A DNA stretch of 53,763 nucleotides. Origin: Deltaproteobacteria bacterium. GTDB lineage: Bacteria > Desulfobacterota > Desulfuromonadia > Geobacterales > Pseudopelobacteraceae. Each line of letters begins with the position of its first letter. The first letter of the stretch is position 1. The position numbers and the translations under genes are program-made. The stretch covers positions 1 through 53,763 of the forward strand of contig JAJYCS010000006.1 of the NCBI GenBank assembly GCA_021778115.1, in the 5' to 3' direction. This document shows positions 1-53,763 of this stretch, in pieces. Under the pieces are notes generated by a model. The model was not told the DNA's origin. It worked only from the letters and a program-made list of their open reading frames with translations, and did no database searches.

Positions 1-1
1 C

Positions 2-1093
2 GGCACCCAGTCGCTGCACACCAACGCCCTGGACGAGGCGATCGCCCTCCCCACCGACCACTCGGCCCGCATCGCCCGCAACACCCAGCTGGTGATCCAG
101 GAGGAGACCGGTATCACCAAGGTGGTGGACCCGCTGGCCGGCTCCTACTATCTGGAGTCGCTGACCGCCGCGCTGATCGAGGAGGGACGTAAGCTGATCG
201 CCGAGATCGACGCCCTGGGCGGTATGACCAAGGCGATCGAATCCGGCATGCCCAAGCTGAAGATCGAGGAGTCGGCGGCCCGCAAGCAGGCCCGCATCGA
301 CCGCGGCCTGGATGTGATCGTGGGGGTCAACAAGTACCGGCTTGCGGACGAGACCCAGATCGAGGTGCTGGACATCGATAACACCGCGGTGCGGGAGGCC
401 CAGATCGCCCGCCTGAAGAAGCTGCGTAGTGAGCGGAACGAAGCCGATTGTCAGGCCGCGCTGGCAGCTATCACCACGGTGGCCGAGACCGGCCAGGGCA
501 ACCTGCTGGCGGCCTGCGTCGAGGCTGCCCGCAAGCGGGCCTCCGTCGGCGAGATGTCCGACGCCATGGAAAAGGTGTTCGGTCGCCACAAGGCCGAGAT
601 CAAACTGGTAGCGGGGGTATACGGCAAGGTGTTCGAGGATAATGACGATTTTGCAGCCCTGAAGAAGGAGGTCGATGCCTTTGCCGAGCACGAAGGGCGG
701 CGGCCACGCATCCTGATCGCCAAAATGGGCCAGGACGGCCATGACCGTGGGGCCAAGGTGATCGCCACCGCCTTTGCCGATGTCGGCTTTGATGTGGATA
801 TGGGACCGCTGTTCCAGACCCCGGACGAGACTGCCAAGATGGCGGTGGAGAACGACGTGCATGTGATCGGCGTCTCCAGCCTGGCGGCCGGCCACAAGAC
901 CCTGGTGCCGCAACTGGTGGCCGAACTGCAGAACCTGGGGGCCGACGACATCATCGTGGTCTGTGGCGGCGTCATCCCGCGGCAGGACTACGACGAGCTG
1001 TACCAGGCCGGCGCGGCCTGCATCTTCGGACCGGGCACCCCGGTCACCGCCTCGGCTCGCGAGACCCTGGCGGCGATCAAGAAGGGCAAGTAG
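2..1093 (+). CDS. Methylmalonyl-CoA mutase, C-terminal part (truncated by window start)
   Basis: Adenosylcobalamin-dependent interconversion of methylmalonyl-CoA and succinyl-CoA in the cytoplasm. The frame is open from base 2, and the residues before the first GTG (LHTNALDEA, then the [10 protein letters not shown] stretch) are typical mutase TIM-barrel sequence, so the gene starts outside the window. The last ~135 residues form the B12-binding domain, with the cobalamin-ligand motif GQDGHDRG and the downstream [10 protein letters not shown]-like and GGVIP segments. The gene is followed 6 bp later by the MeaB GTPase and then by the epimerase, the usual propionyl-CoA/succinyl-CoA module. Family assignment is very secure. 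Whether it is a single-chain or a two-subunit enzyme cannot be told from this fragment. Confidence 0.97.
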
Positions 1094-1099
1094 CGGGCG

Positions 1100-2068
1100 A
1101 TGGAGCTGCAGGCGTTAGCCGACAGGATCAGGGAGGGGCATATCCGTGCCATCGGCAAGGGTATCACCCTGATCGAGAGCAGGAAACCGGAACATGCCGA
1201 AAAGGCGGCACAGTTGCTGGATCTGCTGCTGCCATACAGTGGCAACAGTTTACGCATCGGCATCACCGGCGTGCCGGGGGTGGGTAAGAGCACCTTCATC
1301 GAGGCCTTCGGCTCCCACCTGACTGGGCAGGGGCACAAGGTGGCGGTGCTGGCGGTGGACCCCTCCTCCCAGATCACCGGCGGCAGCATCCTGGGGGACA
1401 AGACCCGGATGGAGGAGCTGTCCCGCAACCCGAACGCCTTCATCCGTCCCTCGCCGGCCGGCGAGACCTTGGGCGGCGTGGCCCGCCGTACCCGCGAGAC
1501 CATGCTCCTCTGCGAGGCGGCCGGCTATGACGTGGTGATCATCGAGACGGTCGGGGTGGGGCAGTCCGAGACCACCGTGGCCTCAATGGTGGACTTCTTC
1601 ATGCTGCTGCAACTGGCCACCGCCGGTGACGAACTGCAGGGGATCAAGAAGGGGGTCATGGAGCTGGCCGACGCCATCGTCATCAACAAGGCCGACATCG
1701 ACCGGACCAAGACCGAGCTGGCCCGGCGGCAGTACGAAAACGCCCTGCATATCCTGCGCCCCAAAAGCAGAAACTGGACCGTGCCGGTCATGGCGGTCAG
1801 CGCCCTGCAGCAGGAAGGGGTGGCCGAGGTCTGGCAGATGCTGGTCCGCTTTCGCGCGGCGATGCAGGGATCGGGCGAGTTTGACGAGACCCGCCGCAGT
1901 CAGTCGGTGGACTGGATGTGGGCGCTCCTGATGGACGACCTGAAGCAGCTCTTCCTGCATCATCCGGATGTCACGGGGGTCTTTCCGCAACTGCAGGAGG
2001 CGGTTTCCTGCGGTATCACCACACCGGCGGCGGCCTCGCGGCGGTTGCTGGATATCTTCAGAAGATAG
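1100..2068 (+). CDS. meaB: Methylmalonyl-CoA mutase-associated GTPase MeaB (ArgK family)
   Basis: G3E-type GTPase that chaperones methylmalonyl-CoA mutase by gating cobalamin delivery and protecting the enzyme from inactivation. The 322-residue protein has a P-loop GVPGVGKST near residue 57, an AVDPSS switch segment, an ETVGVGQSE Walker B region and the NKAD guanine-specificity motif near residue 197. Length and motif order match the family. It starts 6 bp after the mutase stop and ends 13 bp before the epimerase, so the three genes are probably one transcript. Older databases call this family an arginine/ornithine transport ATPase; the context makes that reading unlikely. Confidence 0.96.
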   Translation: MELQALADRIREGHIRAIGKGITLIESRKPEHAEKAAQLLDLLLPYSGNSLRIGITGVPGVGKSTFIEAFGSHLTGQGHKVAVLAVDPSSQITGGSILGDKTRMEELSRNPNAFIRPSPAGETLGGVARRTRETMLLCEAAGYDVVIIETVGVGQSETTVASMVDFFMLLQLATAGDELQGIKKGVMELADAIVINKADIDRTKTELARRQYENALHILRPKSRNWTVPVMAVSALQQEGVAEVWQMLVRFRAAMQGSGEFDETRRSQSVDWMWALLMDDLKQLFLHHPDVTGVFPQLQEAVSCGITTPAAASRRLLDIFRR

Positions 2069-2081
2069 GAGTTGGGGCAAA

Positions 2082-2486
2082 ATGTTACACAACCTTAACC
2101 ATATCGGCATAGCCGTGCAATCTTTGGAGGCCAGTATCCCCTTTTACCGCGATGCCCTCACCCTCCCCCTTGCGGGGATTGAGGAGGTGCCGGACCAGCA
2201 GGTGCGGGTGGCCATGCTGCAGGTGGGGGAGTCGAAGATCGAGCTCCTGGAACCCAGCTCGCCGGACAGTCCCATCGCCCGGTTTCTGGAAAAGAACGGT
2301 CCCGGTATCCATCACATCGCCTACGAGGTGTCCGATATCGCGGCCGCCATCGCCCATCTGAAGGGGCAAGGTGTGCGGATGATCGACGATACCCCTCGAA
2401 ACGGCGCCCATGGTGCCAGGATCGCCTTCCTCCACCCCAAGAGCTCCGGCGGGGTATTGACCGAACTGTGCCAGCCGGGGCATTGA
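2082..2486 (+). CDS. mce: Methylmalonyl-CoA epimerase
   Basis: Epimerises (2S)- and (2R)-methylmalonyl-CoA, the step linking propionyl-CoA carboxylation to the mutase. The start ATG at 2082 has an AGGAG about ten bases upstream. An open upstream extension in the same frame lies inside meaB and is not needed. The 134-residue protein begins with HIGIAV (a metal-ligand His) and contains GIHHIAYEV (second His) and a terminal GVLTELCQ (Glu ligand), the vicinal-oxygen-chelate pattern of this enzyme. Third gene of the mutase-meaB-epimerase run. Confidence 0.94.
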   Translation: MLHNLNHIGIAVQSLEASIPFYRDALTLPLAGIEEVPDQQVRVAMLQVGESKIELLEPSSPDSPIARFLEKNGPGIHHIAYEVSDIAAAIAHLKGQGVRMIDDTPRNGAHGARIAFLHPKSSGGVLTELCQPGH

Positions 2487-2535
2487 TCGCCCTGGTCGTG
2501 CGGCGTCGAAAAACATAAAATACAGTTTTATTTTA

Positions 2536-2564
2536 TTGACAGAAAACTCGACCTTGTGTAAACA
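2536..2564 (+). promoter_or_regulatory. Candidate sigma-70 promoter upstream of the lipoprotein gene
   Basis: TTGACA at 2536-2541, 17 bp spacer, TAAACA at 2559-2564. The -35 is perfect, the -10 weak. It lies in an AT-rich 130-bp gap after the epimerase gene and about 55 bp before the next start codon. Inference from sequence only. Confidence 0.45.
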
Positions 2565-2617
2565 TTCAGGCAAAATAAGCATCCCCGGTTATAGCAACCG
2601 ATGAAATGAGGATCTGC

Positions 2618-3607
2618 ATGCCACGTGCGTACCACCTGCTAACCCTGCCGCTCCTGGCGCTCTGCGCAGCCTGCGCCGCCGCCCCGGTGACCCCCCCCTC
2701 CTCCTCCGGCAACGGCCAGGATGAGTATGTCGAGGTCCCCAACCCGCAGATGACCTCTGCCCCCTCGGCCCCCGCCACCATCTGGGTGCCGAAGAAATCC
2801 CTCGATTCCTGGATACCCACCGGCGGGCAACTGGCCCGCAAAGGCTTCGACGCCGCCAAGGCCGGTCTTGGCTACGGCTCTGCCGCTGCCGGTCAGGCCG
2901 CTGCCCCCCCTGCCGCCCCCGCTGCTGGTGCATCCCAGGCCGTTCCGGCGGCTGCCGCCGTGCAGCAGGGGCTTTCCTGGCGCGTGGCCCTCATCGCCCC
3001 GGCTGCGGCCCGACAGGTGGCGGTGGCCTTTGCCTCCCATCTGGCAGGACGTCCTTCCCTGGTGGTTGATCCCCTCACCGGCCTGGAGCCGCCGGCCGAT
3101 CCAGCCGCCCAAGCCGGCATGGGGAACCGGCTCTTTGCCGAGAACGGCGTACAGGGGGCCCTGCTGCTCCAGGCCCCCGATGGGGTAAAGCCGGGGGCGG
3201 TGATCTCCGTGGCGCTCCTGGACACCCTGGGTAACACCATGGTCAAGACCGAGCAGGTGGTGGTGGGGACCGGCGATAACGGTGCCGCCGCAGCCCTGGC
3301 CGATCTGGCCGCACGGGTCGCCGCCGATGTCCCCCTGATCCCCTGGTTCGCCCGGGTGGTGCAGGTGGAGGGGGATCGTCTCTACATCAACGCCGGTCAT
3401 CAGACCGGTCTGAACATGGGTCAACAGCTTGCCCTCTATCAGGGTGGTCAGCTGGTGCCGGGGCTCGGGTTCGACCCCGGCGCGCCGGTGGCCCACGTGG
3501 TGGTCGCTGGCTTCTTCGGCGCCAAAGGTGCGGTCTGCCGGGTCACCGGTGTCGCTGTCCGCCCCGGCGCCCTGGTGGCGCCGCTGCCGGGGGGTACCCG
3601 GCCATAA
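2618..3607 (+). CDS. Putative lipoprotein with FlgT C-terminal-like domain
   Basis: Unrecognised envelope protein of about 329 residues. ATG 2618 is chosen over ATG 2606 because GAGG sits six bases upstream of it. The N-terminus MPRAYHLLTLPLLALCAAC looks like a lipoprotein signal with a lipobox-type LCAAC. An Ala/Pro-rich region (residues ~75-120) follows, then a predicted alpha/beta region. The last ~80 residues (LYINAGHQTGLNMGQQLALY...) resemble the C-terminal beta domain of the flagellar outer-membrane protein FlgT and related envelope proteins. No flagellar genes are nearby, so the role is unknown. Domain resemblance is by eye only. Confidence 0.6.
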   Translation: MPRAYHLLTLPLLALCAACAAAPVTPPSSSGNGQDEYVEVPNPQMTSAPSAPATIWVPKKSLDSWIPTGGQLARKGFDAAKAGLGYGSAAAGQAAAPPAAPAAGASQAVPAAAAVQQGLSWRVALIAPAAARQVAVAFASHLAGRPSLVVDPLTGLEPPADPAAQAGMGNRLFAENGVQGALLLQAPDGVKPGAVISVALLDTLGNTMVKTEQVVVGTGDNGAAAALADLAARVAADVPLIPWFARVVQVEGDRLYINAGHQTGLNMGQQLALYQGGQLVPGLGFDPGAPVAHVVVAGFFGAKGAVCRVTGVAVRPGALVAPLPGGTRP

Positions 3608-3784
3608 CGAGGCATGACGCGGTATTTTGCATATATCCCGGATGAAAGGAGGTGCGGCCGTTCGCAACCTATGAGTATTCTGAAGCGGTAGATGCGCCTG
3701 ACCAGGCAGTATCGTTACATCCTGAAGCATGAGTCTGCAGTGTGGAACAAAATTCAATTCATGTCACAGAAGGAGGAGTTCGCG

Positions 3785-5032
3785 ATGAAAAAACAGGTAA
3801 AATACGGTATGGCAGCAGCGGCGTTGTTGATGATGGCGGTCCCGGCCCACGCCGATGAATCGGTGATGAGCAAGTTTCACGTCGACTTCTATGGCTTCAT
3901 CAAGGGTGAGTACGCCTATAACGCCCGTAACCTGGGTAATACCTCTCCTGCCATGAGTAACAACAAGACGGCTCCGGCAACAGCCGGACTCGCCGACCAA
4001 TCGGTCCTGACCGCCCGCCAGTCCCGGTTCGGGTTCAAGGTGACCGGCCCCACCCTCCTGGGTGGCGGCAAGACCAGCGCCCTGTTGGAGGCCGACTTCT
4101 ACGGCGCCAACAACGGCAACGAATCCCCCACCCTGCGGATGCGTCAGGCCTGGGGCGCCATCGATTGGTCCTCCACCCAGCTGCTGTTCGGTCAGGCATA
4201 CGATACCTTCGGCCCCTACATCAAGCCGACCATCGACTTCGGGGCCGGCGCCACCACCGGCGCCCCCAACAACCCCCGGGTCCCGATGTTCCGCCTGACC
4301 CAGAAGGTGGACATCAACCGGGACAACCAGCTCTCCTTCGTGGTGGCCCTGCAGAACCCCTCCCAGGATAGCGGTACCGATTTAGGTGGCGTACCAGCAG
4401 CCGTTGCCCCGGCAACAGGCAACTTTAACTCCGCCGTAAACGTTGCCGGCCAGATCAACTTCACCAGCAAGGCCCTGGGTGTGGCCCCCGGCTATATGGG
4501 GATGGGTATGAAGCCGTTGACCCTGGGGCTGTTCGGGCTCTACGGCAACCAGAAAGTAAAAGCAACAGTAACCAAGCAGCTTGACTCCTACGGCTCCGGT
4601 ATCTACGCCTATGTGCCGATCCTCCGCTCCCAGGACGGTAAGGGCCGGGCAATGTCCTTGGCATTTGAAGGGCAGGGGTACCTGGCCACTGATATGGCTT
4701 GGAGTGGCGCCACCGCCTCCGCCGGCGTGGTGACCGCCACCGATGCCCAGGAGCGCAAAGGGTTCGGCCTGGCCGGCAGCTTCACCTTCTACCCCACCCA
4801 GGACCTGGGCTTAAACCTGGGCTACGGCCGCCGCGGCGTGATCAACCCCGGCAAGTATGCTGCTACTAACGAGCTGTACAACCAGGAACTGTTCGCCAAC
4901 CTGACCTACGACCTGAACGCCGCCGTGCGGGTTGGGGCCGAGTTCCAGCATATGGATACCCAGTATAAAGGCGCCCCGAACTATATGGGGATCAACAACA
5001 TCGGTCGTCTGGCCTTCTACTACTTCTTCTAG
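3785..5032 (+). CDS. Outer-membrane porin
   Basis: Predicted beta-barrel porin, 415 residues. The start at ATG 3785 is preceded at six bases by a strong AAGGAGGAG, and MKKQVKYGMAAAALLMMAVPAHA is a good signal peptide ending at an AHA cleavage site. The mature part opens with a VDFYGFIKGEYAYN strand, carries alternating aromatic/Gly-rich strands with Asn- and Thr-rich loops, and ends in FYYFF, a C-terminal Phe as expected for BAM recognition. Overall character resembles DcaP/trimeric-porin-like families of proteobacteria. The substrate is unknown. It is a single-gene unit ending at the strong terminator at 5060. Confidence 0.8.
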   Translation: MKKQVKYGMAAAALLMMAVPAHADESVMSKFHVDFYGFIKGEYAYNARNLGNTSPAMSNNKTAPATAGLADQSVLTARQSRFGFKVTGPTLLGGGKTSALLEADFYGANNGNESPTLRMRQAWGAIDWSSTQLLFGQAYDTFGPYIKPTIDFGAGATTGAPNNPRVPMFRLTQKVDINRDNQLSFVVALQNPSQDSGTDLGGVPAAVAPATGNFNSAVNVAGQINFTSKALGVAPGYMGMGMKPLTLGLFGLYGNQKVKATVTKQLDSYGSGIYAYVPILRSQDGKGRAMSLAFEGQGYLATDMAWSGATASAGVVTATDAQERKGFGLAGSFTFYPTQDLGLNLGYGRRGVINPGKYAATNELYNQELFANLTYDLNAAVRVGAEFQHMDTQYKGAPNYMGINNIGRLAFYYFF

Positions 5033-5059
5033 GCCTCTGCGGCAACCGGCAGTACCAAA

Positions 5060-5091
5060 GGCGGCACGGGGAACCGTGCCGCCTTTTTTTT
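5060..5091 (+). terminator. Rho-independent terminator of the porin gene
   Basis: Perfect 10-bp stem GGCGGCACGG / CCGTGCCGCC with a GGAA tetraloop followed by eight T residues, 27 bp after the porin stop. This is the strongest intrinsic terminator in the window. Confidence 0.95.
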
Positions 5092-5174
5092 GACAGCTGC
5101 CGGGGGATATGGCATACTCCCCCGGCTTTTATCGTTCACCCGGTCTACCGCAGCCCAAGTTGCGGGGAGGGATC

Positions 5175-5582
5175 ATGAGACAGCTGTTGTTGCTTGTACT
5201 GCTGCTGGCCCCGCTGTCCGTGTCGGCGGCCGCAGCGCAACCGGTGCGGGTCTACCTGGAACCACTCGGGGTGGCAAGCCAGGCGGCGACCGATCAGTCC
5301 ACCGCCTCGTTGCGTGCCGTTGTGGCTGCCCGCCTGGCAAAGGACGGTCTGCAGCTGGTTGCTACCCCGGCCCAGGCCCAGTGCCGGGTCAACGGCACCT
5401 TTGTGCAGGTGGGGAACCAGTACGCCATGGATCTGTACGCACGCTCTGCCGCAGGTGAGGGGGTGGCCCGGCAGCTGGTCCAGGGGACCGGCGGCCTGGC
5501 GCAACTGACCGTGGCTGCCACCGCCGTCACCGATAAGCTGGCTGCTGCCCTGGCGGCGCAACCGTTCACAAAGGGGGAGTGA
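5175..5582 (+). CDS. Small exported protein of unknown function
   Basis: 135 residues. ATG 5175 follows GGGGAGG at four bases, and MRQLLLLVLLLAPLSVSAAAA is a clear signal peptide. The mature part (VRVYLEPLGVASQ..., ...LRAVVAARLAKDGLQLV..., CRVNGTFVQVGNQYAMDLYAR...) has the alternating helix/strand pattern of small CsgG/TolB-N-like envelope domains that begin 'V-x-L-x-P', but I cannot name the family. It ends just before hisZ, whose initiation region it overlaps or abuts, so translational coupling is likely. No partner is evident. Confidence 0.7.
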   Translation: MRQLLLLVLLLAPLSVSAAAAQPVRVYLEPLGVASQAATDQSTASLRAVVAARLAKDGLQLVATPAQAQCRVNGTFVQVGNQYAMDLYARSAAGEGVARQLVQGTGGLAQLTVAATAVTDKLAAALAAQPFTKGE

Positions 5583-5625
5583 CACCCTGCGCCGAGATCC
5601 CGTTGATACCGGGCTTCCCCGCGGG

Positions 5626-6888
5626 GTGGCCGATTACCTGCCGGCCCGGGCAGCCGCCATTGCCGCCGTGGAGGCCCAGCTCCTGCGGGTGGCCGAGGCC
5701 TGGGGCTTCCAGCGGATCATCCCGCCGGCCCTGGAGTTTGAGGAGGTGCTGGCCGGCGGCATGGGGGAAGGGCTGCGCAGCCGCACCTTCCGGTTTGACG
5801 ACTGGCAGTCGGGCCGTATGCTGGCCATCCCCCCCGACATCACCCCCCAGATCGCCCGCATTGTCGCCACCCGCCTGAAGGATCGTCCCCTCCCCCACCG
5901 GATCTGTTACAGCGGCCGGGTGTTGCGTCATGCCGAGCTGCAATCGGGGCGGAGCCGCGAGATCTTTCAGACCGGGGTGGAGCTGATCGGCCTGGATTCC
6001 CCCGAGGCCGATGCCGAGATGGTGGCCATGGCGGTTGAGGTGATGCAGGGGCTTGGCGTGGGGGAGTTCACGGTGGACCTGGGGCAGGTGGCCTTTTGCC
6101 GCGGCGTGTTCGACGCCTGCGGCCTCTCGGGTGAGCCGCTGCAGCGCCTGAAAGAGGCGGTGGCCCGCAAGGATGCCTCGGCCGTGGCGCGCATCACGGC
6201 CGGCCATCCTCTGTCCAACCAGAGCTGTGCGGAACTTTTGGCCCTTCCCCGCCTGTTTGGCGGCAGAGAGGTGCTGGCTACGGCAGCCCGGGTGGTCACC
6301 AACGACTGTTCGCGCCGCGCCCTGGAGAATCTGCAGCAGGTGCTGGCCATCCTGGATTTGCACGGGGTCGCCCGCTACCTGACCTTCGACCTCGGTGAGA
6401 CGCGGGGCCTTGATTATCACACCGGCCTGACTTTTGAGGGATTTGCCCCCGGCATCGGCGAGGCCCTGTTCAGCGGCGGCCGGTACGATGGTCTGACCGC
6501 CCGGTATGGACTCCCCGCCGCTGCCACCGGTTTTACCTGCAACGTGTTGCCGCTGGTGGAGGCCTTTGGGGAACGGGCCAGCGGACTGACCGAACCGCGC
6601 CGGGACCTTTTGTTGTTCAACCAGCGGGAGGACCGTCAGGAGGCACTGACCATCGCCAGATTACTGCGGGGGCAGGGGCTGACCGTGGCGCGGGATATTA
6701 TCCGCCGCGATCTCGCCAGTTCCCTTGAGTATGCCCGCCAGACCGGCATCCGCTGCATGCTGGTCATCGACCAACCGGAGCAGGGTTACCTGCTGGTGCG
6801 CAGCAGCGACGGCCACCAGACTACCATCACCAGAGACCAGCTGCTGCAGGAGGGATTCCTGGCGCAGCATGACCTGATTCAGGAGTGA
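5626..6888 (+). CDS. hisZ: ATP phosphoribosyltransferase regulatory subunit HisZ
   Basis: Histidyl-tRNA-synthetase paralogue that activates and confers histidine feedback on short-form HisG. The class II synthetase-like core is clear: RIIPPALEFE, QTGVELIG, LDYHTGLTFEGF and SGGRYDGL, with a shortened C-terminus and 420 residues from GTG 5626. That GTG encodes the Val of the conserved LPRGVADYLP N-terminal motif, so the true start is probably upstream. The frame is open back to 5509 but holds no ATG, GTG or TTG. A CTG at 5587, seven bases after GGGGGAG, is the best candidate and would give about 433 residues. It ends 5 bp before purA. Confidence 0.9.
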   Translation: MADYLPARAAAIAAVEAQLLRVAEAWGFQRIIPPALEFEEVLAGGMGEGLRSRTFRFDDWQSGRMLAIPPDITPQIARIVATRLKDRPLPHRICYSGRVLRHAELQSGRSREIFQTGVELIGLDSPEADAEMVAMAVEVMQGLGVGEFTVDLGQVAFCRGVFDACGLSGEPLQRLKEAVARKDASAVARITAGHPLSNQSCAELLALPRLFGGREVLATAARVVTNDCSRRALENLQQVLAILDLHGVARYLTFDLGETRGLDYHTGLTFEGFAPGIGEALFSGGRYDGLTARYGLPAAATGFTCNVLPLVEAFGERASGLTEPRRDLLLFNQREDRQEALTIARLLRGQGLTVARDIIRRDLASSLEYARQTGIRCMLVIDQPEQGYLLVRSSDGHQTTITRDQLLQEGFLAQHDLIQE

Positions 6889-6893
6889 GATTT

Positions 6894-8186
6894 ATGGCAA
6901 ACGTTGTTGTAGTGGGGGCCCAGTGGGGCGATGAGGGTAAAGGCAAGGTTGTTGATATCTATACCGAGTATGCGGATGAGATCGTCCGCTACCAGGGGGG
7001 GAACAACGCCGGCCATACCCTGGTGGTGGGGGATGAAAAGGTGGTGTTGCACCTGATCCCCTCCGGTGTGCTCCATGCCGGCAAGCGGTGCGTGATCGGT
7101 AACGGCGTGGTGCTGGATCCCGAGGTCTTCATCATGGAGGTGAAGCGTCTGCAGGCCGCCGGACGGCTGCAGGACGACAGTACGCTGCTCTTGTCCGAAT
7201 CGCTCCATATCATCATGCCGTACCACAAGGCCCTCGACATCGCCCGTGAGGCGAAGAGCGGCGACCGGAAGATCGGCACCACCGGCCGCGGCATCGGTCC
7301 CTGCTATGAGGACAAGATCGGCCGTCGCGGCATCCGCTTGATGGACCTGCTGGATCCGGTGATCTTCAGCCGCAAGCTGCGCGAAAACCTGGACGACAAG
7401 AACGTCCAGCTGGAGCGGTTGGGGGTGGAGCCGTTGGAGTACAACGCCATCTATCGCGCCTATCAGGATTATGCCGAGATGCTGCAGCGGTATGTGGCCG
7501 ATACCGCCCTGATCCTGGATAACTCCCTGAAGGCCGGCAAAAAGCTCTTGTTCGAGGGGGCCCAGGGCACCCTGCTGGATGTGGACCACGGCACCTATCC
7601 CTATGTCACCTCCTCCTCCACCTGCGCCGGAGGGGCTGCCACCGGTTCCGGTGTCTCACCCCGTGCCATCAACGAGGTGATCGGTATCTCCAAGGCCTAC
7701 GTCACCCGGGTCGGCAGCGGTCCGTTTCCCACCGAACTGCTGGAGGAGACCGGCGAGCAGCTCCGTCAGGTGGGGGGCGAGTTTGGGGCCACCACCGGCA
7801 GACCACGCCGCTGCGGCTGGTTCGACGCCATGGTGGTCCGCTACGCGGTGCGGGTGAACGGCCTGACCGGTATCGCCCTCACCAAGCTGGACGTGTTGTC
7901 CGGCTTCGCAACCATCAAGGTCTGCACTGGCTATCGGTATGCAGGGAAGATGCTGGAAACGCTGCCGGCCAAGCTGGAGACCTTTGAGCGCTGTGAACCG
8001 GTCTACGAGGAGCTGCCCGGCTGGCAGTCGGATATCTCCGCCTGCCGCTCCTTTGATGAACTGCCGGACCAGGCGCGCTCCTATGTCAAGCGTCTGGAGG
8101 AGCTGGTCGGCTGTCCCATCGTGCTGGTCTCTGTGGGGCCGCGGCGTGATCAGACCATCCAGTTGCGCAATCCGTTTGCGGTCTGA
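6894..8186 (+). CDS. purA: Adenylosuccinate synthetase
   Basis: GTP-dependent condensation of IMP and aspartate, first step of AMP synthesis. ATG 6894 has AGGAG eight bases upstream and gives the canonical MANVVVVGAQWGDEGKGK start; an in-frame GTG at 6885 is less likely. At 430 residues the length is standard. Signature segments seen are QWGDEGKGK (P-loop/catalytic Asp), NNAGHT, the GTTGRGIGP loop, the ATTGRPRRCGWFD segment and the terminal SVGPRRDQT. It is translated right after hisZ. The hisZ-purA pairing recurs in related genomes and joins two pathways linked through AICAR/ATP. Confidence 0.98.
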   Translation: MANVVVVGAQWGDEGKGKVVDIYTEYADEIVRYQGGNNAGHTLVVGDEKVVLHLIPSGVLHAGKRCVIGNGVVLDPEVFIMEVKRLQAAGRLQDDSTLLLSESLHIIMPYHKALDIAREAKSGDRKIGTTGRGIGPCYEDKIGRRGIRLMDLLDPVIFSRKLRENLDDKNVQLERLGVEPLEYNAIYRAYQDYAEMLQRYVADTALILDNSLKAGKKLLFEGAQGTLLDVDHGTYPYVTSSSTCAGGAATGSGVSPRAINEVIGISKAYVTRVGSGPFPTELLEETGEQLRQVGGEFGATTGRPRRCGWFDAMVVRYAVRVNGLTGIALTKLDVLSGFATIKVCTGYRYAGKMLETLPAKLETFERCEPVYEELPGWQSDISACRSFDELPDQARSYVKRLEELVGCPIVLVSVGPRRDQTIQLRNPFAV

Positions 8187-8207
8187 TAAAAAGACGTATA
8201 AAAGATA

Positions 8208-8236
8208 TTGACAAACAACGGCATGAATAGTAAAAA
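8208..8236 (+). promoter_or_regulatory. Candidate promoter of the tRNA-Lys/tRNA-Glu unit
   Basis: TTGACA at 8208-8213, 17-bp spacer, TAAAAA at 8231-8236, ending 15 bp before the tRNA-Lys 5' end. Spacing and position are as expected for a strong tRNA promoter. Confidence 0.65.
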
Positions 8237-8251
8237 CGAAATTCCTTGAGC

Positions 8252-8327
8252 GAGCCGCTAGCTCAGATGGTAGAGCACCTGACTTTTAATCAGGTGGTCG
8301 TTGGTTCGATCCCAACGCGGCTCACCA
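8252..8327 (+). tRNA. tRNA-Lys (anticodon UUU)
   Basis: Full cloverleaf: acceptor GAGCCGC pairs with GCGGCTC, D arm GCTC..GAGC, anticodon stem CCTGA/TCAGG with the loop CTTTTAA (TTT at 8285-8287), T arm GTTGG TTCGATC CCAAC, discriminator A and an encoded CCA. 76 nt. Confidence 0.98.
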
Positions 8328-8332
8328 TATGC

Positions 8333-8410
8333 GTCCCCTTCGTCTAGCCCGGCCCAGGACACCGCCCTTTCACGGCGGCGACAGGGGTTCAAATCCCCTA
8401 GGGGACGCCA
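8333..8410 (+). tRNA. tRNA-Glu (anticodon UUC)
   Basis: Acceptor GTCCCCT pairs with AGGGGAC. The anticodon stem CCGCC/GGCGG holds the loop CTTTCAC (TTC at 8369-8371). The T arm is GGGG TTCAAAT CCCC, and discriminator G is followed by an encoded CCA. It starts five bases after tRNA-Lys, so both come from one precursor. The D loop is two bases longer than in the E. coli tRNA. 78 nt. Confidence 0.97.
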
Positions 8411-8440
8411 ATTAATAGTCCGGCATAGTCCGGTTGAGAA

Positions 8441-8472
8441 CAGAAAGCCCTTGAACGTTCAAGGGCTTTCTG
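8441..8472 (+). terminator. Palindromic terminator after the tRNA pair
   Basis: A 32-nt perfect palindrome (arm CAGAAAGCCCTTGAA, then CG centre) starting 30 bp after tRNA-Glu. The following TGTGTTTC is only moderately T-rich. The position fits a tRNA-operon terminator. The preceding spacer also carries the 9-mer ATAGTCCGG twice (8415 and 8425). Confidence 0.75.
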
Positions 8473-8500
8473 TGTTTCAGGCGCGAAAGGGGGAGCAGTG

Positions 8501-8788
8501 GTGAAGATTACCGTGGTGGCCAAGGTGACGGCACGTCCCGATGCCGTGGAGCAGGTGAAGGGAGAGCTGCTGAAGATGGTGGGGCCGACCCGCCAGGAGG
8601 CGGGCTGTCTCGAATATCGTCTGCATCAGGATACCCAGGATCCGGCCCTGTTTCTGTTTTACGAGAGCTGGGCAGACATGGCCGCCCTGGAACGGCATAT
8701 GGCCTCGCCCCATTATCGCCGCTATGTTGCAGCGGTGGGTGATCTGCTAGTGGACAAGGCGGTCCTGAAGCTGTCGGAGATCGCCTGA
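8501..8788 (+). CDS. Antibiotic biosynthesis monooxygenase (ABM/YgiN-like) domain protein
   Basis: About 95 residues, a single ferredoxin-like ABM fold: MVKITVVAKVTARPDAVEQVKGELLKMV, then RQEAGCLEYRLHQD and LFLFYESWADMAALERHMASPHY, matching YgiN-type quinol/cofactor-free oxygenases. Two adjacent GTG codons occur. The second, at 8501, has AGGGGGAG at five bases and is preferred to 8498. The stop overlaps the start of the Nudix gene in TGATG, so the two are translationally coupled. The substrate is unknown. Confidence 0.8.
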   Translation: MKITVVAKVTARPDAVEQVKGELLKMVGPTRQEAGCLEYRLHQDTQDPALFLFYESWADMAALERHMASPHYRRYVAAVGDLLVDKAVLKLSEIA

Positions 8789-9342
8789 TGCCGGCCACGC
8801 CCCTTCCCCCGGATGCCGCGGCAGCGGCCCGGATCACCCGTTGCCCCCACTGCGGTGGCGAGGAAATTGTCTGGCCGACGCCGAAAAAGCTCACCTGCGC
8901 TGGATGCGGTTTTGTCCTCTACCTGAATGTTGCCGCAGCGGTGGCGGTCATCATTGAGTGCCGGGGCAGGATCCTCTTCGGGGTGAGGAGGCATGAACCG
9001 CAGCTGGGGATGCTCGACCTCCCCGGCGGATTCGTCGATCCAGGGGAGACGGCGGAAGAGGCGGTGCGCCGTGAGCTGCAGGAAGAGTTGGGGGCCACGG
9101 TGCAGACGGTACGGTATCTCTATTCCTTTCCCAATACCTACCGCTATCGCGGCGTCGTGTATGATACCGTTGACCTGATCTTTCTGGTCCGGTGGGATGA
9201 GGCGCCGCCTCTTGCGGCAGCCGATGACCTGGCGTCGTTTCTGTGGGTGGATCGTGACGCCGTTGACTATGACCGGATCGGCTTTGTTTCGTTGCGCCGG
9301 GCGGTACAACGCTACCTGGGAGAGGATGCCGCTGGGGGGTAG
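8788..9342 (+). CDS. Nudix hydrolase with N-terminal zinc ribbon
   Basis: 184 residues. A CPHCGG ... CAGCGF zinc ribbon lies at residues ~14-38, followed by a Nudix domain with the box GGFVDPGETAEEAVRRELQEELGA (given in parts: GGFVDPGET, then REL-EEL-GA), which carries the metal-binding REXXEE glutamates. The zinc ribbon plus Nudix layout is shared with NudC-like and ADP-ribose/nucleotide pyrophosphatases, but the SQPWPFPxS signature of true NudC is absent. The exact nucleotide substrate is open. It is coupled to the upstream ABM gene. Confidence 0.87.
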   Translation: MPATPLPPDAAAAARITRCPHCGGEEIVWPTPKKLTCAGCGFVLYLNVAAAVAVIIECRGRILFGVRRHEPQLGMLDLPGGFVDPGETAEEAVRRELQEELGATVQTVRYLYSFPNTYRYRGVVYDTVDLIFLVRWDEAPPLAAADDLASFLWVDRDAVDYDRIGFVSLRRAVQRYLGEDAAGG

Positions 9343-9426
9343 CCGGATGGAAGTGGCGCCGGTCAGCGCCCCCTTGCCGGCGACCGGCGGACTGGTGTAG
9401 TATGAAGCTTCAAGGAGGAAGTACCC

Positions 9427-10128
9427 ATGCATACCATTAATACGAATGATAGCTCCCACAGCCGCACTGCCCTTGTTGTCAGGCAGAACAGCCTGGTCCG
9501 CCAAGTCTACGCCTGGATGGGGCTGGGACTCACCCTCACCGCGGTCCTTGCGGTGGCGACGGTCTCATCGCCTGCCCTGTTGCAGGCCATTGTCGGCAAC
9601 AGGCTGGTCTTCTACGGCCTGATGATCGGCGAACTGGCCCTGGTCTTTATCCTATCCGGAGCGGTCAACCGGCTGAGCAACACAGCAGCCACCATGCTCT
9701 TTCTCGGCTACTCGGCCTTGAACGGCCTGACCCTGTCGGTGATCTTTCTCATCTATACGGCCGACTCCATCGCCAGCACCTTTCTGGTGACGGCCGCCAT
9801 GTTCGGCGCCATGAGTATCTACGGCTATGTCACCCGCAGGGACCTGACCTCCTGGGGGAGCTTCCTGTTCATGGGGCTGATCGGCATCGTGATCGCCTCT
9901 GTGGTGAACATCTTTCTGAAGAGCCCGGCGGTCTCGTGGGTGGTCTCGGGGATCGGCGTGCTGGTTTTTACCGGCTTGACTGCGCATGATACCTGGAAGA
10001 TCAAGCAGCTGGCAGCGGCAGGCGGGGAGGGACGTAAACCGGCGATCCTGGGCGCCCTCACCCTGTATCTCGATTTCATCAACCTGTTCCTAATGTTGCT
10101 GCGGTTTATGGGGGGGAGGCGCGATTAG
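9427..10128 (+). CDS. Bax inhibitor-1/YccA family membrane protein
   Basis: 233 residues with about seven hydrophobic segments. Start ATG 9427 is preceded by AAGGAGG. The N-terminal cytosolic stretch (...SLVRQVYAWMGLGL) and the C-terminal VFTGLTAHDTWKIKQL ... LYLDFINLFLMLLRFMGGRRD are diagnostic of the BI-1/YccA (TMBIM) family, whose bacterial members are proton-sensitive calcium leak channels or FtsH-associated modulators. The pair of Asp residues near the C-terminus expected for pH sensing is plausible here. Monocistronic by appearance. Confidence 0.9.
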   Translation: MHTINTNDSSHSRTALVVRQNSLVRQVYAWMGLGLTLTAVLAVATVSSPALLQAIVGNRLVFYGLMIGELALVFILSGAVNRLSNTAATMLFLGYSALNGLTLSVIFLIYTADSIASTFLVTAAMFGAMSIYGYVTRRDLTSWGSFLFMGLIGIVIASVVNIFLKSPAVSWVVSGIGVLVFTGLTAHDTWKIKQLAAAGGEGRKPAILGALTLYLDFINLFLMLLRFMGGRRD

Positions 10129-10326
10129 CCGTTGAGCGAGGGAGAAAAGAGTCTGAACGCTGTATAATACGCCGGTAAAAAAATAAAAAACAGACTGTTT
10201 TTTTCTGCTGGTTCGGTTAAGCTGAAGTCAAAGGTAGCGCTGCCTTGAGAACAAAACGAAGGAGAAACGGAGTAGCTGTTACGACCCGGTTTATAGGCTG
10301 TAGTAAGTTACGCAGGAGGGGTTACC

Positions 10327-10356
10327 ATGGAGGATACGCCGCCTGGCAGCTGTTAA
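10327..10356 (+). CDS. Nine-codon ORF with strong ribosome-binding site
   Basis: AGGAGGG at 10314-10320, a six-base spacer, then ATG and codons for MEDTPPGSC and TAA. The stop codon lies inside the 3' arm of the long stem described for this gap, so translation would disturb the fold. It may be a leader peptide or chance; there is no downstream gene on this strand for 10 kb. Confidence 0.2.
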   Translation: MEDTPPGSC

Positions 10357-10435
10357 CACATAGTCTCCGTTCTACCACAGGCCGGTTGGTTACGGCCTGA
10401 CAGACCATGCAAATGGTACCCAGCACCATCATGAC

Positions 10436-10466
10436 AGCGAGGCCCGCAACCGATGCGGGCCTCGCT
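10436..10466. terminator. 13-bp GC-rich hairpin, probable bidirectional terminator
   Basis: Perfect stem AGCGAGGCCCGCA / TGCGGGCCTCGCT with an ACCGA loop. It sits 26 bp beyond the stop of the minus-strand thioesterase gene and at the end of the candidate RNA on the plus strand. No T-run on either strand, so the assignment relies on stem strength and position. Confidence 0.6.
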
Positions 10467-10492
10467 GTATCTGTGCAGCAGCAGATTTCCGC

Positions 10493-10921
10493 TCAGTGGT
10501 TCACCGCAGGGCCATCAGCAGGGGGAAAGAGGGGCTGTTTCTTCCGGTAGACCGTCCCCTGAAAACTGGCGATGAGGTCTCCCTGGTCATCGGTCACCTG
10601 AACCAGATAGGTGCCTAGTCGCGGGTTGCGCGCCAGTTCTCGGGCCTCGGCGTACAGCCTGCCCTGGGTTGGCGCCTTGACAAAGGCGACGCTGGTGTTG
10701 ATCCCCATGGCCAGGGTTCCGTGGGAGTTGGAGGCCACGGCAAAGGCGAAATCGGCCAGGGTAAAGATGGCGCCGCCATGGACGGTATGGGCGCCGTTTA
10801 GGTGGTGCGGCTCGATCTCCATCGCCACCCGGGCGCGGCCGGTCTCCGCCTCCAGGAGTTCGATGCCGCAGTGGCGGGCAAAGCGGTCGTTGTCGGCAAA
10901 GAACCGTTTGATCTCCTCCAT
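10493..10921 (-). CDS. PaaI-family hotdog thioesterase
   Basis: 142 residues, single hotdog domain. The family hallmark HTVHGGAIFTLADFAFAVASNS (HGG-x3-LAD) is at residues ~45-66, and EIEPHHLNGA precedes it. PaaI-type enzymes hydrolyse phenylacetyl- or other acyl-CoA thioesters. The physiological acyl group cannot be told here. ATG at 10921 follows GAGGGG. It lies 15 bp downstream of the aminotransferase gene on the same strand, so it may share its transcript and its attenuator. Confidence 0.88.
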   Translation of the reverse strand: MEEIKRFFADNDRFARHCGIELLEAETGRARVAMEIEPHHLNGAHTVHGGAIFTLADFAFAVASNSHGTLAMGINTSVAFVKAPTQGRLYAEARELARNPRLGTYLVQVTDDQGDLIASFQGTVYRKKQPLFPPADGPAVNH

Positions 10922-10936
10922 CGTGGTGTTCCCCTC

Positions 10937-12241
10937 TCAGGACCGGATGTACGCCTTGATCGTGGCGGCCAGGGTCTGGTAGATCCGTTCCGTCTCGGCG
11001 GGGTTCCGTTCCAGCAGGGTCACCCGGAACCCCTGCAGTTCGGTGGCGAAGGAAGAGAGCGGCACCGTGCAGATGCCGGTGGCGGCCAGGGTGTAGTAGA
11101 CGAACCGCTTGTCCGGTGAGACGCCGGGCTGGTTGACCAGCGATTCCACCAGGTCCCGTACCTCCCGGTTCTCGATCGGCAGGGTCTGGCTGCCGTTCAA
11201 GACGCCGTCTCTGAAGGCCACCGCCATGTAAAAGGCGCCGTTGGTCCGGTTCACCAGCAACTCCGGCACCTCCTTCAGATAATTGTAGGTGATGTTGCTG
11301 GCCCGTTCGTAGAGGCTGATCCGTTCCTGCAGGTAGACCTGGTAGCGGGGGTGCTGCATGATGGCCGGGATCACGGTCTGGGGCAGGGTGGTGGAGCAGA
11401 CCTCGTTCATCTTGGCGGTGAGGATCAGATTGATGTACTTGCGGAACTGGTCGTCCGCGTGGCCGTTGTAGACCTCGATCCAGCCGCAGCGGGAACCGGG
11501 CCAGGGGAACTCCTTGGAGATCCCTTTCAGGGAGATGGCCGGCACGTCGCCGATCACGGCGCTGATCGGCACGGTGGTTTCACCGTTGTAGACGATGTTG
11601 TTATAGACCTCGTCGCAGATGATGAACAGGCCGAACTCCCGGGCGATGGCGACGATCTGTTGCAAGGTCTCCCTGTTGTAGACCATGCCGGTGGGGTTGT
11701 CCGGATTGATGATCATGATGGCGCAGATACCGGGGTTGTCCGCCACTTGTCGCCGCAATTCATCCATATCCGGATGCCAGCCTTGTTCCGGCTGCAAGCG
11801 AAAGTGCAGCGCCGGTCCATGGGCATGGCCGATCTCCCCCAGGGTGTGGGTGGTGTAGGAGGGGGAGGGCATCAGTACCCGCGCCTGGGGTTGCAGGCAG
11901 CCGTAGATCTTGGCGATGGCGTCACCCAGGCCGTTGAAGAAGATGATGTCTTCCGGGGTGATCTGGGCGCCGCCCCGCTGGTTGGTGGTCGCGCAGATGA
12001 ACTCGCGGGTCTTGAGCACACCGCGGGTGTGGCAGTAGCCCCAGGTGTCGTTGTCATGGACGGCAGCGGCAACGATCTCCTTCATCCAGTCCGGGATCTG
12101 CTCCCCCTTGACGATCGGATCGCCGATGTTCTCCCAGTTGATGGTGACGCCGCATCTCTGCAGCTTCTCCGCCACGTTGACGATGTTGCGGATCTCGTAG
12201 GTCAGTTCACCACTGCCGGGTTGGACCAGGTTGACGCGCAT
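10937..12241 (-). CDS. Class I/II PLP-dependent aminotransferase (candidate alanine aminotransferase)
   Basis: 434 residues from ATG 12241 (AGAGAGG ten bases upstream). Two further in-frame ATGs, at 12262 and 12280, lack an RBS. Fold-type I features: WGYCHTRGVLKTREFI, the cofactor-ring segment MPSPSYTTHTLGE, NPDNPTGMVYN, CDEVYNNIVY, and the PLP lysine in SLKGISKEFPWPGSRCGW. The motif order resembles AlaA/AspC-type enzymes. Substrate is inferred, not seen: the leader upstream encodes eleven Ala codons ahead of an attenuator-like hairpin, which would fit an enzyme making alanine from pyruvate. An aspartate or aromatic aminotransferase remains possible. Confidence 0.88.
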   Translation of the reverse strand: MRVNLVQPGSGELTYEIRNIVNVAEKLQRCGVTINWENIGDPIVKGEQIPDWMKEIVAAAVHDNDTWGYCHTRGVLKTREFICATTNQRGGAQITPEDIIFFNGLGDAIAKIYGCLQPQARVLMPSPSYTTHTLGEIGHAHGPALHFRLQPEQGWHPDMDELRRQVADNPGICAIMIINPDNPTGMVYNRETLQQIVAIAREFGLFIICDEVYNNIVYNGETTVPISAVIGDVPAISLKGISKEFPWPGSRCGWIEVYNGHADDQFRKYINLILTAKMNEVCSTTLPQTVIPAIMQHPRYQVYLQERISLYERASNITYNYLKEVPELLVNRTNGAFYMAVAFRDGVLNGSQTLPIENREVRDLVESLVNQPGVSPDKRFVYYTLAATGICTVPLSSFATELQGFRVTLLERNPAETERIYQTLAATIKAYIRS

Positions 12242-12285
12242 GGGTTCGGATTCCTCTCTCATGGGTGAATGATACGCCATACATG

Positions 12286-12318
12286 AAAACAGCCGCAGGC
12301 TGCATACCCACGGCTGTT
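12286..12318 (-). terminator. Attenuator-like hairpin in the aminotransferase leader
   Basis: On the minus strand AACAGCCG pairs with CGGCTGTT over a 15-nt loop and runs into TTTTC, 24 nt after the leader-peptide stop and about 45 nt before the structural start codon. Part of its loop and 3' arm, GCCTGCGGC (plus-strand 12292-12300), can instead pair with GCCGCAAGGC inside the leader ORF (12359-12368; nine pairs, one bulged A), a plausible antiterminator. Confidence 0.55.
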
Positions 12319-12341
12319 CGGTCTTTCAGGAACGACAACGA

Positions 12342-12428
12342 TCAGCAGGCAGCAGCAGGCCTTGCGGCGTTACGCGCCGCGGCGGTGGTAGCTCGCGCTG
12401 CTGAGGTGATGATACTCGTCATAGACAT
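12342..12428 (-). CDS. Alanine-rich leader peptide of a putative attenuator
   Basis: 28-codon ORF: residues are M-S-M-T-S-I-I-T-S followed by A-A-R-A-T-T-A-A-A-R-N-A-A-R-P-A-A-A-C. Eleven of the last 19 codons are Ala, using four synonymous codons, so this is not a simple nucleotide repeat. It ends 24 nt before the attenuator hairpin, as classical amino-acid leaders do. No clear Shine-Dalgarno sequence precedes either ATG (12428 or 12422). With the candidate promoter immediately upstream, the mRNA may be leaderless or nearly so. By analogy with Thr, His or Leu leaders, ribosome stalling at scarce Ala-tRNA would favour antitermination. Confidence 0.55.
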   Translation of the reverse strand: MSMTSIITSAARATTAAARNAARPAAAC

Positions 12429-12435
12429 GGTTATA

Positions 12436-12464
12436 TTCGTAGCATACCCCTGAAAGGGCGTCAA
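12436..12464 (-). promoter_or_regulatory. Candidate promoter of the Ala leader-aminotransferase unit
   Basis: Minus strand TTGACG (12464-12459), 17-bp spacer, TACGAA (12441-12436), with an overlapping AT-rich TATAAC next to it. It would start transcription at or within a few bases of the leader ATG at 12428. It overlaps the last bases of the upstream gene. Confidence 0.35.
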
Positions 12465-13069
12465 CGGCTTTGTAAGGGGGCTGATCGGGCCAGGCCGATC
12501 AGGAGGCGGCCGTCGGGGTCGCGCCAGCGAATCCAGCCTGAGCTGGTCCGGTTGTAGAGGACATAGCACCAATCGTCATGGGCGACGATAACCTTCAGCA
12601 TCGTCGTGGCTGTCAATGGGGTGGCGCCCCGTCGTGTGGCCACCGGCTGGGGATACGCCTGGAGGGCCCAGGCCGGTGCGTTGGGCAGAAGATGCAGCAT
12701 CTTTCCTTTGAGAAATCGAGCCCAGGGGGAGAAGTGCCACTGTCGGGTCGGATGTAGCCAGGCCTCCTTGCCCGAATCGTCGCAGGCAACCCGTAGCCAG
12801 CCCTCCTTGTGGGCCGTGACCAGCAGGTACAGGTCGTCATCGCCGCCGAAAAGCCAGCCGGTCAGCTGCCTGACAGCTGCTGGATTGAGTTGGCCATCAC
12901 GTCCCAGACCTGGATCGGCATAGAGCTGAACGGTAAGGTTAGAGCTGCGCGGAGGTATTTGGAGGATGCCAACGCCGCTGTAGGGGCGCATCGGTAGGGT
13001 TGCGACAGCGGGCCGGGGGATGAGGCTAAGCAGGATGACGAGTGGTATCAGCAGGAAAAGAGGGCGCAC
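12461..13069 (-). CDS. Exported SH3-like protein of unknown function
   Basis: 202 residues from GTG 13069, with the N-terminal signal MRPLFLLIPLVILLSLIPRP ending near AVA. The mature part has beta-rich, Trp- and Gly-containing stretches (GWLRVACDDSGKEAWLHPTRQWHFSPW; WCYVLYNRTSSGWIRW) typical of SH3b-type cell-envelope domains, apparently two copies. The start overlaps the 3' end of the WbuC gene by 22 bp, so coupling is likely. It is last in the serS-hemE-VOC-wbuC run. A cell-wall binding role is inferred only. Confidence 0.65.
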   Translation of the reverse strand: MRPLFLLIPLVILLSLIPRPAVATLPMRPYSGVGILQIPPRSSNLTVQLYADPGLGRDGQLNPAAVRQLTGWLFGGDDDLYLLVTAHKEGWLRVACDDSGKEAWLHPTRQWHFSPWARFLKGKMLHLLPNAPAWALQAYPQPVATRRGATPLTATTMLKVIVAHDDWCYVLYNRTSSGWIRWRDPDGRLLIGLARSAPLQSR

Positions 13070-13518
13070 AGCGTTTGCAGGTAGGCGGCTGTCTCGGGAT
13101 CGGTATCCTCAGGCGCCCAGGGGGCCTTTTCCGCCGCGCTGAACGGCAGGTAGGGGCCGGCCTTGGCCTCGAAGAAGATGGTGCCGGCAGCCAGACTGAC
13201 GGCGGTGTGAAAGCGCCCGTGGGGGATGGTGACCAGGGTGGCATCGGTGCCGGCGATGAGGAGGGCGGTGGCGGACACCTGCCCCTGGTCGTCGAACTCA
13301 ACGACCCCCAGGCGGCCCCGCAGCAAGACAAAGGTCTCATCCTTCTCGGTCGCCAGATGACGGTGGGGGCGGATGTAGGAGCCGGGTTCAACGGCGTTCA
13401 GCAGGCGATGGCAGTGGGATTCATCGGCCGGGTGGAAGTTGTGGTTCATCCGCAGGCGGGGCGCTCGCCGGGCCTGTTCGGAGAGCTGGTCCAGGAGCCC
13501 TCCGGTGACGGTGATCAT
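13048..13518 (-). CDS. wbuC: WbuC-type cupin metalloprotein
   Basis: 156 residues. A single cupin with the metal-binding set RPHRHLATEKDETFVLLRGRLGVVEFDD (two His and a Glu) and IPHGRFHTAVSLAAGTIFFEAKAGPY (third His), then the family tail FAPWAPE-like (KAPWAPEDTDPETAAYLQTL). This is the WbuC family seen in some O-antigen loci, of unknown reaction. Start ATG 13518 overlaps the stop of the VOC gene by four bases. There are no O-antigen genes nearby. Confidence 0.82.
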   Translation of the reverse strand: MITVTGGLLDQLSEQARRAPRLRMNHNFHPADESHCHRLLNAVEPGSYIRPHRHLATEKDETFVLLRGRLGVVEFDDQGQVSATALLIAGTDATLVTIPHGRFHTAVSLAAGTIFFEAKAGPYLPFSAAEKAPWAPEDTDPETAAYLQTLCALFSC

Positions 13519-13877
13519 TGCGGCATCTCCACCAGGGCGTACTGATTGCCGTCCGGATCGGCCACCACCGCCATCTTGCCCCAGGGGGAGACCTCCAGCG
13601 GTTCAATAAAACGGGCGCCGCCCTCTTTCAGGCGATCGCACAACGTCTCGATGTCGGTGACCTGCAGGGTGATACCGGTGTGGCGGCCCACCAGGGCCTT
13701 GGCGTCATCCTGCAGGGCCAGCGCAATGCCGAGGGTGGTACCCTGGCTGGCGGGGAAGAACTCCATCAGCATCTGGGTCTCGCCGGCCAGCGGCAACCCC
13801 AGCTGTTCGGCATAAAAGGTCTTGGCTGCGGCCAGGTCGGTCACAAAGACGACGATATTTTTCATCATAACGGACAT
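13515..13877 (-). CDS. VOC-family (glyoxalase-like) protein
   Basis: 120 residues, one vicinal-oxygen-chelate unit: VVFVTDLAAAKTFYAEQLGLPL, LGIALAL, then DIETLCDRLKEGGARFIEPLEVSPWGKMAVVADPDGNQYALVE. The terminal Glu is a likely metal ligand, but the usual first His is replaced (NIVVFVTD), so it may not be a classical lyase. ATG 13877 is followed by two further Met codons. It lies six bases downstream of hemE and overlaps wbuC by four bases. Confidence 0.8.
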   Translation of the reverse strand: MSVMMKNIVVFVTDLAAAKTFYAEQLGLPLAGETQMLMEFFPASQGTTLGIALALQDDAKALVGRHTGITLQVTDIETLCDRLKEGGARFIEPLEVSPWGKMAVVADPDGNQYALVEMPQ

Positions 13878-13883
13878 GGCTGG

Positions 13884-14906
13884 TTACCTCTGGGAGAGAC
13901 GATGGACAGACTCGACCATCTGGATGGCGTTTTCAACCGGCACCGTCGGCAGGATGCCGTGGCCCAGGTTGAAGATGTGACCGGGGCGGCCGGCGTTTTC
14001 ATCCAGTACCCGTTTGACCTCTTGCTCGATCACCGCCTGGGGGGCGAACAGGACGGTGGGGTCGAGGTTACCCTGCACCGCCACCTTTGGCCCTAACTGG
14101 TCGCGGGCCGATGCTAGGCTGATGTGCCAATCCAGTCCCATCACGTCGCCGCCGGCCTGCTGCACCATCGGCAGCATGGTGCCGGCACCCTTCACAAAGT
14201 GGATCACCGGAATGTTCTGACGGTTTAAGCCGTTGATCAGCCTGGTGGTGTAGGGCAGGACGAATTTTTGATAATCGCTGGGGGAGAGCACGCCGCCCCA
14301 GGTGTCGAATATCTGGATCGCCTGGGCGCCGGCCTTGATCTGTCCGTTCAGGTATTCCATATCCATCATGGTCACCTTCTCCATCAGGGCGGCGTAGACC
14401 TCCGGTGCGGCGTACATCATCCGCTTGATGGCGGCCCAGTCCTTGGAACCTTTGCCCTCCACCATGTAGCAGGCCAGGGTGAACGGCGCCCCGCCGAAGC
14501 CGATCAGCGGTACCTTGGTGGCCAGCTCGCGGCGCAGGATGCGGATCGTCTCAAGCACATAGGGAACATCGGCCTCGGGATCGGGAATCCGCAGTCGTTC
14601 CACATCGGCCATGGTCCGGACCGGGTTTTCAAAGACCGGGCCGGGGACGAAGTCCAGCTTGAGCCCCATCGGTTCCACCGGGGTCAGGATGTCGGAGAAC
14701 AGGATGGCCGCATCCACCCCCAGGATATCCACCGGCTGGATGGTGACCTCGGCCGCCAGTTCCGGCGTCTTGCACAGCTCCAGGAAGGTACATTTCGAGC
14801 GGACCGTCATGTACTGCGGCAGGTAGCGACCGGCCTGGCGCATCAGCCAGACCGGCGTGCGATCGACCGGTTTTCCCCAACAGGCATCGAGAAAGCGGGT
14901 GTTCAT
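13884..14906 (-). CDS. hemE: Uroporphyrinogen decarboxylase
   Basis: Converts uroporphyrinogen III to coproporphyrinogen III in haem synthesis. The 340-residue protein starts [32 protein letters not shown], the family signature with the substrate-binding Arg residues. Further signatures are [16 protein letters not shown], the catalytic-site Asp in FSDILTP, DTWGG, and the C-terminal [15 protein letters not shown]. An in-frame extension to 15044 reads through the tRNA-Ser gene and is rejected. Downstream of serS and tRNA-Ser on the same strand, and first of the hemE-VOC-wbuC-SH3 run. Confidence 0.97.
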
Positions 14907-14962
14907 GGCGTACCTCGGTGTGATGAAAAACGGCGGGTCGGTGCCCACCGTTTGGGTGATCA

Positions 14963-15050
14963 TGGCGGAGAGAGTGAGATTCGAACTCACGGTACCTTTC
15001 GGTACGCCGGTTTTCAAGACCGGTGCCTTAAACCGCTCGGCCATCTCTCC
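14963..15050 (-). tRNA. tRNA-Ser (anticodon UGA)
   Basis: Class II tRNA of 88 nt on the minus strand: acceptor GGAGAGA pairs with TCTCTCC, anticodon stem CCGGT/ACCGG with the loop CTTGAAA (TGA), variable arm GTACCGAAAGGTAC, T arm GTGAG TTCGAAT CTCAC, discriminator G and an encoded CCA. It sits 30 bp after serS, the synthetase that charges it. Confidence 0.97.
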
Positions 15051-15080
15051 GGGGTGAAACAGCGACTGTTCGTTGCCGGG

Positions 15081-16355
15081 TTAGGGGCTGGGTATCGTTT
15101 CCATCCCCCCCAGGTAGGGGCGCAGGGCTTTGGGAATCACCACCGACCCGTCGGCCTGCTGGCAGTTTTCCAGGATCGCCACCAGGGTGCGCCCCACGGC
15201 CAGACCGGAGCCGTTCAGGGTGTGGACGAACTCCGGCTTGCTCTTGTCATCTTCCCGGAAGCGGATACCGCCGCGGCGGGCCTGAAAGTCGCCGAAGCTG
15301 CTGCAGGACGAGATCTCGCGGTAGGCGTTCTGTCCCGGCAGCCAGACCTCCAGGTCGTAGGTCTTGCAGGCCGAAAAACCGATATCGCCGCTGCACAGGG
15401 CCATCACCCGGTAGGGAAGCTCCAGCAGTTGCAGCACCCGTTCGGCATGGCCGGTCAGCCGTTCCAGTTCGGCATCGGCATCGTCCGGATGGACGAACGT
15501 GACCAGTTCCACCTTGTTGAACTGGTGCTGGCGGATCAGGCCTCGGGTATCCTTGCCGTAGGAGCCGGCCTCACGACGGAAGCAGGGGGTATAGGCGGTG
15601 TAGCTGATCGGCAGGTCGGCCTTTTTGAGGATCTCGTCGCGGTGGATATTAGTGACCGGCACCTCGGCGGTGGGGATCAGCAGAAAATCAGGGTCCACCA
15701 GCTTGAACAGGTCGTCTTCGAACTTGGGCAACTGCCCGGTGGCGGTCATGCTGGCCCGGTTGACCATGAACGGCGGCAACACCTCGGTGTAACCGTGCTC
15801 CGTGGTGTGCAGGTCCAGCATGAAGCTGATCAGGGCCCGCTCCAGACGGGCGCCAGCGCCTGTGGAGAGGGCAAAACGGGCGCCGGCAATCTTGACGGCC
15901 CGTTCGAAATCCAGGATGCCGAGCTGCTCACCGATCTCCCAGTGGTTTTTGGGGGCGAAGTCGAAGCGGGGCGGTTCACCCCAGCTGCGGATCAGCACGT
16001 TGTCCGCTTCCGATCTGCCGACCGGGGTGGTGGGGTGCGGCAGGTTGGGGATGGTCAGCAACAGGTGCTGCAGCTCATCTTCAACCACCTTCAGCTCATC
16101 GTCCAGCGCCTTGATCCGGCTGCTGACCTCTTTCATGGCGGCAATCTGATCGGCAACCTGGCTCTTGTCCTTCACCTTGGCGATCGCCTCTGAGGCGCTG
16201 TTTTTTTTGGCCTTGAGCTGTTCGCTCTCGGTCAGCAGGCTGCGGCGGCGCTCGTCGAGTTGCCGGAAGCCGGCCAGGGATATCTCGCCACCGCGGGTGG
16301 CCAGGCGTTGTTCCACCTGGTCCAGATGATCGCGGATGAACTTCATGTCAAGCAT
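15081..16355 (-). CDS. serS: Seryl-tRNA synthetase
   Basis: Class II synthetase, 424 residues. An N-terminal coiled-coil arm ([18 protein letters not shown] ... [24 protein letters not shown]) precedes the catalytic core, with motif 2 around [23 protein letters not shown] and motif 3 [17 protein letters not shown] near the C-terminus; the serine-binding TAEVP segment is also present. Its cognate tRNA-Ser follows 30 bp downstream on the same strand, so the synthetase and substrate RNA may be co-transcribed. Confidence 0.98.
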
Positions 16356-16456
16356 AGGGGGGTGGTTCCTTTGGGGCAGATGCCAAACAAGCTGTTTCTT
16401 GTAGCATTATGCCGTTGGATCGTCAATGGTCAACGTGGTTGACAGGCTGTTCCGTA

Positions 16457-17212
16457 TTACTGGGCGTTCTGTATGATGAGCTTGATCAGGAGTGCCACCA
16501 CCATGACGATAAAGATGGGACGGATAAAGGCGGAGCCGCGGCTGGTGACCAGGCGGGCGCCGACCCGGGCGCCGATGAACTGGCCGGCCCCCATCACCAG
16601 CCCTTCGCTGAACCGCACTTGGCCGGCCAGGAGGAAAAAGAGCAGTGCGGCGATGTTGCTGGTGAAGTTCATCACTTTGGTATAGGCGGTGGCCCGTTGG
16701 AGGGAGTAGCCCATAAGCACCACAAAGGCGACCGCCCAGAATGAGCCGGTGCCGGGGCCGAGGAAGCCATCGTAGAAGCCCAGCGTGAGGCCGAAGAGGA
16801 GGTAAAACGGGCCGCTGGCCATCCGGGCACGGATATCTTCGTTCCCCAGCCGTGGCGACAGCAGGGTGTATACGGCAATAGCCCCCAGGAGCCAGGGGAG
16901 TACGGTACGGAGCAGAGAGGGATCCAGCAGTTGTACCGTCCCGACCCCCAGAGCGGAGCCGATGAAGGTCCAGATGATTCCGGCGAGGCATTCACGCAGT
17001 TTGACCGCGCCGCTCCGGATGAAGTGCAGCATGGCGCTGCCGGAACCGCAGGTGGCCTGGAGCTTGTTGGTGCCCAGGGCGAGCTGGGGAGGAAGCCCGA
17101 TCCCCAGGAGGACCGGGATGGTGATGAGGCCCCCACCGCCAGCGATGGCATCGATCAGGCCGGCCACGGTGGCGGTGGCGAACAGGAGCAACAGGGTTGC
17201 CGGCAACGGCAC
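16457..17212 (-). CDS. TSUP (TauE/SafE) family membrane permease
   Basis: 251 residues, about eight hydrophobic helices. The signature GLIDAIAGGGGLITIPVLLGIGLPP...ALGTNKLQ at residues ~18-52 and a second, inverted-repeat half (FYDGFLGPGTGSFWAVAFV) are typical of TSUP exporters of sulfite, sulfoacetate or other organic anions. GTG 17212 lies three bases after the stop of the ABC permease gene, so it is the last gene of the transporter operon. The substrate is unknown. Position beside lactate/glycolate genes permits, but does not show, carboxylate transport. Confidence 0.88.
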   Translation of the reverse strand: MPLPATLLLLFATATVAGLIDAIAGGGGLITIPVLLGIGLPPQLALGTNKLQATCGSGSAMLHFIRSGAVKLRECLAGIIWTFIGSALGVGTVQLLDPSLLRTVLPWLLGAIAVYTLLSPRLGNEDIRARMASGPFYLLFGLTLGFYDGFLGPGTGSFWAVAFVVLMGYSLQRATAYTKVMNFTSNIAALLFFLLAGQVRFSEGLVMGAGQFIGARVGARLVTSRGSAFIRPIFIVMVVALLIKLIIQNAQ

Positions 17213-17215
17213 GCG

Positions 17216-17911
17216 TCAGACGCTCTTGCGCCAGCTGAGACGTTTCTCCAGCCATCGTGACAGGGAGGTGAAGCTGTAGCAGAGGAGAAAATAGACCAGG
17301 GCGATGAACAGGAAGATCTCCGTCGGGTAGGCCATGGTCCGGTTGTTGACCTGGGTGGCGACGTGAGTGAGCTCCGAGACCCCGACGATGAACGCCAGTG
17401 AGGTGTCCTTGATCAGGGAGACGAACTGGTTGACAAAGGAGGGGATCATGTTGCGCAGCCCCTGGGGGAGCACGATATACAGCATCACCTGCCAATGTTT
17501 GAGGCCGGTGGAGGTGCCCGCCTCCAACTGTCCCCTGGGTATCCCCTCGACCCCGGCCCGGACGATCTGGGACATGTAGGCCGCGGTGAAGCAGGTGAGG
17601 GCTATGATGACGGTGCGGATCTCCGGAAAGCCGTGGCCAAAGAAGGCCGGTAGCAGGAAGTACATCCAGAAGATCACCATCAGCAACGGTACACCACGTA
17701 CCAGGTTGATGACCAGCATGGTCGGCAGGCTGATGAAACGATGGCGGGAGACGCTGAGGAGTCCCAGCAGGAGCCCGAAGATGAACGACAGCAGGCATGA
17801 GGTAACGGCCAGGTAGATGGTGAGGGCCACTCCGCCCAGATCGCCCTTGGGCCATGAACCGATCATGAAATAGGTGAAGTTGTCGGCAATAACCTGAAAG
17901 TCCATGGTCAC
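17216..17911 (-). CDS. Polar amino-acid ABC transporter permease (second)
   Basis: 231 residues, HisMQ/GlnP-type inner-membrane permease with five or six helices. The coupling EAA-type loop is EAGTSTGLKHWQVMLYIVLPQGLRNMIP, in the cytoplasmic loop contacting the ATPase. Its start overlaps the stop of the other permease gene by four bases (17908-17911). With that partner it would form the heterodimeric channel fed by the binding protein at 18678 and driven by the ATPase at 19538. Confidence 0.93.
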   Translation of the reverse strand: MTMDFQVIADNFTYFMIGSWPKGDLGGVALTIYLAVTSCLLSFIFGLLLGLLSVSRHRFISLPTMLVINLVRGVPLLMVIFWMYFLLPAFFGHGFPEIRTVIIALTCFTAAYMSQIVRAGVEGIPRGQLEAGTSTGLKHWQVMLYIVLPQGLRNMIPSFVNQFVSLIKDTSLAFIVGVSELTHVATQVNNRTMAYPTEIFLFIALVYFLLCYSFTSLSRWLEKRLSWRKSV

Positions 17912-18615
17912 GACGCCTTGTGCAGTTTGAGGACCCGATTGTTGTACTGGTCCACCAGGAAGGTGATCACCACCGACAGGGCCAGATAGACCACTGTGGC
18001 GGCGGTAAAGGCTTCAAAGCCCTTGAAGGTATAGCTCTCAACCTGCCGGGCCTGGTAGGTAAGCTCCATCACGCCGATGGTCATGGCCAGGGAGGAGTTC
18101 TTGGCAAGGTTGAGGAACTGGTTGACCAGGGGGGGGATAGTGATCCGTACCGCCTGGGGAAGTATGATGTACTGCATGGAACGGAGGTAGGAAAAACCGG
18201 CGCTTCGGGCCGCCTCAAGCTGCTCTTTGGGGATGGAGAGGACACCTGAGCGGATATCCTCGGCAATGAAGGCTGAGGTGTAGATGGTCAGCGCGGCCAG
18301 GGCGGCGACGAATTCAAAGTTGTGGTTGTTCAGCCAGTCGTTCAGGTCGGTGGGGAGCAGCTTGTACGAGCCGAAGTACCAGAAAAAAATCTGCACCAGC
18401 AACGGGGTGTTGCGGGTAACCTCAAGGAAGAGCTGGGCCACCCAGCGTACGGGTGCGATATGGCTCATCCGCATGACCGCTACGCAGAGCCCCAGCAGAA
18501 AGGAGAGGAGGATGCCGGATGCCGAAAGCCACAGGGTGACCTTGAGGCCTGAGACAAGCCAATCGAAATAGGTTCCAGACAGTATGATGGACCAGTCGAA
18601 ATGATAGCTGAGCAC
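17908..18615 (-). CDS. Polar amino-acid ABC transporter permease (first)
   Basis: 235 residues from GTG 18615, which has GAGGA about five bases upstream. A longer frame to 18741 runs into the binding-protein gene and is rejected. Hydrophobic helices and the coupling loop EAARSAGFSYLRSMQYIILPQAVRITIPP mark a HisM/GltJ-type permease. It lies downstream of the binding protein and is translationally coupled to the second permease. Confidence 0.92.
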   Translation of the reverse strand: MLSYHFDWSIILSGTYFDWLVSGLKVTLWLSASGILLSFLLGLCVAVMRMSHIAPVRWVAQLFLEVTRNTPLLVQIFFWYFGSYKLLPTDLNDWLNNHNFEFVAALAALTIYTSAFIAEDIRSGVLSIPKEQLEAARSAGFSYLRSMQYIILPQAVRITIPPLVNQFLNLAKNSSLAMTIGVMELTYQARQVESYTFKGFEAFTAATVVYLALSVVITFLVDQYNNRVLKLHKAS

Positions 18616-18677
18616 GTGGGTCCTCGGTCCGGGCTGCACGGGGTGGGTAGCCCCCTGCAGCCCGGGCGGATGAGAGT

Positions 18678-19499
18678 TTATTTGCCGGCGACGATTTTGA
18701 AGGTGCGGTGCAGGCCGAACGGTGTCCTGGGGCCGAACCACTTGTCGAAGATCCGGGCGGCCTCGCCGCTCTTCTCCATGGCCAGGAGGGTCTTGTTGAC
18801 AAAGGCCACCAGCTGCTTGTCGTTTTTCCGCATCCCCAGCCCGTAGGGCTCATCGGAGATCTTGAAGGGCGGGATCTCAAATTGGTTCCGGTTGGGGGCC
18901 TTGGCCAGGATACCGGCCAGGATCGCCTCGTCGGTGGTCACCGCCTGCACCTTCCCCTGTTCCAGCGCCAGCAGGGCCTGTGGGTAGTCGTCAAAGGAGA
19001 GGATGGTGGCGGTGGGCAGGGCAGCCTTGACGTTCTGCTCCGAGGTGGAGCCCTTGGCGGTGCCGATCCGTTTGCCGGCCAGGTCCTTCAGGCTGTGCAC
19101 CATCCCCTTGCGGGTGATGAACGCCTGACCGGTGCGGAAGTAGGTGTCGCTGAAGGCGATCTGCTTGGCCCGTTCCGGGGTGTTGGTCATGGTGGCGGCG
19201 ATGATGTCGATGTTGCCTTCCTCAAGCTGGGGCATCCGGCTGGCGGAGGTGACCGCCTTCAGTTCAACCCTGACGCCGAGACGCTTGGCGATGGCCCGGA
19301 CAAAGTCGATATCGTAACCGACGATGGTGCGGGTCTTTTCGTCAACATAGCCGAAGGGGGGGAGGGAATCCTTCACCCCGGCCACCAGGACCCCTTTTTT
19401 CTTGATGGCGGCCAGCGTGTTTGCCGGCGGCGCCGCGAATGCCGCGGCGGCAGTGACTACGGTCAGGATCATAGCCAACAACATGAACCCTTTCTTCAT
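18678..19499 (-). CDS. Periplasmic amino-acid-binding protein of ABC transporter
   Basis: 273 residues. Signal peptide MKKGFMLLAMILTVVTAAAAFA, then a family-3 solute-binding protein: KKKGVLVAGVKDSLPPFGYVDEKT, VGYDIDFVRAIAKRLGV, IDIIAATMTNTPERAKQIAFSDTYF, and LAGKRIGTAKGSTSEQNVK. The Arg in the TPERA segment and Asp in GYDIDF are in the places that hold the alpha-amino and carboxyl groups in homologues. A glutamate/glutamine or aspartate-type substrate is likely. No typical lipobox, so soluble in the periplasm. Confidence 0.92.
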   Translation of the reverse strand: MKKGFMLLAMILTVVTAAAAFAAPPANTLAAIKKKGVLVAGVKDSLPPFGYVDEKTRTIVGYDIDFVRAIAKRLGVRVELKAVTSASRMPQLEEGNIDIIAATMTNTPERAKQIAFSDTYFRTGQAFITRKGMVHSLKDLAGKRIGTAKGSTSEQNVKAALPTATILSFDDYPQALLALEQGKVQAVTTDEAILAGILAKAPNRNQFEIPPFKISDEPYGLGMRKNDKQLVAFVNKTLLAMEKSGEAARIFDKWFGPRTPFGLHRTFKIVAGK

Positions 19500-19537
19500 C
19501 TCCTATCCCCTTTCTGGTGGTGTGTGTACGCAGCAGG

Positions 19538-20296
19538 TCATGCCGCAGCGGTTGTGGAGGCGCCGTGCATCGGCGTGAGCAGTTGGTTCAGGAACTGGCG
19601 GGCCCGGTCGTGCTGCGGTGTGCGGAAGAACTGCGCCGGGGGGGCCTCCTCCAGGATGGTCCCGGCATCCATGAAGATGACGCGGTTCGCCACTTCGCGG
19701 GCAAAGCCCATCTCATGGGTCACCACCATCATGGTCATGCCGCTGCGCGCCAGATCCTGCATGACCGAGAGGACCTCGCCGATCATCTCGGGGTCGAGGG
19801 CGGAGGTGGGCTCGTCGAACAGCATGATGCGGGGGTTCATGGCCAGGGCCCGGGCAATGGCCACCCGTTGCTGCTGCCCACCCGAGAGCTGGCTTGGATA
19901 GGCGGCATGTTTTTCGGCAAGCCCCACCCGGGCCAGGAGCTGCATCGCCTGTTCTTCTGCCTCACGGCGGGGGGTCTTGCGGATCTTCCGGGGGGCAAGG
20001 GTGATGTTGTTCATGACCGAGAGGTGGGGATAGAGGTTGAACTGCTGGAAGACAAACCCGACCTCGGCCCGCAGCTTGTTGATATCGGTCTTCCGGTCGG
20101 CGAGGTCCATGCCGTCGACGATGATGGTGCCTTCATTGATCGGTTCCAGCTTGTTGATGGTCCGGATCAGGGTCGATTTGCCCGAGCCGGAGGGGCCGCA
20201 GACCACCAGCACCTCACCCTTGGTAACCTGCAGGTTGATGTCGTTCAGGACATGGAGGTCCTTGAACCATTTGTGTACGCCTTTGCACTGGATCAT
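19538..20296 (-). CDS. Amino-acid ABC transporter ATPase (GlnQ type)
   Basis: 252 residues. Walker [10 protein letters not shown] (residues ~34-42), Q-loop [11 protein letters not shown], signature [17 protein letters not shown] and Walker [15 protein letters not shown] with H-loop VTHEM are all intact. The short C-terminus is typical of GlnQ/HisP. First gene of the run ATPase-binding protein-permease-permease-TSUP, all minus strand, transcribed after the FadR-type regulator gene. Confidence 0.95.
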
Positions 20297-20410
20297 CGTA
20301 GCTATCCACCTGTGGTTGAAGATGTTTTATTGTGTAGCAAAGCGTTCGACTAAAATCAAACAGTTTCCCGTTCGAAGGGCATATACGGCGTCATAACGGA
20401 GCTGGCGGCG

Positions 20411-21130
20411 TCAGGGTTGCCGGCGGGTAACGTAGGCGGCGCTCCGTTGTTCCGCAAAGGTCAGGTGTTCCAGCATCGCCTGTCGGGCCGCCTCAGGGTC
20501 CCGGCGCAGGATCGCCTCCAAGATGCTCCGGTGATGGGCGAAGAGCAGCTGCTGATCCTCCGCAGTCAGGTAGACCGCCCGCCAGACCGACTGCTGGAAC
20601 TCCTTCATGGCGTCGAAGATGGTCTGCATCAGGTGCAGCCAGACGACGTTGTGGGTGGCCTGGGCGATGACGATATGGAAGTTGGCGTCCAGGTCCTCGC
20701 AGGGGAGCATCTGTTCCAGGTTGCGCTCCATGCCGGCAATGATCTCCTCCAGGCGGCGGGTATCCCCGGGCAAGGCCCGCTGGGCCGCATAGAAGGCGGT
20801 CCACGATTCCAGCCCCTTCCGTACCTCCACCACGTCCAGGGCCCGCTCCTGCTGGGAACGGATCAGCTCGGTGAGCGGATTGCCGGCGCTGGGTTCCACT
20901 AGCGACAGCACCACGGTGCCCCCCCCCTGGTATGAGCTGACCGGACCGGCGGCGGCCAGCAGGTTGAGGGCTTCCCGCACCGAGGGACGGGAGACGCCGA
21001 ACGATTCTGCCAGCTCCCGTTCCGGCGGGAGACGGTCGCCAGGGGCGAACTCGCCGGCCAGGATGGAGGCCCGGATCTGATCGGCGATCTGGGTGGAGAC
21101 CTTTTTCGGTTTGATCGGTTGAAACGGCAT
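20411..21130 (-). CDS. FadR-subfamily GntR transcriptional regulator
   Basis: 239 residues. N-terminal winged helix-turn-helix (IRASILAGEFAPGDRLPPERELAESFGVSRPSVREALNLLAAAG) followed by an all-helical FCD effector domain in which the Asp and His residues that bind a metal/carboxylate (DLDANFHIVIAQATHN ... HHRSILEAI) are visible. This is the PdhR/LldR/GlcC layout, which senses pyruvate, lactate or glycolate. It lies downstream of the glcD-glcF pair, and palindromes of the type bound by this subfamily occur in the glcD/lutC intergenic region, making autogenous control of the locus plausible. Confidence 0.88.
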   Translation of the reverse strand: MPFQPIKPKKVSTQIADQIRASILAGEFAPGDRLPPERELAESFGVSRPSVREALNLLAAAGPVSSYQGGGTVVLSLVEPSAGNPLTELIRSQQERALDVVEVRKGLESWTAFYAAQRALPGDTRRLEEIIAGMERNLEQMLPCEDLDANFHIVIAQATHNVVWLHLMQTIFDAMKEFQQSVWRAVYLTAEDQQLLFAHHRSILEAILRRDPEAARQAMLEHLTFAEQRSAAYVTRRQP

Positions 21131-21202
21131 CGGTACCCCGTCAGGCGGAAGCGATAGGCATTATTGTCCTTTTCTGCATGATCTGGTCCGCTTTGGCAAT
21201 CG

Positions 21203-22456
21203 TTAGCCAGGTGGCTGACCGGTCAGGGAGGCGGCCAAGAGTTCGGTCAGGTGCTGGACCCGTGTCTGGGGAAGCCCCTTGGCCAGCCCCTGTCGCAGCT
21301 GCAGCAGGCAACCCGGGTTGCCGGTCACCACCACGTCGGCACCGGTGGTGGCGATGCTCTCCAGCTTCCGAGCCAGGACCCGGTCCGCCATCTCCGGTTG
21401 CCGCAGGTTGTAATCGCCGCCGCTGCCGCAGCAGGCGTCGGCATCGGCCATCTCCCGCAGCTCAAGCCCCGGTATCAGGCGCAGCAGCTCTCTGGGCTCC
21501 CGGCGGATTCCCTGGCAGTGGGCGATATGGCAGGCGTCGTGCCAGGTGACGGTGACCGGCAGCGGTTGCAGCATCGTGCCCAGTTCATCCGTATGCTGCG
21601 CCAGCAGCTGGGAGATGTCCCGGACCTTGGCGCTGAACGCCTCGGCCTCAGGGAGATGGTCCAGGTGATGGCCGTACCGCTTCAGCTCCGCCCCGCAGCC
21701 GCCGCAGTCGGTGACGATGTAGTCGACCTGCAGCTGGCCGAAGACGGACAGGTTGCGGCGGGCCTCCCCGCGCAGCCCTTCCAGATCGCCGGCCAGCATG
21801 TTGGGGGCGCCGCAGCAGACCTGCTCCCGCGGGGTGATCACCCGGTAGCCCAGTGCCGACAGTAGCTGGATGCTGGCCCGGCTGGCTTCGGCAAAGACCA
21901 GGCTCATGACGCAGCCGAGGAAGAAACCCACGGTGCCCCGCTCTGTCCCCTGGGGCGGCGTGACCTCGTCAATGGTCTGCCGGAGCGGGCGGGACGGCAG
22001 GGAGGGGAGGAGCCCGTCCATCCGCTCAATGATCGGCGGGAAGAGCTTCAGAAATCCCATCCGCCGCACCAGCCGTTGCAGGCCGACGCGCTGGTAGAGC
22101 CGAAGCGGCGTCGTGGCGGCCTCCAGGCGGTCGGGGTGGGGCAACAGGTGGCGCAGGATCAGCCGCTCCATACCCCCGAGCCCCTGGGCCGCGGTCCGTT
22201 CACCGAAGAACTCCGCCACCAGGCTGCCGGCGTTGACCCCGCTGGGGCAGGCGGTGGCGCAGGCCTGGCAGTCCAGACAGAGGGCGAGGAAGCCCAGCAG
22301 CCGTTCGCTCTGTTCCAGCTCACCCTCCAGCACCTTGCGCAGCAGGGCCACCCGCCCCCGGGGTGAACCGCTCTCCAGGTAGGTCTCCCGGTAAGTGGGG
22401 CAGGTGGCAAGGCAGGTGCCGCAGCGCATGCAGGTGATCAGGCTGAGCTCGTCCAT
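21203..22456 (-). CDS. glcF: Glycolate/D-lactate oxidase iron-sulfur subunit GlcF
   Basis: 417 residues. Two 4Fe-4S motifs at the N-terminus (CMRCGTCLATCP and CLDCQACATACPSG) and two CCG domains (CCGAPNMLAGD ... TDCGGCGAEL; CCGSGGDYNLRQPEMADRVL), the arrangement of GlcF. It passes electrons from the flavin subunit GlcD to the quinone or other acceptors at the membrane. ATG 22456 lies two bases after the GlcD stop. GlcE is missing, as in many anaerobes where GlcD and GlcF suffice. Confidence 0.93.
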   Translation of the reverse strand: MDELSLITCMRCGTCLATCPTYRETYLESGSPRGRVALLRKVLEGELEQSERLLGFLALCLDCQACATACPSGVNAGSLVAEFFGERTAAQGLGGMERLILRHLLPHPDRLEAATTPLRLYQRVGLQRLVRRMGFLKLFPPIIERMDGLLPSLPSRPLRQTIDEVTPPQGTERGTVGFFLGCVMSLVFAEASRASIQLLSALGYRVITPREQVCCGAPNMLAGDLEGLRGEARRNLSVFGQLQVDYIVTDCGGCGAELKRYGHHLDHLPEAEAFSAKVRDISQLLAQHTDELGTMLQPLPVTVTWHDACHIAHCQGIRREPRELLRLIPGLELREMADADACCGSGGDYNLRQPEMADRVLARKLESIATTGADVVVTGNPGCLLQLRQGLAKGLPQTRVQHLTELLAASLTGQPPG

Positions 22457-22458
22457 GG

Positions 22459-23829
22459 TTAGAAGATTTTGCCGGGGTTCAGGGTGCCCTGGGGATCGAA
22501 GGCGGCCTTGATCCCCCGCATGATCCGGATGCCGGTCTCCCCCACCAGCCGCGGCAGGTACTTTTTCTTGGCCAGGCCGACCCCGTGTTCGCCGGTGATG
22601 GTCCCCCCCAGGGCGATGGCCGCCTCGAAGATCTCCGTAAAGGCGGCGTGGGCGCGCCGGATCTCGTCCTGGTCACGCTCGTCGGTCAGGCAGGTGGGGT
22701 GCAGGTTGCCGTCCCCGGCATGGCCAAAGGTGCCGATGGTGACCCGGTGCCGGTCTGCCGCATCCTGGATCGCCTGCAGCATCGGTGCGATGCAGCTGCG
22801 GGGCACGGTGGCGTCCTCAAGGATGGTGGTCGGCTTGACCCGGGCCAGGGCCGAGAGGGCGGTGCGTCGGGCCGTGGCCAGGTTCAGGGCCTCCTCGGGG
22901 GTTGCCGCGGTCTGGAACAGGGAGGCGCGGTGCCCCCGGCAGATCGCCTCCACCGCCGCCGCTTCCTCCGCCACCACCGCCGGATGGCCGTCCACCTCTA
23001 TCAGCAGCACCGCCGCCACATCCAACGGCAGCCCCACGTGGGCGTATGCCTCGACGCAGCGGATGGTGACCTGGTCCAGAAACTCCAGGGTGGCCGGGAT
23101 CACCTTGGCGGCGATGATGGCCGACACCGTCAGGGCCGCCTCTTCCATGGTCGTAAAATGGGCCAGCATGGTGGCCTTGGTCCGGGGCTTGGGGATCAGC
23201 TTCACCGTAATGGCGGTGAACAGCCCCAGGGTCCCTTCGGACGAGACCAGGAGGGGGGTTGTGGTGTAGCCGGCCACATCCTTCACCGCCTTGCCGCCGG
23301 TTGTGAGGAGTGAGCCGTCGGCCAGCACCGTTTCCAGCCCCATGACGTAATCGGCGGTGACCCCGTATTTGAGCCCCCGCAGCCCCCCGGAGTTCTCGGC
23401 CACGTTCCCCCCCAGGGTGGAGATGTTCATGCTGCCCGGATCCGGGGGATAGAAGAGGCCGCGCCGCTCCACCTCCCGATGGAGGGTGCTGGTGATGACT
23501 CCCGGCTCCACGGTGGCGGTCAGATTCTCCTCATCCAGCTCCAGGATCCGGTTCATCCGGCTGGTCTGGATCACCACCCCTCCGGCGGAGAGGGAACCGC
23601 CGGAGAGATTGGTGCCGGAGCCGCGGGGGGTGACGCTGACCCCGGCCCCGTGGCAGAGCTCCATCACCCGGATGATCTCGTCCCGGTGGCCGGGGAGGAG
23701 CACCACGGCGGGGCGGGCCTCCAGCTCAGGGGTGGAGTCGTAGCCGTAGAGTGCCAGCGATTCCCGGTCTGACAGGGTGTGGTCCGGCCCTACAATGCCC
23801 CGCAGCGTGTCGATAAAGGTTGGCTCCAT
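22459..23829 (-). CDS. glcD: FAD-linked glycolate/D-lactate oxidase subunit GlcD
   Basis: 456 residues from ATG 23829 (GGGAG upstream). The extension to 23889 crosses the operator region and is rejected. PCMH-type FAD-binding domain: VTPRGSGTNLSGGSLSAGGVV, EPGVITSTLHREVERRGLFYPPDPGS, NVAENSGGLRGLKYG; C-terminal substrate domain with GHAGDGNLHPT and GEHGVGLAKK. Oxidises D-lactate or glycolate to the 2-oxo acid. With glcF it forms one operon, divergent from lutC/lutBA. Confidence 0.94.
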   Translation of the reverse strand: MEPTFIDTLRGIVGPDHTLSDRESLALYGYDSTPELEARPAVVLLPGHRDEIIRVMELCHGAGVSVTPRGSGTNLSGGSLSAGGVVIQTSRMNRILELDEENLTATVEPGVITSTLHREVERRGLFYPPDPGSMNISTLGGNVAENSGGLRGLKYGVTADYVMGLETVLADGSLLTTGGKAVKDVAGYTTTPLLVSSEGTLGLFTAITVKLIPKPRTKATMLAHFTTMEEAALTVSAIIAAKVIPATLEFLDQVTIRCVEAYAHVGLPLDVAAVLLIEVDGHPAVVAEEAAAVEAICRGHRASLFQTAATPEEALNLATARRTALSALARVKPTTILEDATVPRSCIAPMLQAIQDAADRHRVTIGTFGHAGDGNLHPTCLTDERDQDEIRRAHAAFTEIFEAAIALGGTITGEHGVGLAKKKYLPRLVGETGIRIMRGIKAAFDPQGTLNPGKIF

Positions 23830-23857
23830 CTTGGTTGCTCCCGATCCCTGGTGTACT

Positions 23858-23872
23858 ATTGGTAATACCAAT
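23858..23872. promoter_or_regulatory. Perfect palindromic operator of the FadR-regulator type
   Basis: ATTGGTA-A-TACCAAT, a 15-bp perfect palindrome with the TnGTnnnACnA core bound by FadR-subfamily GntR proteins such as PdhR and LldR. It lies 28 bp upstream of glcD and close to its likely promoter. The FadR-type regulator at 20411 is the obvious candidate ligand. Confidence 0.7.
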
Positions 23873-23904
23873 TGCATATTCCTGATCATGTTGTCAACTA
23901 CTGT

Positions 23905-23933
23905 TTGACATTATTCAATGTCAAAGCTATGTT
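23905..23933 (+). promoter_or_regulatory. Candidate promoter of lutC-lutBA
   Basis: TTGACA at 23905-23910, 17-bp spacer, TATGTT at 23928-23933, 44 bp before the lutC start. The -35 lies in a perfect inverted repeat TTTGACATT-ATTC-AATGTCAAA (23904-23925), which also places a TTGACA on the opposite strand, so the element may serve divergent promoters. Confidence 0.6.
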
Positions 23934-23948
23934 GATGGCAGTTTTCTA

Positions 23949-23962
23949 ATTGGTATTGCCAT
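23949..23962 (+). promoter_or_regulatory. Second, imperfect operator overlapping the lutC 5' end
   Basis: ATTGGTATTGCCAT, the same half-site as the palindrome at 23858 with a one-base change in the second half. It sits just downstream of the predicted start of transcription, a position where a repressor would block elongation or initiation. Confidence 0.55.
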
Positions 23963-23977
23963 TTTCATGGAGGCGGT

Positions 23978-24481
23978 ATGCAGGCGGATTTCATCCAGGC
24001 GGCAGAGGCGGTGGGGGCGGTGGTAAAACAGTTTTTCACCCTGGCGGAGGCGGGGGAGTACCTGACCCGGCTGGCCGGGGACGGGGCGGTCTCCTGCTCG
24101 GCACTGCCGGGTCGTCTGCGGCAGGCGCTCCCTGATGGACCGGATGCTGTGCCACCGGCGGAGGCCCGGCTCTGTGTCAGCGTGGCCGAGGCCGGCATCG
24201 CCGCCACCGGCAGCCTGCTGCTGGATCTGCAGGATCAGCCGGGGCGGGCCGCCACGGCCTTGGCGCCGCTTCATGCCGTGTTTCTCGATCCGGCGGCCAT
24301 TGTGCCGACCCTCGCCGACCTGGCCGGTCGTCTGCAGCAGGGGATCAGCGGCGGCAGGCAGGCCTATCTCTCCCTCACCAGCGGCCCCTCCCGCACCGCC
24401 GATATCGAACGGGTCCTGACCATCGGGGTCCACGGACCGAAGGAGCTGCATATCCTGCTTCTGGAAGGAGCCCGGCCATGA
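23978..24481 (+). CDS. lutC: LUD-domain lactate-utilisation protein LutC
   Basis: 167 residues, YkgG/LutC type. The family pattern is visible in ARLCVSVAEAGIAATGSLLLD, HAVFLDPAAIVPTLADL and the C-terminal SGPSRTADIERVLTIGVHGPKELHILLL. LutC is the third component of the LutABC L-lactate dehydrogenase complex. ATG 23978 follows GGAGGCGG. It overlaps the lutBA start by four bases. The N-terminal part is shorter than in Bacillus LutC. Confidence 0.88.
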   Translation: MQADFIQAAEAVGAVVKQFFTLAEAGEYLTRLAGDGAVSCSALPGRLRQALPDGPDAVPPAEARLCVSVAEAGIAATGSLLLDLQDQPGRAATALAPLHAVFLDPAAIVPTLADLAGRLQQGISGGRQAYLSLTSGPSRTADIERVLTIGVHGPKELHILLLEGARP

Positions 24482-26604
24482 GCGATACCGCGATCCGCGC
24501 CAAGATCAACGACACCTTTCTCCGTCGGGCCCTGAAGAACTTTGCTGCCGCCTATCCCCAGGCCCGGGCCAAGGCGTTCGAGGGGATCGATTTCGAGCGG
24601 CTCCGGGGGCGGATCGCCGACCAGAAGCGGGCCGGCTTGAGCCGGCTGCCGGAGCTGGTGGCCGGTTTTACCGCCAGCGCCGAACAGGCCGGGGCCACGG
24701 TGCACCGCTGCCGGACCCCGCAGGATGCCTGCCGTGTGATACTGGAGATCATCCGCGCCAAGGGGGCCGACCTCCTGGTCAAGTCCAAGGCGATGACCTC
24801 TGAGGAGATCGAACTGAACCGGTACCTGGAGGCCAACGGCGTGCGCTGTCTGGAGACCGACCTGGGGGAGTGGATCATCCAGCTGGCCGGGGAACGCCCC
24901 TCCCATATGGTGATGCCGGCGATCCACAAGAACAAGGAGGAGGTGGCGGCGCTGTTCAGCAGGGCCACCGGCAGTGACTGTCGGCCGGAGATCCCGTTGC
25001 TGGTGCAAAAGGCCCGCGAGACCCTGCGCAGCGGCTTTCTGGAGGGGCAGGTAGGGCTGTCCGGGGCCAACGTGGCCATGGCCGACAGCGGGGCCTTTGC
25101 CATCATCACCAACGAGGGGAACGGCCGGCTGGTCACCACCCTGCCCCGGACCCATATCGCCCTGATCGGGGTGGAGAAGATCGTCCCCTCCCTGGCCGAG
25201 GCCCTGGACGTGATCGAGGTGCTGCCGAAAAACGCAACCGGCCAGAAGATCACTTCCTATGTCTCCTTCATCAAGGGACCCACCGGGGGCGACGGCCGGG
25301 AGCTCCATATCGTGCTTCTGGACAACGGCCGCCTCGATCTGGCTGCCGACCCGGCCTTCGGCCAGGCCCTGCAGTGCGTCAAGTGCGGGGCCTGCGCCAA
25401 TGTCTGCCCGATCTACGAGATCGTGGGGGGGCATGTCTTCGGCCATATCTACGTGGGGGGGATCGGCCTGGTGCTGACCCCGTTCTTCCACGGCCTGGAC
25501 AAGGCAGAGGAGATACTCAAGCTCTGCATCGGCTGCCGCAAGTGCAATGAGGTCTGCGCCGCCAGGATCGACATCGAGGGGTTGATCGTGGACCTGCGGG
25601 AACGGCTGAAAAAACCGCTGGGCCAGGGGATGCTCTTTGCCACGATGCTGAAGAATCGCGCCCTGTTTCACACCGCCCTGCGGGCCGCCTATCTGGCCCA
25701 GAAGCCGTTGCAGGGGGAGGGGGGACGAATCAGACACCTGCCGCTCCTGTTCGATGCCTCGGCCGCCGGCAAGTCGCTCCCCCCCATTGCCGAGCGTCCC
25801 TACCGGGAGCTGGTGCAGCACGTATCCCCCCTCGATCCCCCCCTGAACCAGGGGGGGAAGAGAGAGAAGGTGCTGTTCTACTCCGGCTGTCTGGCGGATT
25901 TCGTCTATCCGGAGCTCTGCCGGGATGCGGCGGAGAGCCTGGAACGGTTGGGGTATGCGGTCCATTTCCCGCAGAAGCAGTCGTGCTGCGGCATCCCGGC
26001 CCGTTATGCCGGTGAGATGGCGGTGGCCCGGGATATGGCCCGGATCAACTTGGAGGTGCTGCTGGAGCAGGAGGCTGACTACGTGGTGACCATCTGCCCC
26101 ACCTGCACCATGTCGCTCAGGCACGATTTCCCCAAGCTCCTGGCCGGGGAACCGGCGGCGAGGGCAAGGGCGGAACAGCTGGCGGCCAAGGTGATGAACT
26201 ACGCCGAGCTGGTGGCGCTCCGCCTGGGAGATACCCCGGCAGGACCGACTGAAGCGGGGGCGGTAGTCACCTACCACGATGCCTGTCACCTGCGGCGGGG
26301 GTGCGGGGTGTATGAGGAACCGCGGCGGGTGCTGACCCGTCTGGTGGGGGCCGAGATTCGCGAGATGGTGGACCACGACAAATGCTGCGGCTTCGGCGGT
26401 TCCTACTCCCTCAAGTACCCGGAGCTGTCCCGGGAGGTGCTGCGCAACAAGCTGACGAATATCGCGGCCACCGGCGTTGCCACCGTGGCTGTGGACTGCC
26501 CCGGCTGCCGGCTGCAGATCGAGGGGGGGCTCACCGAGGCCGGCTCGACGGTGCGGGTGGAACATACCGCCACCCTGGTGGCCCGTCGGTTGCGGGGGAG
26601 CTGA
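24478..26604 (+). CDS. Fused LutB-LutA L-lactate oxidation iron-sulfur protein (LldF-LldE)
   Basis: 708 residues. Residues ~1-300 are a LUD domain (VGLSGANVAMADSGAFAIITNEGNGR, PRTHIALIGVEKIVP). Then come two 4Fe-4S motifs (CVKCGACANVCP; CIGCRKCNEVCAARID) as in LutB. From ~465 to the end there is a LutA-like part with two CCG domains (CCGIPARYAGEMAVARDM ... CPTCTM; DACHLRRGCGVYE ... KCCGFGGSYSLKYPELS). Usually LutA and LutB are separate. The junction around residue 455 holds a Pro/Gly-rich stretch encoded by a G/C hairpin. It should oxidise L-lactate to pyruvate with LutC. Confidence 0.92.
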   Translation: MSDTAIRAKINDTFLRRALKNFAAAYPQARAKAFEGIDFERLRGRIADQKRAGLSRLPELVAGFTASAEQAGATVHRCRTPQDACRVILEIIRAKGADLLVKSKAMTSEEIELNRYLEANGVRCLETDLGEWIIQLAGERPSHMVMPAIHKNKEEVAALFSRATGSDCRPEIPLLVQKARETLRSGFLEGQVGLSGANVAMADSGAFAIITNEGNGRLVTTLPRTHIALIGVEKIVPSLAEALDVIEVLPKNATGQKITSYVSFIKGPTGGDGRELHIVLLDNGRLDLAADPAFGQALQCVKCGACANVCPIYEIVGGHVFGHIYVGGIGLVLTPFFHGLDKAEEILKLCIGCRKCNEVCAARIDIEGLIVDLRERLKKPLGQGMLFATMLKNRALFHTALRAAYLAQKPLQGEGGRIRHLPLLFDASAAGKSLPPIAERPYRELVQHVSPLDPPLNQGGKREKVLFYSGCLADFVYPELCRDAAESLERLGYAVHFPQKQSCCGIPARYAGEMAVARDMARINLEVLLEQEADYVVTICPTCTMSLRHDFPKLLAGEPAARARAEQLAAKVMNYAELVALRLGDTPAGPTEAGAVVTYHDACHLRRGCGVYEEPRRVLTRLVGAEIREMVDHDKCCGFGGSYSLKYPELSREVLRNKLTNIAATGVATVAVDCPGCRLQIEGGLTEAGSTVRVEHTATLVARRLRGS
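25837..25857 (+). repeat. G/C inverted repeat at the LutB-LutA junction
   Basis: CCCCCCC TGAACCA GGGGGGG, a perfect 7-bp homopolymeric stem inside the coding sequence, preceded by a further CCCCC run at 25826-25831. It encodes DPPLNQGGK, a peptide style known from small palindromic repeats that invade genes in frame. Only one copy was noticed in the window. Confidence 0.5.
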
Positions 26605-26613
26605 TCTGTGGCC

Positions 26614-26874
26614 TCAGTGGCGGGAGGGGTGGTCTGACCGTTGATCCGACGCGGACGGCTGCGCATCCCCGGTCACCTCGTCCATGGAGATCTCGGCCTG
26701 CAGCGCCTGGATAAACGCAGCCACCTCCCGCTCGCGCCCCGGGGGGGCGGTGATCTGCACGATTCCCCGTTCCCGGTCTGCGGTGCTGACCGTACAGAGG
26801 CCGTCGTGGGCCTCGGCCAGGAAGGTCAGCAGGACATGATCGGGGCGCGCCACCCGGAAGAAACGGCGCATCAC
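26614..26874 (-). CDS. DUF4911-type small protein
   Basis: 86 residues. Core RRFFRVARPDHVLLTFLAEAHDGLCTVSTADRERGIVQITAPPGREREVAAFIQAL matches the DUF4911 pattern, a one-domain ferredoxin-like fold of unknown function common in delta-proteobacteria. The 20-residue hydrophilic tail is extra. It overlaps the ArnD-like gene by four bases and so is coupled to it. Role unknown. Confidence 0.7.
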   Translation of the reverse strand: MMRRFFRVARPDHVLLTFLAEAHDGLCTVSTADRERGIVQITAPPGREREVAAFIQALQAEISMDEVTGDAQPSASDQRSDHPSRH

Positions 26875-27776
26875 GGCGCCACCTCCTCCCCCTGGAGCGC
26901 CACCGGCAGGGCCCGTCCTGCAATCATCCCCATGGCCAGGGAGCAGGCCGGGGCAGCCGTGATTGCGGCCCTGGCCTCGGCCAGGGTGATGCAGGGCACG
27001 CCTGTGTCGACCAGACGTTCCAGCAGCCGGCGAAAGGAGCTGCTGATCACCCCCCCCTCCAGTTCGGTATGGATCGTCAGCACGTTCAGGCCTGGTTTCA
27101 GGTGCTGCAGGTAGTACGCCGGCAGCGCCTCCGGGGAGAGGCCGTCCCGTCCCAGCAGTTCGTCCGCCGTGGGGAGGGTGGTGGGGATCTGCAGGGTGGT
27201 GAAGCGCTGGCCGTTCATGACCGGGTAGAAGGGGGCTGTCCCCCGGCAGTCACTGCAGTAGGCAAGTCCCATCTGATCCTGCAGGGCCAACGACTCCGGC
27301 GAGACGGTCCAGCCGGGGGCGGCGGAGGTGGCGGCCAGGCGGCCAAAGACCTGCAGGAACGCCTTGGCCCCCTGTCCCAGTTCCGACTTGGCAAGGCTGA
27401 TATCGCTGCCGATCAGGAAATCGTGCCAGTTGACATGATCCCAGGCATGGATCCCCACCTCGTGCCCCTGTTGTGCCACCTGCTGCAGCACCCCCGCGCA
27501 CCTTTTGTAGATTACCGGCCCCGGCAGCAGTACGCCGTAGAGCATGGTCCTGAGGCCGTAGGCCGATGGGGCGCCGGAGCGCAACGCCTTGCGCAGGAAT
27601 CCTCTGTGGGTGAAGATCCGCCGCAGGGCACGCCCGGTATGATCCGGTCCCAGGGAGAAGTAGAAGGTGCCGCGGGCAGCGTGGCGCGCCAGCAGGTCCA
27701 GCAGTAGCGGCACCCCGTCACGGGTGCCGGCGTAGGTATCGACGTCGATCTTCAGGGCAACGAACGGTTGCGACAT
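26871..27776 (-). CDS. ArnD-like polysaccharide deacetylase
   Basis: 301 residues from ATG 27776 (GGAGGGG upstream); a longer frame to 27821 lacks an RBS. NodB-type metal deacetylase: VALKIDVDTYAGTRDGVPLLLDLL (catalytic and metal Asp), the fold's GHEVGIHAWDHVNW (HxxxxH-type motif), SAAPGWTV, YCSDCRGTAPFYPV, LQIPTTLPTADELLGRD and LTIHTELEGG. These follow ArnD, which deformylates undecaprenyl-phosphate-Ara4FN for lipid A modification. No other arn genes are nearby, so the substrate is not certain. Confidence 0.82.
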   Translation of the reverse strand: MSQPFVALKIDVDTYAGTRDGVPLLLDLLARHAARGTFYFSLGPDHTGRALRRIFTHRGFLRKALRSGAPSAYGLRTMLYGVLLPGPVIYKRCAGVLQQVAQQGHEVGIHAWDHVNWHDFLIGSDISLAKSELGQGAKAFLQVFGRLAATSAAPGWTVSPESLALQDQMGLAYCSDCRGTAPFYPVMNGQRFTTLQIPTTLPTADELLGRDGLSPEALPAYYLQHLKPGLNVLTIHTELEGGVISSSFRRLLERLVDTGVPCITLAEARAAITAAPACSLAMGMIAGRALPVALQGEEVAP

Positions 27777-27883
27777 GGTCCCCTCCAGAGACACTATGCC
27801 ACAGCCGGCGGTCCGGGACAAAAGGTTTGTCTGCCAGCAACGGCGATGCTATAAGGAGGCGTTTGTAACAGAGAGGGGCATGC

Positions 27884-29704
27884 ATGAAATCGTACGAGGG
27901 AGAGTCGTTCTGGGGGGGCGTTGTCAAGGCGATGGGGCTGGTGTTCGGCGACATCGGCACCAGTCCGATCTACACCCTGACCGTCATCTTTGCCATCACC
28001 CACCCGACCCGTGACAATATCTACGGCATCGTCTCGCTGGTGTTCTGGACCCTTCTGGTACTGGTGCAGCTTGAGTATGCGACCCTGGCCATGTCTCTCT
28101 CCCGCAAGGGGGAGGGGGGGACCATCGTGCTGAAGGAGATCCTCTCCCGGATGCTGCAGCCGGGACGGCGGCTGGCCTTTATCGGCCTGCTCTCCTTTGT
28201 GGGGGTGGCGTTACTGCTGGGGGACGGCGTGATCACCCCGGCCATCTCGATCCTCTCGGCGGTGGAAGGGATCGTGCTGATCCCCGGCCTGGAGGGGGTG
28301 CCGCACTGCGTGTTGTTGCTGATCGCCGCCCTGATCGCCGTGGGACTGTTCATCTTTCAGTACAAGGGGACCGACCGGGTGGCCGGCGCCTTTGGCCCGA
28401 TCATGGTGCTTTGGTTCGTCTCGCTGACGGTCTCCGGTCTGGTGGGGATCGCCTCCCATCCAGGGGTGCTCAAGGCGCTCAGCCCCCATTTTGCCCTTGA
28501 TTTCATGCTGCGGCATGGGATCGCCGGCTTCTTTGTCCTGTCCGAGGTGATCCTGTGCGCCACCGGCGGCGAGGCCCTCTACGCCGATATGGGGCACCTG
28601 GGGCGGCGGCCGATCCGTCACGCCTGGCATTTTGTCTTTGTCGCCCTGGTGATCAACTATCTGGGGCAGGGGGCCTTTCTGATCAACCATCCCGGCAGCA
28701 GCAGCATGCTGTTCGGCATGGTGAAGTGGCAGGCGCCGCTGCTCTACATCCCGTTCCTGATCCTGACCATCCTGGCCACGGTGATCGCCTCCCAGGCCCT
28801 GATCAGCGGGGTCTTTTCCATCGTCTACCAGGGAATTACCACCCGGATTCTGCCCCTGCTGAAGGTGGACTACACCTCCAGTCACTTAAAATCCCAGATC
28901 TACATCGGGTCAGTCAACTGGCTCCTGCTGGGGCTGGTGCTGATGATCATGCTGATCTTCCAGAAGTCGGAGAACCTTGCTGCCGCCTACGGCCTGGCGG
29001 TGACCGGCACCATGACCATCACCGGCATCATGATGGTGATGATCTTCTCCCGCACCACCAAGAAGTGGAAGGTGCCACTGGCGGCGCTGGTAACCGCGGT
29101 GGACGGCCTGTTTCTGGTCTCGAACCTCTACAAACTGCCCCACGGCGGCTACTGGTCCCTGATCCTCGCCTCGGTACCGCTAACGACGATCCTGATCTGG
29201 ACCCGGGGGCAGCGGGCCCTCTACAAGGCGCTCCGTCCCCTTGAGCTGGACGTGTTCCAGCTGGCCTACGAACAGATCTACGCCAAGGGGCGGAACATCC
29301 CCGGCACCGGCCTGTTCTTCGTCAAGGAGTACAGCGTCATCCCCCCTTATGTCGTGCATTGCATCATCCGCAGCAACATCATCTACGAGCGGAACGTCTT
29401 TATTTCCATCAATCGCACCGATGAGCCGTACGGGGTGTCGAGCGCCCTGCAGACCGGGATCGCCACCGGCCTTGACGCCTTCGAGATCCAGGCCGGCTAC
29501 ATGGAGCATATCTCCATCGAAGAGCTCCTGCAGCAGCACGGGATCAAGGAGAAGGTCATCTTCTACGGCATCGAGGATATCGCCACGCCGAACGTGGTCT
29601 GGAAGCTGTTCTCGGTGATCAAGCGCCTGACCCCCAATTTCGTCCAGTTCAACAAGTTGCCGGCGGCGAAGCTGCAGGGGGTGGTAACCAGGGTGGAGAT
29701 GTAG
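27884..29704 (+). CDS. kup: KUP-family potassium transporter
   Basis: 606 residues, about 12 transmembrane helices and a ~150-residue cytosolic tail. Family segments: LVFGDIGTSPIYTL (helix 1), ARKGEGGTIVL-like SRKGEGGTIVLKEIL, GDGVITPAISILSAVEG, FQYKGTDRVAGAFGPIM, and GGEALYADMGHLGRRPI. Proton-coupled K+ uptake at the inner membrane. Start ATG 27884 has GAGAGGGG upstream. It is divergent from the ArnD-like gene. The 107-bp gap holds GACAAA-AGG-TTTGTC (27817-27831), a possible regulatory palindrome. Confidence 0.95.
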   Translation: MKSYEGESFWGGVVKAMGLVFGDIGTSPIYTLTVIFAITHPTRDNIYGIVSLVFWTLLVLVQLEYATLAMSLSRKGEGGTIVLKEILSRMLQPGRRLAFIGLLSFVGVALLLGDGVITPAISILSAVEGIVLIPGLEGVPHCVLLLIAALIAVGLFIFQYKGTDRVAGAFGPIMVLWFVSLTVSGLVGIASHPGVLKALSPHFALDFMLRHGIAGFFVLSEVILCATGGEALYADMGHLGRRPIRHAWHFVFVALVINYLGQGAFLINHPGSSSMLFGMVKWQAPLLYIPFLILTILATVIASQALISGVFSIVYQGITTRILPLLKVDYTSSHLKSQIYIGSVNWLLLGLVLMIMLIFQKSENLAAAYGLAVTGTMTITGIMMVMIFSRTTKKWKVPLAALVTAVDGLFLVSNLYKLPHGGYWSLILASVPLTTILIWTRGQRALYKALRPLELDVFQLAYEQIYAKGRNIPGTGLFFVKEYSVIPPYVVHCIIRSNIIYERNVFISINRTDEPYGVSSALQTGIATGLDAFEIQAGYMEHISIEELLQQHGIKEKVIFYGIEDIATPNVVWKLFSVIKRLTPNFVQFNKLPAAKLQGVVTRVEM

Positions 29705-29731
29705 TCTTGCCTCTTGAAAAGGTCGACATGG

Positions 29732-29759
29732 CGCCCCGCTGGTTCAATCCGGCGGGGCG
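29732..29759. terminator. Bidirectional terminator between kup and pilT
   Basis: CGCCCCGC / GCGGGGCG, 8-bp GC stem with a 12-nt loop, in the 68-bp gap between the convergent kup and pilT stops. A TCTCGGTTT tail follows on the plus strand. Confidence 0.65.
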
Positions 29760-29772
29760 TCTCGGTTTCTGG

Positions 29773-30846
29773 CTACGTGGCGGCTGGGGTCTGGGGCAGG
29801 TACTGTTCGAACTGTTTCTTGTCAATGGCGCAGCGGTAGGCCTCTTCTGGGTTCACCTGCTTGGTCTTGAGCAGGTCAAGCAGGTGCTGGTCCATCAGCT
29901 GCATCCCGTCCTTCTTGGCGGTCTGGATGATGGAGGGGATCTGGAAGGTTTTCCCTTCGCGGATCAGGTTGGCGATGGCCGGGGTCCCCAGCATGATCTC
30001 CAGGGCCGCCACTCTGCCATGGCCGTCGGCGGTCTTCAGCAGTTGCTGGCAGACCACCCCTTTGAGCGACTCCGACAGCATGGTGCGGACCTGATCCTGG
30101 GACTCCTTGGGAAAGACGTCGATGATCCGGTCGATGGTCTTGGCGGCGGTGTTGGTATGCAGGGTGCCGAACACCAGGTGGCCGGTCTCGGCGGCGCTCA
30201 TGGCCAGCTGTATGGTCTCCAGGTCCCGCATCTCTCCCACCAGGATGATATCCGGATCTTCCCGTAGGGCGGCCCGCAGGGCCGAGGCGAACGAAGCGGT
30301 GTGCGCGCCGATCTGGCGTTGATTCAGTAATGACTGCTTGTTTTCATGGATGAACTCCAGCGGGTCTTCCAGGGTGAGGATATGCTCCTTGCGGGTGCTG
30401 TTGATCAGATCGATCAGGGCCGCCAGGGTGGTGGACTTGCCGGAACCGGTGGGACCGGTCACCAGCACCAGCCCCTTTTTGAACAGGGTCATCCGCCTGA
30501 CCCCCTCCGGCAGGTTCAGCTGATCGGCCGAGAGGATCGTGGCCGGGATGATCCGGAACACCGCCGCCACGCCGCGGTGGGTCATCATGATATTCCCCCT
30601 GAACCGGGCGAGATCCGGTACGGCATAGGCAAAGTCCAGATCGTTGGTGGACTCGAAATGGGTCCGCTGTTCGTCATCCAATATCTCAAACAGGATCGGC
30701 AGCAGCTCCTCGTGGGAGAGCGACTTGAACTGGAGCCGGACCATCTCGCCGTGCTGTCTGAAGATGGGCGGGTTTCCGGAGGAGAGATGCAGATCGGAGG
30801 CCCCCTGCTCTTTCATCATCCTGAAGAGTGCATCTATCTTGGCCAT
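29773..30846 (-). CDS. pilT: Type IV pilus retraction ATPase PilT
   Basis: 357 residues from ATG 30846 (GGAG upstream). Walker A GPTGSGKST near residue 131, Asp box LTLEDPLEF, Walker B DPDIILVGEMRDLE and His box FGTLHTN are all intact, along with N-terminal ASDLHLSSGNPP. The hexameric ATPase depolymerises type IV pili for twitching motility and may act in Geobacter-type pilus dynamics. It lies 19 bp downstream of the PilB-like protein gene. Geobacter-type genomes have several pilT paralogues; the core pilus genes are not in this window. Confidence 0.93.
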   Translation of the reverse strand: MAKIDALFRMMKEQGASDLHLSSGNPPIFRQHGEMVRLQFKSLSHEELLPILFEILDDEQRTHFESTNDLDFAYAVPDLARFRGNIMMTHRGVAAVFRIIPATILSADQLNLPEGVRRMTLFKKGLVLVTGPTGSGKSTTLAALIDLINSTRKEHILTLEDPLEFIHENKQSLLNQRQIGAHTASFASALRAALREDPDIILVGEMRDLETIQLAMSAAETGHLVFGTLHTNTAAKTIDRIIDVFPKESQDQVRTMLSESLKGVVCQQLLKTADGHGRVAALEIMLGTPAIANLIREGKTFQIPSIIQTAKKDGMQLMDQHLLDLLKTKQVNPEEAYRCAIDKKQFEQYLPQTPAAT

Positions 30847-30865
30847 GAAGTCTTCTCCGTTGGGA

Positions 30866-32518
30866 TTACTTGACCACTGCGGCGAGATACTCCTCCAGCG
30901 CGACCGCGCCGGAACGGAGGAGGGCCTCGCCGTTGGCCTCGATACCGCTGTAGCCGTCGGCATACAGCCCTTTCAGGAAGCTGTCGCCATCAGGCGTCGC
31001 CTCAAAACGGTGGCGCAGCGCCGTATCGAAGCAGATGATGTCGGTCAGGAGCAGTCGTTCACCGGTACCGGTGAACCCGCAGCGGCTGCAGCCGACGGCG
31101 TGATAGAGGTCGGTCGGCATCTGCTGCAGCCGCAGGTTGACCATCTCCTGCGGCGCCTGCTCGCGGGATCGGCGACAGTCGGGACAGAGCAGCTGCATCC
31201 CCTGCAAGGAGACGATACCGGCCAGGAACGGGGTGAGGAAGGCGTTCCGCTGCTGGTAGCGGATCAGGTGGTCGCACAGGTTACCGGTGCCGTGGATATC
31301 CATGCCGGCCAGCACCAGTTTGCCGCGCATGGCGGCGCGAAACCCCGCCGTAAAGGGGACCAGGCTGGTGGCATCCTCAATCACCAGGATGTCGGGATCA
31401 TGTTCGAGGGCATCCATGATCAACCGCCCTTCGGCTGATTCCTGTTCCGGCAGCGGGATGCGGGGAAACCGTTTCTGAAGCCGGCCCGGTTCATCGCCCA
31501 GGATCAGCACCGCCGTCCCTTCGGTGGCCCTCTGCTCCAGGAGCAGCTCGATGAAGCGACACCGTTCCTGCAACGAGCGAGAGGCAACCAGGATCAGTCC
31601 CTGGTGTTGGGCGGCGAGGAGGTCAAATTGCCGCTTCTGGAAGGGGGGGAGTTTCAGCTCCTCCAGGGTGGAGGGGAGGCCGGTGGCGATCTGTCGCCGG
31701 ATCGTGAGGTAGTCGCCGCTGTTCCCCGTCAACACGAGCAGCTGAAAGGTAAGTTCGCATTGCTGGTACCGAAAGAGGAAGGAGCCGGTCTGCGACGGTT
31801 CTTTGGTGGCGGTCAGGTTGGCGGTCGTTCTGATCAGGCGGCACAGGTCGGGATAATGAGCCGCGGTCAGCTCTCCCAGGCGATGGGTGACCGTCCCCTG
31901 CCGGGCCGTGATCTCGATACGCTCCCCCATGGGCCTGAACGAGAACGATGACAGCCGGTGTTGGATCGCGTGGGAGAGCAGACTGCTGAACAGCAGTTGG
32001 CCGCTCGTATCGCCGTTGCTGGCGGCGACCAGTTCCGCGGGGAGGATATCGGATGAGAATCCGAGGGTCAGCCCCGTCGGGAGGCCGTACAAGAGGTCGA
32101 TCATGGCCTCGATCTCATCACCCAGGGCGATGGAGAGGTTGATCGGGCATCCCGACGCCTCGGTCGCGGCGGTGATCGCCTCCTTGTTGAGCGGATCGGC
32201 AATGGCGATGGCGAGTTCGTCGCCGGCCCTGATCAACGGGATAAGCTGGTGCGTCCGGCAGAGATGGGCTGGCAGCAGGTTCAGGGCCTCAGCGTCGATC
32301 ATCTCCCGTTTGAGGCGGACATAGGGGATCTCCAGCTGGTTTGAGAGCGCCCAGTTGATATCCTCCTGGCTGACGATCCCCAGGGAGACCAGCACCTCGC
32401 CAAACCGCCGGCCGCTCCGCTGCTGTTCGGCAAGGGCGGCGGCGATGTCGGCATCGTTGATGATACGGGAATTGTACAGGACGGCGCCGAGCGTCCCCTC
32501 CCTGACCGTGAACGGCAT
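30866..32518 (-). CDS. PilB/GspE-like protein with degenerate ATPase (pseudo-ATPase) and MshEN-like N-terminus
   Basis: 550 residues. The N-terminus (TLGAVLYNSRIINDADIAAALAEQQ ... RRFGEVLVSLGIVSQEDINWALSNQ) looks like tandem MshEN motifs, which in MshE bind c-di-GMP; the second copy is the better one. The C-terminal half keeps the GspE/PilB layout: a zinc-binding CPDC ... CSRCGF region and a Walker B-like DPDILVIEDAT. But where GPTGSGKTT should be it reads LVASRSLQERCRF, without the catalytic Lys. ATP hydrolysis is therefore unlikely. It precedes pilT in one operon and may regulate it. Confidence 0.75.
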   Translation of the reverse strand: MPFTVREGTLGAVLYNSRIINDADIAAALAEQQRSGRRFGEVLVSLGIVSQEDINWALSNQLEIPYVRLKREMIDAEALNLLPAHLCRTHQLIPLIRAGDELAIAIADPLNKEAITAATEASGCPINLSIALGDEIEAMIDLLYGLPTGLTLGFSSDILPAELVAASNGDTSGQLLFSSLLSHAIQHRLSSFSFRPMGERIEITARQGTVTHRLGELTAAHYPDLCRLIRTTANLTATKEPSQTGSFLFRYQQCELTFQLLVLTGNSGDYLTIRRQIATGLPSTLEELKLPPFQKRQFDLLAAQHQGLILVASRSLQERCRFIELLLEQRATEGTAVLILGDEPGRLQKRFPRIPLPEQESAEGRLIMDALEHDPDILVIEDATSLVPFTAGFRAAMRGKLVLAGMDIHGTGNLCDHLIRYQQRNAFLTPFLAGIVSLQGMQLLCPDCRRSREQAPQEMVNLRLQQMPTDLYHAVGCSRCGFTGTGERLLLTDIICFDTALRHRFEATPDGDSFLKGLYADGYSGIEANGEALLRSGAVALEEYLAAVVK

Positions 32519-32652
32519 AGCTCTCCCTTCCGAACGGGTGATGGCGCTATTGTAGCGCGCTCCCCTGGAGAGTCAACCATTGCAGAGTCCGGCCCCCCAT
32601 GCTACAGATGCAGACCGCATCACGCAGGTCATCCCGTAAGGAGTTTTATCGC

Positions 32653-33654
32653 ATGCCTCGTCGCGCCATCGGCCTCTTTTCAGGCGGTCTGGATTCCATC
32701 CTGGCCGCCAAAATCATCCAGCAGCAGGGGGTTGAGGTGCTGGCCGTCAACTTCACCTCGCCCTTTTTCGGTTGTTCCCCCACCCTGGGGGGTGAACCGG
32801 TGGCGGCCCGCTACGCCGACCGCTACGGGATACCGTTTCGGTCGATCCCCCTGGGGGAGGCCTTTCTGGAGATGTTGCGGCAGCCGCGGCATGGCTATGG
32901 CAGCGCCCTGAACCCGTGCATCGACTGCAAGACCTTTATGCTGCGCTGTGCCCGGGAGTTGATGGCGGAACAGCAGGCCGATTTTGTGTTCACCGGCGAG
33001 GTGGTGGGGCAGCGCCCGATGAGCCAGCGTCTTGACACCTTGCATCTGATCAACCGGGAGTCAGGCCTGGGTGGCCTGCTGCTGCGGCCGTTATCGGCCA
33101 GGTATCTGAAGGTCACCACCCCGGAGGCAGAGGGGTGGGTCAGGCGCGAAGAGCTGCCGGCCATCCGCGGCCGGGGGCGCAAAGACCAGATGCGGCTGGC
33201 GGCCGAGCTGGGGATTGACGAGTATCCGACCCCTGGCGGCGGCTGCCTGCTGGCTGAGGAGAGCTACATCCCCAAGGTGAAAGACCTGCTGGACCATCAT
33301 CTGTTGCTGGTGCGGGACTTCCATCTGCTGCGGACCGGCCGGCATTTCCGGTTGTCGGACTCCTGCAAACTGATTGTGGGACGGGATAGCGATGAGAATG
33401 AAAAGATCCTGGCGGCCATCGGCCTGGGTGAGACCACCCTGCGCTGGGCCGAAGGCGGCGGCCCGCTGGTGCTGGTGGTGGGGGAGATGGACGAGACAGC
33501 GCTGCAGCTGGCCGGCCGGGTACTGTTGCGCTACACCCGGGCGCCCAAGGGTGAGCCGGCTCGGCTCAGTGTCCAGAAGGACGGGCAACGCACCGAGCTT
33601 GCCGTCGTGAACGATCTGCAGGAGGCCGAGCTGGAGGCGTTACGGATTGCCTGA
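32653..33654 (+). CDS. PP-loop ATPase, tRNA thiolation-like (ThiI/MnmA-like)
   Basis: 333 residues from ATG 32653 (AAGGAG ten bases upstream; an in-frame ATG at 32599 lacks one). N-terminal PP-loop AIGLFSGGLDSILAAKII, then NPCIDCKTFML with a CxxC, TGEVVGQRPMSQ and TPGGGCLLAEESY, as in the ThiI/MnmA-related thiouridylases of these bacteria. A C-terminal domain (LLRTGRHFRLSDSCKLIVGRDSDENEKIL) resembles an RNA-binding NFACT-R-like module, judged by eye. Likely acts on tRNA. Its last 15 bases overlap the convergent DUF116 gene. Confidence 0.75.
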   Translation: MPRRAIGLFSGGLDSILAAKIIQQQGVEVLAVNFTSPFFGCSPTLGGEPVAARYADRYGIPFRSIPLGEAFLEMLRQPRHGYGSALNPCIDCKTFMLRCARELMAEQQADFVFTGEVVGQRPMSQRLDTLHLINRESGLGGLLLRPLSARYLKVTTPEAEGWVRREELPAIRGRGRKDQMRLAAELGIDEYPTPGGGCLLAEESYIPKVKDLLDHHLLLVRDFHLLRTGRHFRLSDSCKLIVGRDSDENEKILAAIGLGETTLRWAEGGGPLVLVVGEMDETALQLAGRVLLRYTRAPKGEPARLSVQKDGQRTELAVVNDLQEAELEALRIA

Positions 33655-34437
33655 CGCGGGCAGCGGCAGGTCCAGTACCTGTTTGAGGGCCGCGTCAATG
33701 GCGGCCGCATCCACCACGGTGTTGAAGCAGGGGCCGTGGGGGCGCAGGTTTAAGATGCCGATCACCGGCAGCGGGTAGCAGTCTTTGATGCCTGAGGTCA
33801 GGTCCCGTTCGCAGGCAACCGCCAGCACCAGTTTGGGGCGTTTCTCCACAATAACCTTGCGTGCCAGGGTGCCGCCGGTGGCCACCGAGATATCGATGCC
33901 GTACTTCCTGCCGATCTCCACCAACCCCTTGATGTCGCACCGCCCGCACATTACGCATTTGTTGATGTCGCCGGTCACCTTGATCTCGCAGTCAAACAGC
34001 TGGATGCAGTGGGGCAGCAGGATCAGGATCCGATCCGGTTTGATCTTGTACCGCTGGGAGATCACCAGCGAGTTATTCATGGCGATGAACGACTGCCGGA
34101 TCCGGTCCTTGTCCAGCCCCAGCAGGCGCCCCACAAACTCGATCATCGGCAGCAGGAACTTGATGACCACCAGCCGCATGAAGCGGGTGAAGAAGATATC
34201 CTTGCCCAGGGCGGTGGTCAGCACCAGCAGGCCGGTGCCGAGGATGGCCGTACAGGAAAGAACCAGGACCACCAGACCGACGATACGGGGCAGGTTGGGG
34301 TTGATGTTTGCCAGGCCGCGGCTGGGTATCCACCAGGCCAGGAAGATCAAAAGCACCAGCACGATGCAGGTCAATCCCATCAGGGCGATGAACAGCCGTT
34401 TGCGCGGGGCGGCGGTGGTTTCCTGCAGATCGGTCAC
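33640..34437 (-). CDS. DUF116 membrane protein
   Basis: 265 residues. Two N-terminal transmembrane helices (residues ~15-37 and 50-75), then a cytosolic Cys-rich domain: LLPHCIQLFDCEIKVTGDINKCVMCGRCDIKGLVEIGRKYG, AVACERDL, KDCYPLPVIG and GPCFNTVVD, as in the DUF116 family. The CxxC-containing layout suggests an iron-sulfur or metal site. Function unknown. It is the third gene of def-fmt-DUF116, overlapping fmt by four bases. Confidence 0.87.
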   Translation of the reverse strand: MTDLQETTAAPRKRLFIALMGLTCIVLVLLIFLAWWIPSRGLANINPNLPRIVGLVVLVLSCTAILGTGLLVLTTALGKDIFFTRFMRLVVIKFLLPMIEFVGRLLGLDKDRIRQSFIAMNNSLVISQRYKIKPDRILILLPHCIQLFDCEIKVTGDINKCVMCGRCDIKGLVEIGRKYGIDISVATGGTLARKVIVEKRPKLVLAVACERDLTSGIKDCYPLPVIGILNLRPHGPCFNTVVDAAAIDAALKQVLDLPLPASGNP

Positions 34438-35384
34438 GCGGCGGTCTCCGGTACGGGTAATTGAGTGCCTGGTACGAGCGGATGGCCGGCCAGAAAGCTG
34501 GCCGCATCCATGCGGCGGCTGCCGGCTGCCTGCAGTTCGTGGATGACCAGCGATCCCTGGCCGCAGGCGATTTCAATGCCGTCTTTTGAGCTGGCAAGCA
34601 CGGCGCCGGCCGGCCCGCTGCCGGTGCCAAGCGAGGTGCGGTGCACCTTGAGCGGCTCACCCTGCAGCAAGGTATAGGCACCGGGCCAGGCGGCCAGTCC
34701 CCGCACCAGGTTGTGAAGCGCCTGGGCTGGTCTGTTCCAGTCGATCAGGCCGTCTTCCTTCTTGAGCAGCGGGGCATAACAGCTCTGGGTATCGTCCTGG
34801 GGCTGGGCCACGATCGTCCCGGCCCGTAGTCCATCCAGGGTATCCCCCAACAACGCCGCTCCTAACAGTGACATCCGGTCGTGGAGCGAGGTGATCTCCT
34901 CGTCGCGATCGATCGGCGTCGCTTTTTTGAGCAGCATCGGGCCGGTGTCCAGTCCCACGTCCATCAGCATGGTGGTGACCCCGGTTTCGGTCTCGCCGTT
35001 CACGATGCACCAGTTCAGGGGGGCGGCGCCCCGGTAGCGGGGCAGCAATGAGGCGTGGACGTTGATGCAACCTTGGGGCGGTATCTCCAGGAGTGCCTTG
35101 GGGAGGATCTGGCCGAAGGCCACCACCACGATCAGGTCCGGTCGCAGGGCGCGAATCTGGTCGATCACCTCCGGCGCCCGCACCTTGACCGGCTGATGCA
35201 CCGGGATATTGTGTCGCAGCGCCAGCTCCTTGACCGGTGGCGGCTGCAGCCTCTGACCGCGTCCTTTGGGGCGATCCGGCTGGGTGAACACCGCAACAAC
35301 ATCCTCGCCACGGTTGAGCAGCGTCTGCAGCGTGGGGCAGGCAAAGGCCGGCGTCCCCATGAAGATGATGCGCCAGTCGGTCAT
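34434..35384 (-). CDS. fmt: Methionyl-tRNA formyltransferase
   Basis: 316 residues from ATG 35384, overlapping def by four bases. A start four codons earlier (35396) is also open. IIFMGTPAFACPTLQTLL at the N-terminus, GQRLQPPPVKELA, the catalytic core ..INVHASLLPRYRGAAPLNWCIVNGE with the essential His and Asn, DTGPMLLKK, and the C-terminal OB-like domain. Formylates initiator Met-tRNA. Placed directly behind def, which removes the formyl group after translation: the standard pairing. Confidence 0.97.
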   Translation of the reverse strand: MTDWRIIFMGTPAFACPTLQTLLNRGEDVVAVFTQPDRPKGRGQRLQPPPVKELALRHNIPVHQPVKVRAPEVIDQIRALRPDLIVVVAFGQILPKALLEIPPQGCINVHASLLPRYRGAAPLNWCIVNGETETGVTTMLMDVGLDTGPMLLKKATPIDRDEEITSLHDRMSLLGAALLGDTLDGLRAGTIVAQPQDDTQSCYAPLLKKEDGLIDWNRPAQALHNLVRGLAAWPGAYTLLQGEPLKVHRTSLGTGSGPAGAVLASSKDGIEIACGQGSLVIHELQAAGSRRMDAASFLAGHPLVPGTQLPVPETAA

Positions 35385-35881
35385 GGGGCGCCCCATTTCT
35401 TGGCTTTTTTCAGAAACAGTTCACGTTTGAGCGGTGAGAGCCGATCTACAAACAAAGTACCCTCAAGGTGGTCGATCTCGTGCTGAAAGGCGATGGCCAG
35501 CAGACCGTCCGCCTGCCAGACCCGTTCTTGGCCATCGAGGGAGAGCCCTTTGACAACCACTCGTTCGTGGCGTTTGACATTGGCTGAGAAGTTGGGCACC
35601 GACAGGCAGCCCTCTTCCTCGAAGACCTCTCCCTCGGTTTGGATGATGGTCGGGTTGATGGCGGTGATGAGGTGCGGCGGCTCACCCTTGGCAGCCACAT
35701 CGATAACGATGAGCCGTTGCAGCACGCCGATCTGAGGTGCGGCAAGGCCGACGCCGGGTGCGTCATACATGGTCTCGGCCATGTCACGGGCCAGGTGGCG
35801 AAGCTCGTCGGTGATGATGGTGACCGGCAGCGCCTTCTGTTTGAGGACAGGATCGGGAAAGGTCAGGATCGGTCGGATCAT
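35381..35881 (-). CDS. def: Peptide deformylase
   Basis: 166 residues, all three PDF motifs present: GVGLAAPQIG, EGCLSVP (Cys metal ligand) and QHEIDHLEG (HExxH). Removes N-formyl groups from nascent proteins in the cytoplasm as a metalloenzyme. First gene of the def-fmt-DUF116 operon. ATG at 35881 follows the promoter at 35919-35948. Confidence 0.97.
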   Translation of the reverse strand: MIRPILTFPDPVLKQKALPVTIITDELRHLARDMAETMYDAPGVGLAAPQIGVLQRLIVIDVAAKGEPPHLITAINPTIIQTEGEVFEEEGCLSVPNFSANVKRHERVVVKGLSLDGQERVWQADGLLAIAFQHEIDHLEGTLFVDRLSPLKRELFLKKAKKWGAP

Positions 35882-35918
35882 GCCGGGGCTCGAAGGTGGA
35901 TGGTAATCATAGTGATGA

Positions 35919-35948
35919 AGTATAACAATTCGGCTTTCAAGAAATCAA
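35919..35948 (-). promoter_or_regulatory. Candidate promoter of def-fmt-DUF116
   Basis: Minus strand TTGATT (35948-35943), 18-bp spacer, TATACT (35924-35919), 37 bp before the def start. Confidence 0.55.
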
Positions 35949-35970
35949 CTGCCATCCATGGGGGTGGGTC

Positions 35971-36201
35971 ATGACTGAATCAATTACCGGCATCAGCAAG
36001 GTTGGGGCACTTGACCGACGCAGATCGGCCCGTGATCGGTTGTGGCGCGGCGCGGTACAGGGGGGGCATGCCGAGGAGGAGGAACGGGACGACACCGTGC
36101 AGATCTCCGAGGAGGCCCGCCAGCGGGCCAGCGGCAAGGTTCGCAAGACCATCCTGGAGCATATGGCGGAGGATGAGGGCGCACCGCAGGCCGGTCGCTA
36201 A
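35971..36201 (+). CDS. Small hydrophilic protein of unknown function
   Basis: 76 residues rich in Arg, Glu and Asp, MTESITGISKVGALDRRRSAR ... DDTVQISEEARQRASGK. The short core D-x-V-x-I-S-x-E-A-R is a motif found in small regulatory-type proteins of related bacteria. A GGGTGGGT stretch precedes the start. The stop overlaps the last bases of the convergent HDOD gene. Possibly an anti-sigma-28 (FlgM)-like short protein, but the homology is too thin to name. It is likely real because the GC3 bias and frame are intact, but modest in certainty. Confidence 0.5.
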   Translation: MTESITGISKVGALDRRRSARDRLWRGAVQGGHAEEEERDDTVQISEEARQRASGKVRKTILEHMAEDEGAPQAGR

Positions 36202-37046
36202 CTGAAGAAGGTCTGATCCTTGTCGTACGCCTCCTTGAAGTTGTGCAGCAGCGCCTCCGTCGTATCCGCCGATAGCCCCAGGATACCGGCCTGGGGAGTT
36301 GCCGCCAGGTCGAGCTCCTCCTCAGCGCCGATGGTGCCGATGCCGAAGCGGTGACAAAACAGGTTGGCCAGGCTGACGACTGCGGTCAACCGGACGAGAT
36401 AGGGGTCTTCGTCCTCCGACAGCTCCAGCGTATGATGAGCCATAACCGCCTTCATCAGGTGATCGGGGAAATTCCATTTCTTGATGACCAGCGCCCCTAC
36501 TTCCTCATGGGTATAGGGGAAGAGGGTCCGCTCCGCCTGTTCGAAGTCAATGCCGTCGTTATAACAACGCTGCATCACCTCCTGAAATTTCTCCTTGTCC
36601 AGGAAGTTCATGATGATCTTCCCCAGGTCATGGAACAGCCCCCCCAGGAAGGCCTCTTCGGCGTTCACCAGCCGGGTGTCGCTGGCGATGATCCGCGCTG
36701 CAAGGCCGGCGCCGAAGGAGTGTTCCCAGAGCAGTTTTTCCGTCAGTCCGAAGGGGTGGTAGACCTGTTTGACCGAGGCCGCCACCACAACGCTCTTCAA
36801 GGTCACGAAACCGAGCATCATGATGGCATGGGGCAGGGTCTGGATCTGTCGTTGACAGCCGTAGAAGGAGGAGTTGGATATCTTTAAGACTCGGGCTGCT
36901 ACCGCCGGGTCCGACGCCACCACCCGGGCCAGGTCATCGGCGGTGGCATTCTCATCCTCCATCAGCTGCATGACCTTGGTGGCGACGATCGGGATGGTCG
37001 GCAGATCGCCGGCCTCCATGATGATTTGCTCGAGGTTTTTTTCCAT
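36198..37046 (-). CDS. HDOD-domain signalling protein
   Basis: 282 residues from ATG 37046 (AGGAG six bases upstream); the open extension upstream is not coding. The HDOD domain (MEAGDLPTIPIVATKVMQLMEDENATADDLARVVASDPAVAARVLKISNS) is followed by the degenerate HD core FLGGLFHDLGKIIM and THEEVGALVIKKWNFPDHLMKAVMAHH. In related bacteria HDOD proteins act in second-messenger and chemotaxis-linked signalling without proven hydrolysis. Monocistronic, diverging from the TPR gene. Confidence 0.9.
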   Translation of the reverse strand: MEKNLEQIIMEAGDLPTIPIVATKVMQLMEDENATADDLARVVASDPAVAARVLKISNSSFYGCQRQIQTLPHAIMMLGFVTLKSVVVAASVKQVYHPFGLTEKLLWEHSFGAGLAARIIASDTRLVNAEEAFLGGLFHDLGKIIMNFLDKEKFQEVMQRCYNDGIDFEQAERTLFPYTHEEVGALVIKKWNFPDHLMKAVMAHHTLELSEDEDPYLVRLTAVVSLANLFCHRFGIGTIGAEEELDLAATPQAGILGLSADTTEALLHNFKEAYDKDQTFFS

Positions 37047-37148
37047 CCAACGCTCCTGAGGCATCTGCCACCGTCGATCAGGACGACGGTCAGCCGCTGT
37101 ATAGTATGTCATGCTGCGGGGCCAAGGCAAGCAGTTCGGCCGAATGGT

Positions 37149-37177
37149 TTGTATTTTTTGCCGCCACCGTGTATACT
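37149..37177 (+). promoter_or_regulatory. Candidate promoter of the TPR protein gene
   Basis: TTGTAT (37149-37154), 17-bp spacer, TATACT (37172-37177), 38 bp before the start codon. The -10 matches five of six consensus positions, the -35 three. Confidence 0.5.
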
Positions 37178-37215
37178 CCCCCCCACTTTCTTTGTAATCA
37201 TGAGGGAAATCAATC

Positions 37216-39171
37216 ATGTACCGTCTAAAAAAAGGCGCCCTGGCGCTCGCGCTGCCGGCGACACTGCTCTTGACCGGGTTCAGCTGGAATTTTGCTGGCG
37301 ACAAGTGCAAGGATGCGCTCGATTTGGCACGGCAGCTCCCCTCGTTGAAGGAGGAGGCCGTTCGCAACGCTGATGAGGCGAAGATCGTCTCTCTCTGTCC
37401 CGATGGCGCCGCCGCCCAGTACGTGGCCGGCCTGCAGGCTGAGCGCTCCGGTGCGGTTGACGGCGCCATAGCGGCCTATCGCCGCGCCCTGCAGATCGAT
37501 CCCTCCCTGGCGGTGGCCAGCGGTGATCTGGGGCGCCTGTATCTGCAGCAAGGGATGCTGGACGACGCCGCAGTGGAGCTGACCAAGGGGATCGCAGGGG
37601 CGCCGTTGCCTGATTTTCATCTGGCCCTTGCAAAGGTTATGCTGGCAAAACGGTTTTACGCTCTGGCCCTCTACCACCTGCAAGAGGCAGGACGGCAACT
37701 GCCCGGCGATGTGCGGGTGACGGTGGGGCTGGCCGAGGTCTATCAGGGGCAGGGACAGCTTGAGCGCGCTCTCGACACCTATCGTCAGGCCCTGCAGGCC
37801 GATCCCGCATCGCCTCAGGCGACCTTGGGGCTGGCCAAGCTGTATCTCCAGATGCATGATCAGGGCAAGGCACTGGAGCTGTTGAAGAAGGCTGAGGTTT
37901 CAAACCCCCAGAACAACGACATCCATCTGCTTCTGGCCGATATCTACGATAAGCGTGGCGATGCGAAACAGGCAAATTATGAGCGTCTGTTGGGTGGGGT
38001 GAAGAGCCCGGCGGTGAACACGTTGGCCCCCCTGGCAGAGGGGGTTGCGTTGGGAGACCAACTGGCTTCCAAGGGTGATGTTGATCAGGCCGCCGACGCC
38101 TATCGTTCGGCCCTGAAGGCCCAGCCAGACGCCCCACTCCCCTATGAGCGGCTGGGGGCGCTGTACCAGAAGGCCGGTCGCGACGGTGAGGCGATCACCG
38201 CCTACCGTGAGGCCAGCTACCGCCACAGCGATAACCCCGAGGTTTACTACAATCTGGGGCTCCTGCATGAAAAGCACAATCAGCTCGACGAGGCGGTGGT
38301 GGCGTACAAGCGGGCCATCGAGAAGAAACCCGATCTGGCCGACGCCCATCTCAGACTGGCTGATATCCGTTACGGCCAGGGCAATATCAAGGAGGCGGTG
38401 GAGCAGTACAGCGAGTTTTTGAAGCTCAAGCCCGACAGCGCCGACATTCAGCTGAAACTGGCCAGGATCTTTGTTAAGGACAAGGAGCTCAACCTAGCGG
38501 AGGAGTCCTACAAGGCGGTGCTGAAGCTGGCGCCGGATAACCCTGACGCCCACCGGGAGCTGGCGGCGATCTACCGCGCCCAGGATCAGACGGACAAGGC
38601 GATCGCGGAATACAAGCGGGCCCTCGAGCTGAACAAGAACGACGTCGAGAGCCGTAACGCCCTGGTGACCATCTACGTAAAGAACAAACAGTACGACGAC
38701 CTGACCGCCCTGCTGCAGGAGGCGGTGCAGCTGGGCCCCAATGATTCCAATAATTACTACCGGCTCGGTCTGGTCTATGACTTCCGGAAGGAGTACGACA
38801 GCGCCATCGACAGTTACAAGAAGGCGGTGGAGCTGAAGCCCGACTTTGCCAAGGCCCAGTACGCCCTTGGACGGGTCTATATGAAGACCGGCCGGTTGGC
38901 AGAGGCCCGTACCGCGCTTGAGGCGGCCAGACAGGCTGACCCCAATCTGGTGGAGACCTCGGTGCTGCTGAACAACATTCGCGACGACTTCAATCCGATC
39001 CCCCACAAGGTGAGCTCGATAAAGGTCAAGCGGCACCATAAGGCCGTAAAGGGCAAGCACCGGGGTAAGGTCAAGTTCACTAAGACCAAAAAGGGCAAGA
39101 AACATAGTAAAAAGGCGACCGTCAAGAAGAAGTCCGCAAAGAAAAAGGCAACCAAAAAGAAAAAGAAATAA
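37216..39171 (+). CDS. Exported TPR-repeat protein with lysine-rich histone-like tail
   Basis: 651 residues. Signal peptide MYRLKKGALALALPATLLLTGF, then about 14-16 TPR units (residues ~65-585, e.g. VAAYKRAIEKKPDLADAHLRLADIRYGQGNIKEAVEQYSEFLKLKPDS given in parts). The C-terminal ~50 residues are almost only Lys with Ala/Thr/His (KVKRHHKAVKGKHRGKVKF, then TKKGKKHSKK and KKKSAKKKATKKKKK), like bacterial histone H1-like tails. TPR arrays mediate protein assembly. The basic tail would bind anionic polymers such as DNA, LPS or polysaccharide. Not recognised as a named family. Confidence 0.85.
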   Translation: MYRLKKGALALALPATLLLTGFSWNFAGDKCKDALDLARQLPSLKEEAVRNADEAKIVSLCPDGAAAQYVAGLQAERSGAVDGAIAAYRRALQIDPSLAVASGDLGRLYLQQGMLDDAAVELTKGIAGAPLPDFHLALAKVMLAKRFYALALYHLQEAGRQLPGDVRVTVGLAEVYQGQGQLERALDTYRQALQADPASPQATLGLAKLYLQMHDQGKALELLKKAEVSNPQNNDIHLLLADIYDKRGDAKQANYERLLGGVKSPAVNTLAPLAEGVALGDQLASKGDVDQAADAYRSALKAQPDAPLPYERLGALYQKAGRDGEAITAYREASYRHSDNPEVYYNLGLLHEKHNQLDEAVVAYKRAIEKKPDLADAHLRLADIRYGQGNIKEAVEQYSEFLKLKPDSADIQLKLARIFVKDKELNLAEESYKAVLKLAPDNPDAHRELAAIYRAQDQTDKAIAEYKRALELNKNDVESRNALVTIYVKNKQYDDLTALLQEAVQLGPNDSNNYYRLGLVYDFRKEYDSAIDSYKKAVELKPDFAKAQYALGRVYMKTGRLAEARTALEAARQADPNLVETSVLLNNIRDDFNPIPHKVSSIKVKRHHKAVKGKHRGKVKFTKTKKGKKHSKKATVKKKSAKKKATKKKKK

Positions 39172-39186
39172 CGCGTCGTCTGCTCT

Positions 39187-39216
39187 GGCAGTGAGGTCGC
39201 CCCCGGCCTCACTGCC
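39187..39216 (+). terminator. Terminator-like hairpin after the TPR gene
   Basis: GGCAGTGAGG / CCTCACTGCC, perfect 10-bp stem with a 10-nt loop, 15 bp beyond the stop codon. No T-run. Confidence 0.5.
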
Positions 39217-39246
39217 GCAAGGCCCAAAGGACCCCTACTGTCACCG

Positions 39247-42200
39247 ATGCCCACGCTCCCGGCAACCTACTTCCATCTGCCGCTTCACCTGACGGGCGCC
39301 GCCCGTACCACGCTCAAACTCGACCAGATTCTGCTGCCGCTCCTGGCGCGCCACTATCCCCCGATCGTGCTCTTTCGACGTTTGGCGGCCCACCTGCAGA
39401 AGGATCGCCCCGCTCAATTGCCACCGGTCTCCGCGGCGCAGTTGCATCTGTACGGCACCTTGCTGGAGGTGTTCCGCTATCTGGTGGATCGGCTGGCCGA
39501 GGGGGATACCGCCGGCACCCTCGTGGCGGCCCTCGGACGGTCCGGGCTTAGTCAGCATACCCCCCCCGCCTCGGCGGTCCTGGCCGGTTTTGTGCAACTC
39601 TTCCCGCCGGCAGTGCCGGTACGCGAGGTTACCGAACCTGCCCAGGCCCAGCGTATCCTCCGGGAGCTGCTGCTGGTACGGCTGGCCGGAGAGAACCGTG
39701 CCGTGGTGCCGTTTCGTCACCTGTTTGACGACGGCGAACTGGTGCGGAGCACCCCCTACCAAGAGGTGATGGATCGCCTGACCGCTGCCCTGACACAGGG
39801 GCCGCTGCTGCCGGGGCTCGGCATCCCGCTGATGGAGGCCCTCCGTGCCCCCTTGCAGTCCGCCCCCGATTCCCTGGCAGGTCAGTTGGGCTACATCCGG
39901 GACAGCTGGGGGCACCTGCTGCCCCGTGAACTGTTTGAGGGGGTGCTGGCCGCCTTCGACACCCTGGAGGAGGAACAGGCGGCCCGCGGGGTGGGAGGTC
40001 CCGGCCCCAGCCCGGTGCTGGAGTTCTCCTCTGCCGTGATGGCGGGGCGCCTGCCGGCCGCTGCCGGCCATGGCGCCGGCTATGACCAGCCGGAGTACGA
40101 GGCCTTCTCTCCCGATGCCGACTGGATGTCGAATGTCGTACTGATGGCCAAGATGACCCATGTCTGGCTGGACCAGCTAAGCCGCAGCCACGGCTATCCG
40201 ATTACCCGCCTCGATCAGATCCCCGATGCCGAACTGGACCAGCTGGCGGCCTGGGGTTTCACCGGTCTGTGGTTGATCGGGCTGTGGGAGCGCTCCCCTG
40301 CCTCGCGCCGGATCAAGGAGCTGTGCGGCAACCCCGAGGCCCATGCCTCGGCCTATTCTCTCTACGACTACACCATCGCCGCCGATCTGGGGGGCGAGCC
40401 CGCCTTCCTGAATCTGCGCGATCGCGCCTGGCAGCGGGGGATCCGGCTGGCCAGCGACATGGTGCCCAACCACTGCGGCATCCATTCCCGCTGGGTGCAG
40501 GAACATCCCGACTGGTTCATCCAGGGGGACTACCCCCCCTTCCCCGGATACCGCTACCATGGCGAAGACCTCTGCCCCGACCCGGCGGTGACCATCCAGA
40601 TCGAGGACGGCTACTGGAGCCGGGATGACGCCGCTGTGGCGTTTCGGATGATCGACCGGCGGGACGGCCGCACCCGTTTCATCTACCATGGCAACGACGG
40701 CACCAGCATCCCCTGGAACGATACCGCCCAGTTGAACTACCTGCTGCCGGAGGTGCGGGAGGCGGTGATGCAGACCATCCTGCGGGTGGCCCGCCTGACC
40801 CCGATCATCCGGTTTGATGCCGCCATGACCCTGGCCAAGAAACATTACCAGCGGCTCTGGTTCCCCCAGCGGGGTTTAGGGGGGGGCATCCCCTCCCGGG
40901 CCGAGCATGCCATGAGCCGGGAACAGTTTGATGCCCTCTTCCCCCGGGAGTTCTGGCGTGAGGTGGTGGACCGGGTGGCCCGTGAGGTGCCGGGCACCCT
41001 GCTTCTGGCCGAGGCGTTCTGGATGATGGAGGGGTATTTCGTTCGTACCCTGGGGATGCACCGGGTCTACAACTCGGCCTTTATGAACATGCTCAAGGCC
41101 GAGGATAACGCCAAGTACCGTCAGACCATCAAGAACGTGCTGGCGTTCAACCCGGAGATCCTCAAACGGTTTGTCAACTTCATGAACAACCCGGACGAGA
41201 AGACCGCGGTGGAGCAGTTCGGCACCCAAGGGAAGTATTTCGGCGCCTGTGTGCTGATGTGCACCATGCCGGGCTTGCCGATGTTCGGTCATGGCCAGCT
41301 GCAGGGGTTCAAGGAGAAGTACGGCATGGAGTACCGCCGTGCCTACTGGGACGAAACGGTGGACCAGGGGCTTTTGCAGGGGCACCGGATCTGGATCTTC
41401 CCGCTCCTGCAGAGGCGCTGGCTCTTCTCCGGATCGGAGCGGTTCGCCCTGTTCGACTTCCGGTGTCACGACGGCAGCCTGGATGAAAACGTCTTTGCCT
41501 ACAGTAACCGGGCCGGCGGCGAGCGGGCCGTGGTGTTGTACCACAACCGCCATGGCCGCACCGCCGGCTGGATCCGGGAGGCCGCGCCGGTGGCCGTAGG
41601 GGATGGCGGCGACGGGGTACGGCAGGGCACCTTGGCAGAGGCGCTGGAACTGCCCGGCGATGCCGGTTGCTACCTGGGGTTCCGCGACCTTGCCACCGGC
41701 CTCTCCTATCTGCGCAGCGGCCAGGAACTGCAGGAACGGGGGCTGTTTGTCGAGCTGACCGAGTACGCGTTCCACCTGTTCTGGGAGTTTCAGGAGCTGC
41801 GAGAGAGTGCTGAACAGCCGTGGGGCGCCCTCTGTCGGGAGCTTGACGGCCGGGGCGTTCCTTCCCTGACGGAGGAACTGGTGCAGTTCAGACACCGTCC
41901 GCTCATCAGGGCCGCTGCGGCGCTGTTCGAACTGCTGGCGGACAGGCAGCCGCGACAGCCCCTCGTTGCCGAACCCCTGGATCATGCCATCCGGCAGCTT
42001 GCAGCCGAACTGCCGGGAGAGGCGCCGGGAGATTTTGAGCCGCAGCGTTTAGCGGACGATCTAGGGGCCACCCATGATCCGCGGGTAGCTGCTCAGACAT
42101 TGCGGCTGGTCCGACGGGCAGGGATCGGCCGACGGGAACTGCCCTGCGGCCCGCTTGAACGCCGCACCCTGTCGGCAGTGCTGGTGACTGAACGGCTTGT

Positions 42201-42651
42201 GGCGGTGTTGGGGGATGACCCGCTGACCTCCTATGGCCTTACGCGCCCTGTCCTGGCCTACCTCGCCGGTGGCGGAGGCGTCGATCCCGACGGGGGCCGC
42301 TTCCTGACGGAACGCTGCGCTGCGGTGGCCGCTGCCTGGAAACGCTGGTCGGCGCCCGTCCTGCCGGATGACGGCAGGCGTCTGGCCGCCGTGCTGGTGG
42401 TACCGGAGGTGGCCCGCTTTCTGTTGGCGCATGACGACCACGGGGTCACCTGGTTCAACAAGGAGCGTTTTGAGGAACTGATCCGCTGGCTGGCGGTCCG
42501 TGGCTGCCTTGAGCAGGCCCGGGGGAAGGTCGTGGTGCAGGTTCCGGTGGCGGAGCTCTGTCTGTTGGCTGCCGGGGCCGGGTATCGGCTGCGGCTCCTG
42601 CTGGAACTGGAGGCGGAACTCACGGCCGCTGCTGCTCCTATGCCCGGCTAA
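39247..42651 (+). CDS. Large GH13 (alpha-amylase-superfamily) protein
   Basis: 1134 residues. An unrecognised N-terminal helical region of ~300 residues is followed by a GH13 barrel: region I LASDMVPNHCG, region II IIRFDAAMTLAKKHY (nucleophile Asp), region III TLLLAEAFW (acid/base Glu) and region IV FMNNPDEKTAVEQFG, with Asp kept but the usual His absent, as in GlgE-type enzymes. A ~350-residue helical C-terminus follows. No signal peptide, so probably cytosolic. All three catalytic carboxylates are present, so it may be active on alpha-glucans or as a transferase. Confidence 0.8.
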   Translation: MPTLPATYFHLPLHLTGAARTTLKLDQILLPLLARHYPPIVLFRRLAAHLQKDRPAQLPPVSAAQLHLYGTLLEVFRYLVDRLAEGDTAGTLVAALGRSGLSQHTPPASAVLAGFVQLFPPAVPVREVTEPAQAQRILRELLLVRLAGENRAVVPFRHLFDDGELVRSTPYQEVMDRLTAALTQGPLLPGLGIPLMEALRAPLQSAPDSLAGQLGYIRDSWGHLLPRELFEGVLAAFDTLEEEQAARGVGGPGPSPVLEFSSAVMAGRLPAAAGHGAGYDQPEYEAFSPDADWMSNVVLMAKMTHVWLDQLSRSHGYPITRLDQIPDAELDQLAAWGFTGLWLIGLWERSPASRRIKELCGNPEAHASAYSLYDYTIAADLGGEPAFLNLRDRAWQRGIRLASDMVPNHCGIHSRWVQEHPDWFIQGDYPPFPGYRYHGEDLCPDPAVTIQIEDGYWSRDDAAVAFRMIDRRDGRTRFIYHGNDGTSIPWNDTAQLNYLLPEVREAVMQTILRVARLTPIIRFDAAMTLAKKHYQRLWFPQRGLGGGIPSRAEHAMSREQFDALFPREFWREVVDRVAREVPGTLLLAEAFWMMEGYFVRTLGMHRVYNSAFMNMLKAEDNAKYRQTIKNVLAFNPEILKRFVNFMNNPDEKTAVEQFGTQGKYFGACVLMCTMPGLPMFGHGQLQGFKEKYGMEYRRAYWDETVDQGLLQGHRIWIFPLLQRRWLFSGSERFALFDFRCHDGSLDENVFAYSNRAGGERAVVLYHNRHGRTAGWIREAAPVAVGDGGDGVRQGTLAEALELPGDAGCYLGFRDLATGLSYLRSGQELQERGLFVELTEYAFHLFWEFQELRESAEQPWGALCRELDGRGVPSLTEELVQFRHRPLIRAAAALFELLADRQPRQPLVAEPLDHAIRQLAAELPGEAPGDFEPQRLADDLGATHDPRVAAQTLRLVRRAGIGRRELPCGPLERRTLSAVLVTERLVAVLGDDPLTSYGLTRPVLAYLAGGGGVDPDGGRFLTERCAAVAAAWKRWSAPVLPDDGRRLAAVLVVPEVARFLLAHDDHGVTWFNKERFEELIRWLAVRGCLEQARGKVVVQVPVAELCLLAAGAGYRLRLLLELEAELTAAAAPMPG

Positions 42652-42713
42652 CCGACGTCAGGCCATCAGGACCTTCTCATAACCGCCGTGGCTGCGCTGC
42701 TGCTGCAGGCCGG

Positions 42714-43982
42714 TTACGACTGATCGGGTCGGAACTGCTTACGGGTCAGCTTGTCCCGATACATCAGGTTGTCGGCCAGCTTCATGGTGGTTTGCAACTC
42801 TCCCGGCTCTTCTGCAGTGGCCATCCCCAGTGAGAGGGAGCGGGCCGAGCTGTTCGGACGATCAGGACAGCCGTTTTCCCGGATCCGCTGCAGGGCTGCC
42901 TGGGCCACCCCGTGGTCGGTGCGGGGCAGCAGCACGGCAAACTCGTCACCACCGATCCGGGCCACCACATCGGCGGACCGAAAGGCTGCAAGCAGCACAT
43001 CCGCCGCCCCCTTGATCAAAAGGTCGCCGGCATCATGTCCGCAGGAGTCATTAACCGCCTTCAGGCCGTCAATATCGGCCATCACGATGCTCACCGGAAA
43101 GTCCCTGCCGGTGTCGAGGCGTTCCAGCTCGGCATCGAAGTACGCCCGGTTGTAGAGACCGGTCAGCGGGTCGTGGGTCCCCAGATAGTGCAGGCCCTCC
43201 TCGTACTTTTTGCGTTCGGTGATATCCTGGGATACCTTGAGAAAGCCGGTCACCGTACCGGCTGTGTCACGCAGGGGGCAGATCTTGACCGATTCCCAGA
43301 AGACAGTGCCGTCCTTGTGTCGGTTGGCCAGTTCGCCCTGCCACTCCCTGCCGGCAAGGATCGTCTCCCAAAGGGTTGTATACTGATCCGGCGAGGTCAG
43401 TCCCGATTTGAGGATACGAGGATTACGGCCCAGCACCTCCTCGGCGGTGTAGCCGCACAGTCGGGTAAACATGGCGTTCACATACTCGATGGCGCCGTTT
43501 AGCGAGGTAATCATCACCGGCGCCGGGGCCTGTTCCACGGCCTGTGAGAGCATCTGGATACGGGCCTCCTGCTGCTGTATCCTCCGTTTGAGCAGGATAT
43601 AGCTGCTGCAGGCCTCAATGGCACTGGTCAGCCGGGCAAAATCGACCGGTTTCTGCACATACTGGTTGACCCCCAGGGAGATGCACTCCAGCAGGTACTC
43701 GGTGTCGCTGTAGGCGGTCAGCATGATCAACTGGCGATCACGGTCCAGTTTGCGGATCTCGCGGCACATCTCCAGGCCGCTCAGGTATGGCATCATGATA
43801 TCGGAGAGCACGATGTCCGGTTGTTTTTCGCGGTACAGCGCCAGACCGTCCCGGCCGTTTTCAGCCACGTAGAGGTCGGTCACCACCCGTTGCAGGATGC
43901 GGGAGACCTGTTCGCGGGTAACCCGCTCATCCTCGACGTAGAGCAGGGAGATGTCGTAATGATCAATAGCGTCTGTCTTCAT
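42714..43982 (-). CDS. Response regulator-PAS-diguanylate cyclase
   Basis: 422 residues from ATG 43982; an upstream open frame reads through the DUF362 gene and is rejected. Domains: REC (LLYVEDERVTREQ, phospho-acceptor Asp in IVLSDIMMP, Lys in VQKPVDF), PAS/PAC (residues ~140-260, IEYVNAMFTRLCGY, GFLKVSQDITERKKYEEGL) and GGDEF with the active-site GGDEF near residue 350. An RSAD (RxxD) I-site lies five residues before it. Makes c-di-GMP, with product inhibition expected. No cognate kinase in the window. Confidence 0.95.
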   Translation of the reverse strand: MKTDAIDHYDISLLYVEDERVTREQVSRILQRVVTDLYVAENGRDGLALYREKQPDIVLSDIMMPYLSGLEMCREIRKLDRDRQLIMLTAYSDTEYLLECISLGVNQYVQKPVDFARLTSAIEACSSYILLKRRIQQQEARIQMLSQAVEQAPAPVMITSLNGAIEYVNAMFTRLCGYTAEEVLGRNPRILKSGLTSPDQYTTLWETILAGREWQGELANRHKDGTVFWESVKICPLRDTAGTVTGFLKVSQDITERKKYEEGLHYLGTHDPLTGLYNRAYFDAELERLDTGRDFPVSIVMADIDGLKAVNDSCGHDAGDLLIKGAADVLLAAFRSADVVARIGGDEFAVLLPRTDHGVAQAALQRIRENGCPDRPNSSARSLSLGMATAEEPGELQTTMKLADNLMYRDKLTRKQFRPDQS

Positions 43983-44069
43983 GTTCACCCGCTGTTTCTG
44001 CGTAGGTCCTGTCGTACTCGGATGTTGCTTCGTAGTGTAACGTAAGCTGGAAAAAGTGCAAGGAACCTT

Positions 44070-45239
44070 ATGGAACAGGTTGTGCTGACCCGCTGTGCGG
44101 GGTATGAATTGCCGCAGCTGCGACATCGGGTAGGGGAGCTGCTGGCGCCGTTGGGAGGTATGGGCCGTTTTGTCCGGCCGGGGCAGCGGGTGCTGCTCAA
44201 ACCCAATATGCTGGCTGCAAAGCGACCGGAGGCTGCGGTCACCACCCATCCGGCCCTGGTGCAGGCGGTGGGGGAGCTGGTTCAGGAGGCGGGAGGGGAG
44301 GTGCTGATTGGCGACAGCCCCGGCATCGGTTCCCTGGAGCGGGTGGCCGAGCGGTGCGGGATTGCATCGGTTGCCGGAGCGCTGGGTGCGCGGTTGATCG
44401 CCTTTCAGACGATCGACCAGGTGGCCGGTGGCGGTACCTTCCGGCAGCTTGAACTTTCCCGGGAGTTCCTTGCGGCGGATGTCGTCATCAACCTGCCCAA
44501 GCTCAAGACCCACGAGATGATGACCATGACCTGCGGGGTGAAGAACCTGTATGGCGCGGTGGTGGGGACTGCAAAGGCGGGCCTGCATCTCACCGCTGGC
44601 CGTTCCCGGGAGCTGTTCGCCGGGCTGTTGCTGGAGATCGCCCAGGCGCGCCAGGTGGCGCTGACCATTGTGGATGCTCTGGTGGCCATGGAGGGGGATG
44701 GCCCCAACAGCGGCACGCCACGGCAGCTGGGGCTGCTCGTGGCCGGTCTTAATCCGGTGGCGGTGGATCTGGTGGCGGCCCGTCTGATCGGCATCCCGAC
44801 AGAACTGCTGCCGATCGAACAGGAGGCGCGCCGGCGTGGGATACAAGGCGCACGGTGGGAGGAGATCGAGCTATTGGGGGAGCCGTTTGTGCCTGAGGCG
44901 GCACCGTTCAGGCTGCCCCAGGGGCTTGACCCGCAATTCGGTCTGCCCCGCCCGTTGCAACATCTGCTGCGGCGTTACCTGACCCCGCTGCCGGCAGCCG
45001 ACCGGGAGCGCTGTGTGCAGTGCGGTGTCTGTCGTGATGCCTGCCCGCCGGGGGCGATCACCCTCACGAAAAACGCCCTGAAGGTGGATTCAGGGCGGTG
45101 CATTCGGTGCTGGTGCTGCCGGGAGCTCTGTCCGCACCATGCGCTCATGGTCAGGCGCAGCCTGCTGCTACGGTTGTTGCGGGGAAAGCGGGGGTTGCAT
45201 CACCCCTCGTCATCTTCACCCAGGGGGATCTCCCGGTAG
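44070..45239 (+). CDS. DUF362 protein with C-terminal 2x[4Fe-4S] ferredoxin domain
   Basis: 389 residues. The DUF362 domain (VLLKPNMLAAKRPEAAVTTHPALVQAV, IGDSPG, VINLPKLKTHEMMTMTCGVKNLYG) spans residues ~35-290. The C-terminal ferredoxin has CVQCGVCRDACPPGAI and CIRCWCCRELCPHHAL, two CxxCxxCxxxCP-type motifs. Members of the family are found with corrinoid/archaeal-type iron-sulfur systems, but the reaction is unknown. ATG 44070 follows AAGGAACC. The last 40 bp overlap the convergent DksA-like gene. Confidence 0.88.
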   Translation: MEQVVLTRCAGYELPQLRHRVGELLAPLGGMGRFVRPGQRVLLKPNMLAAKRPEAAVTTHPALVQAVGELVQEAGGEVLIGDSPGIGSLERVAERCGIASVAGALGARLIAFQTIDQVAGGGTFRQLELSREFLAADVVINLPKLKTHEMMTMTCGVKNLYGAVVGTAKAGLHLTAGRSRELFAGLLLEIAQARQVALTIVDALVAMEGDGPNSGTPRQLGLLVAGLNPVAVDLVAARLIGIPTELLPIEQEARRRGIQGARWEEIELLGEPFVPEAAPFRLPQGLDPQFGLPRPLQHLLRRYLTPLPAADRERCVQCGVCRDACPPGAITLTKNALKVDSGRCIRCWCCRELCPHHALMVRRSLLLRLLRGKRGLHHPSSSSPRGISR

Positions 45240-45964
45240 GCCCGGTCCTCTTCAACACGTCGCGTCTGGGCCTGCAACCGCTCCAGATCGGACTTGCACT
45301 TGACGCAGTGTCGGGTGAACGGCATCGCCTTCAGGCGGCCCAGGGGGATCTCCTCGTCACACTCCTCGCAGATGCCGTACTCTCCTTCAGCCATCCGCAG
45401 CAGGGCGTCGTCGATATTATGCAGTTTCTGCCGTTCCCGGTCGCTTAAGAGCAACTCCAGTTCCCGGTCCCGCTCCGACGAGGCCTGATCGTAGATATCG
45501 CCGGTGGTCTCCTCACCCACGGTGGCCTCGGAACCGCTCTTTATCGAGCGGGTGATCTCCTGGAGGGTGGCCTCTTTCATCCCGGTCAGCAGTTCTCGGA
45601 TCTCATCCCATTTTTGTTTTTTACCCGCAGGCGGCTTGGGTGAGGGTACCGTAGAGACCGGCGCGGTAACGGTCGGCGCTGCCGGCTTGGGGGTCGGTTT
45701 AAGTTCCGGTTTGGGTGTAGTACTCTTAGGCGACGGTTTGGCGGCCGCTGGTCGTGAGGTAGCTTCCTGCCCCTCTTTGGGGGCCGTTTTCCCCTTCGCT
45801 GGGGGTTTGGATGAAGCCGTCCCCCCCGTCTTTGCCGTCGTCGGTTTTGGGGCAGGTTTCGGTGAGGGCGGCTTTATCGGAGAGGTGGACTGGGCCCCCT
45901 TGGGGGGAACGCCAGCAGCCTTCGCCGGTTTGGCGGTCGCGGGTGTGTTGGTCTTGGTAGCCAT
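45200..45964 (-). CDS. DksA/TraR-type zinc-finger protein with long low-complexity extension
   Basis: 254 residues from ATG 45964 (GGAG six bases upstream). Residues ~1-130 are Ala/Pro/Lys/Thr/Ser-rich (TKTNTPATAKPAKAAGV ..., PKPTTAK, SKPPAKGKTAPKEG). The C-terminal part has the DksA-type coiled coil (ITRSIKSGSEATV ..., SERDRELELLLSDRERQKLHNIDDALLRM) and a zinc finger C-x2-C-x17-C-x2-C (CEECDEEIPLGRLKA ... HCVKC). Such proteins enter the RNA polymerase secondary channel. The extension is unusual for DksA and resembles disordered tails of nucleoid proteins. Confidence 0.85.
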   Translation of the reverse strand: MATKTNTPATAKPAKAAGVPPKGAQSTSPIKPPSPKPAPKPTTAKTGGTASSKPPAKGKTAPKEGQEATSRPAAAKPSPKSTTPKPELKPTPKPAAPTVTAPVSTVPSPKPPAGKKQKWDEIRELLTGMKEATLQEITRSIKSGSEATVGEETTGDIYDQASSERDRELELLLSDRERQKLHNIDDALLRMAEGEYGICEECDEEIPLGRLKAMPFTRHCVKCKSDLERLQAQTRRVEEDRAYREIPLGEDDEG

Positions 45965-46098
45965 TGCAACTCCAGTGCAGGCGTGACGGTTGCCCGGTAA
46001 AATGGCCGCAATAACTACCAAAAAAGCGCCCTGCTGTCAAGGATAATGCCGGTTGTTCCGGAGTGGCCGAAGTATCCGCCCTGAATTGCCCGAGAGTC

Positions 46099-46163
46099 CC
46101 GTCTTGCCTCCGGCGGCAGAACGTGCGATAAGACGGCAGTCGGAACCCCACTACTCTGGGGAG
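46099..46163 (+). promoter_or_regulatory. Hairpins in the pelA leader, one covering the ribosome-binding site
   Basis: Stem CCGTCTT (46099-46105) / AAGACGG (46130-46136) closes a first hairpin. CCCCA (46146-46150) / TGGGG (46157-46161) closes a second, whose 3' arm contains four of the six bases of the pelA Shine-Dalgarno GGGGAG (46158-46163). Opening this stem would be needed for translation. No GEMM (c-di-GMP) riboswitch motif was found in the 204-bp gap. Confidence 0.4.
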
Positions 46164-46168
46164 TTATT

Positions 46169-48925
46169 GTGCGCCTGTGGCCTGTTCGCATACTTTGCCC
46201 CCTTGCCCTGCTGCTGGGCTGCCTGCTTCCGTCAACGGTACGAGCGTCCTCTCCCCTTGCCTCGGTGGCGCTGTACTACGCCCCCCGACCACCTCTCGAT
46301 GAACTCCATGCCTTTGATGTCGTTGTTGTGGACCCCTCTGCTGACGGCGTCGACCCTGTCGTCTACCGTACCTCCCACAGCCAACTATTCGCCTATCTCA
46401 GCGTCGGGGAGGTCACCCCTGACCGTCCGTATTACCGTGAGATGCAGCCCGCATGGTTTGTTGCCGACAACAGGGTCTGGAAGAGCAGGGTGGTTGCGTT
46501 GGACGATCCTGACTGGCGTGCCTTTTTTCTGGACCGGGTGCTGGAACCCCTCTGGCGGGCCGGGTACCGTGGATTTTTCCTCGATACGCTGGATTCGTAT
46601 CAGCTGGTTCCGGATGCAAAACGCCACGCCGCCCTGCGGGCTGGTCTGGTGGCGGTTATTCGGGCCATCAAACAGCGACACCCCCAGGTCCAGTTGATTC
46701 TGAATCGGGGGTTTGAGCTGCTGGATCAGGTGAAGGACTGCACCGTTGCCGTTGCCGCTGAGTCCCTGTTCCAGACCTTTGATCCGAAAACCGGTCTCTA
46801 CGGTGAGGTGCCGGTGCAGGACCGCCAATGGTTGTTGGATCGTTTTGCCGAGGTGAAGAAGACCGGCCTGCCGGTGATCAGTATCGACTATGTAACGCCG
46901 AAAGACCGTGCCCTGGCTCGGAGTACGGCGGCTCGCATTGCGGCCTTGGGGGTTATCCCCTGGGTGACGGACAAGGATCTGGCCTCTCTTGGGGTGGGCA
47001 GCGTGGAGGTGCTCCCACGAAAGATCCTGGGGCTGTATGACGGCAGGGAGGGGCCGGACCCTGTCTACACCGATCTGCAGCGCCTGGCGGTGATGCCGCT
47101 CAACTACCTGGGGTACCAGATCGAGCTGCATGATCTGCGCAAACCCCTCCCCTCCGGCCTCTTGATCGGTCGTTATGCCGGCATCCTGATCTGGCCCTAC
47201 TCAGACGCATCCGGTCAGCGGTTGCTTCCCTGGGTCTCCCGCCAGATCGAGGCAGGGATGAAGGTCCTCTTTTTGAGCCGTTTCGGGATCCCCGCCCGGC
47301 AGGCCGCCGTTCCCCTAGGACTTGGCTACGACAGTGGGCCCCCCCCTCGCCATCTTGACATACTGCACCAAAGTTCGTTATTGGGCTATGAGCTACCGGT
47401 GCTCCCCAGCCCCGATCTCTTTGTGCCGATCAGGCTAAAAGTGGGGACACCCCTCTTGACACTTGGTCGAGACAAACATCCTGTGAGCGATCCGGTGGCG
47501 TTAACCCCCTGGGGTGGCTATGCCCTTGCGCCGTTTGTCACTGCCCAGCCGATGACCGCTACCGCCCGCTGGGTGCTGGACCCGTTTCTCTTCTTTCCCC
47601 GTGCCCTGCAGTTGCCGCTGCAGCCGGCCCCCGATGTCACCACCGGCAACGGGGTTCGCTTCTTGTTTAGCCATATTGACGCCGACGGCTTTGAGAGTCG
47701 GGTGGAGCGGCCCGGCGGACCTCTGGCGGTGACGGAACTGAGGCAGCGTATCCTGGAGCGATACCGGATACCCACTACCTTCTCGGTGATCACCAGCATG
47801 CTGGGGGACCAGGGGTACCATCCCCGCGAGTCGCCGCTTTTACGGGCCGAGGCCCGTAAGGTCTTTGCCCTCCCCTGGGTTGAGGCGGGCAGCCATACCT
47901 TTTCTCATCCGTTTTATTGGCAGGATACCGAACTTGCCAAGCGAAACTACACCGTGCAGTATCTGCCGCTTCCCGGCTACCGGTTTAACCCCCTGCAGGA
48001 GATCGCTGGCTCAGCCGCTTTTATCAACACCCGTCTGCTCCCCCCCGGCAAACGGGTGAAACTTCTGCAGTGGTCAGGCGATTGCACCCCCGGCGCCGAT
48101 GCCCTGGCGATCACCTATGGGGCCGGACTTGGTAACATAAACGGCGGTGAAACCACCATTACCCGGGCCAACAACAGTATGACCCTGGTGGCGCCGCTGG
48201 GGGTCTTCAAGGGGGAGTACTTTCAGGTCTTTGCCCCCAACCAGAATGAGAACGTCTACACCAACGACTGGACCGGGCCGTTCTACGGGTACCGACGGGT
48301 GATTGAGACCTTTCAGATGACCGATACCCCCAGAAGGTTGAAGCCTATCAATATCTACCACCACGTCTATTCGGTCACCAAGGAAGCCTCCCGTCGGGCG
48401 CTAGAAGATGTGTACACCTGGGCACTGGCCCAGAAGCCCCATATCATCTACGCCTACGATTATTTCACCAAGGTGCTGGACTTTAACCGCACCGTGGTGG
48501 CCCGTGACGGCGACGGATGGCTAATCCGGAATAGGGGGGACCTGCGGGAACTGCGGCTGCCAAAGGGAGCAGGGTATCCCGATCTGGACCAGAGCAGGAA
48601 TATACTGGGCTTTCATACCCACGGTGACAGTCGCTATGTACACCTGGGGCCAGGAGGCGAAGCCTACCTGGCCCTGGCATCACGGCCTCCGGGTAAACCG
48701 TGGCTCGAGCAGGCAGGGGCCTCGGTGACCGCCTTTACCCGGACCGATCAGGGGATGGCCCTTACCCTGCACAGTTACAGCGCCACCAGCGCCAGTTTTG
48801 GTAACGCCCAGGGCTGTCACCTCGCCAGACCGGACGGAACCACGTTCCGGACCCGGCTGGAGAACGCACTGCTAACTGTCGAACTCTCTGCGGGAAGCAC
48901 CTCCCTTGTCCTCGTCTGCCCCTGA
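46169..48925 (+). CDS. pelA: PelA: bifunctional Pel polysaccharide hydrolase/deacetylase
   Basis: 918 residues from GTG 46169 (GGGGAG at five bases), with signal peptide MRLWPVRILCPLALLLGCLL. An N-terminal GH166-type glycosidase domain (residues ~30-290) has FFLDTLD around Asp139 and the catalytic-type Glu198 in AVAAESLF. A CE4-like deacetylase domain follows, with IDADG (Asp504/506) and the HTFSH zinc motif (His576/His580). Length and order match P. aeruginosa PelA (948 aa). Deacetylates and trims the GalNAc-rich Pel polymer in the periplasm. First gene of the operon pelA-pelB-pelB-pelC-pelD. Confidence 0.95.
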   Translation: MRLWPVRILCPLALLLGCLLPSTVRASSPLASVALYYAPRPPLDELHAFDVVVVDPSADGVDPVVYRTSHSQLFAYLSVGEVTPDRPYYREMQPAWFVADNRVWKSRVVALDDPDWRAFFLDRVLEPLWRAGYRGFFLDTLDSYQLVPDAKRHAALRAGLVAVIRAIKQRHPQVQLILNRGFELLDQVKDCTVAVAAESLFQTFDPKTGLYGEVPVQDRQWLLDRFAEVKKTGLPVISIDYVTPKDRALARSTAARIAALGVIPWVTDKDLASLGVGSVEVLPRKILGLYDGREGPDPVYTDLQRLAVMPLNYLGYQIELHDLRKPLPSGLLIGRYAGILIWPYSDASGQRLLPWVSRQIEAGMKVLFLSRFGIPARQAAVPLGLGYDSGPPPRHLDILHQSSLLGYELPVLPSPDLFVPIRLKVGTPLLTLGRDKHPVSDPVALTPWGGYALAPFVTAQPMTATARWVLDPFLFFPRALQLPLQPAPDVTTGNGVRFLFSHIDADGFESRVERPGGPLAVTELRQRILERYRIPTTFSVITSMLGDQGYHPRESPLLRAEARKVFALPWVEAGSHTFSHPFYWQDTELAKRNYTVQYLPLPGYRFNPLQEIAGSAAFINTRLLPPGKRVKLLQWSGDCTPGADALAITYGAGLGNINGGETTITRANNSMTLVAPLGVFKGEYFQVFAPNQNENVYTNDWTGPFYGYRRVIETFQMTDTPRRLKPINIYHHVYSVTKEASRRALEDVYTWALAQKPHIIYAYDYFTKVLDFNRTVVARDGDGWLIRNRGDLRELRLPKGAGYPDLDQSRNILGFHTHGDSRYVHLGPGGEAYLALASRPPGKPWLEQAGASVTAFTRTDQGMALTLHSYSATSASFGNAQGCHLARPDGTTFRTRLENALLTVELSAGSTSLVLVCP

Positions 48926-48929
48926 AGGC

Positions 48930-49484
48930 ATGCCTGGTCGGGAACGTTTTGCCGGCCCTCTGGTGGTGGCTGGGGTGCTGGCCGGTTTTCTGTCCCTGCT
49001 GCTGTTGCTCTATCCCGGGCATTCCCTGCGTCGTCTGCTGTTGGCACAGGGGGGGCAGAGCGCCGCCGGCAGGGTCTACCTGGCGGCCCTGCTGCGTGAA
49101 TATCCTGAGGATAGGCAGTTGCATGAGGCCGTAAACCGACTGACCAAAGAAGGCCTTCCCCAGGGGCCTTCACCACGGGCCGTTGTAACGGTCCCCCTGG
49201 GCGCTGCCGCCCGCTATCGAGCCGATGCCGACCAGGCCTTTGCCACCATGGCTGCGGCCACAACCCGCACAGCGAAGCGTGCAGCCTTTATCCGGGGGGT
49301 CCAGACCCTGCAGTCCGGCAATCTGGTGCGCGAGGCGCTTCGAGCGGGGGAAGAACACTTGGGGCCATTGGCACATGATCGGGAGGCCCTGGTTGTCATG
49401 ACCCGGATAGCACTGGCGGCTGATCGTCCCGATAAGGCCCAGATCTTCATCAAACGGGCACTGGGTATCGAGGACAGCCCGTGA
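48930..49484 (+). CDS. PelB N-terminal-type protein (membrane anchor and TPR)
   Basis: 184 residues from ATG 48930, four bases after the pelA stop; an upstream TTG at 48906 overlaps pelA. One uncleaved-looking transmembrane helix FAGPLVVAGVLAGFLSLLLLLYPG near residues 6-30, then helical TPR-like repeats (AGRVYLAALLREYPEDRQL; ALVVMTRIALAADRPDKAQIFIKRAL). In P. aeruginosa PelB this inner-membrane helix and TPR start are part of a ~1190-residue protein. Here they form a separate chain that ends in a GTGA overlap with the next gene. Confidence 0.7.
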   Translation: MPGRERFAGPLVVAGVLAGFLSLLLLLYPGHSLRRLLLAQGGQSAAGRVYLAALLREYPEDRQLHEAVNRLTKEGLPQGPSPRAVVTVPLGAAARYRADADQAFATMAAATTRTAKRAAFIRGVQTLQSGNLVREALRAGEEHLGPLAHDREALVVMTRIALAADRPDKAQIFIKRALGIEDSP

Positions 49485-52297
49485 GCTCCCGACAGCTGGG
49501 GATCGGCGTCATTGTCCTGCTGGGCCTGCTCTCCTTTGTCATCCCTGCCGGAAAGGCGACAGCGGGCCTCACGGCTCCGACGACGCAACCCTCCCGACAG
49601 GAGCTGTATGAGCTGGGCTACAGTGTCTTTCTGGCCAACAACAACCCGGCCGATGCCTGGCGGGTGGCCGTGATGGCCCTCGCGGGAGATCCTCGCGATC
49701 CCGTTTGGCTGAGGCGGGCCGCCCAGGCGGCCCGGTGGTCGAACCGCCCTGAGGAGGCGCTCCGCTGCTGGACCCGGCTGGCAGCTGCCGGTGACCCCCA
49801 AGGCTATGACCAGGCTCTGACCCTGGCTCGGGAGCTCAATGATCTCGATAGCCAAAAGAAGTTGTTGGAACAGCAACTTGACGGGGGTAACCAGGAGGTA
49901 CTGAAGGCCTACCTTGGGGTTTGCGAGGCCATCGGCGCGCCGGATGAGGCCCTCCGGGTCCTGACCCACCCGCGCCCCCAGTGGGAGCGACAGTTTATTC
50001 TGGCCCAGCAGCTGCGCCTGTATACCCTTACCGGTGAGCCGCACCGTGCCCTGAAAGCCCTTGCCCGGTTGGCGGCGATCCGTCCGTTACAGGGAGATGA
50101 GGCATTGCAGGGTGCCTCGCTGTGGTACGGTATCGGCCGTCCTGAACAGGCGTGGGAACTGCTGCGGCGCGTGGCCCCAGGGATCCCCGCTCCTGAAATT
50201 CGTTTTTGGCAGACCTATTCAGATCTGGGATGGGGGCTGGGGCATCGCCATCAGTCGGCGGCAGCCGCTCAACAGCTGATTGCGGCAGGCAGGGGACGCC
50301 GTGTGGATTATCAGCGGGTGATCGATGATACCCGTGAGGAAGAGCCCCAGCGGGCCTTCCGTCTGGCCAGTGCTGCCTGGCATCGTTTTGGAGAACGGCA
50401 ATTTCTCCACGATCTTTTTACCACCGGCATGGTGTTGGGACGCTGGCCCGAGCTCCGCAGCCTGCTGGATCGTCTCCGGCCGGAACGGCAGACCATGCTG
50501 AAGGAGGACACCGACTTCTGGCCCCTTGCGGCCCAGGTCTATCGTCATACCGGCTCACCGGCGCAGAGCGCTGCCGCATCCTGGCGGGGGGTACGGCAGG
50601 ACCCGGCCAACGGCGATCTGGTTGCCGGACATCTCTGGCTGCTGCTGGATCTGGGCATGACCGACCAGGCCATCAGAATCGCCAAGGTCTGGGGGGTACG
50701 AGCCTGGCGGGAGCCGAGTCTGACTGATGCGGTGGGGGCGGTCTATGCCGCTATCGGTGACACTACCAGGGCCCTGCGGTTCTACCGGGTCGCCTACGTA
50801 GATCACAGAAACGATCCGGCCTGGCTCACCTCGTATGCCGATCTGTTGGGGCAGGCAGGCAGACCGGAGGCGGCGGAGCTGGCCCGTTTCATGGCGGTGA
50901 TGGCCCTGCGGAAGGCGGCAACATCTACCGTCACTGCCTCCGAAGCGAGAAAGCGTTGTCTCCTTGCCGCCCGTCTCAGGTTACGTCTGCAACCGGGTGA
51001 CGGGGTGGATCGGCAGTTTCGCCGGATCGCCAATGGCCCGCTGGACCGCGAGACCCGGGACCTGGTGACCGCCTGGTTGCTCAGTACGGAACAGCAGGAT
51101 ATGGCCCGGCTCTGGTTCCTCAAGGCTTATCGGAAGGGGCGTCGTAAGCCGGCCTGGGCCCGTCTGAACCTGGCTCTGCAGGCCAACGATCTGCCGGCCA
51201 TCGAGGCGCTTTTGGCCGGCGCTTTGCCAGGGCTTCCCTACCGGGATGCGGTGGAGGGGGCCCAACGCACCGGTCAGTACCCTCTGGCCGAAAGCCTGGC
51301 TTTTGCGAAGTTTCAAGCAAATAGACGGGATGAGTTGTTGGACCGTCAGGTGCGCGACCTCTATCAGCGTCATCCCTCGTGGCTTCGCTATCGCGTTGCC
51401 GCAAGTGACCGCAGCGGGGTTGGGCTTCTGGCGCAGGGGATAACCCTTTCCCTCCCCGTGAACCAGCGGATCTCACTGAGCGCCGATCTGGGAAGCACCA
51501 TGGTGGCCACCCTGAAGACCGGCTTGCTGGGCAGTTACCCGGCTGCCACCCGACTGGTGCGCGTTGCGCTCCACTCACGGTATGACCAGGGGGAGATTAC
51601 CGTTGCCGGTGGTCTGCATGAAGGGCTCTACCGCTCCATCAGCGGCCGACTTGGGTTCACCCGGCGGCTGAGGAGTGATCTCACCGCTGATCTTTTTGTG
51701 GGAAGCGGGCTTACGGCCGACGAATCGGTGCCGCTCATGCTGGGGGGGATGAAGGACGAGGCATCCCTCGGCCTGATCTGGCAGCCTGACGGCCGTGACA
51801 GCCTGAACCTGCGGGGTGCGTTTTTCACCTTCCGCGATCAGGCCCGACACTATCTGGGGGGTGGAGCCAGCCTTGATGGGGAGCTGGACCACCGTTTTAC
51901 GGTGACCTGGCCCGATGTCACGGTCAGGTTGTTTGGCGGGCTGCACCAGCACCATGCCAACGGTATGCCGGTGGACCGCGCCAGGGGCTTGATCCCGTTC
52001 GGAGCTGTCACCGATGCCTCCTTTTTCATTCCGGCCGGCTTTTGGCAGATCGGCTCCGGAATCTCTCTGGGCCAGCGCTGGAAAGAGACCTACAGCCGGG
52101 ACTGGAAGCCGTTTGCCGCTGCCGATGCAACCTGGAACAGCGTAAGCGGCGTCGGTTACCGCTATGAACTGGGCAGCGCCGGACCGCTGTTCGGGATGGA
52201 CACCCTGCTGTTCTCCCTGTCCCAGGAGAGCGGCGCCTTTGGTTCTGGCAGCCTGACGACGCAGCTTGTATTGCGTTACCGTTATCTGTTCAACTGA
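49481..52297 (+). CDS. pelB: PelB: TPR scaffold and outer-membrane export barrel
   Basis: 938 residues from GTG 49481. An own signal peptide MSSRQLGIGVIVLLGLLSFV...ATAG, then ~600 residues of TPR repeats (PDEALRVLTHP, LYTLTGEPHRALKALARLAAI, YRVAYVDHRNDPAWLTSYADLLGQAG), then a C-terminal 16-strand-type porin (from about residue 645, with amphipathic strands) ending LRYRYLFN. PelB captures PelA by its TPRs and exports deacetylated Pel across the outer membrane. Together with the previous protein it equals one PelB. It is not a frameshift, since each part has its own start and export signal. Confidence 0.9.
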   Translation: MSSRQLGIGVIVLLGLLSFVIPAGKATAGLTAPTTQPSRQELYELGYSVFLANNNPADAWRVAVMALAGDPRDPVWLRRAAQAARWSNRPEEALRCWTRLAAAGDPQGYDQALTLARELNDLDSQKKLLEQQLDGGNQEVLKAYLGVCEAIGAPDEALRVLTHPRPQWERQFILAQQLRLYTLTGEPHRALKALARLAAIRPLQGDEALQGASLWYGIGRPEQAWELLRRVAPGIPAPEIRFWQTYSDLGWGLGHRHQSAAAAQQLIAAGRGRRVDYQRVIDDTREEEPQRAFRLASAAWHRFGERQFLHDLFTTGMVLGRWPELRSLLDRLRPERQTMLKEDTDFWPLAAQVYRHTGSPAQSAAASWRGVRQDPANGDLVAGHLWLLLDLGMTDQAIRIAKVWGVRAWREPSLTDAVGAVYAAIGDTTRALRFYRVAYVDHRNDPAWLTSYADLLGQAGRPEAAELARFMAVMALRKAATSTVTASEARKRCLLAARLRLRLQPGDGVDRQFRRIANGPLDRETRDLVTAWLLSTEQQDMARLWFLKAYRKGRRKPAWARLNLALQANDLPAIEALLAGALPGLPYRDAVEGAQRTGQYPLAESLAFAKFQANRRDELLDRQVRDLYQRHPSWLRYRVAASDRSGVGLLAQGITLSLPVNQRISLSADLGSTMVATLKTGLLGSYPAATRLVRVALHSRYDQGEITVAGGLHEGLYRSISGRLGFTRRLRSDLTADLFVGSGLTADESVPLMLGGMKDEASLGLIWQPDGRDSLNLRGAFFTFRDQARHYLGGGASLDGELDHRFTVTWPDVTVRLFGGLHQHHANGMPVDRARGLIPFGAVTDASFFIPAGFWQIGSGISLGQRWKETYSRDWKPFAAADATWNSVSGVGYRYELGSAGPLFGMDTLLFSLSQESGAFGSGSLTTQLVLRYRYLFN

Positions 52298-52341
52298 CAA
52301 AACCGACCGGCAGATCATGCCGATCATTTGGAGGAGACCCC

Positions 52342-52872
52342 ATGACACGTTTCCTACTGCTGCCAGTGGCACTGCTGCTGCTGATCACCGGCTGCACCAC
52401 CATCAATCAGAGTTCCCGCGGAGCGGCAACCCTGGATTCCTCCTGGGGGGTGGTCCCCTTTATCAACAACACCGAAACCCCCTACGCCGGTGATCGGGCC
52501 GAGGCGATCGCCGTTTCGTTGCTCTATGGCCGGGGGGTGCGTCACCTGGAGAGCTATCGGAGTAAGCCGCAGGAGGATGGACAGCTGCTGCCTGACCGGG
52601 GGGTGCGCCAACAGGAGCAAGGAGTTGCCTGGGCAAAGGAGAAGGGTGTCCGCTACGTTCTGCTGGGTACCGTCACCGAATGGCGCTACAAGGTGGGTTT
52701 GGATGGCGAACCGGTGGTGGGGATGACCCTGCAGTTGGTGGATTTGAAGGATGATCGGGTGTTGTGGTCAGGCAGCGCCGGCAAGAGCGGTTGGAGCCGG
52801 GATGCGGTCAGCGCCGTGGCCCAGCAGGTGCTTGCCGCACTCATCAACAGCATCGATCTTGCGGGGCGATGA
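52342..52872 (+). CDS. pelC: PelC outer-membrane lipoprotein
   Basis: 176 residues. ATG 52342 follows GGAGGAG. Lipobox LITGC at residues 14-18 (MTRFLLLPVALLLLITGC) for periplasmic lipid attachment. The rest (WGVVPFINNTETPYAGDRAEAIAVSLLYGRG ... GTVTEWRYKVG ... LVDLKDDRVLWSGSAGKSG) is the TolB-N/CsgG-like fold of PelC, whose dodecameric ring funnels polymer towards PelB. Four-base overlap with pelD, so strongly coupled. Confidence 0.93.
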   Translation: MTRFLLLPVALLLLITGCTTINQSSRGAATLDSSWGVVPFINNTETPYAGDRAEAIAVSLLYGRGVRHLESYRSKPQEDGQLLPDRGVRQQEQGVAWAKEKGVRYVLLGTVTEWRYKVGLDGEPVVGMTLQLVDLKDDRVLWSGSAGKSGWSRDAVSAVAQQVLAALINSIDLAGR

Positions 52873-53763
52873 GACTGCCCCACCTCATCGCCAGCCGCTC
52901 TTCCCGTCTGGTCCCCTGGCTGGAGACCCTGGCCCTGACCCTGCTGCTGCCGTTGACGGGGGCCCTTTTGGACAGGAGCGACCCGTTCTTTGTCCGTTCG
53001 GCGTTCCCCTGGCTCTGGTTCGGCCCCCTGCTGGCGGCCTTGCGTTACGGCGTTGCTCCGGCCGTTGCCTCGGCGGGGCTGATCGCATTGCTCTGGCAGA
53101 TTTGTGCACTGATCGGTCTGGTGTCCGGGCCCTATCCCCTGCACTTCATGCTGGGCGGCGCCCTGATGCTGCTGATATCAGGGCAGTTCGGGTCGGTCTG
53201 GGATACCCGGCTCCGGCGGGCCGATCAGCTCTCCCGTCACGCCTCCGAACGGTTCGAACAGCTCTCACGGGCCTATTTCATGGTTCGGCATTCCCACGAC
53301 CGTCTTGAGCAGAACCTGGTCAGTAGGCCGGTTACCCTGCGGCAGGCCATGATGGAGCTGCGTCGTCTGCTGATCAGTCGGGAAGAGGAGCTCAGCAGAT
53401 TGTTCGTTTCTGAATTGCTCGTGATCTTAGCCCACTACTGTTCTCTCTCCAGCGCCGCCATATACAGGGTGCGGGATGGCCGTCCCGAACCGGAACCCTT
53501 GGCAAGCTGTGGCCGTGGCGCCCCCTGTAACCCTGACGATCTGTTGCTCCGTTCTGCGCTTGAGTCCGGAGCCACCGCCTATCAGACCGTTAACCGGCTC
53601 TCCGCTGAACAGCACAGCGGCTATCTGGTGGCGGCACCGTTGCGCACCAGCAGCGGTCAGGTGCTGGGGCTACTCCTGGTGACCGACATGCCGTTCATGG
53701 CCCTGCACCGGGAGACCCTGCAGATACTGGCGGTTTTGCTGGCTTACAGCGCCGATCACGTTG
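52869..53763 (+). CDS. pelD: PelD: membrane c-di-GMP receptor (truncated by window end)
   Basis: 298 complete codons; the gene runs off the window. Four hydrophobic segments (LETLALTLLLPLTGALL, WLWFGPLLAALRYGVAPAVASAGLIALLW, CALIGLVSG, LGGALMLLISG), then a helical stalk (SRHASERFEQLSRAYFMVRHSHDRLEQNL) and a GAF domain (ISREEELSRLFVSELLVILAHYCSLSSAAIY ...). The degenerate GGDEF domain with the c-di-GMP binding I-site would lie beyond the window end. Activates Pel synthesis at the inner membrane on c-di-GMP binding. pelE, F and G should follow. Confidence 0.9.
   Translation, partial: MRLPHLIASRSSRLVPWLETLALTLLLPLTGALLDRSDPFFVRSAFPWLWFGPLLAALRYGVAPAVASAGLIALLWQICALIGLVSGPYPLHFMLGGALMLLISGQFGSVWDTRLRRADQLSRHASERFEQLSRAYFMVRHSHDRLEQNLVSRPVTLRQAMMELRRLLISREEELSRLFVSELLVILAHYCSLSSAAIYRVRDGRPEPEPLASCGRGAPCNPDDLLLRSALESGATAYQTVNRLSAEQHSGYLVAAPLRTSSGQVLGLLLVTDMPFMALHRETLQILAVLLAYSADHV

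Follow-up and report, generated by a model that had tools for sequence, protein, structure and literature searches.

Does the short, alanine-codon-rich ORF that precedes an aminotransferase gene in the window (the whole stretch of 53,763 nucleotides analysed here) sense the supply of charged alanine tRNA and so control the gene behind it? We propose that it belongs to a ribosome-mediated, Ala-tRNA-responsive transcription attenuator of alanine synthesis, a reading to which we assign a probability of about 0.9. The parts of the element are listed in Table 1. The last 19 codons of the 28-codon ORF include 11 Ala codons, among which GCA, GCC, GCG and GCT are all represented, just as an earlier inspection of the letters alone (the sequence-only reading) had described; the terminator that it placed behind the ORF is also present, at a distance of 22 nt and not the 24 nt it gave. 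The alanine leader is beyond chance expectation: in a control whose scope was the window, 8 of 329 short ATG ORFs (12-45 codons) carry at least 6 Ala codons within 14, and a terminator-like hairpin follows only one of these 8, the alanine leader. Folding of the 194-nt leader region, as proposed in the sequence-only reading, gave a stability somewhat above that of shuffled sequences (z -2.0).

Table 1. Features of the alanine leader locus, in order of transcription (positions in the window)
Feature	Position	Strand	Remarks
-35 hexamer TTGACG	12459..12464	-	overlaps stop codon of upstream SH3-domain gene
Extended -10 (TGC TACGAA)	12436..12444	-	17-nt spacer to -35
Alanine leader peptide ORF, MSMTSIITSAARATTAAARNAARPAAAC	12342..12428	-	28 codons, ATG at 12428, stop ends 12342
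Arm 1, CAGCAGCG	12396..12403	-	includes first two Ala codons; partner of arm 2 in minimum-energy fold
Rare CGA (Arg) codon, conserved, with initial bases of the Ala codon after it	12391..12395	-	inside Ala run
Internal GC hairpin, GCCGCGGCG/CGCCGC	12362..12383	-	inside Ala run; in minimum-energy fold and RNAalifold consensus
Arm 2 (antiterminator arm), TGCTGCTGCCTGCTGATCG	12339..12357	-	end of leader ORF
Intrinsic terminator, GAACAGCCGTGGGTATGCAGCCTGCGGCTGTTTT	12286..12319	-	hairpin 12319-12287, then UUUUC
PLP-dependent aminotransferase PRK06855/NF005334, probable alanine aminotransferase	10937..12241	-	
PaaI-like hotdog thioesterase	10493..10921	-	15 nt downstream of aminotransferase

To compare this locus with its relatives, 201 orthologous upstream regions (159 unique) were gathered from the Geobacterales, by named records (Geobacter, Oryzomonas, Geomonas, Geotalea, Pelotalea), from other families of the class and, in the case of nine loci (L072-L080), from mostly Desulfobulbaceae-type records. 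In a first leader set (n=103), ORFs were picked by their Ala content and a following terminator, a selection biased toward alanine. Because of this bias the comparison was repeated blind to alanine: the promoter pattern TTGAC-N17/18-TGnTA was located ahead of the enzyme gene, and the ORF was read from the next start codon. In the Geobacterales this yielded a short ATG ORF at 73 of 73 promoter-bearing loci, 69 of them with at least five Ala codons and the remaining four with exactly four; in the other families of the class, 32 of 33 ORFs had at least five, and a leader was found upstream of the orthologue in most of the genomes sampled. TTGAC itself is present at all 102 leader loci for which a promoter was found. 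Judged by this comparison, the alanine-codon-rich ORF is a real element. The layout of Ala codons followed by a terminator, put forward in the sequence-only reading together with a call for comparison with relatives, thus holds well beyond the window: the ORF is conserved, its Ala codons change synonymously and the stem of its terminator covaries.

The element is not found everywhere. At 39 of the 112 unique loci from the Geobacterales, among them two truncated by contig ends, neither promoter nor leader was detected near the enzyme, so leader control is dispensable or replaced there. At L015 and L040, which belong to these 39, the enzyme gene lies close behind the preceding gene, and the two may share a transcript. 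The leader promoter is also absent from all nine Desulfobulbales-type orthologue loci, and the same leader was accordingly rejected for that group (0/9). Among 97 relative genomes, 40 carry a 23-nt pattern of the leader core, each as a single hit whose distance to the orthologous enzyme gene downstream is in every case 110-240 nt (positions compared by hand); a second regulated gene was rejected, the pattern being found at the aminotransferase only. One genome (G033) has two aminotransferase copies, C8:4969-6270 and C85:3793-5094, with the alanine leader at the C8 copy only. In Geomonas-type loci L063, L065-L068, L136 and L140 the leader is cut down to 21-26 codons with 4-5 consecutive Ala codons (e.g. 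MYTNNVTSRGTVHAAAAARHF), which is a minimal version of the same alanine element.

Selection acts on alanine as an amino acid. No residue of the leaders is enriched over dinucleotide shuffles as strongly as Ala, with 662 codons in the Geobacterales where 268 are expected (z 30) and 351 in the rest of the class where 168 are expected (z 19). The ORFs in these counts were pre-selected on Ala, which affects less the contrast between frames: 55-91 Ala in the other two frames of the same DNA, against 662 and 351 in frame. Codons change while the amino acid is kept, column +4 being GCC or GCA in the Geobacterales and GCG elsewhere, and column +6 GCG in the Geobacterales and GCC elsewhere in the class. 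GCA and GCT are rare in the genes of the window, where they contribute 24 and 15 of 356 Ala codons; in Geobacterales leaders their shares are 34% and 17% (226 and 113 of 662). Around the Ala run, residues and codons drift; the commonest residue at flanking positions mostly reaches 15-40%. These patterns bear on the idea that the region is a riboswitch or other structured RNA whose Ala codons are a by-product of stems built from GCC and GCG, as the GC-rich and partly palindromic stems within the ORF might suggest. Yet the enrichment is confined to one frame, and the stems diverge between orders along with the peptide flanks while the Ala run, the start and the stop are kept. A T-box riboswitch or any other Rfam family was rejected, since no covariance model matched positions 12200-12520 at E values up to 10. 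We regard a structured RNA of this kind as very improbable.

The position of the promoter suggests how translation of the leader begins. In the window the leader ATG lies 7 nt after the -10 hexamer, and in 73 of 73 promoter-bearing Geobacterales loci it lies 6-9 nt after the extended -10, with no Shine-Dalgarno sequence at the ATG in those of the loci that were listed. Transcription usually starts 6-9 nt after a -10 element, and with this spacing the Geobacterales leader transcript is predicted to be leaderless or to carry a 5' UTR of at most about 3 nt. The guess of a leaderless transcript in the sequence-only reading would therefore extend to the Geobacterales relatives. In other families of the class the distance from the -10 to the leader ATG is usually about 20-40 nt and a Shine-Dalgarno-like sequence is mostly present, and leader translation outside the Geobacterales appears to be mostly Shine-Dalgarno-led.

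The terminator stem alone has a predicted energy of -22.1 kcal/mol, and its pairs show compensatory changes over 103 loci (one pair is G-C in 68 and A-T in 34, another A-T in 48 and G-C in 47). In the window, arm 2 can form a duplex of -21.7 kcal/mol with the 5' arm and loop of the terminator. Where the terminator loop has changed in a particular lineage, the complement at the distal end of the leader ORF changes with it, as in L190 (CTTCACTGCC with GGCAGTGAAG), L194 (TTTGCCCAT with ATGGGCAAA) and L200 (TTCTGTCC with GGACAGAA). This was quantified in a swap test, in which each leader end was paired in turn with the terminator 5' half of its own locus and with terminators from other loci, and the duplex energies were double-centred. 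With one locus per genus (31 genera) own pairs were favoured at z -4.7, none of 50,000 permutations being as good, and with 35 class loci at z -5.3; within the Geobacterales alone the signal was weak, at z -2.0 with about 2.6% of permutations doing as well. Arm 2 thus co-varies with the terminator sequence it would pair with, the 5' arm and loop, as predicted for an antiterminator that competes with the terminator. The antiterminator first suggested from the sequence, GCCGCAAGGC with the terminator 3' arm, did not survive the same test: own pairs were not favoured over swapped ones (z -0.23 across 31 genera, +0.47 for the Geobacterales), and this version was rejected. Co-variation of the terminator with the end of the ORF is also hard to reconcile with an ORF that encodes a functional small protein and a hairpin that merely terminates its transcript. 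Conservation of the ORF, with its start and stop, across the class would fit such a protein. Beyond the Ala run, however, conservation of its residues is poor, and it occurs always beside the same enzyme, in one copy per genome, so that we give this explanation hardly any credence.

We modelled the RNA of the window at equilibrium with the part covered by a ribosome removed. In this model a P site at codons 1-5 or 20-29 gives the terminator, and one at codons 6-19, except codon 12, favours the antiterminator; codons 6-19 take in the Ala run over its first two thirds. The model thus predicts antitermination only with a ribosome waiting in or near the Ala run. The leaders as a whole show a smaller switch than the window does, but one that stands above that of shuffled leaders (Geobacterales p 4e-5, class p 0.005). 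A strong equilibrium switch is seen in only some relatives, and the mean terminator probability while stalled is 0.87. In modelled RNA without the terminator 3' arm, the antiterminator forms also with the ribosome near the start, so that the state of the leader without translation is the least certain of the outcomes.

One may therefore propose the following sequence of events. Transcription would begin at the leader AUG or at most about 3 nt from it. When Ala-tRNA is plentiful, the ribosome would pass the Ala codons and cover arm 2, so that the terminator forms and the aminotransferase is not transcribed. When Ala-tRNA is scarce, the ribosome would wait in the Ala run, where arm 1 and the internal hairpin would be masked or melted, and the free arm 2 would pair with the terminator 5' arm and loop, allowing transcription to continue. 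Without translation, arm 1 would pair with arm 2 and the terminator would form.

Is alanine the product of the downstream enzyme? Its likely start is the ATG at 12241, preceded by a Shine-Dalgarno sequence (GAGAGGAA) and downstream of the longest-ORF start at 12280. The protein matches NCBIfam NF005334/PRK06855 at 725 bits; the second-best model, the alanine aminotransferase model PRK08363, scores 192 bits, below its cut-off of 534. PRK06855 has no assigned specificity, and function as an alanine aminotransferase is probable by analogy only, the nearest solved structures by sequence being 1XI9 from Pyrococcus and E. coli AlaA (4CVQ). No alanine dehydrogenase was found in the window's genome, and among the matches listed the next best homologue of the aminotransferase there is 26% identical. 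Analogy with these distant relatives suggests that the enzyme makes alanine, and the Ala-rich leader is itself an argument for alanine as its product. The thioesterase gene behind it is probably co-transcribed with it. Elsewhere in the window, the longest ORF of a uroporphyrinogen decarboxylase gene (13884-15044, minus strand) begins inside a tRNA-Ser(TGA) gene (14966-15050, minus strand); its first ~27 residues are thus translated tRNA, and its real start lies downstream.

The Ala run contains a conserved rare Arg codon. The Arg codon of an Ala-Arg-Ala core is CGA in 58 of 58 Geobacterales leaders and in 21 of 22 other leaders that have the motif; in the genes of the window CGA accounts for 11 of 247 Arg codons (4.5%). 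No conserved complement to it was found in the leader RNA, and an intramolecular helix as the explanation for the conserved CGAGCT was rejected, since only 10 of 90 leaders contain a complement, a lower number than other 6-mers give. In the 30 of 35 tRNA loci that were examined, the tRNA-Arg anticodons are ACG, CCG and TCT, with no TCG among them, so CGA would be read by tRNA-Arg(ACG) through I:A wobble. Decoding by I:A wobble is slow. It is possible, if speculative, that the near-invariant CGA is a programmed slow codon. These same observations would also suit a leader that senses ribosome stalling in general, caused by an antibiotic, an arrest peptide or the slow CGA, the Ala run being a stall-prone stretch and not a gauge of Ala-tRNA charging. 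The peptide around the Ala run, however, is not conserved as arrest peptides are, the many Ala codons are retained with all four kinds in use, and the target gene encodes an aminotransferase whose closest kin are alanine aminotransferases; we consider general stalling unlikely. A broader version of the alanine attenuator, to which we would give only about one chance in four, is class-wide, leaderless in one order and mostly Shine-Dalgarno-led in others, with the slow, invariant CGA acting as a built-in timer that keeps the ribosome in step with RNA polymerase.

If the attenuator operates as proposed, alanine would join the amino acids whose synthesis is under leader-peptide control, in an element conserved across a class of metal-reducing bacteria that is important in the environment. 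Its leaderless and Shine-Dalgarno-led forms would offer a natural comparison of how leader translation begins, and the invariant rare CGA codon is an anomaly specific enough to be tested. Leader codons that report the product of an enzyme could also serve substrate prediction in the PRK06855 aminotransferase family.

The enterobacterial trp, his, thr, leu and phe leaders combine codons for the end product with a mutually exclusive pause hairpin, antiterminator and terminator, and a biosynthetic gene downstream. The alanine leader resembles them in its ORF rich in codons for the probable product, its competing hairpins and the probable biosynthetic gene at its 3' side; unlike them it has Ala codons, an invariant rare CGA within the run and, in the Geobacterales, no Shine-Dalgarno sequence and a predicted leaderless transcript. 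In the open-access literature, our search for an alanine attenuator before an alanine-synthesis gene, or for Geobacter leader peptides, returned nothing direct. The remark in the sequence-only reading that an alanine version is not a standard case stands to this extent, and needs amending in that a response of the mycobacterial whiB7 uORF attenuator to alanine starvation is reported in papers citing the work (Poulton 2024, cited in PMC13236596, PMC11550727). That actinomycete whiB7/wblC attenuator is likewise controlled by a uORF; as described there, it governs a transcription factor, is induced by antibiotics as well, and is not a cis leader of an alanine-synthesis gene. An engineered trpL reporter in which two Ala codons stand in place of the Trp codons functions as an attenuator according to a later description (Osterman 2012, described in PMC5039519); it too is an Ala-codon leader, but an artificial one, built to report translation inhibitors. 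Mycobacterial leaderless polycysteine sORFs, as summarised in citing papers, attenuate a downstream operon (Canestrari 2020, cited in PMC9031893, PMC13236596). They share with the alanine leader, whose transcript is predicted to be leaderless in the Geobacterales, a short ORF with many codons for the amino acid that would be sensed and a proposed attenuation of what lies downstream, and differ in that they concern cysteine in Actinobacteria, the present leader alanine in Geobacter-type bacteria and their class. Each feature of the alanine leader thus has a precedent, whereas their combination, and alanine as the regulated product, appear from the open-access literature searched to be new.
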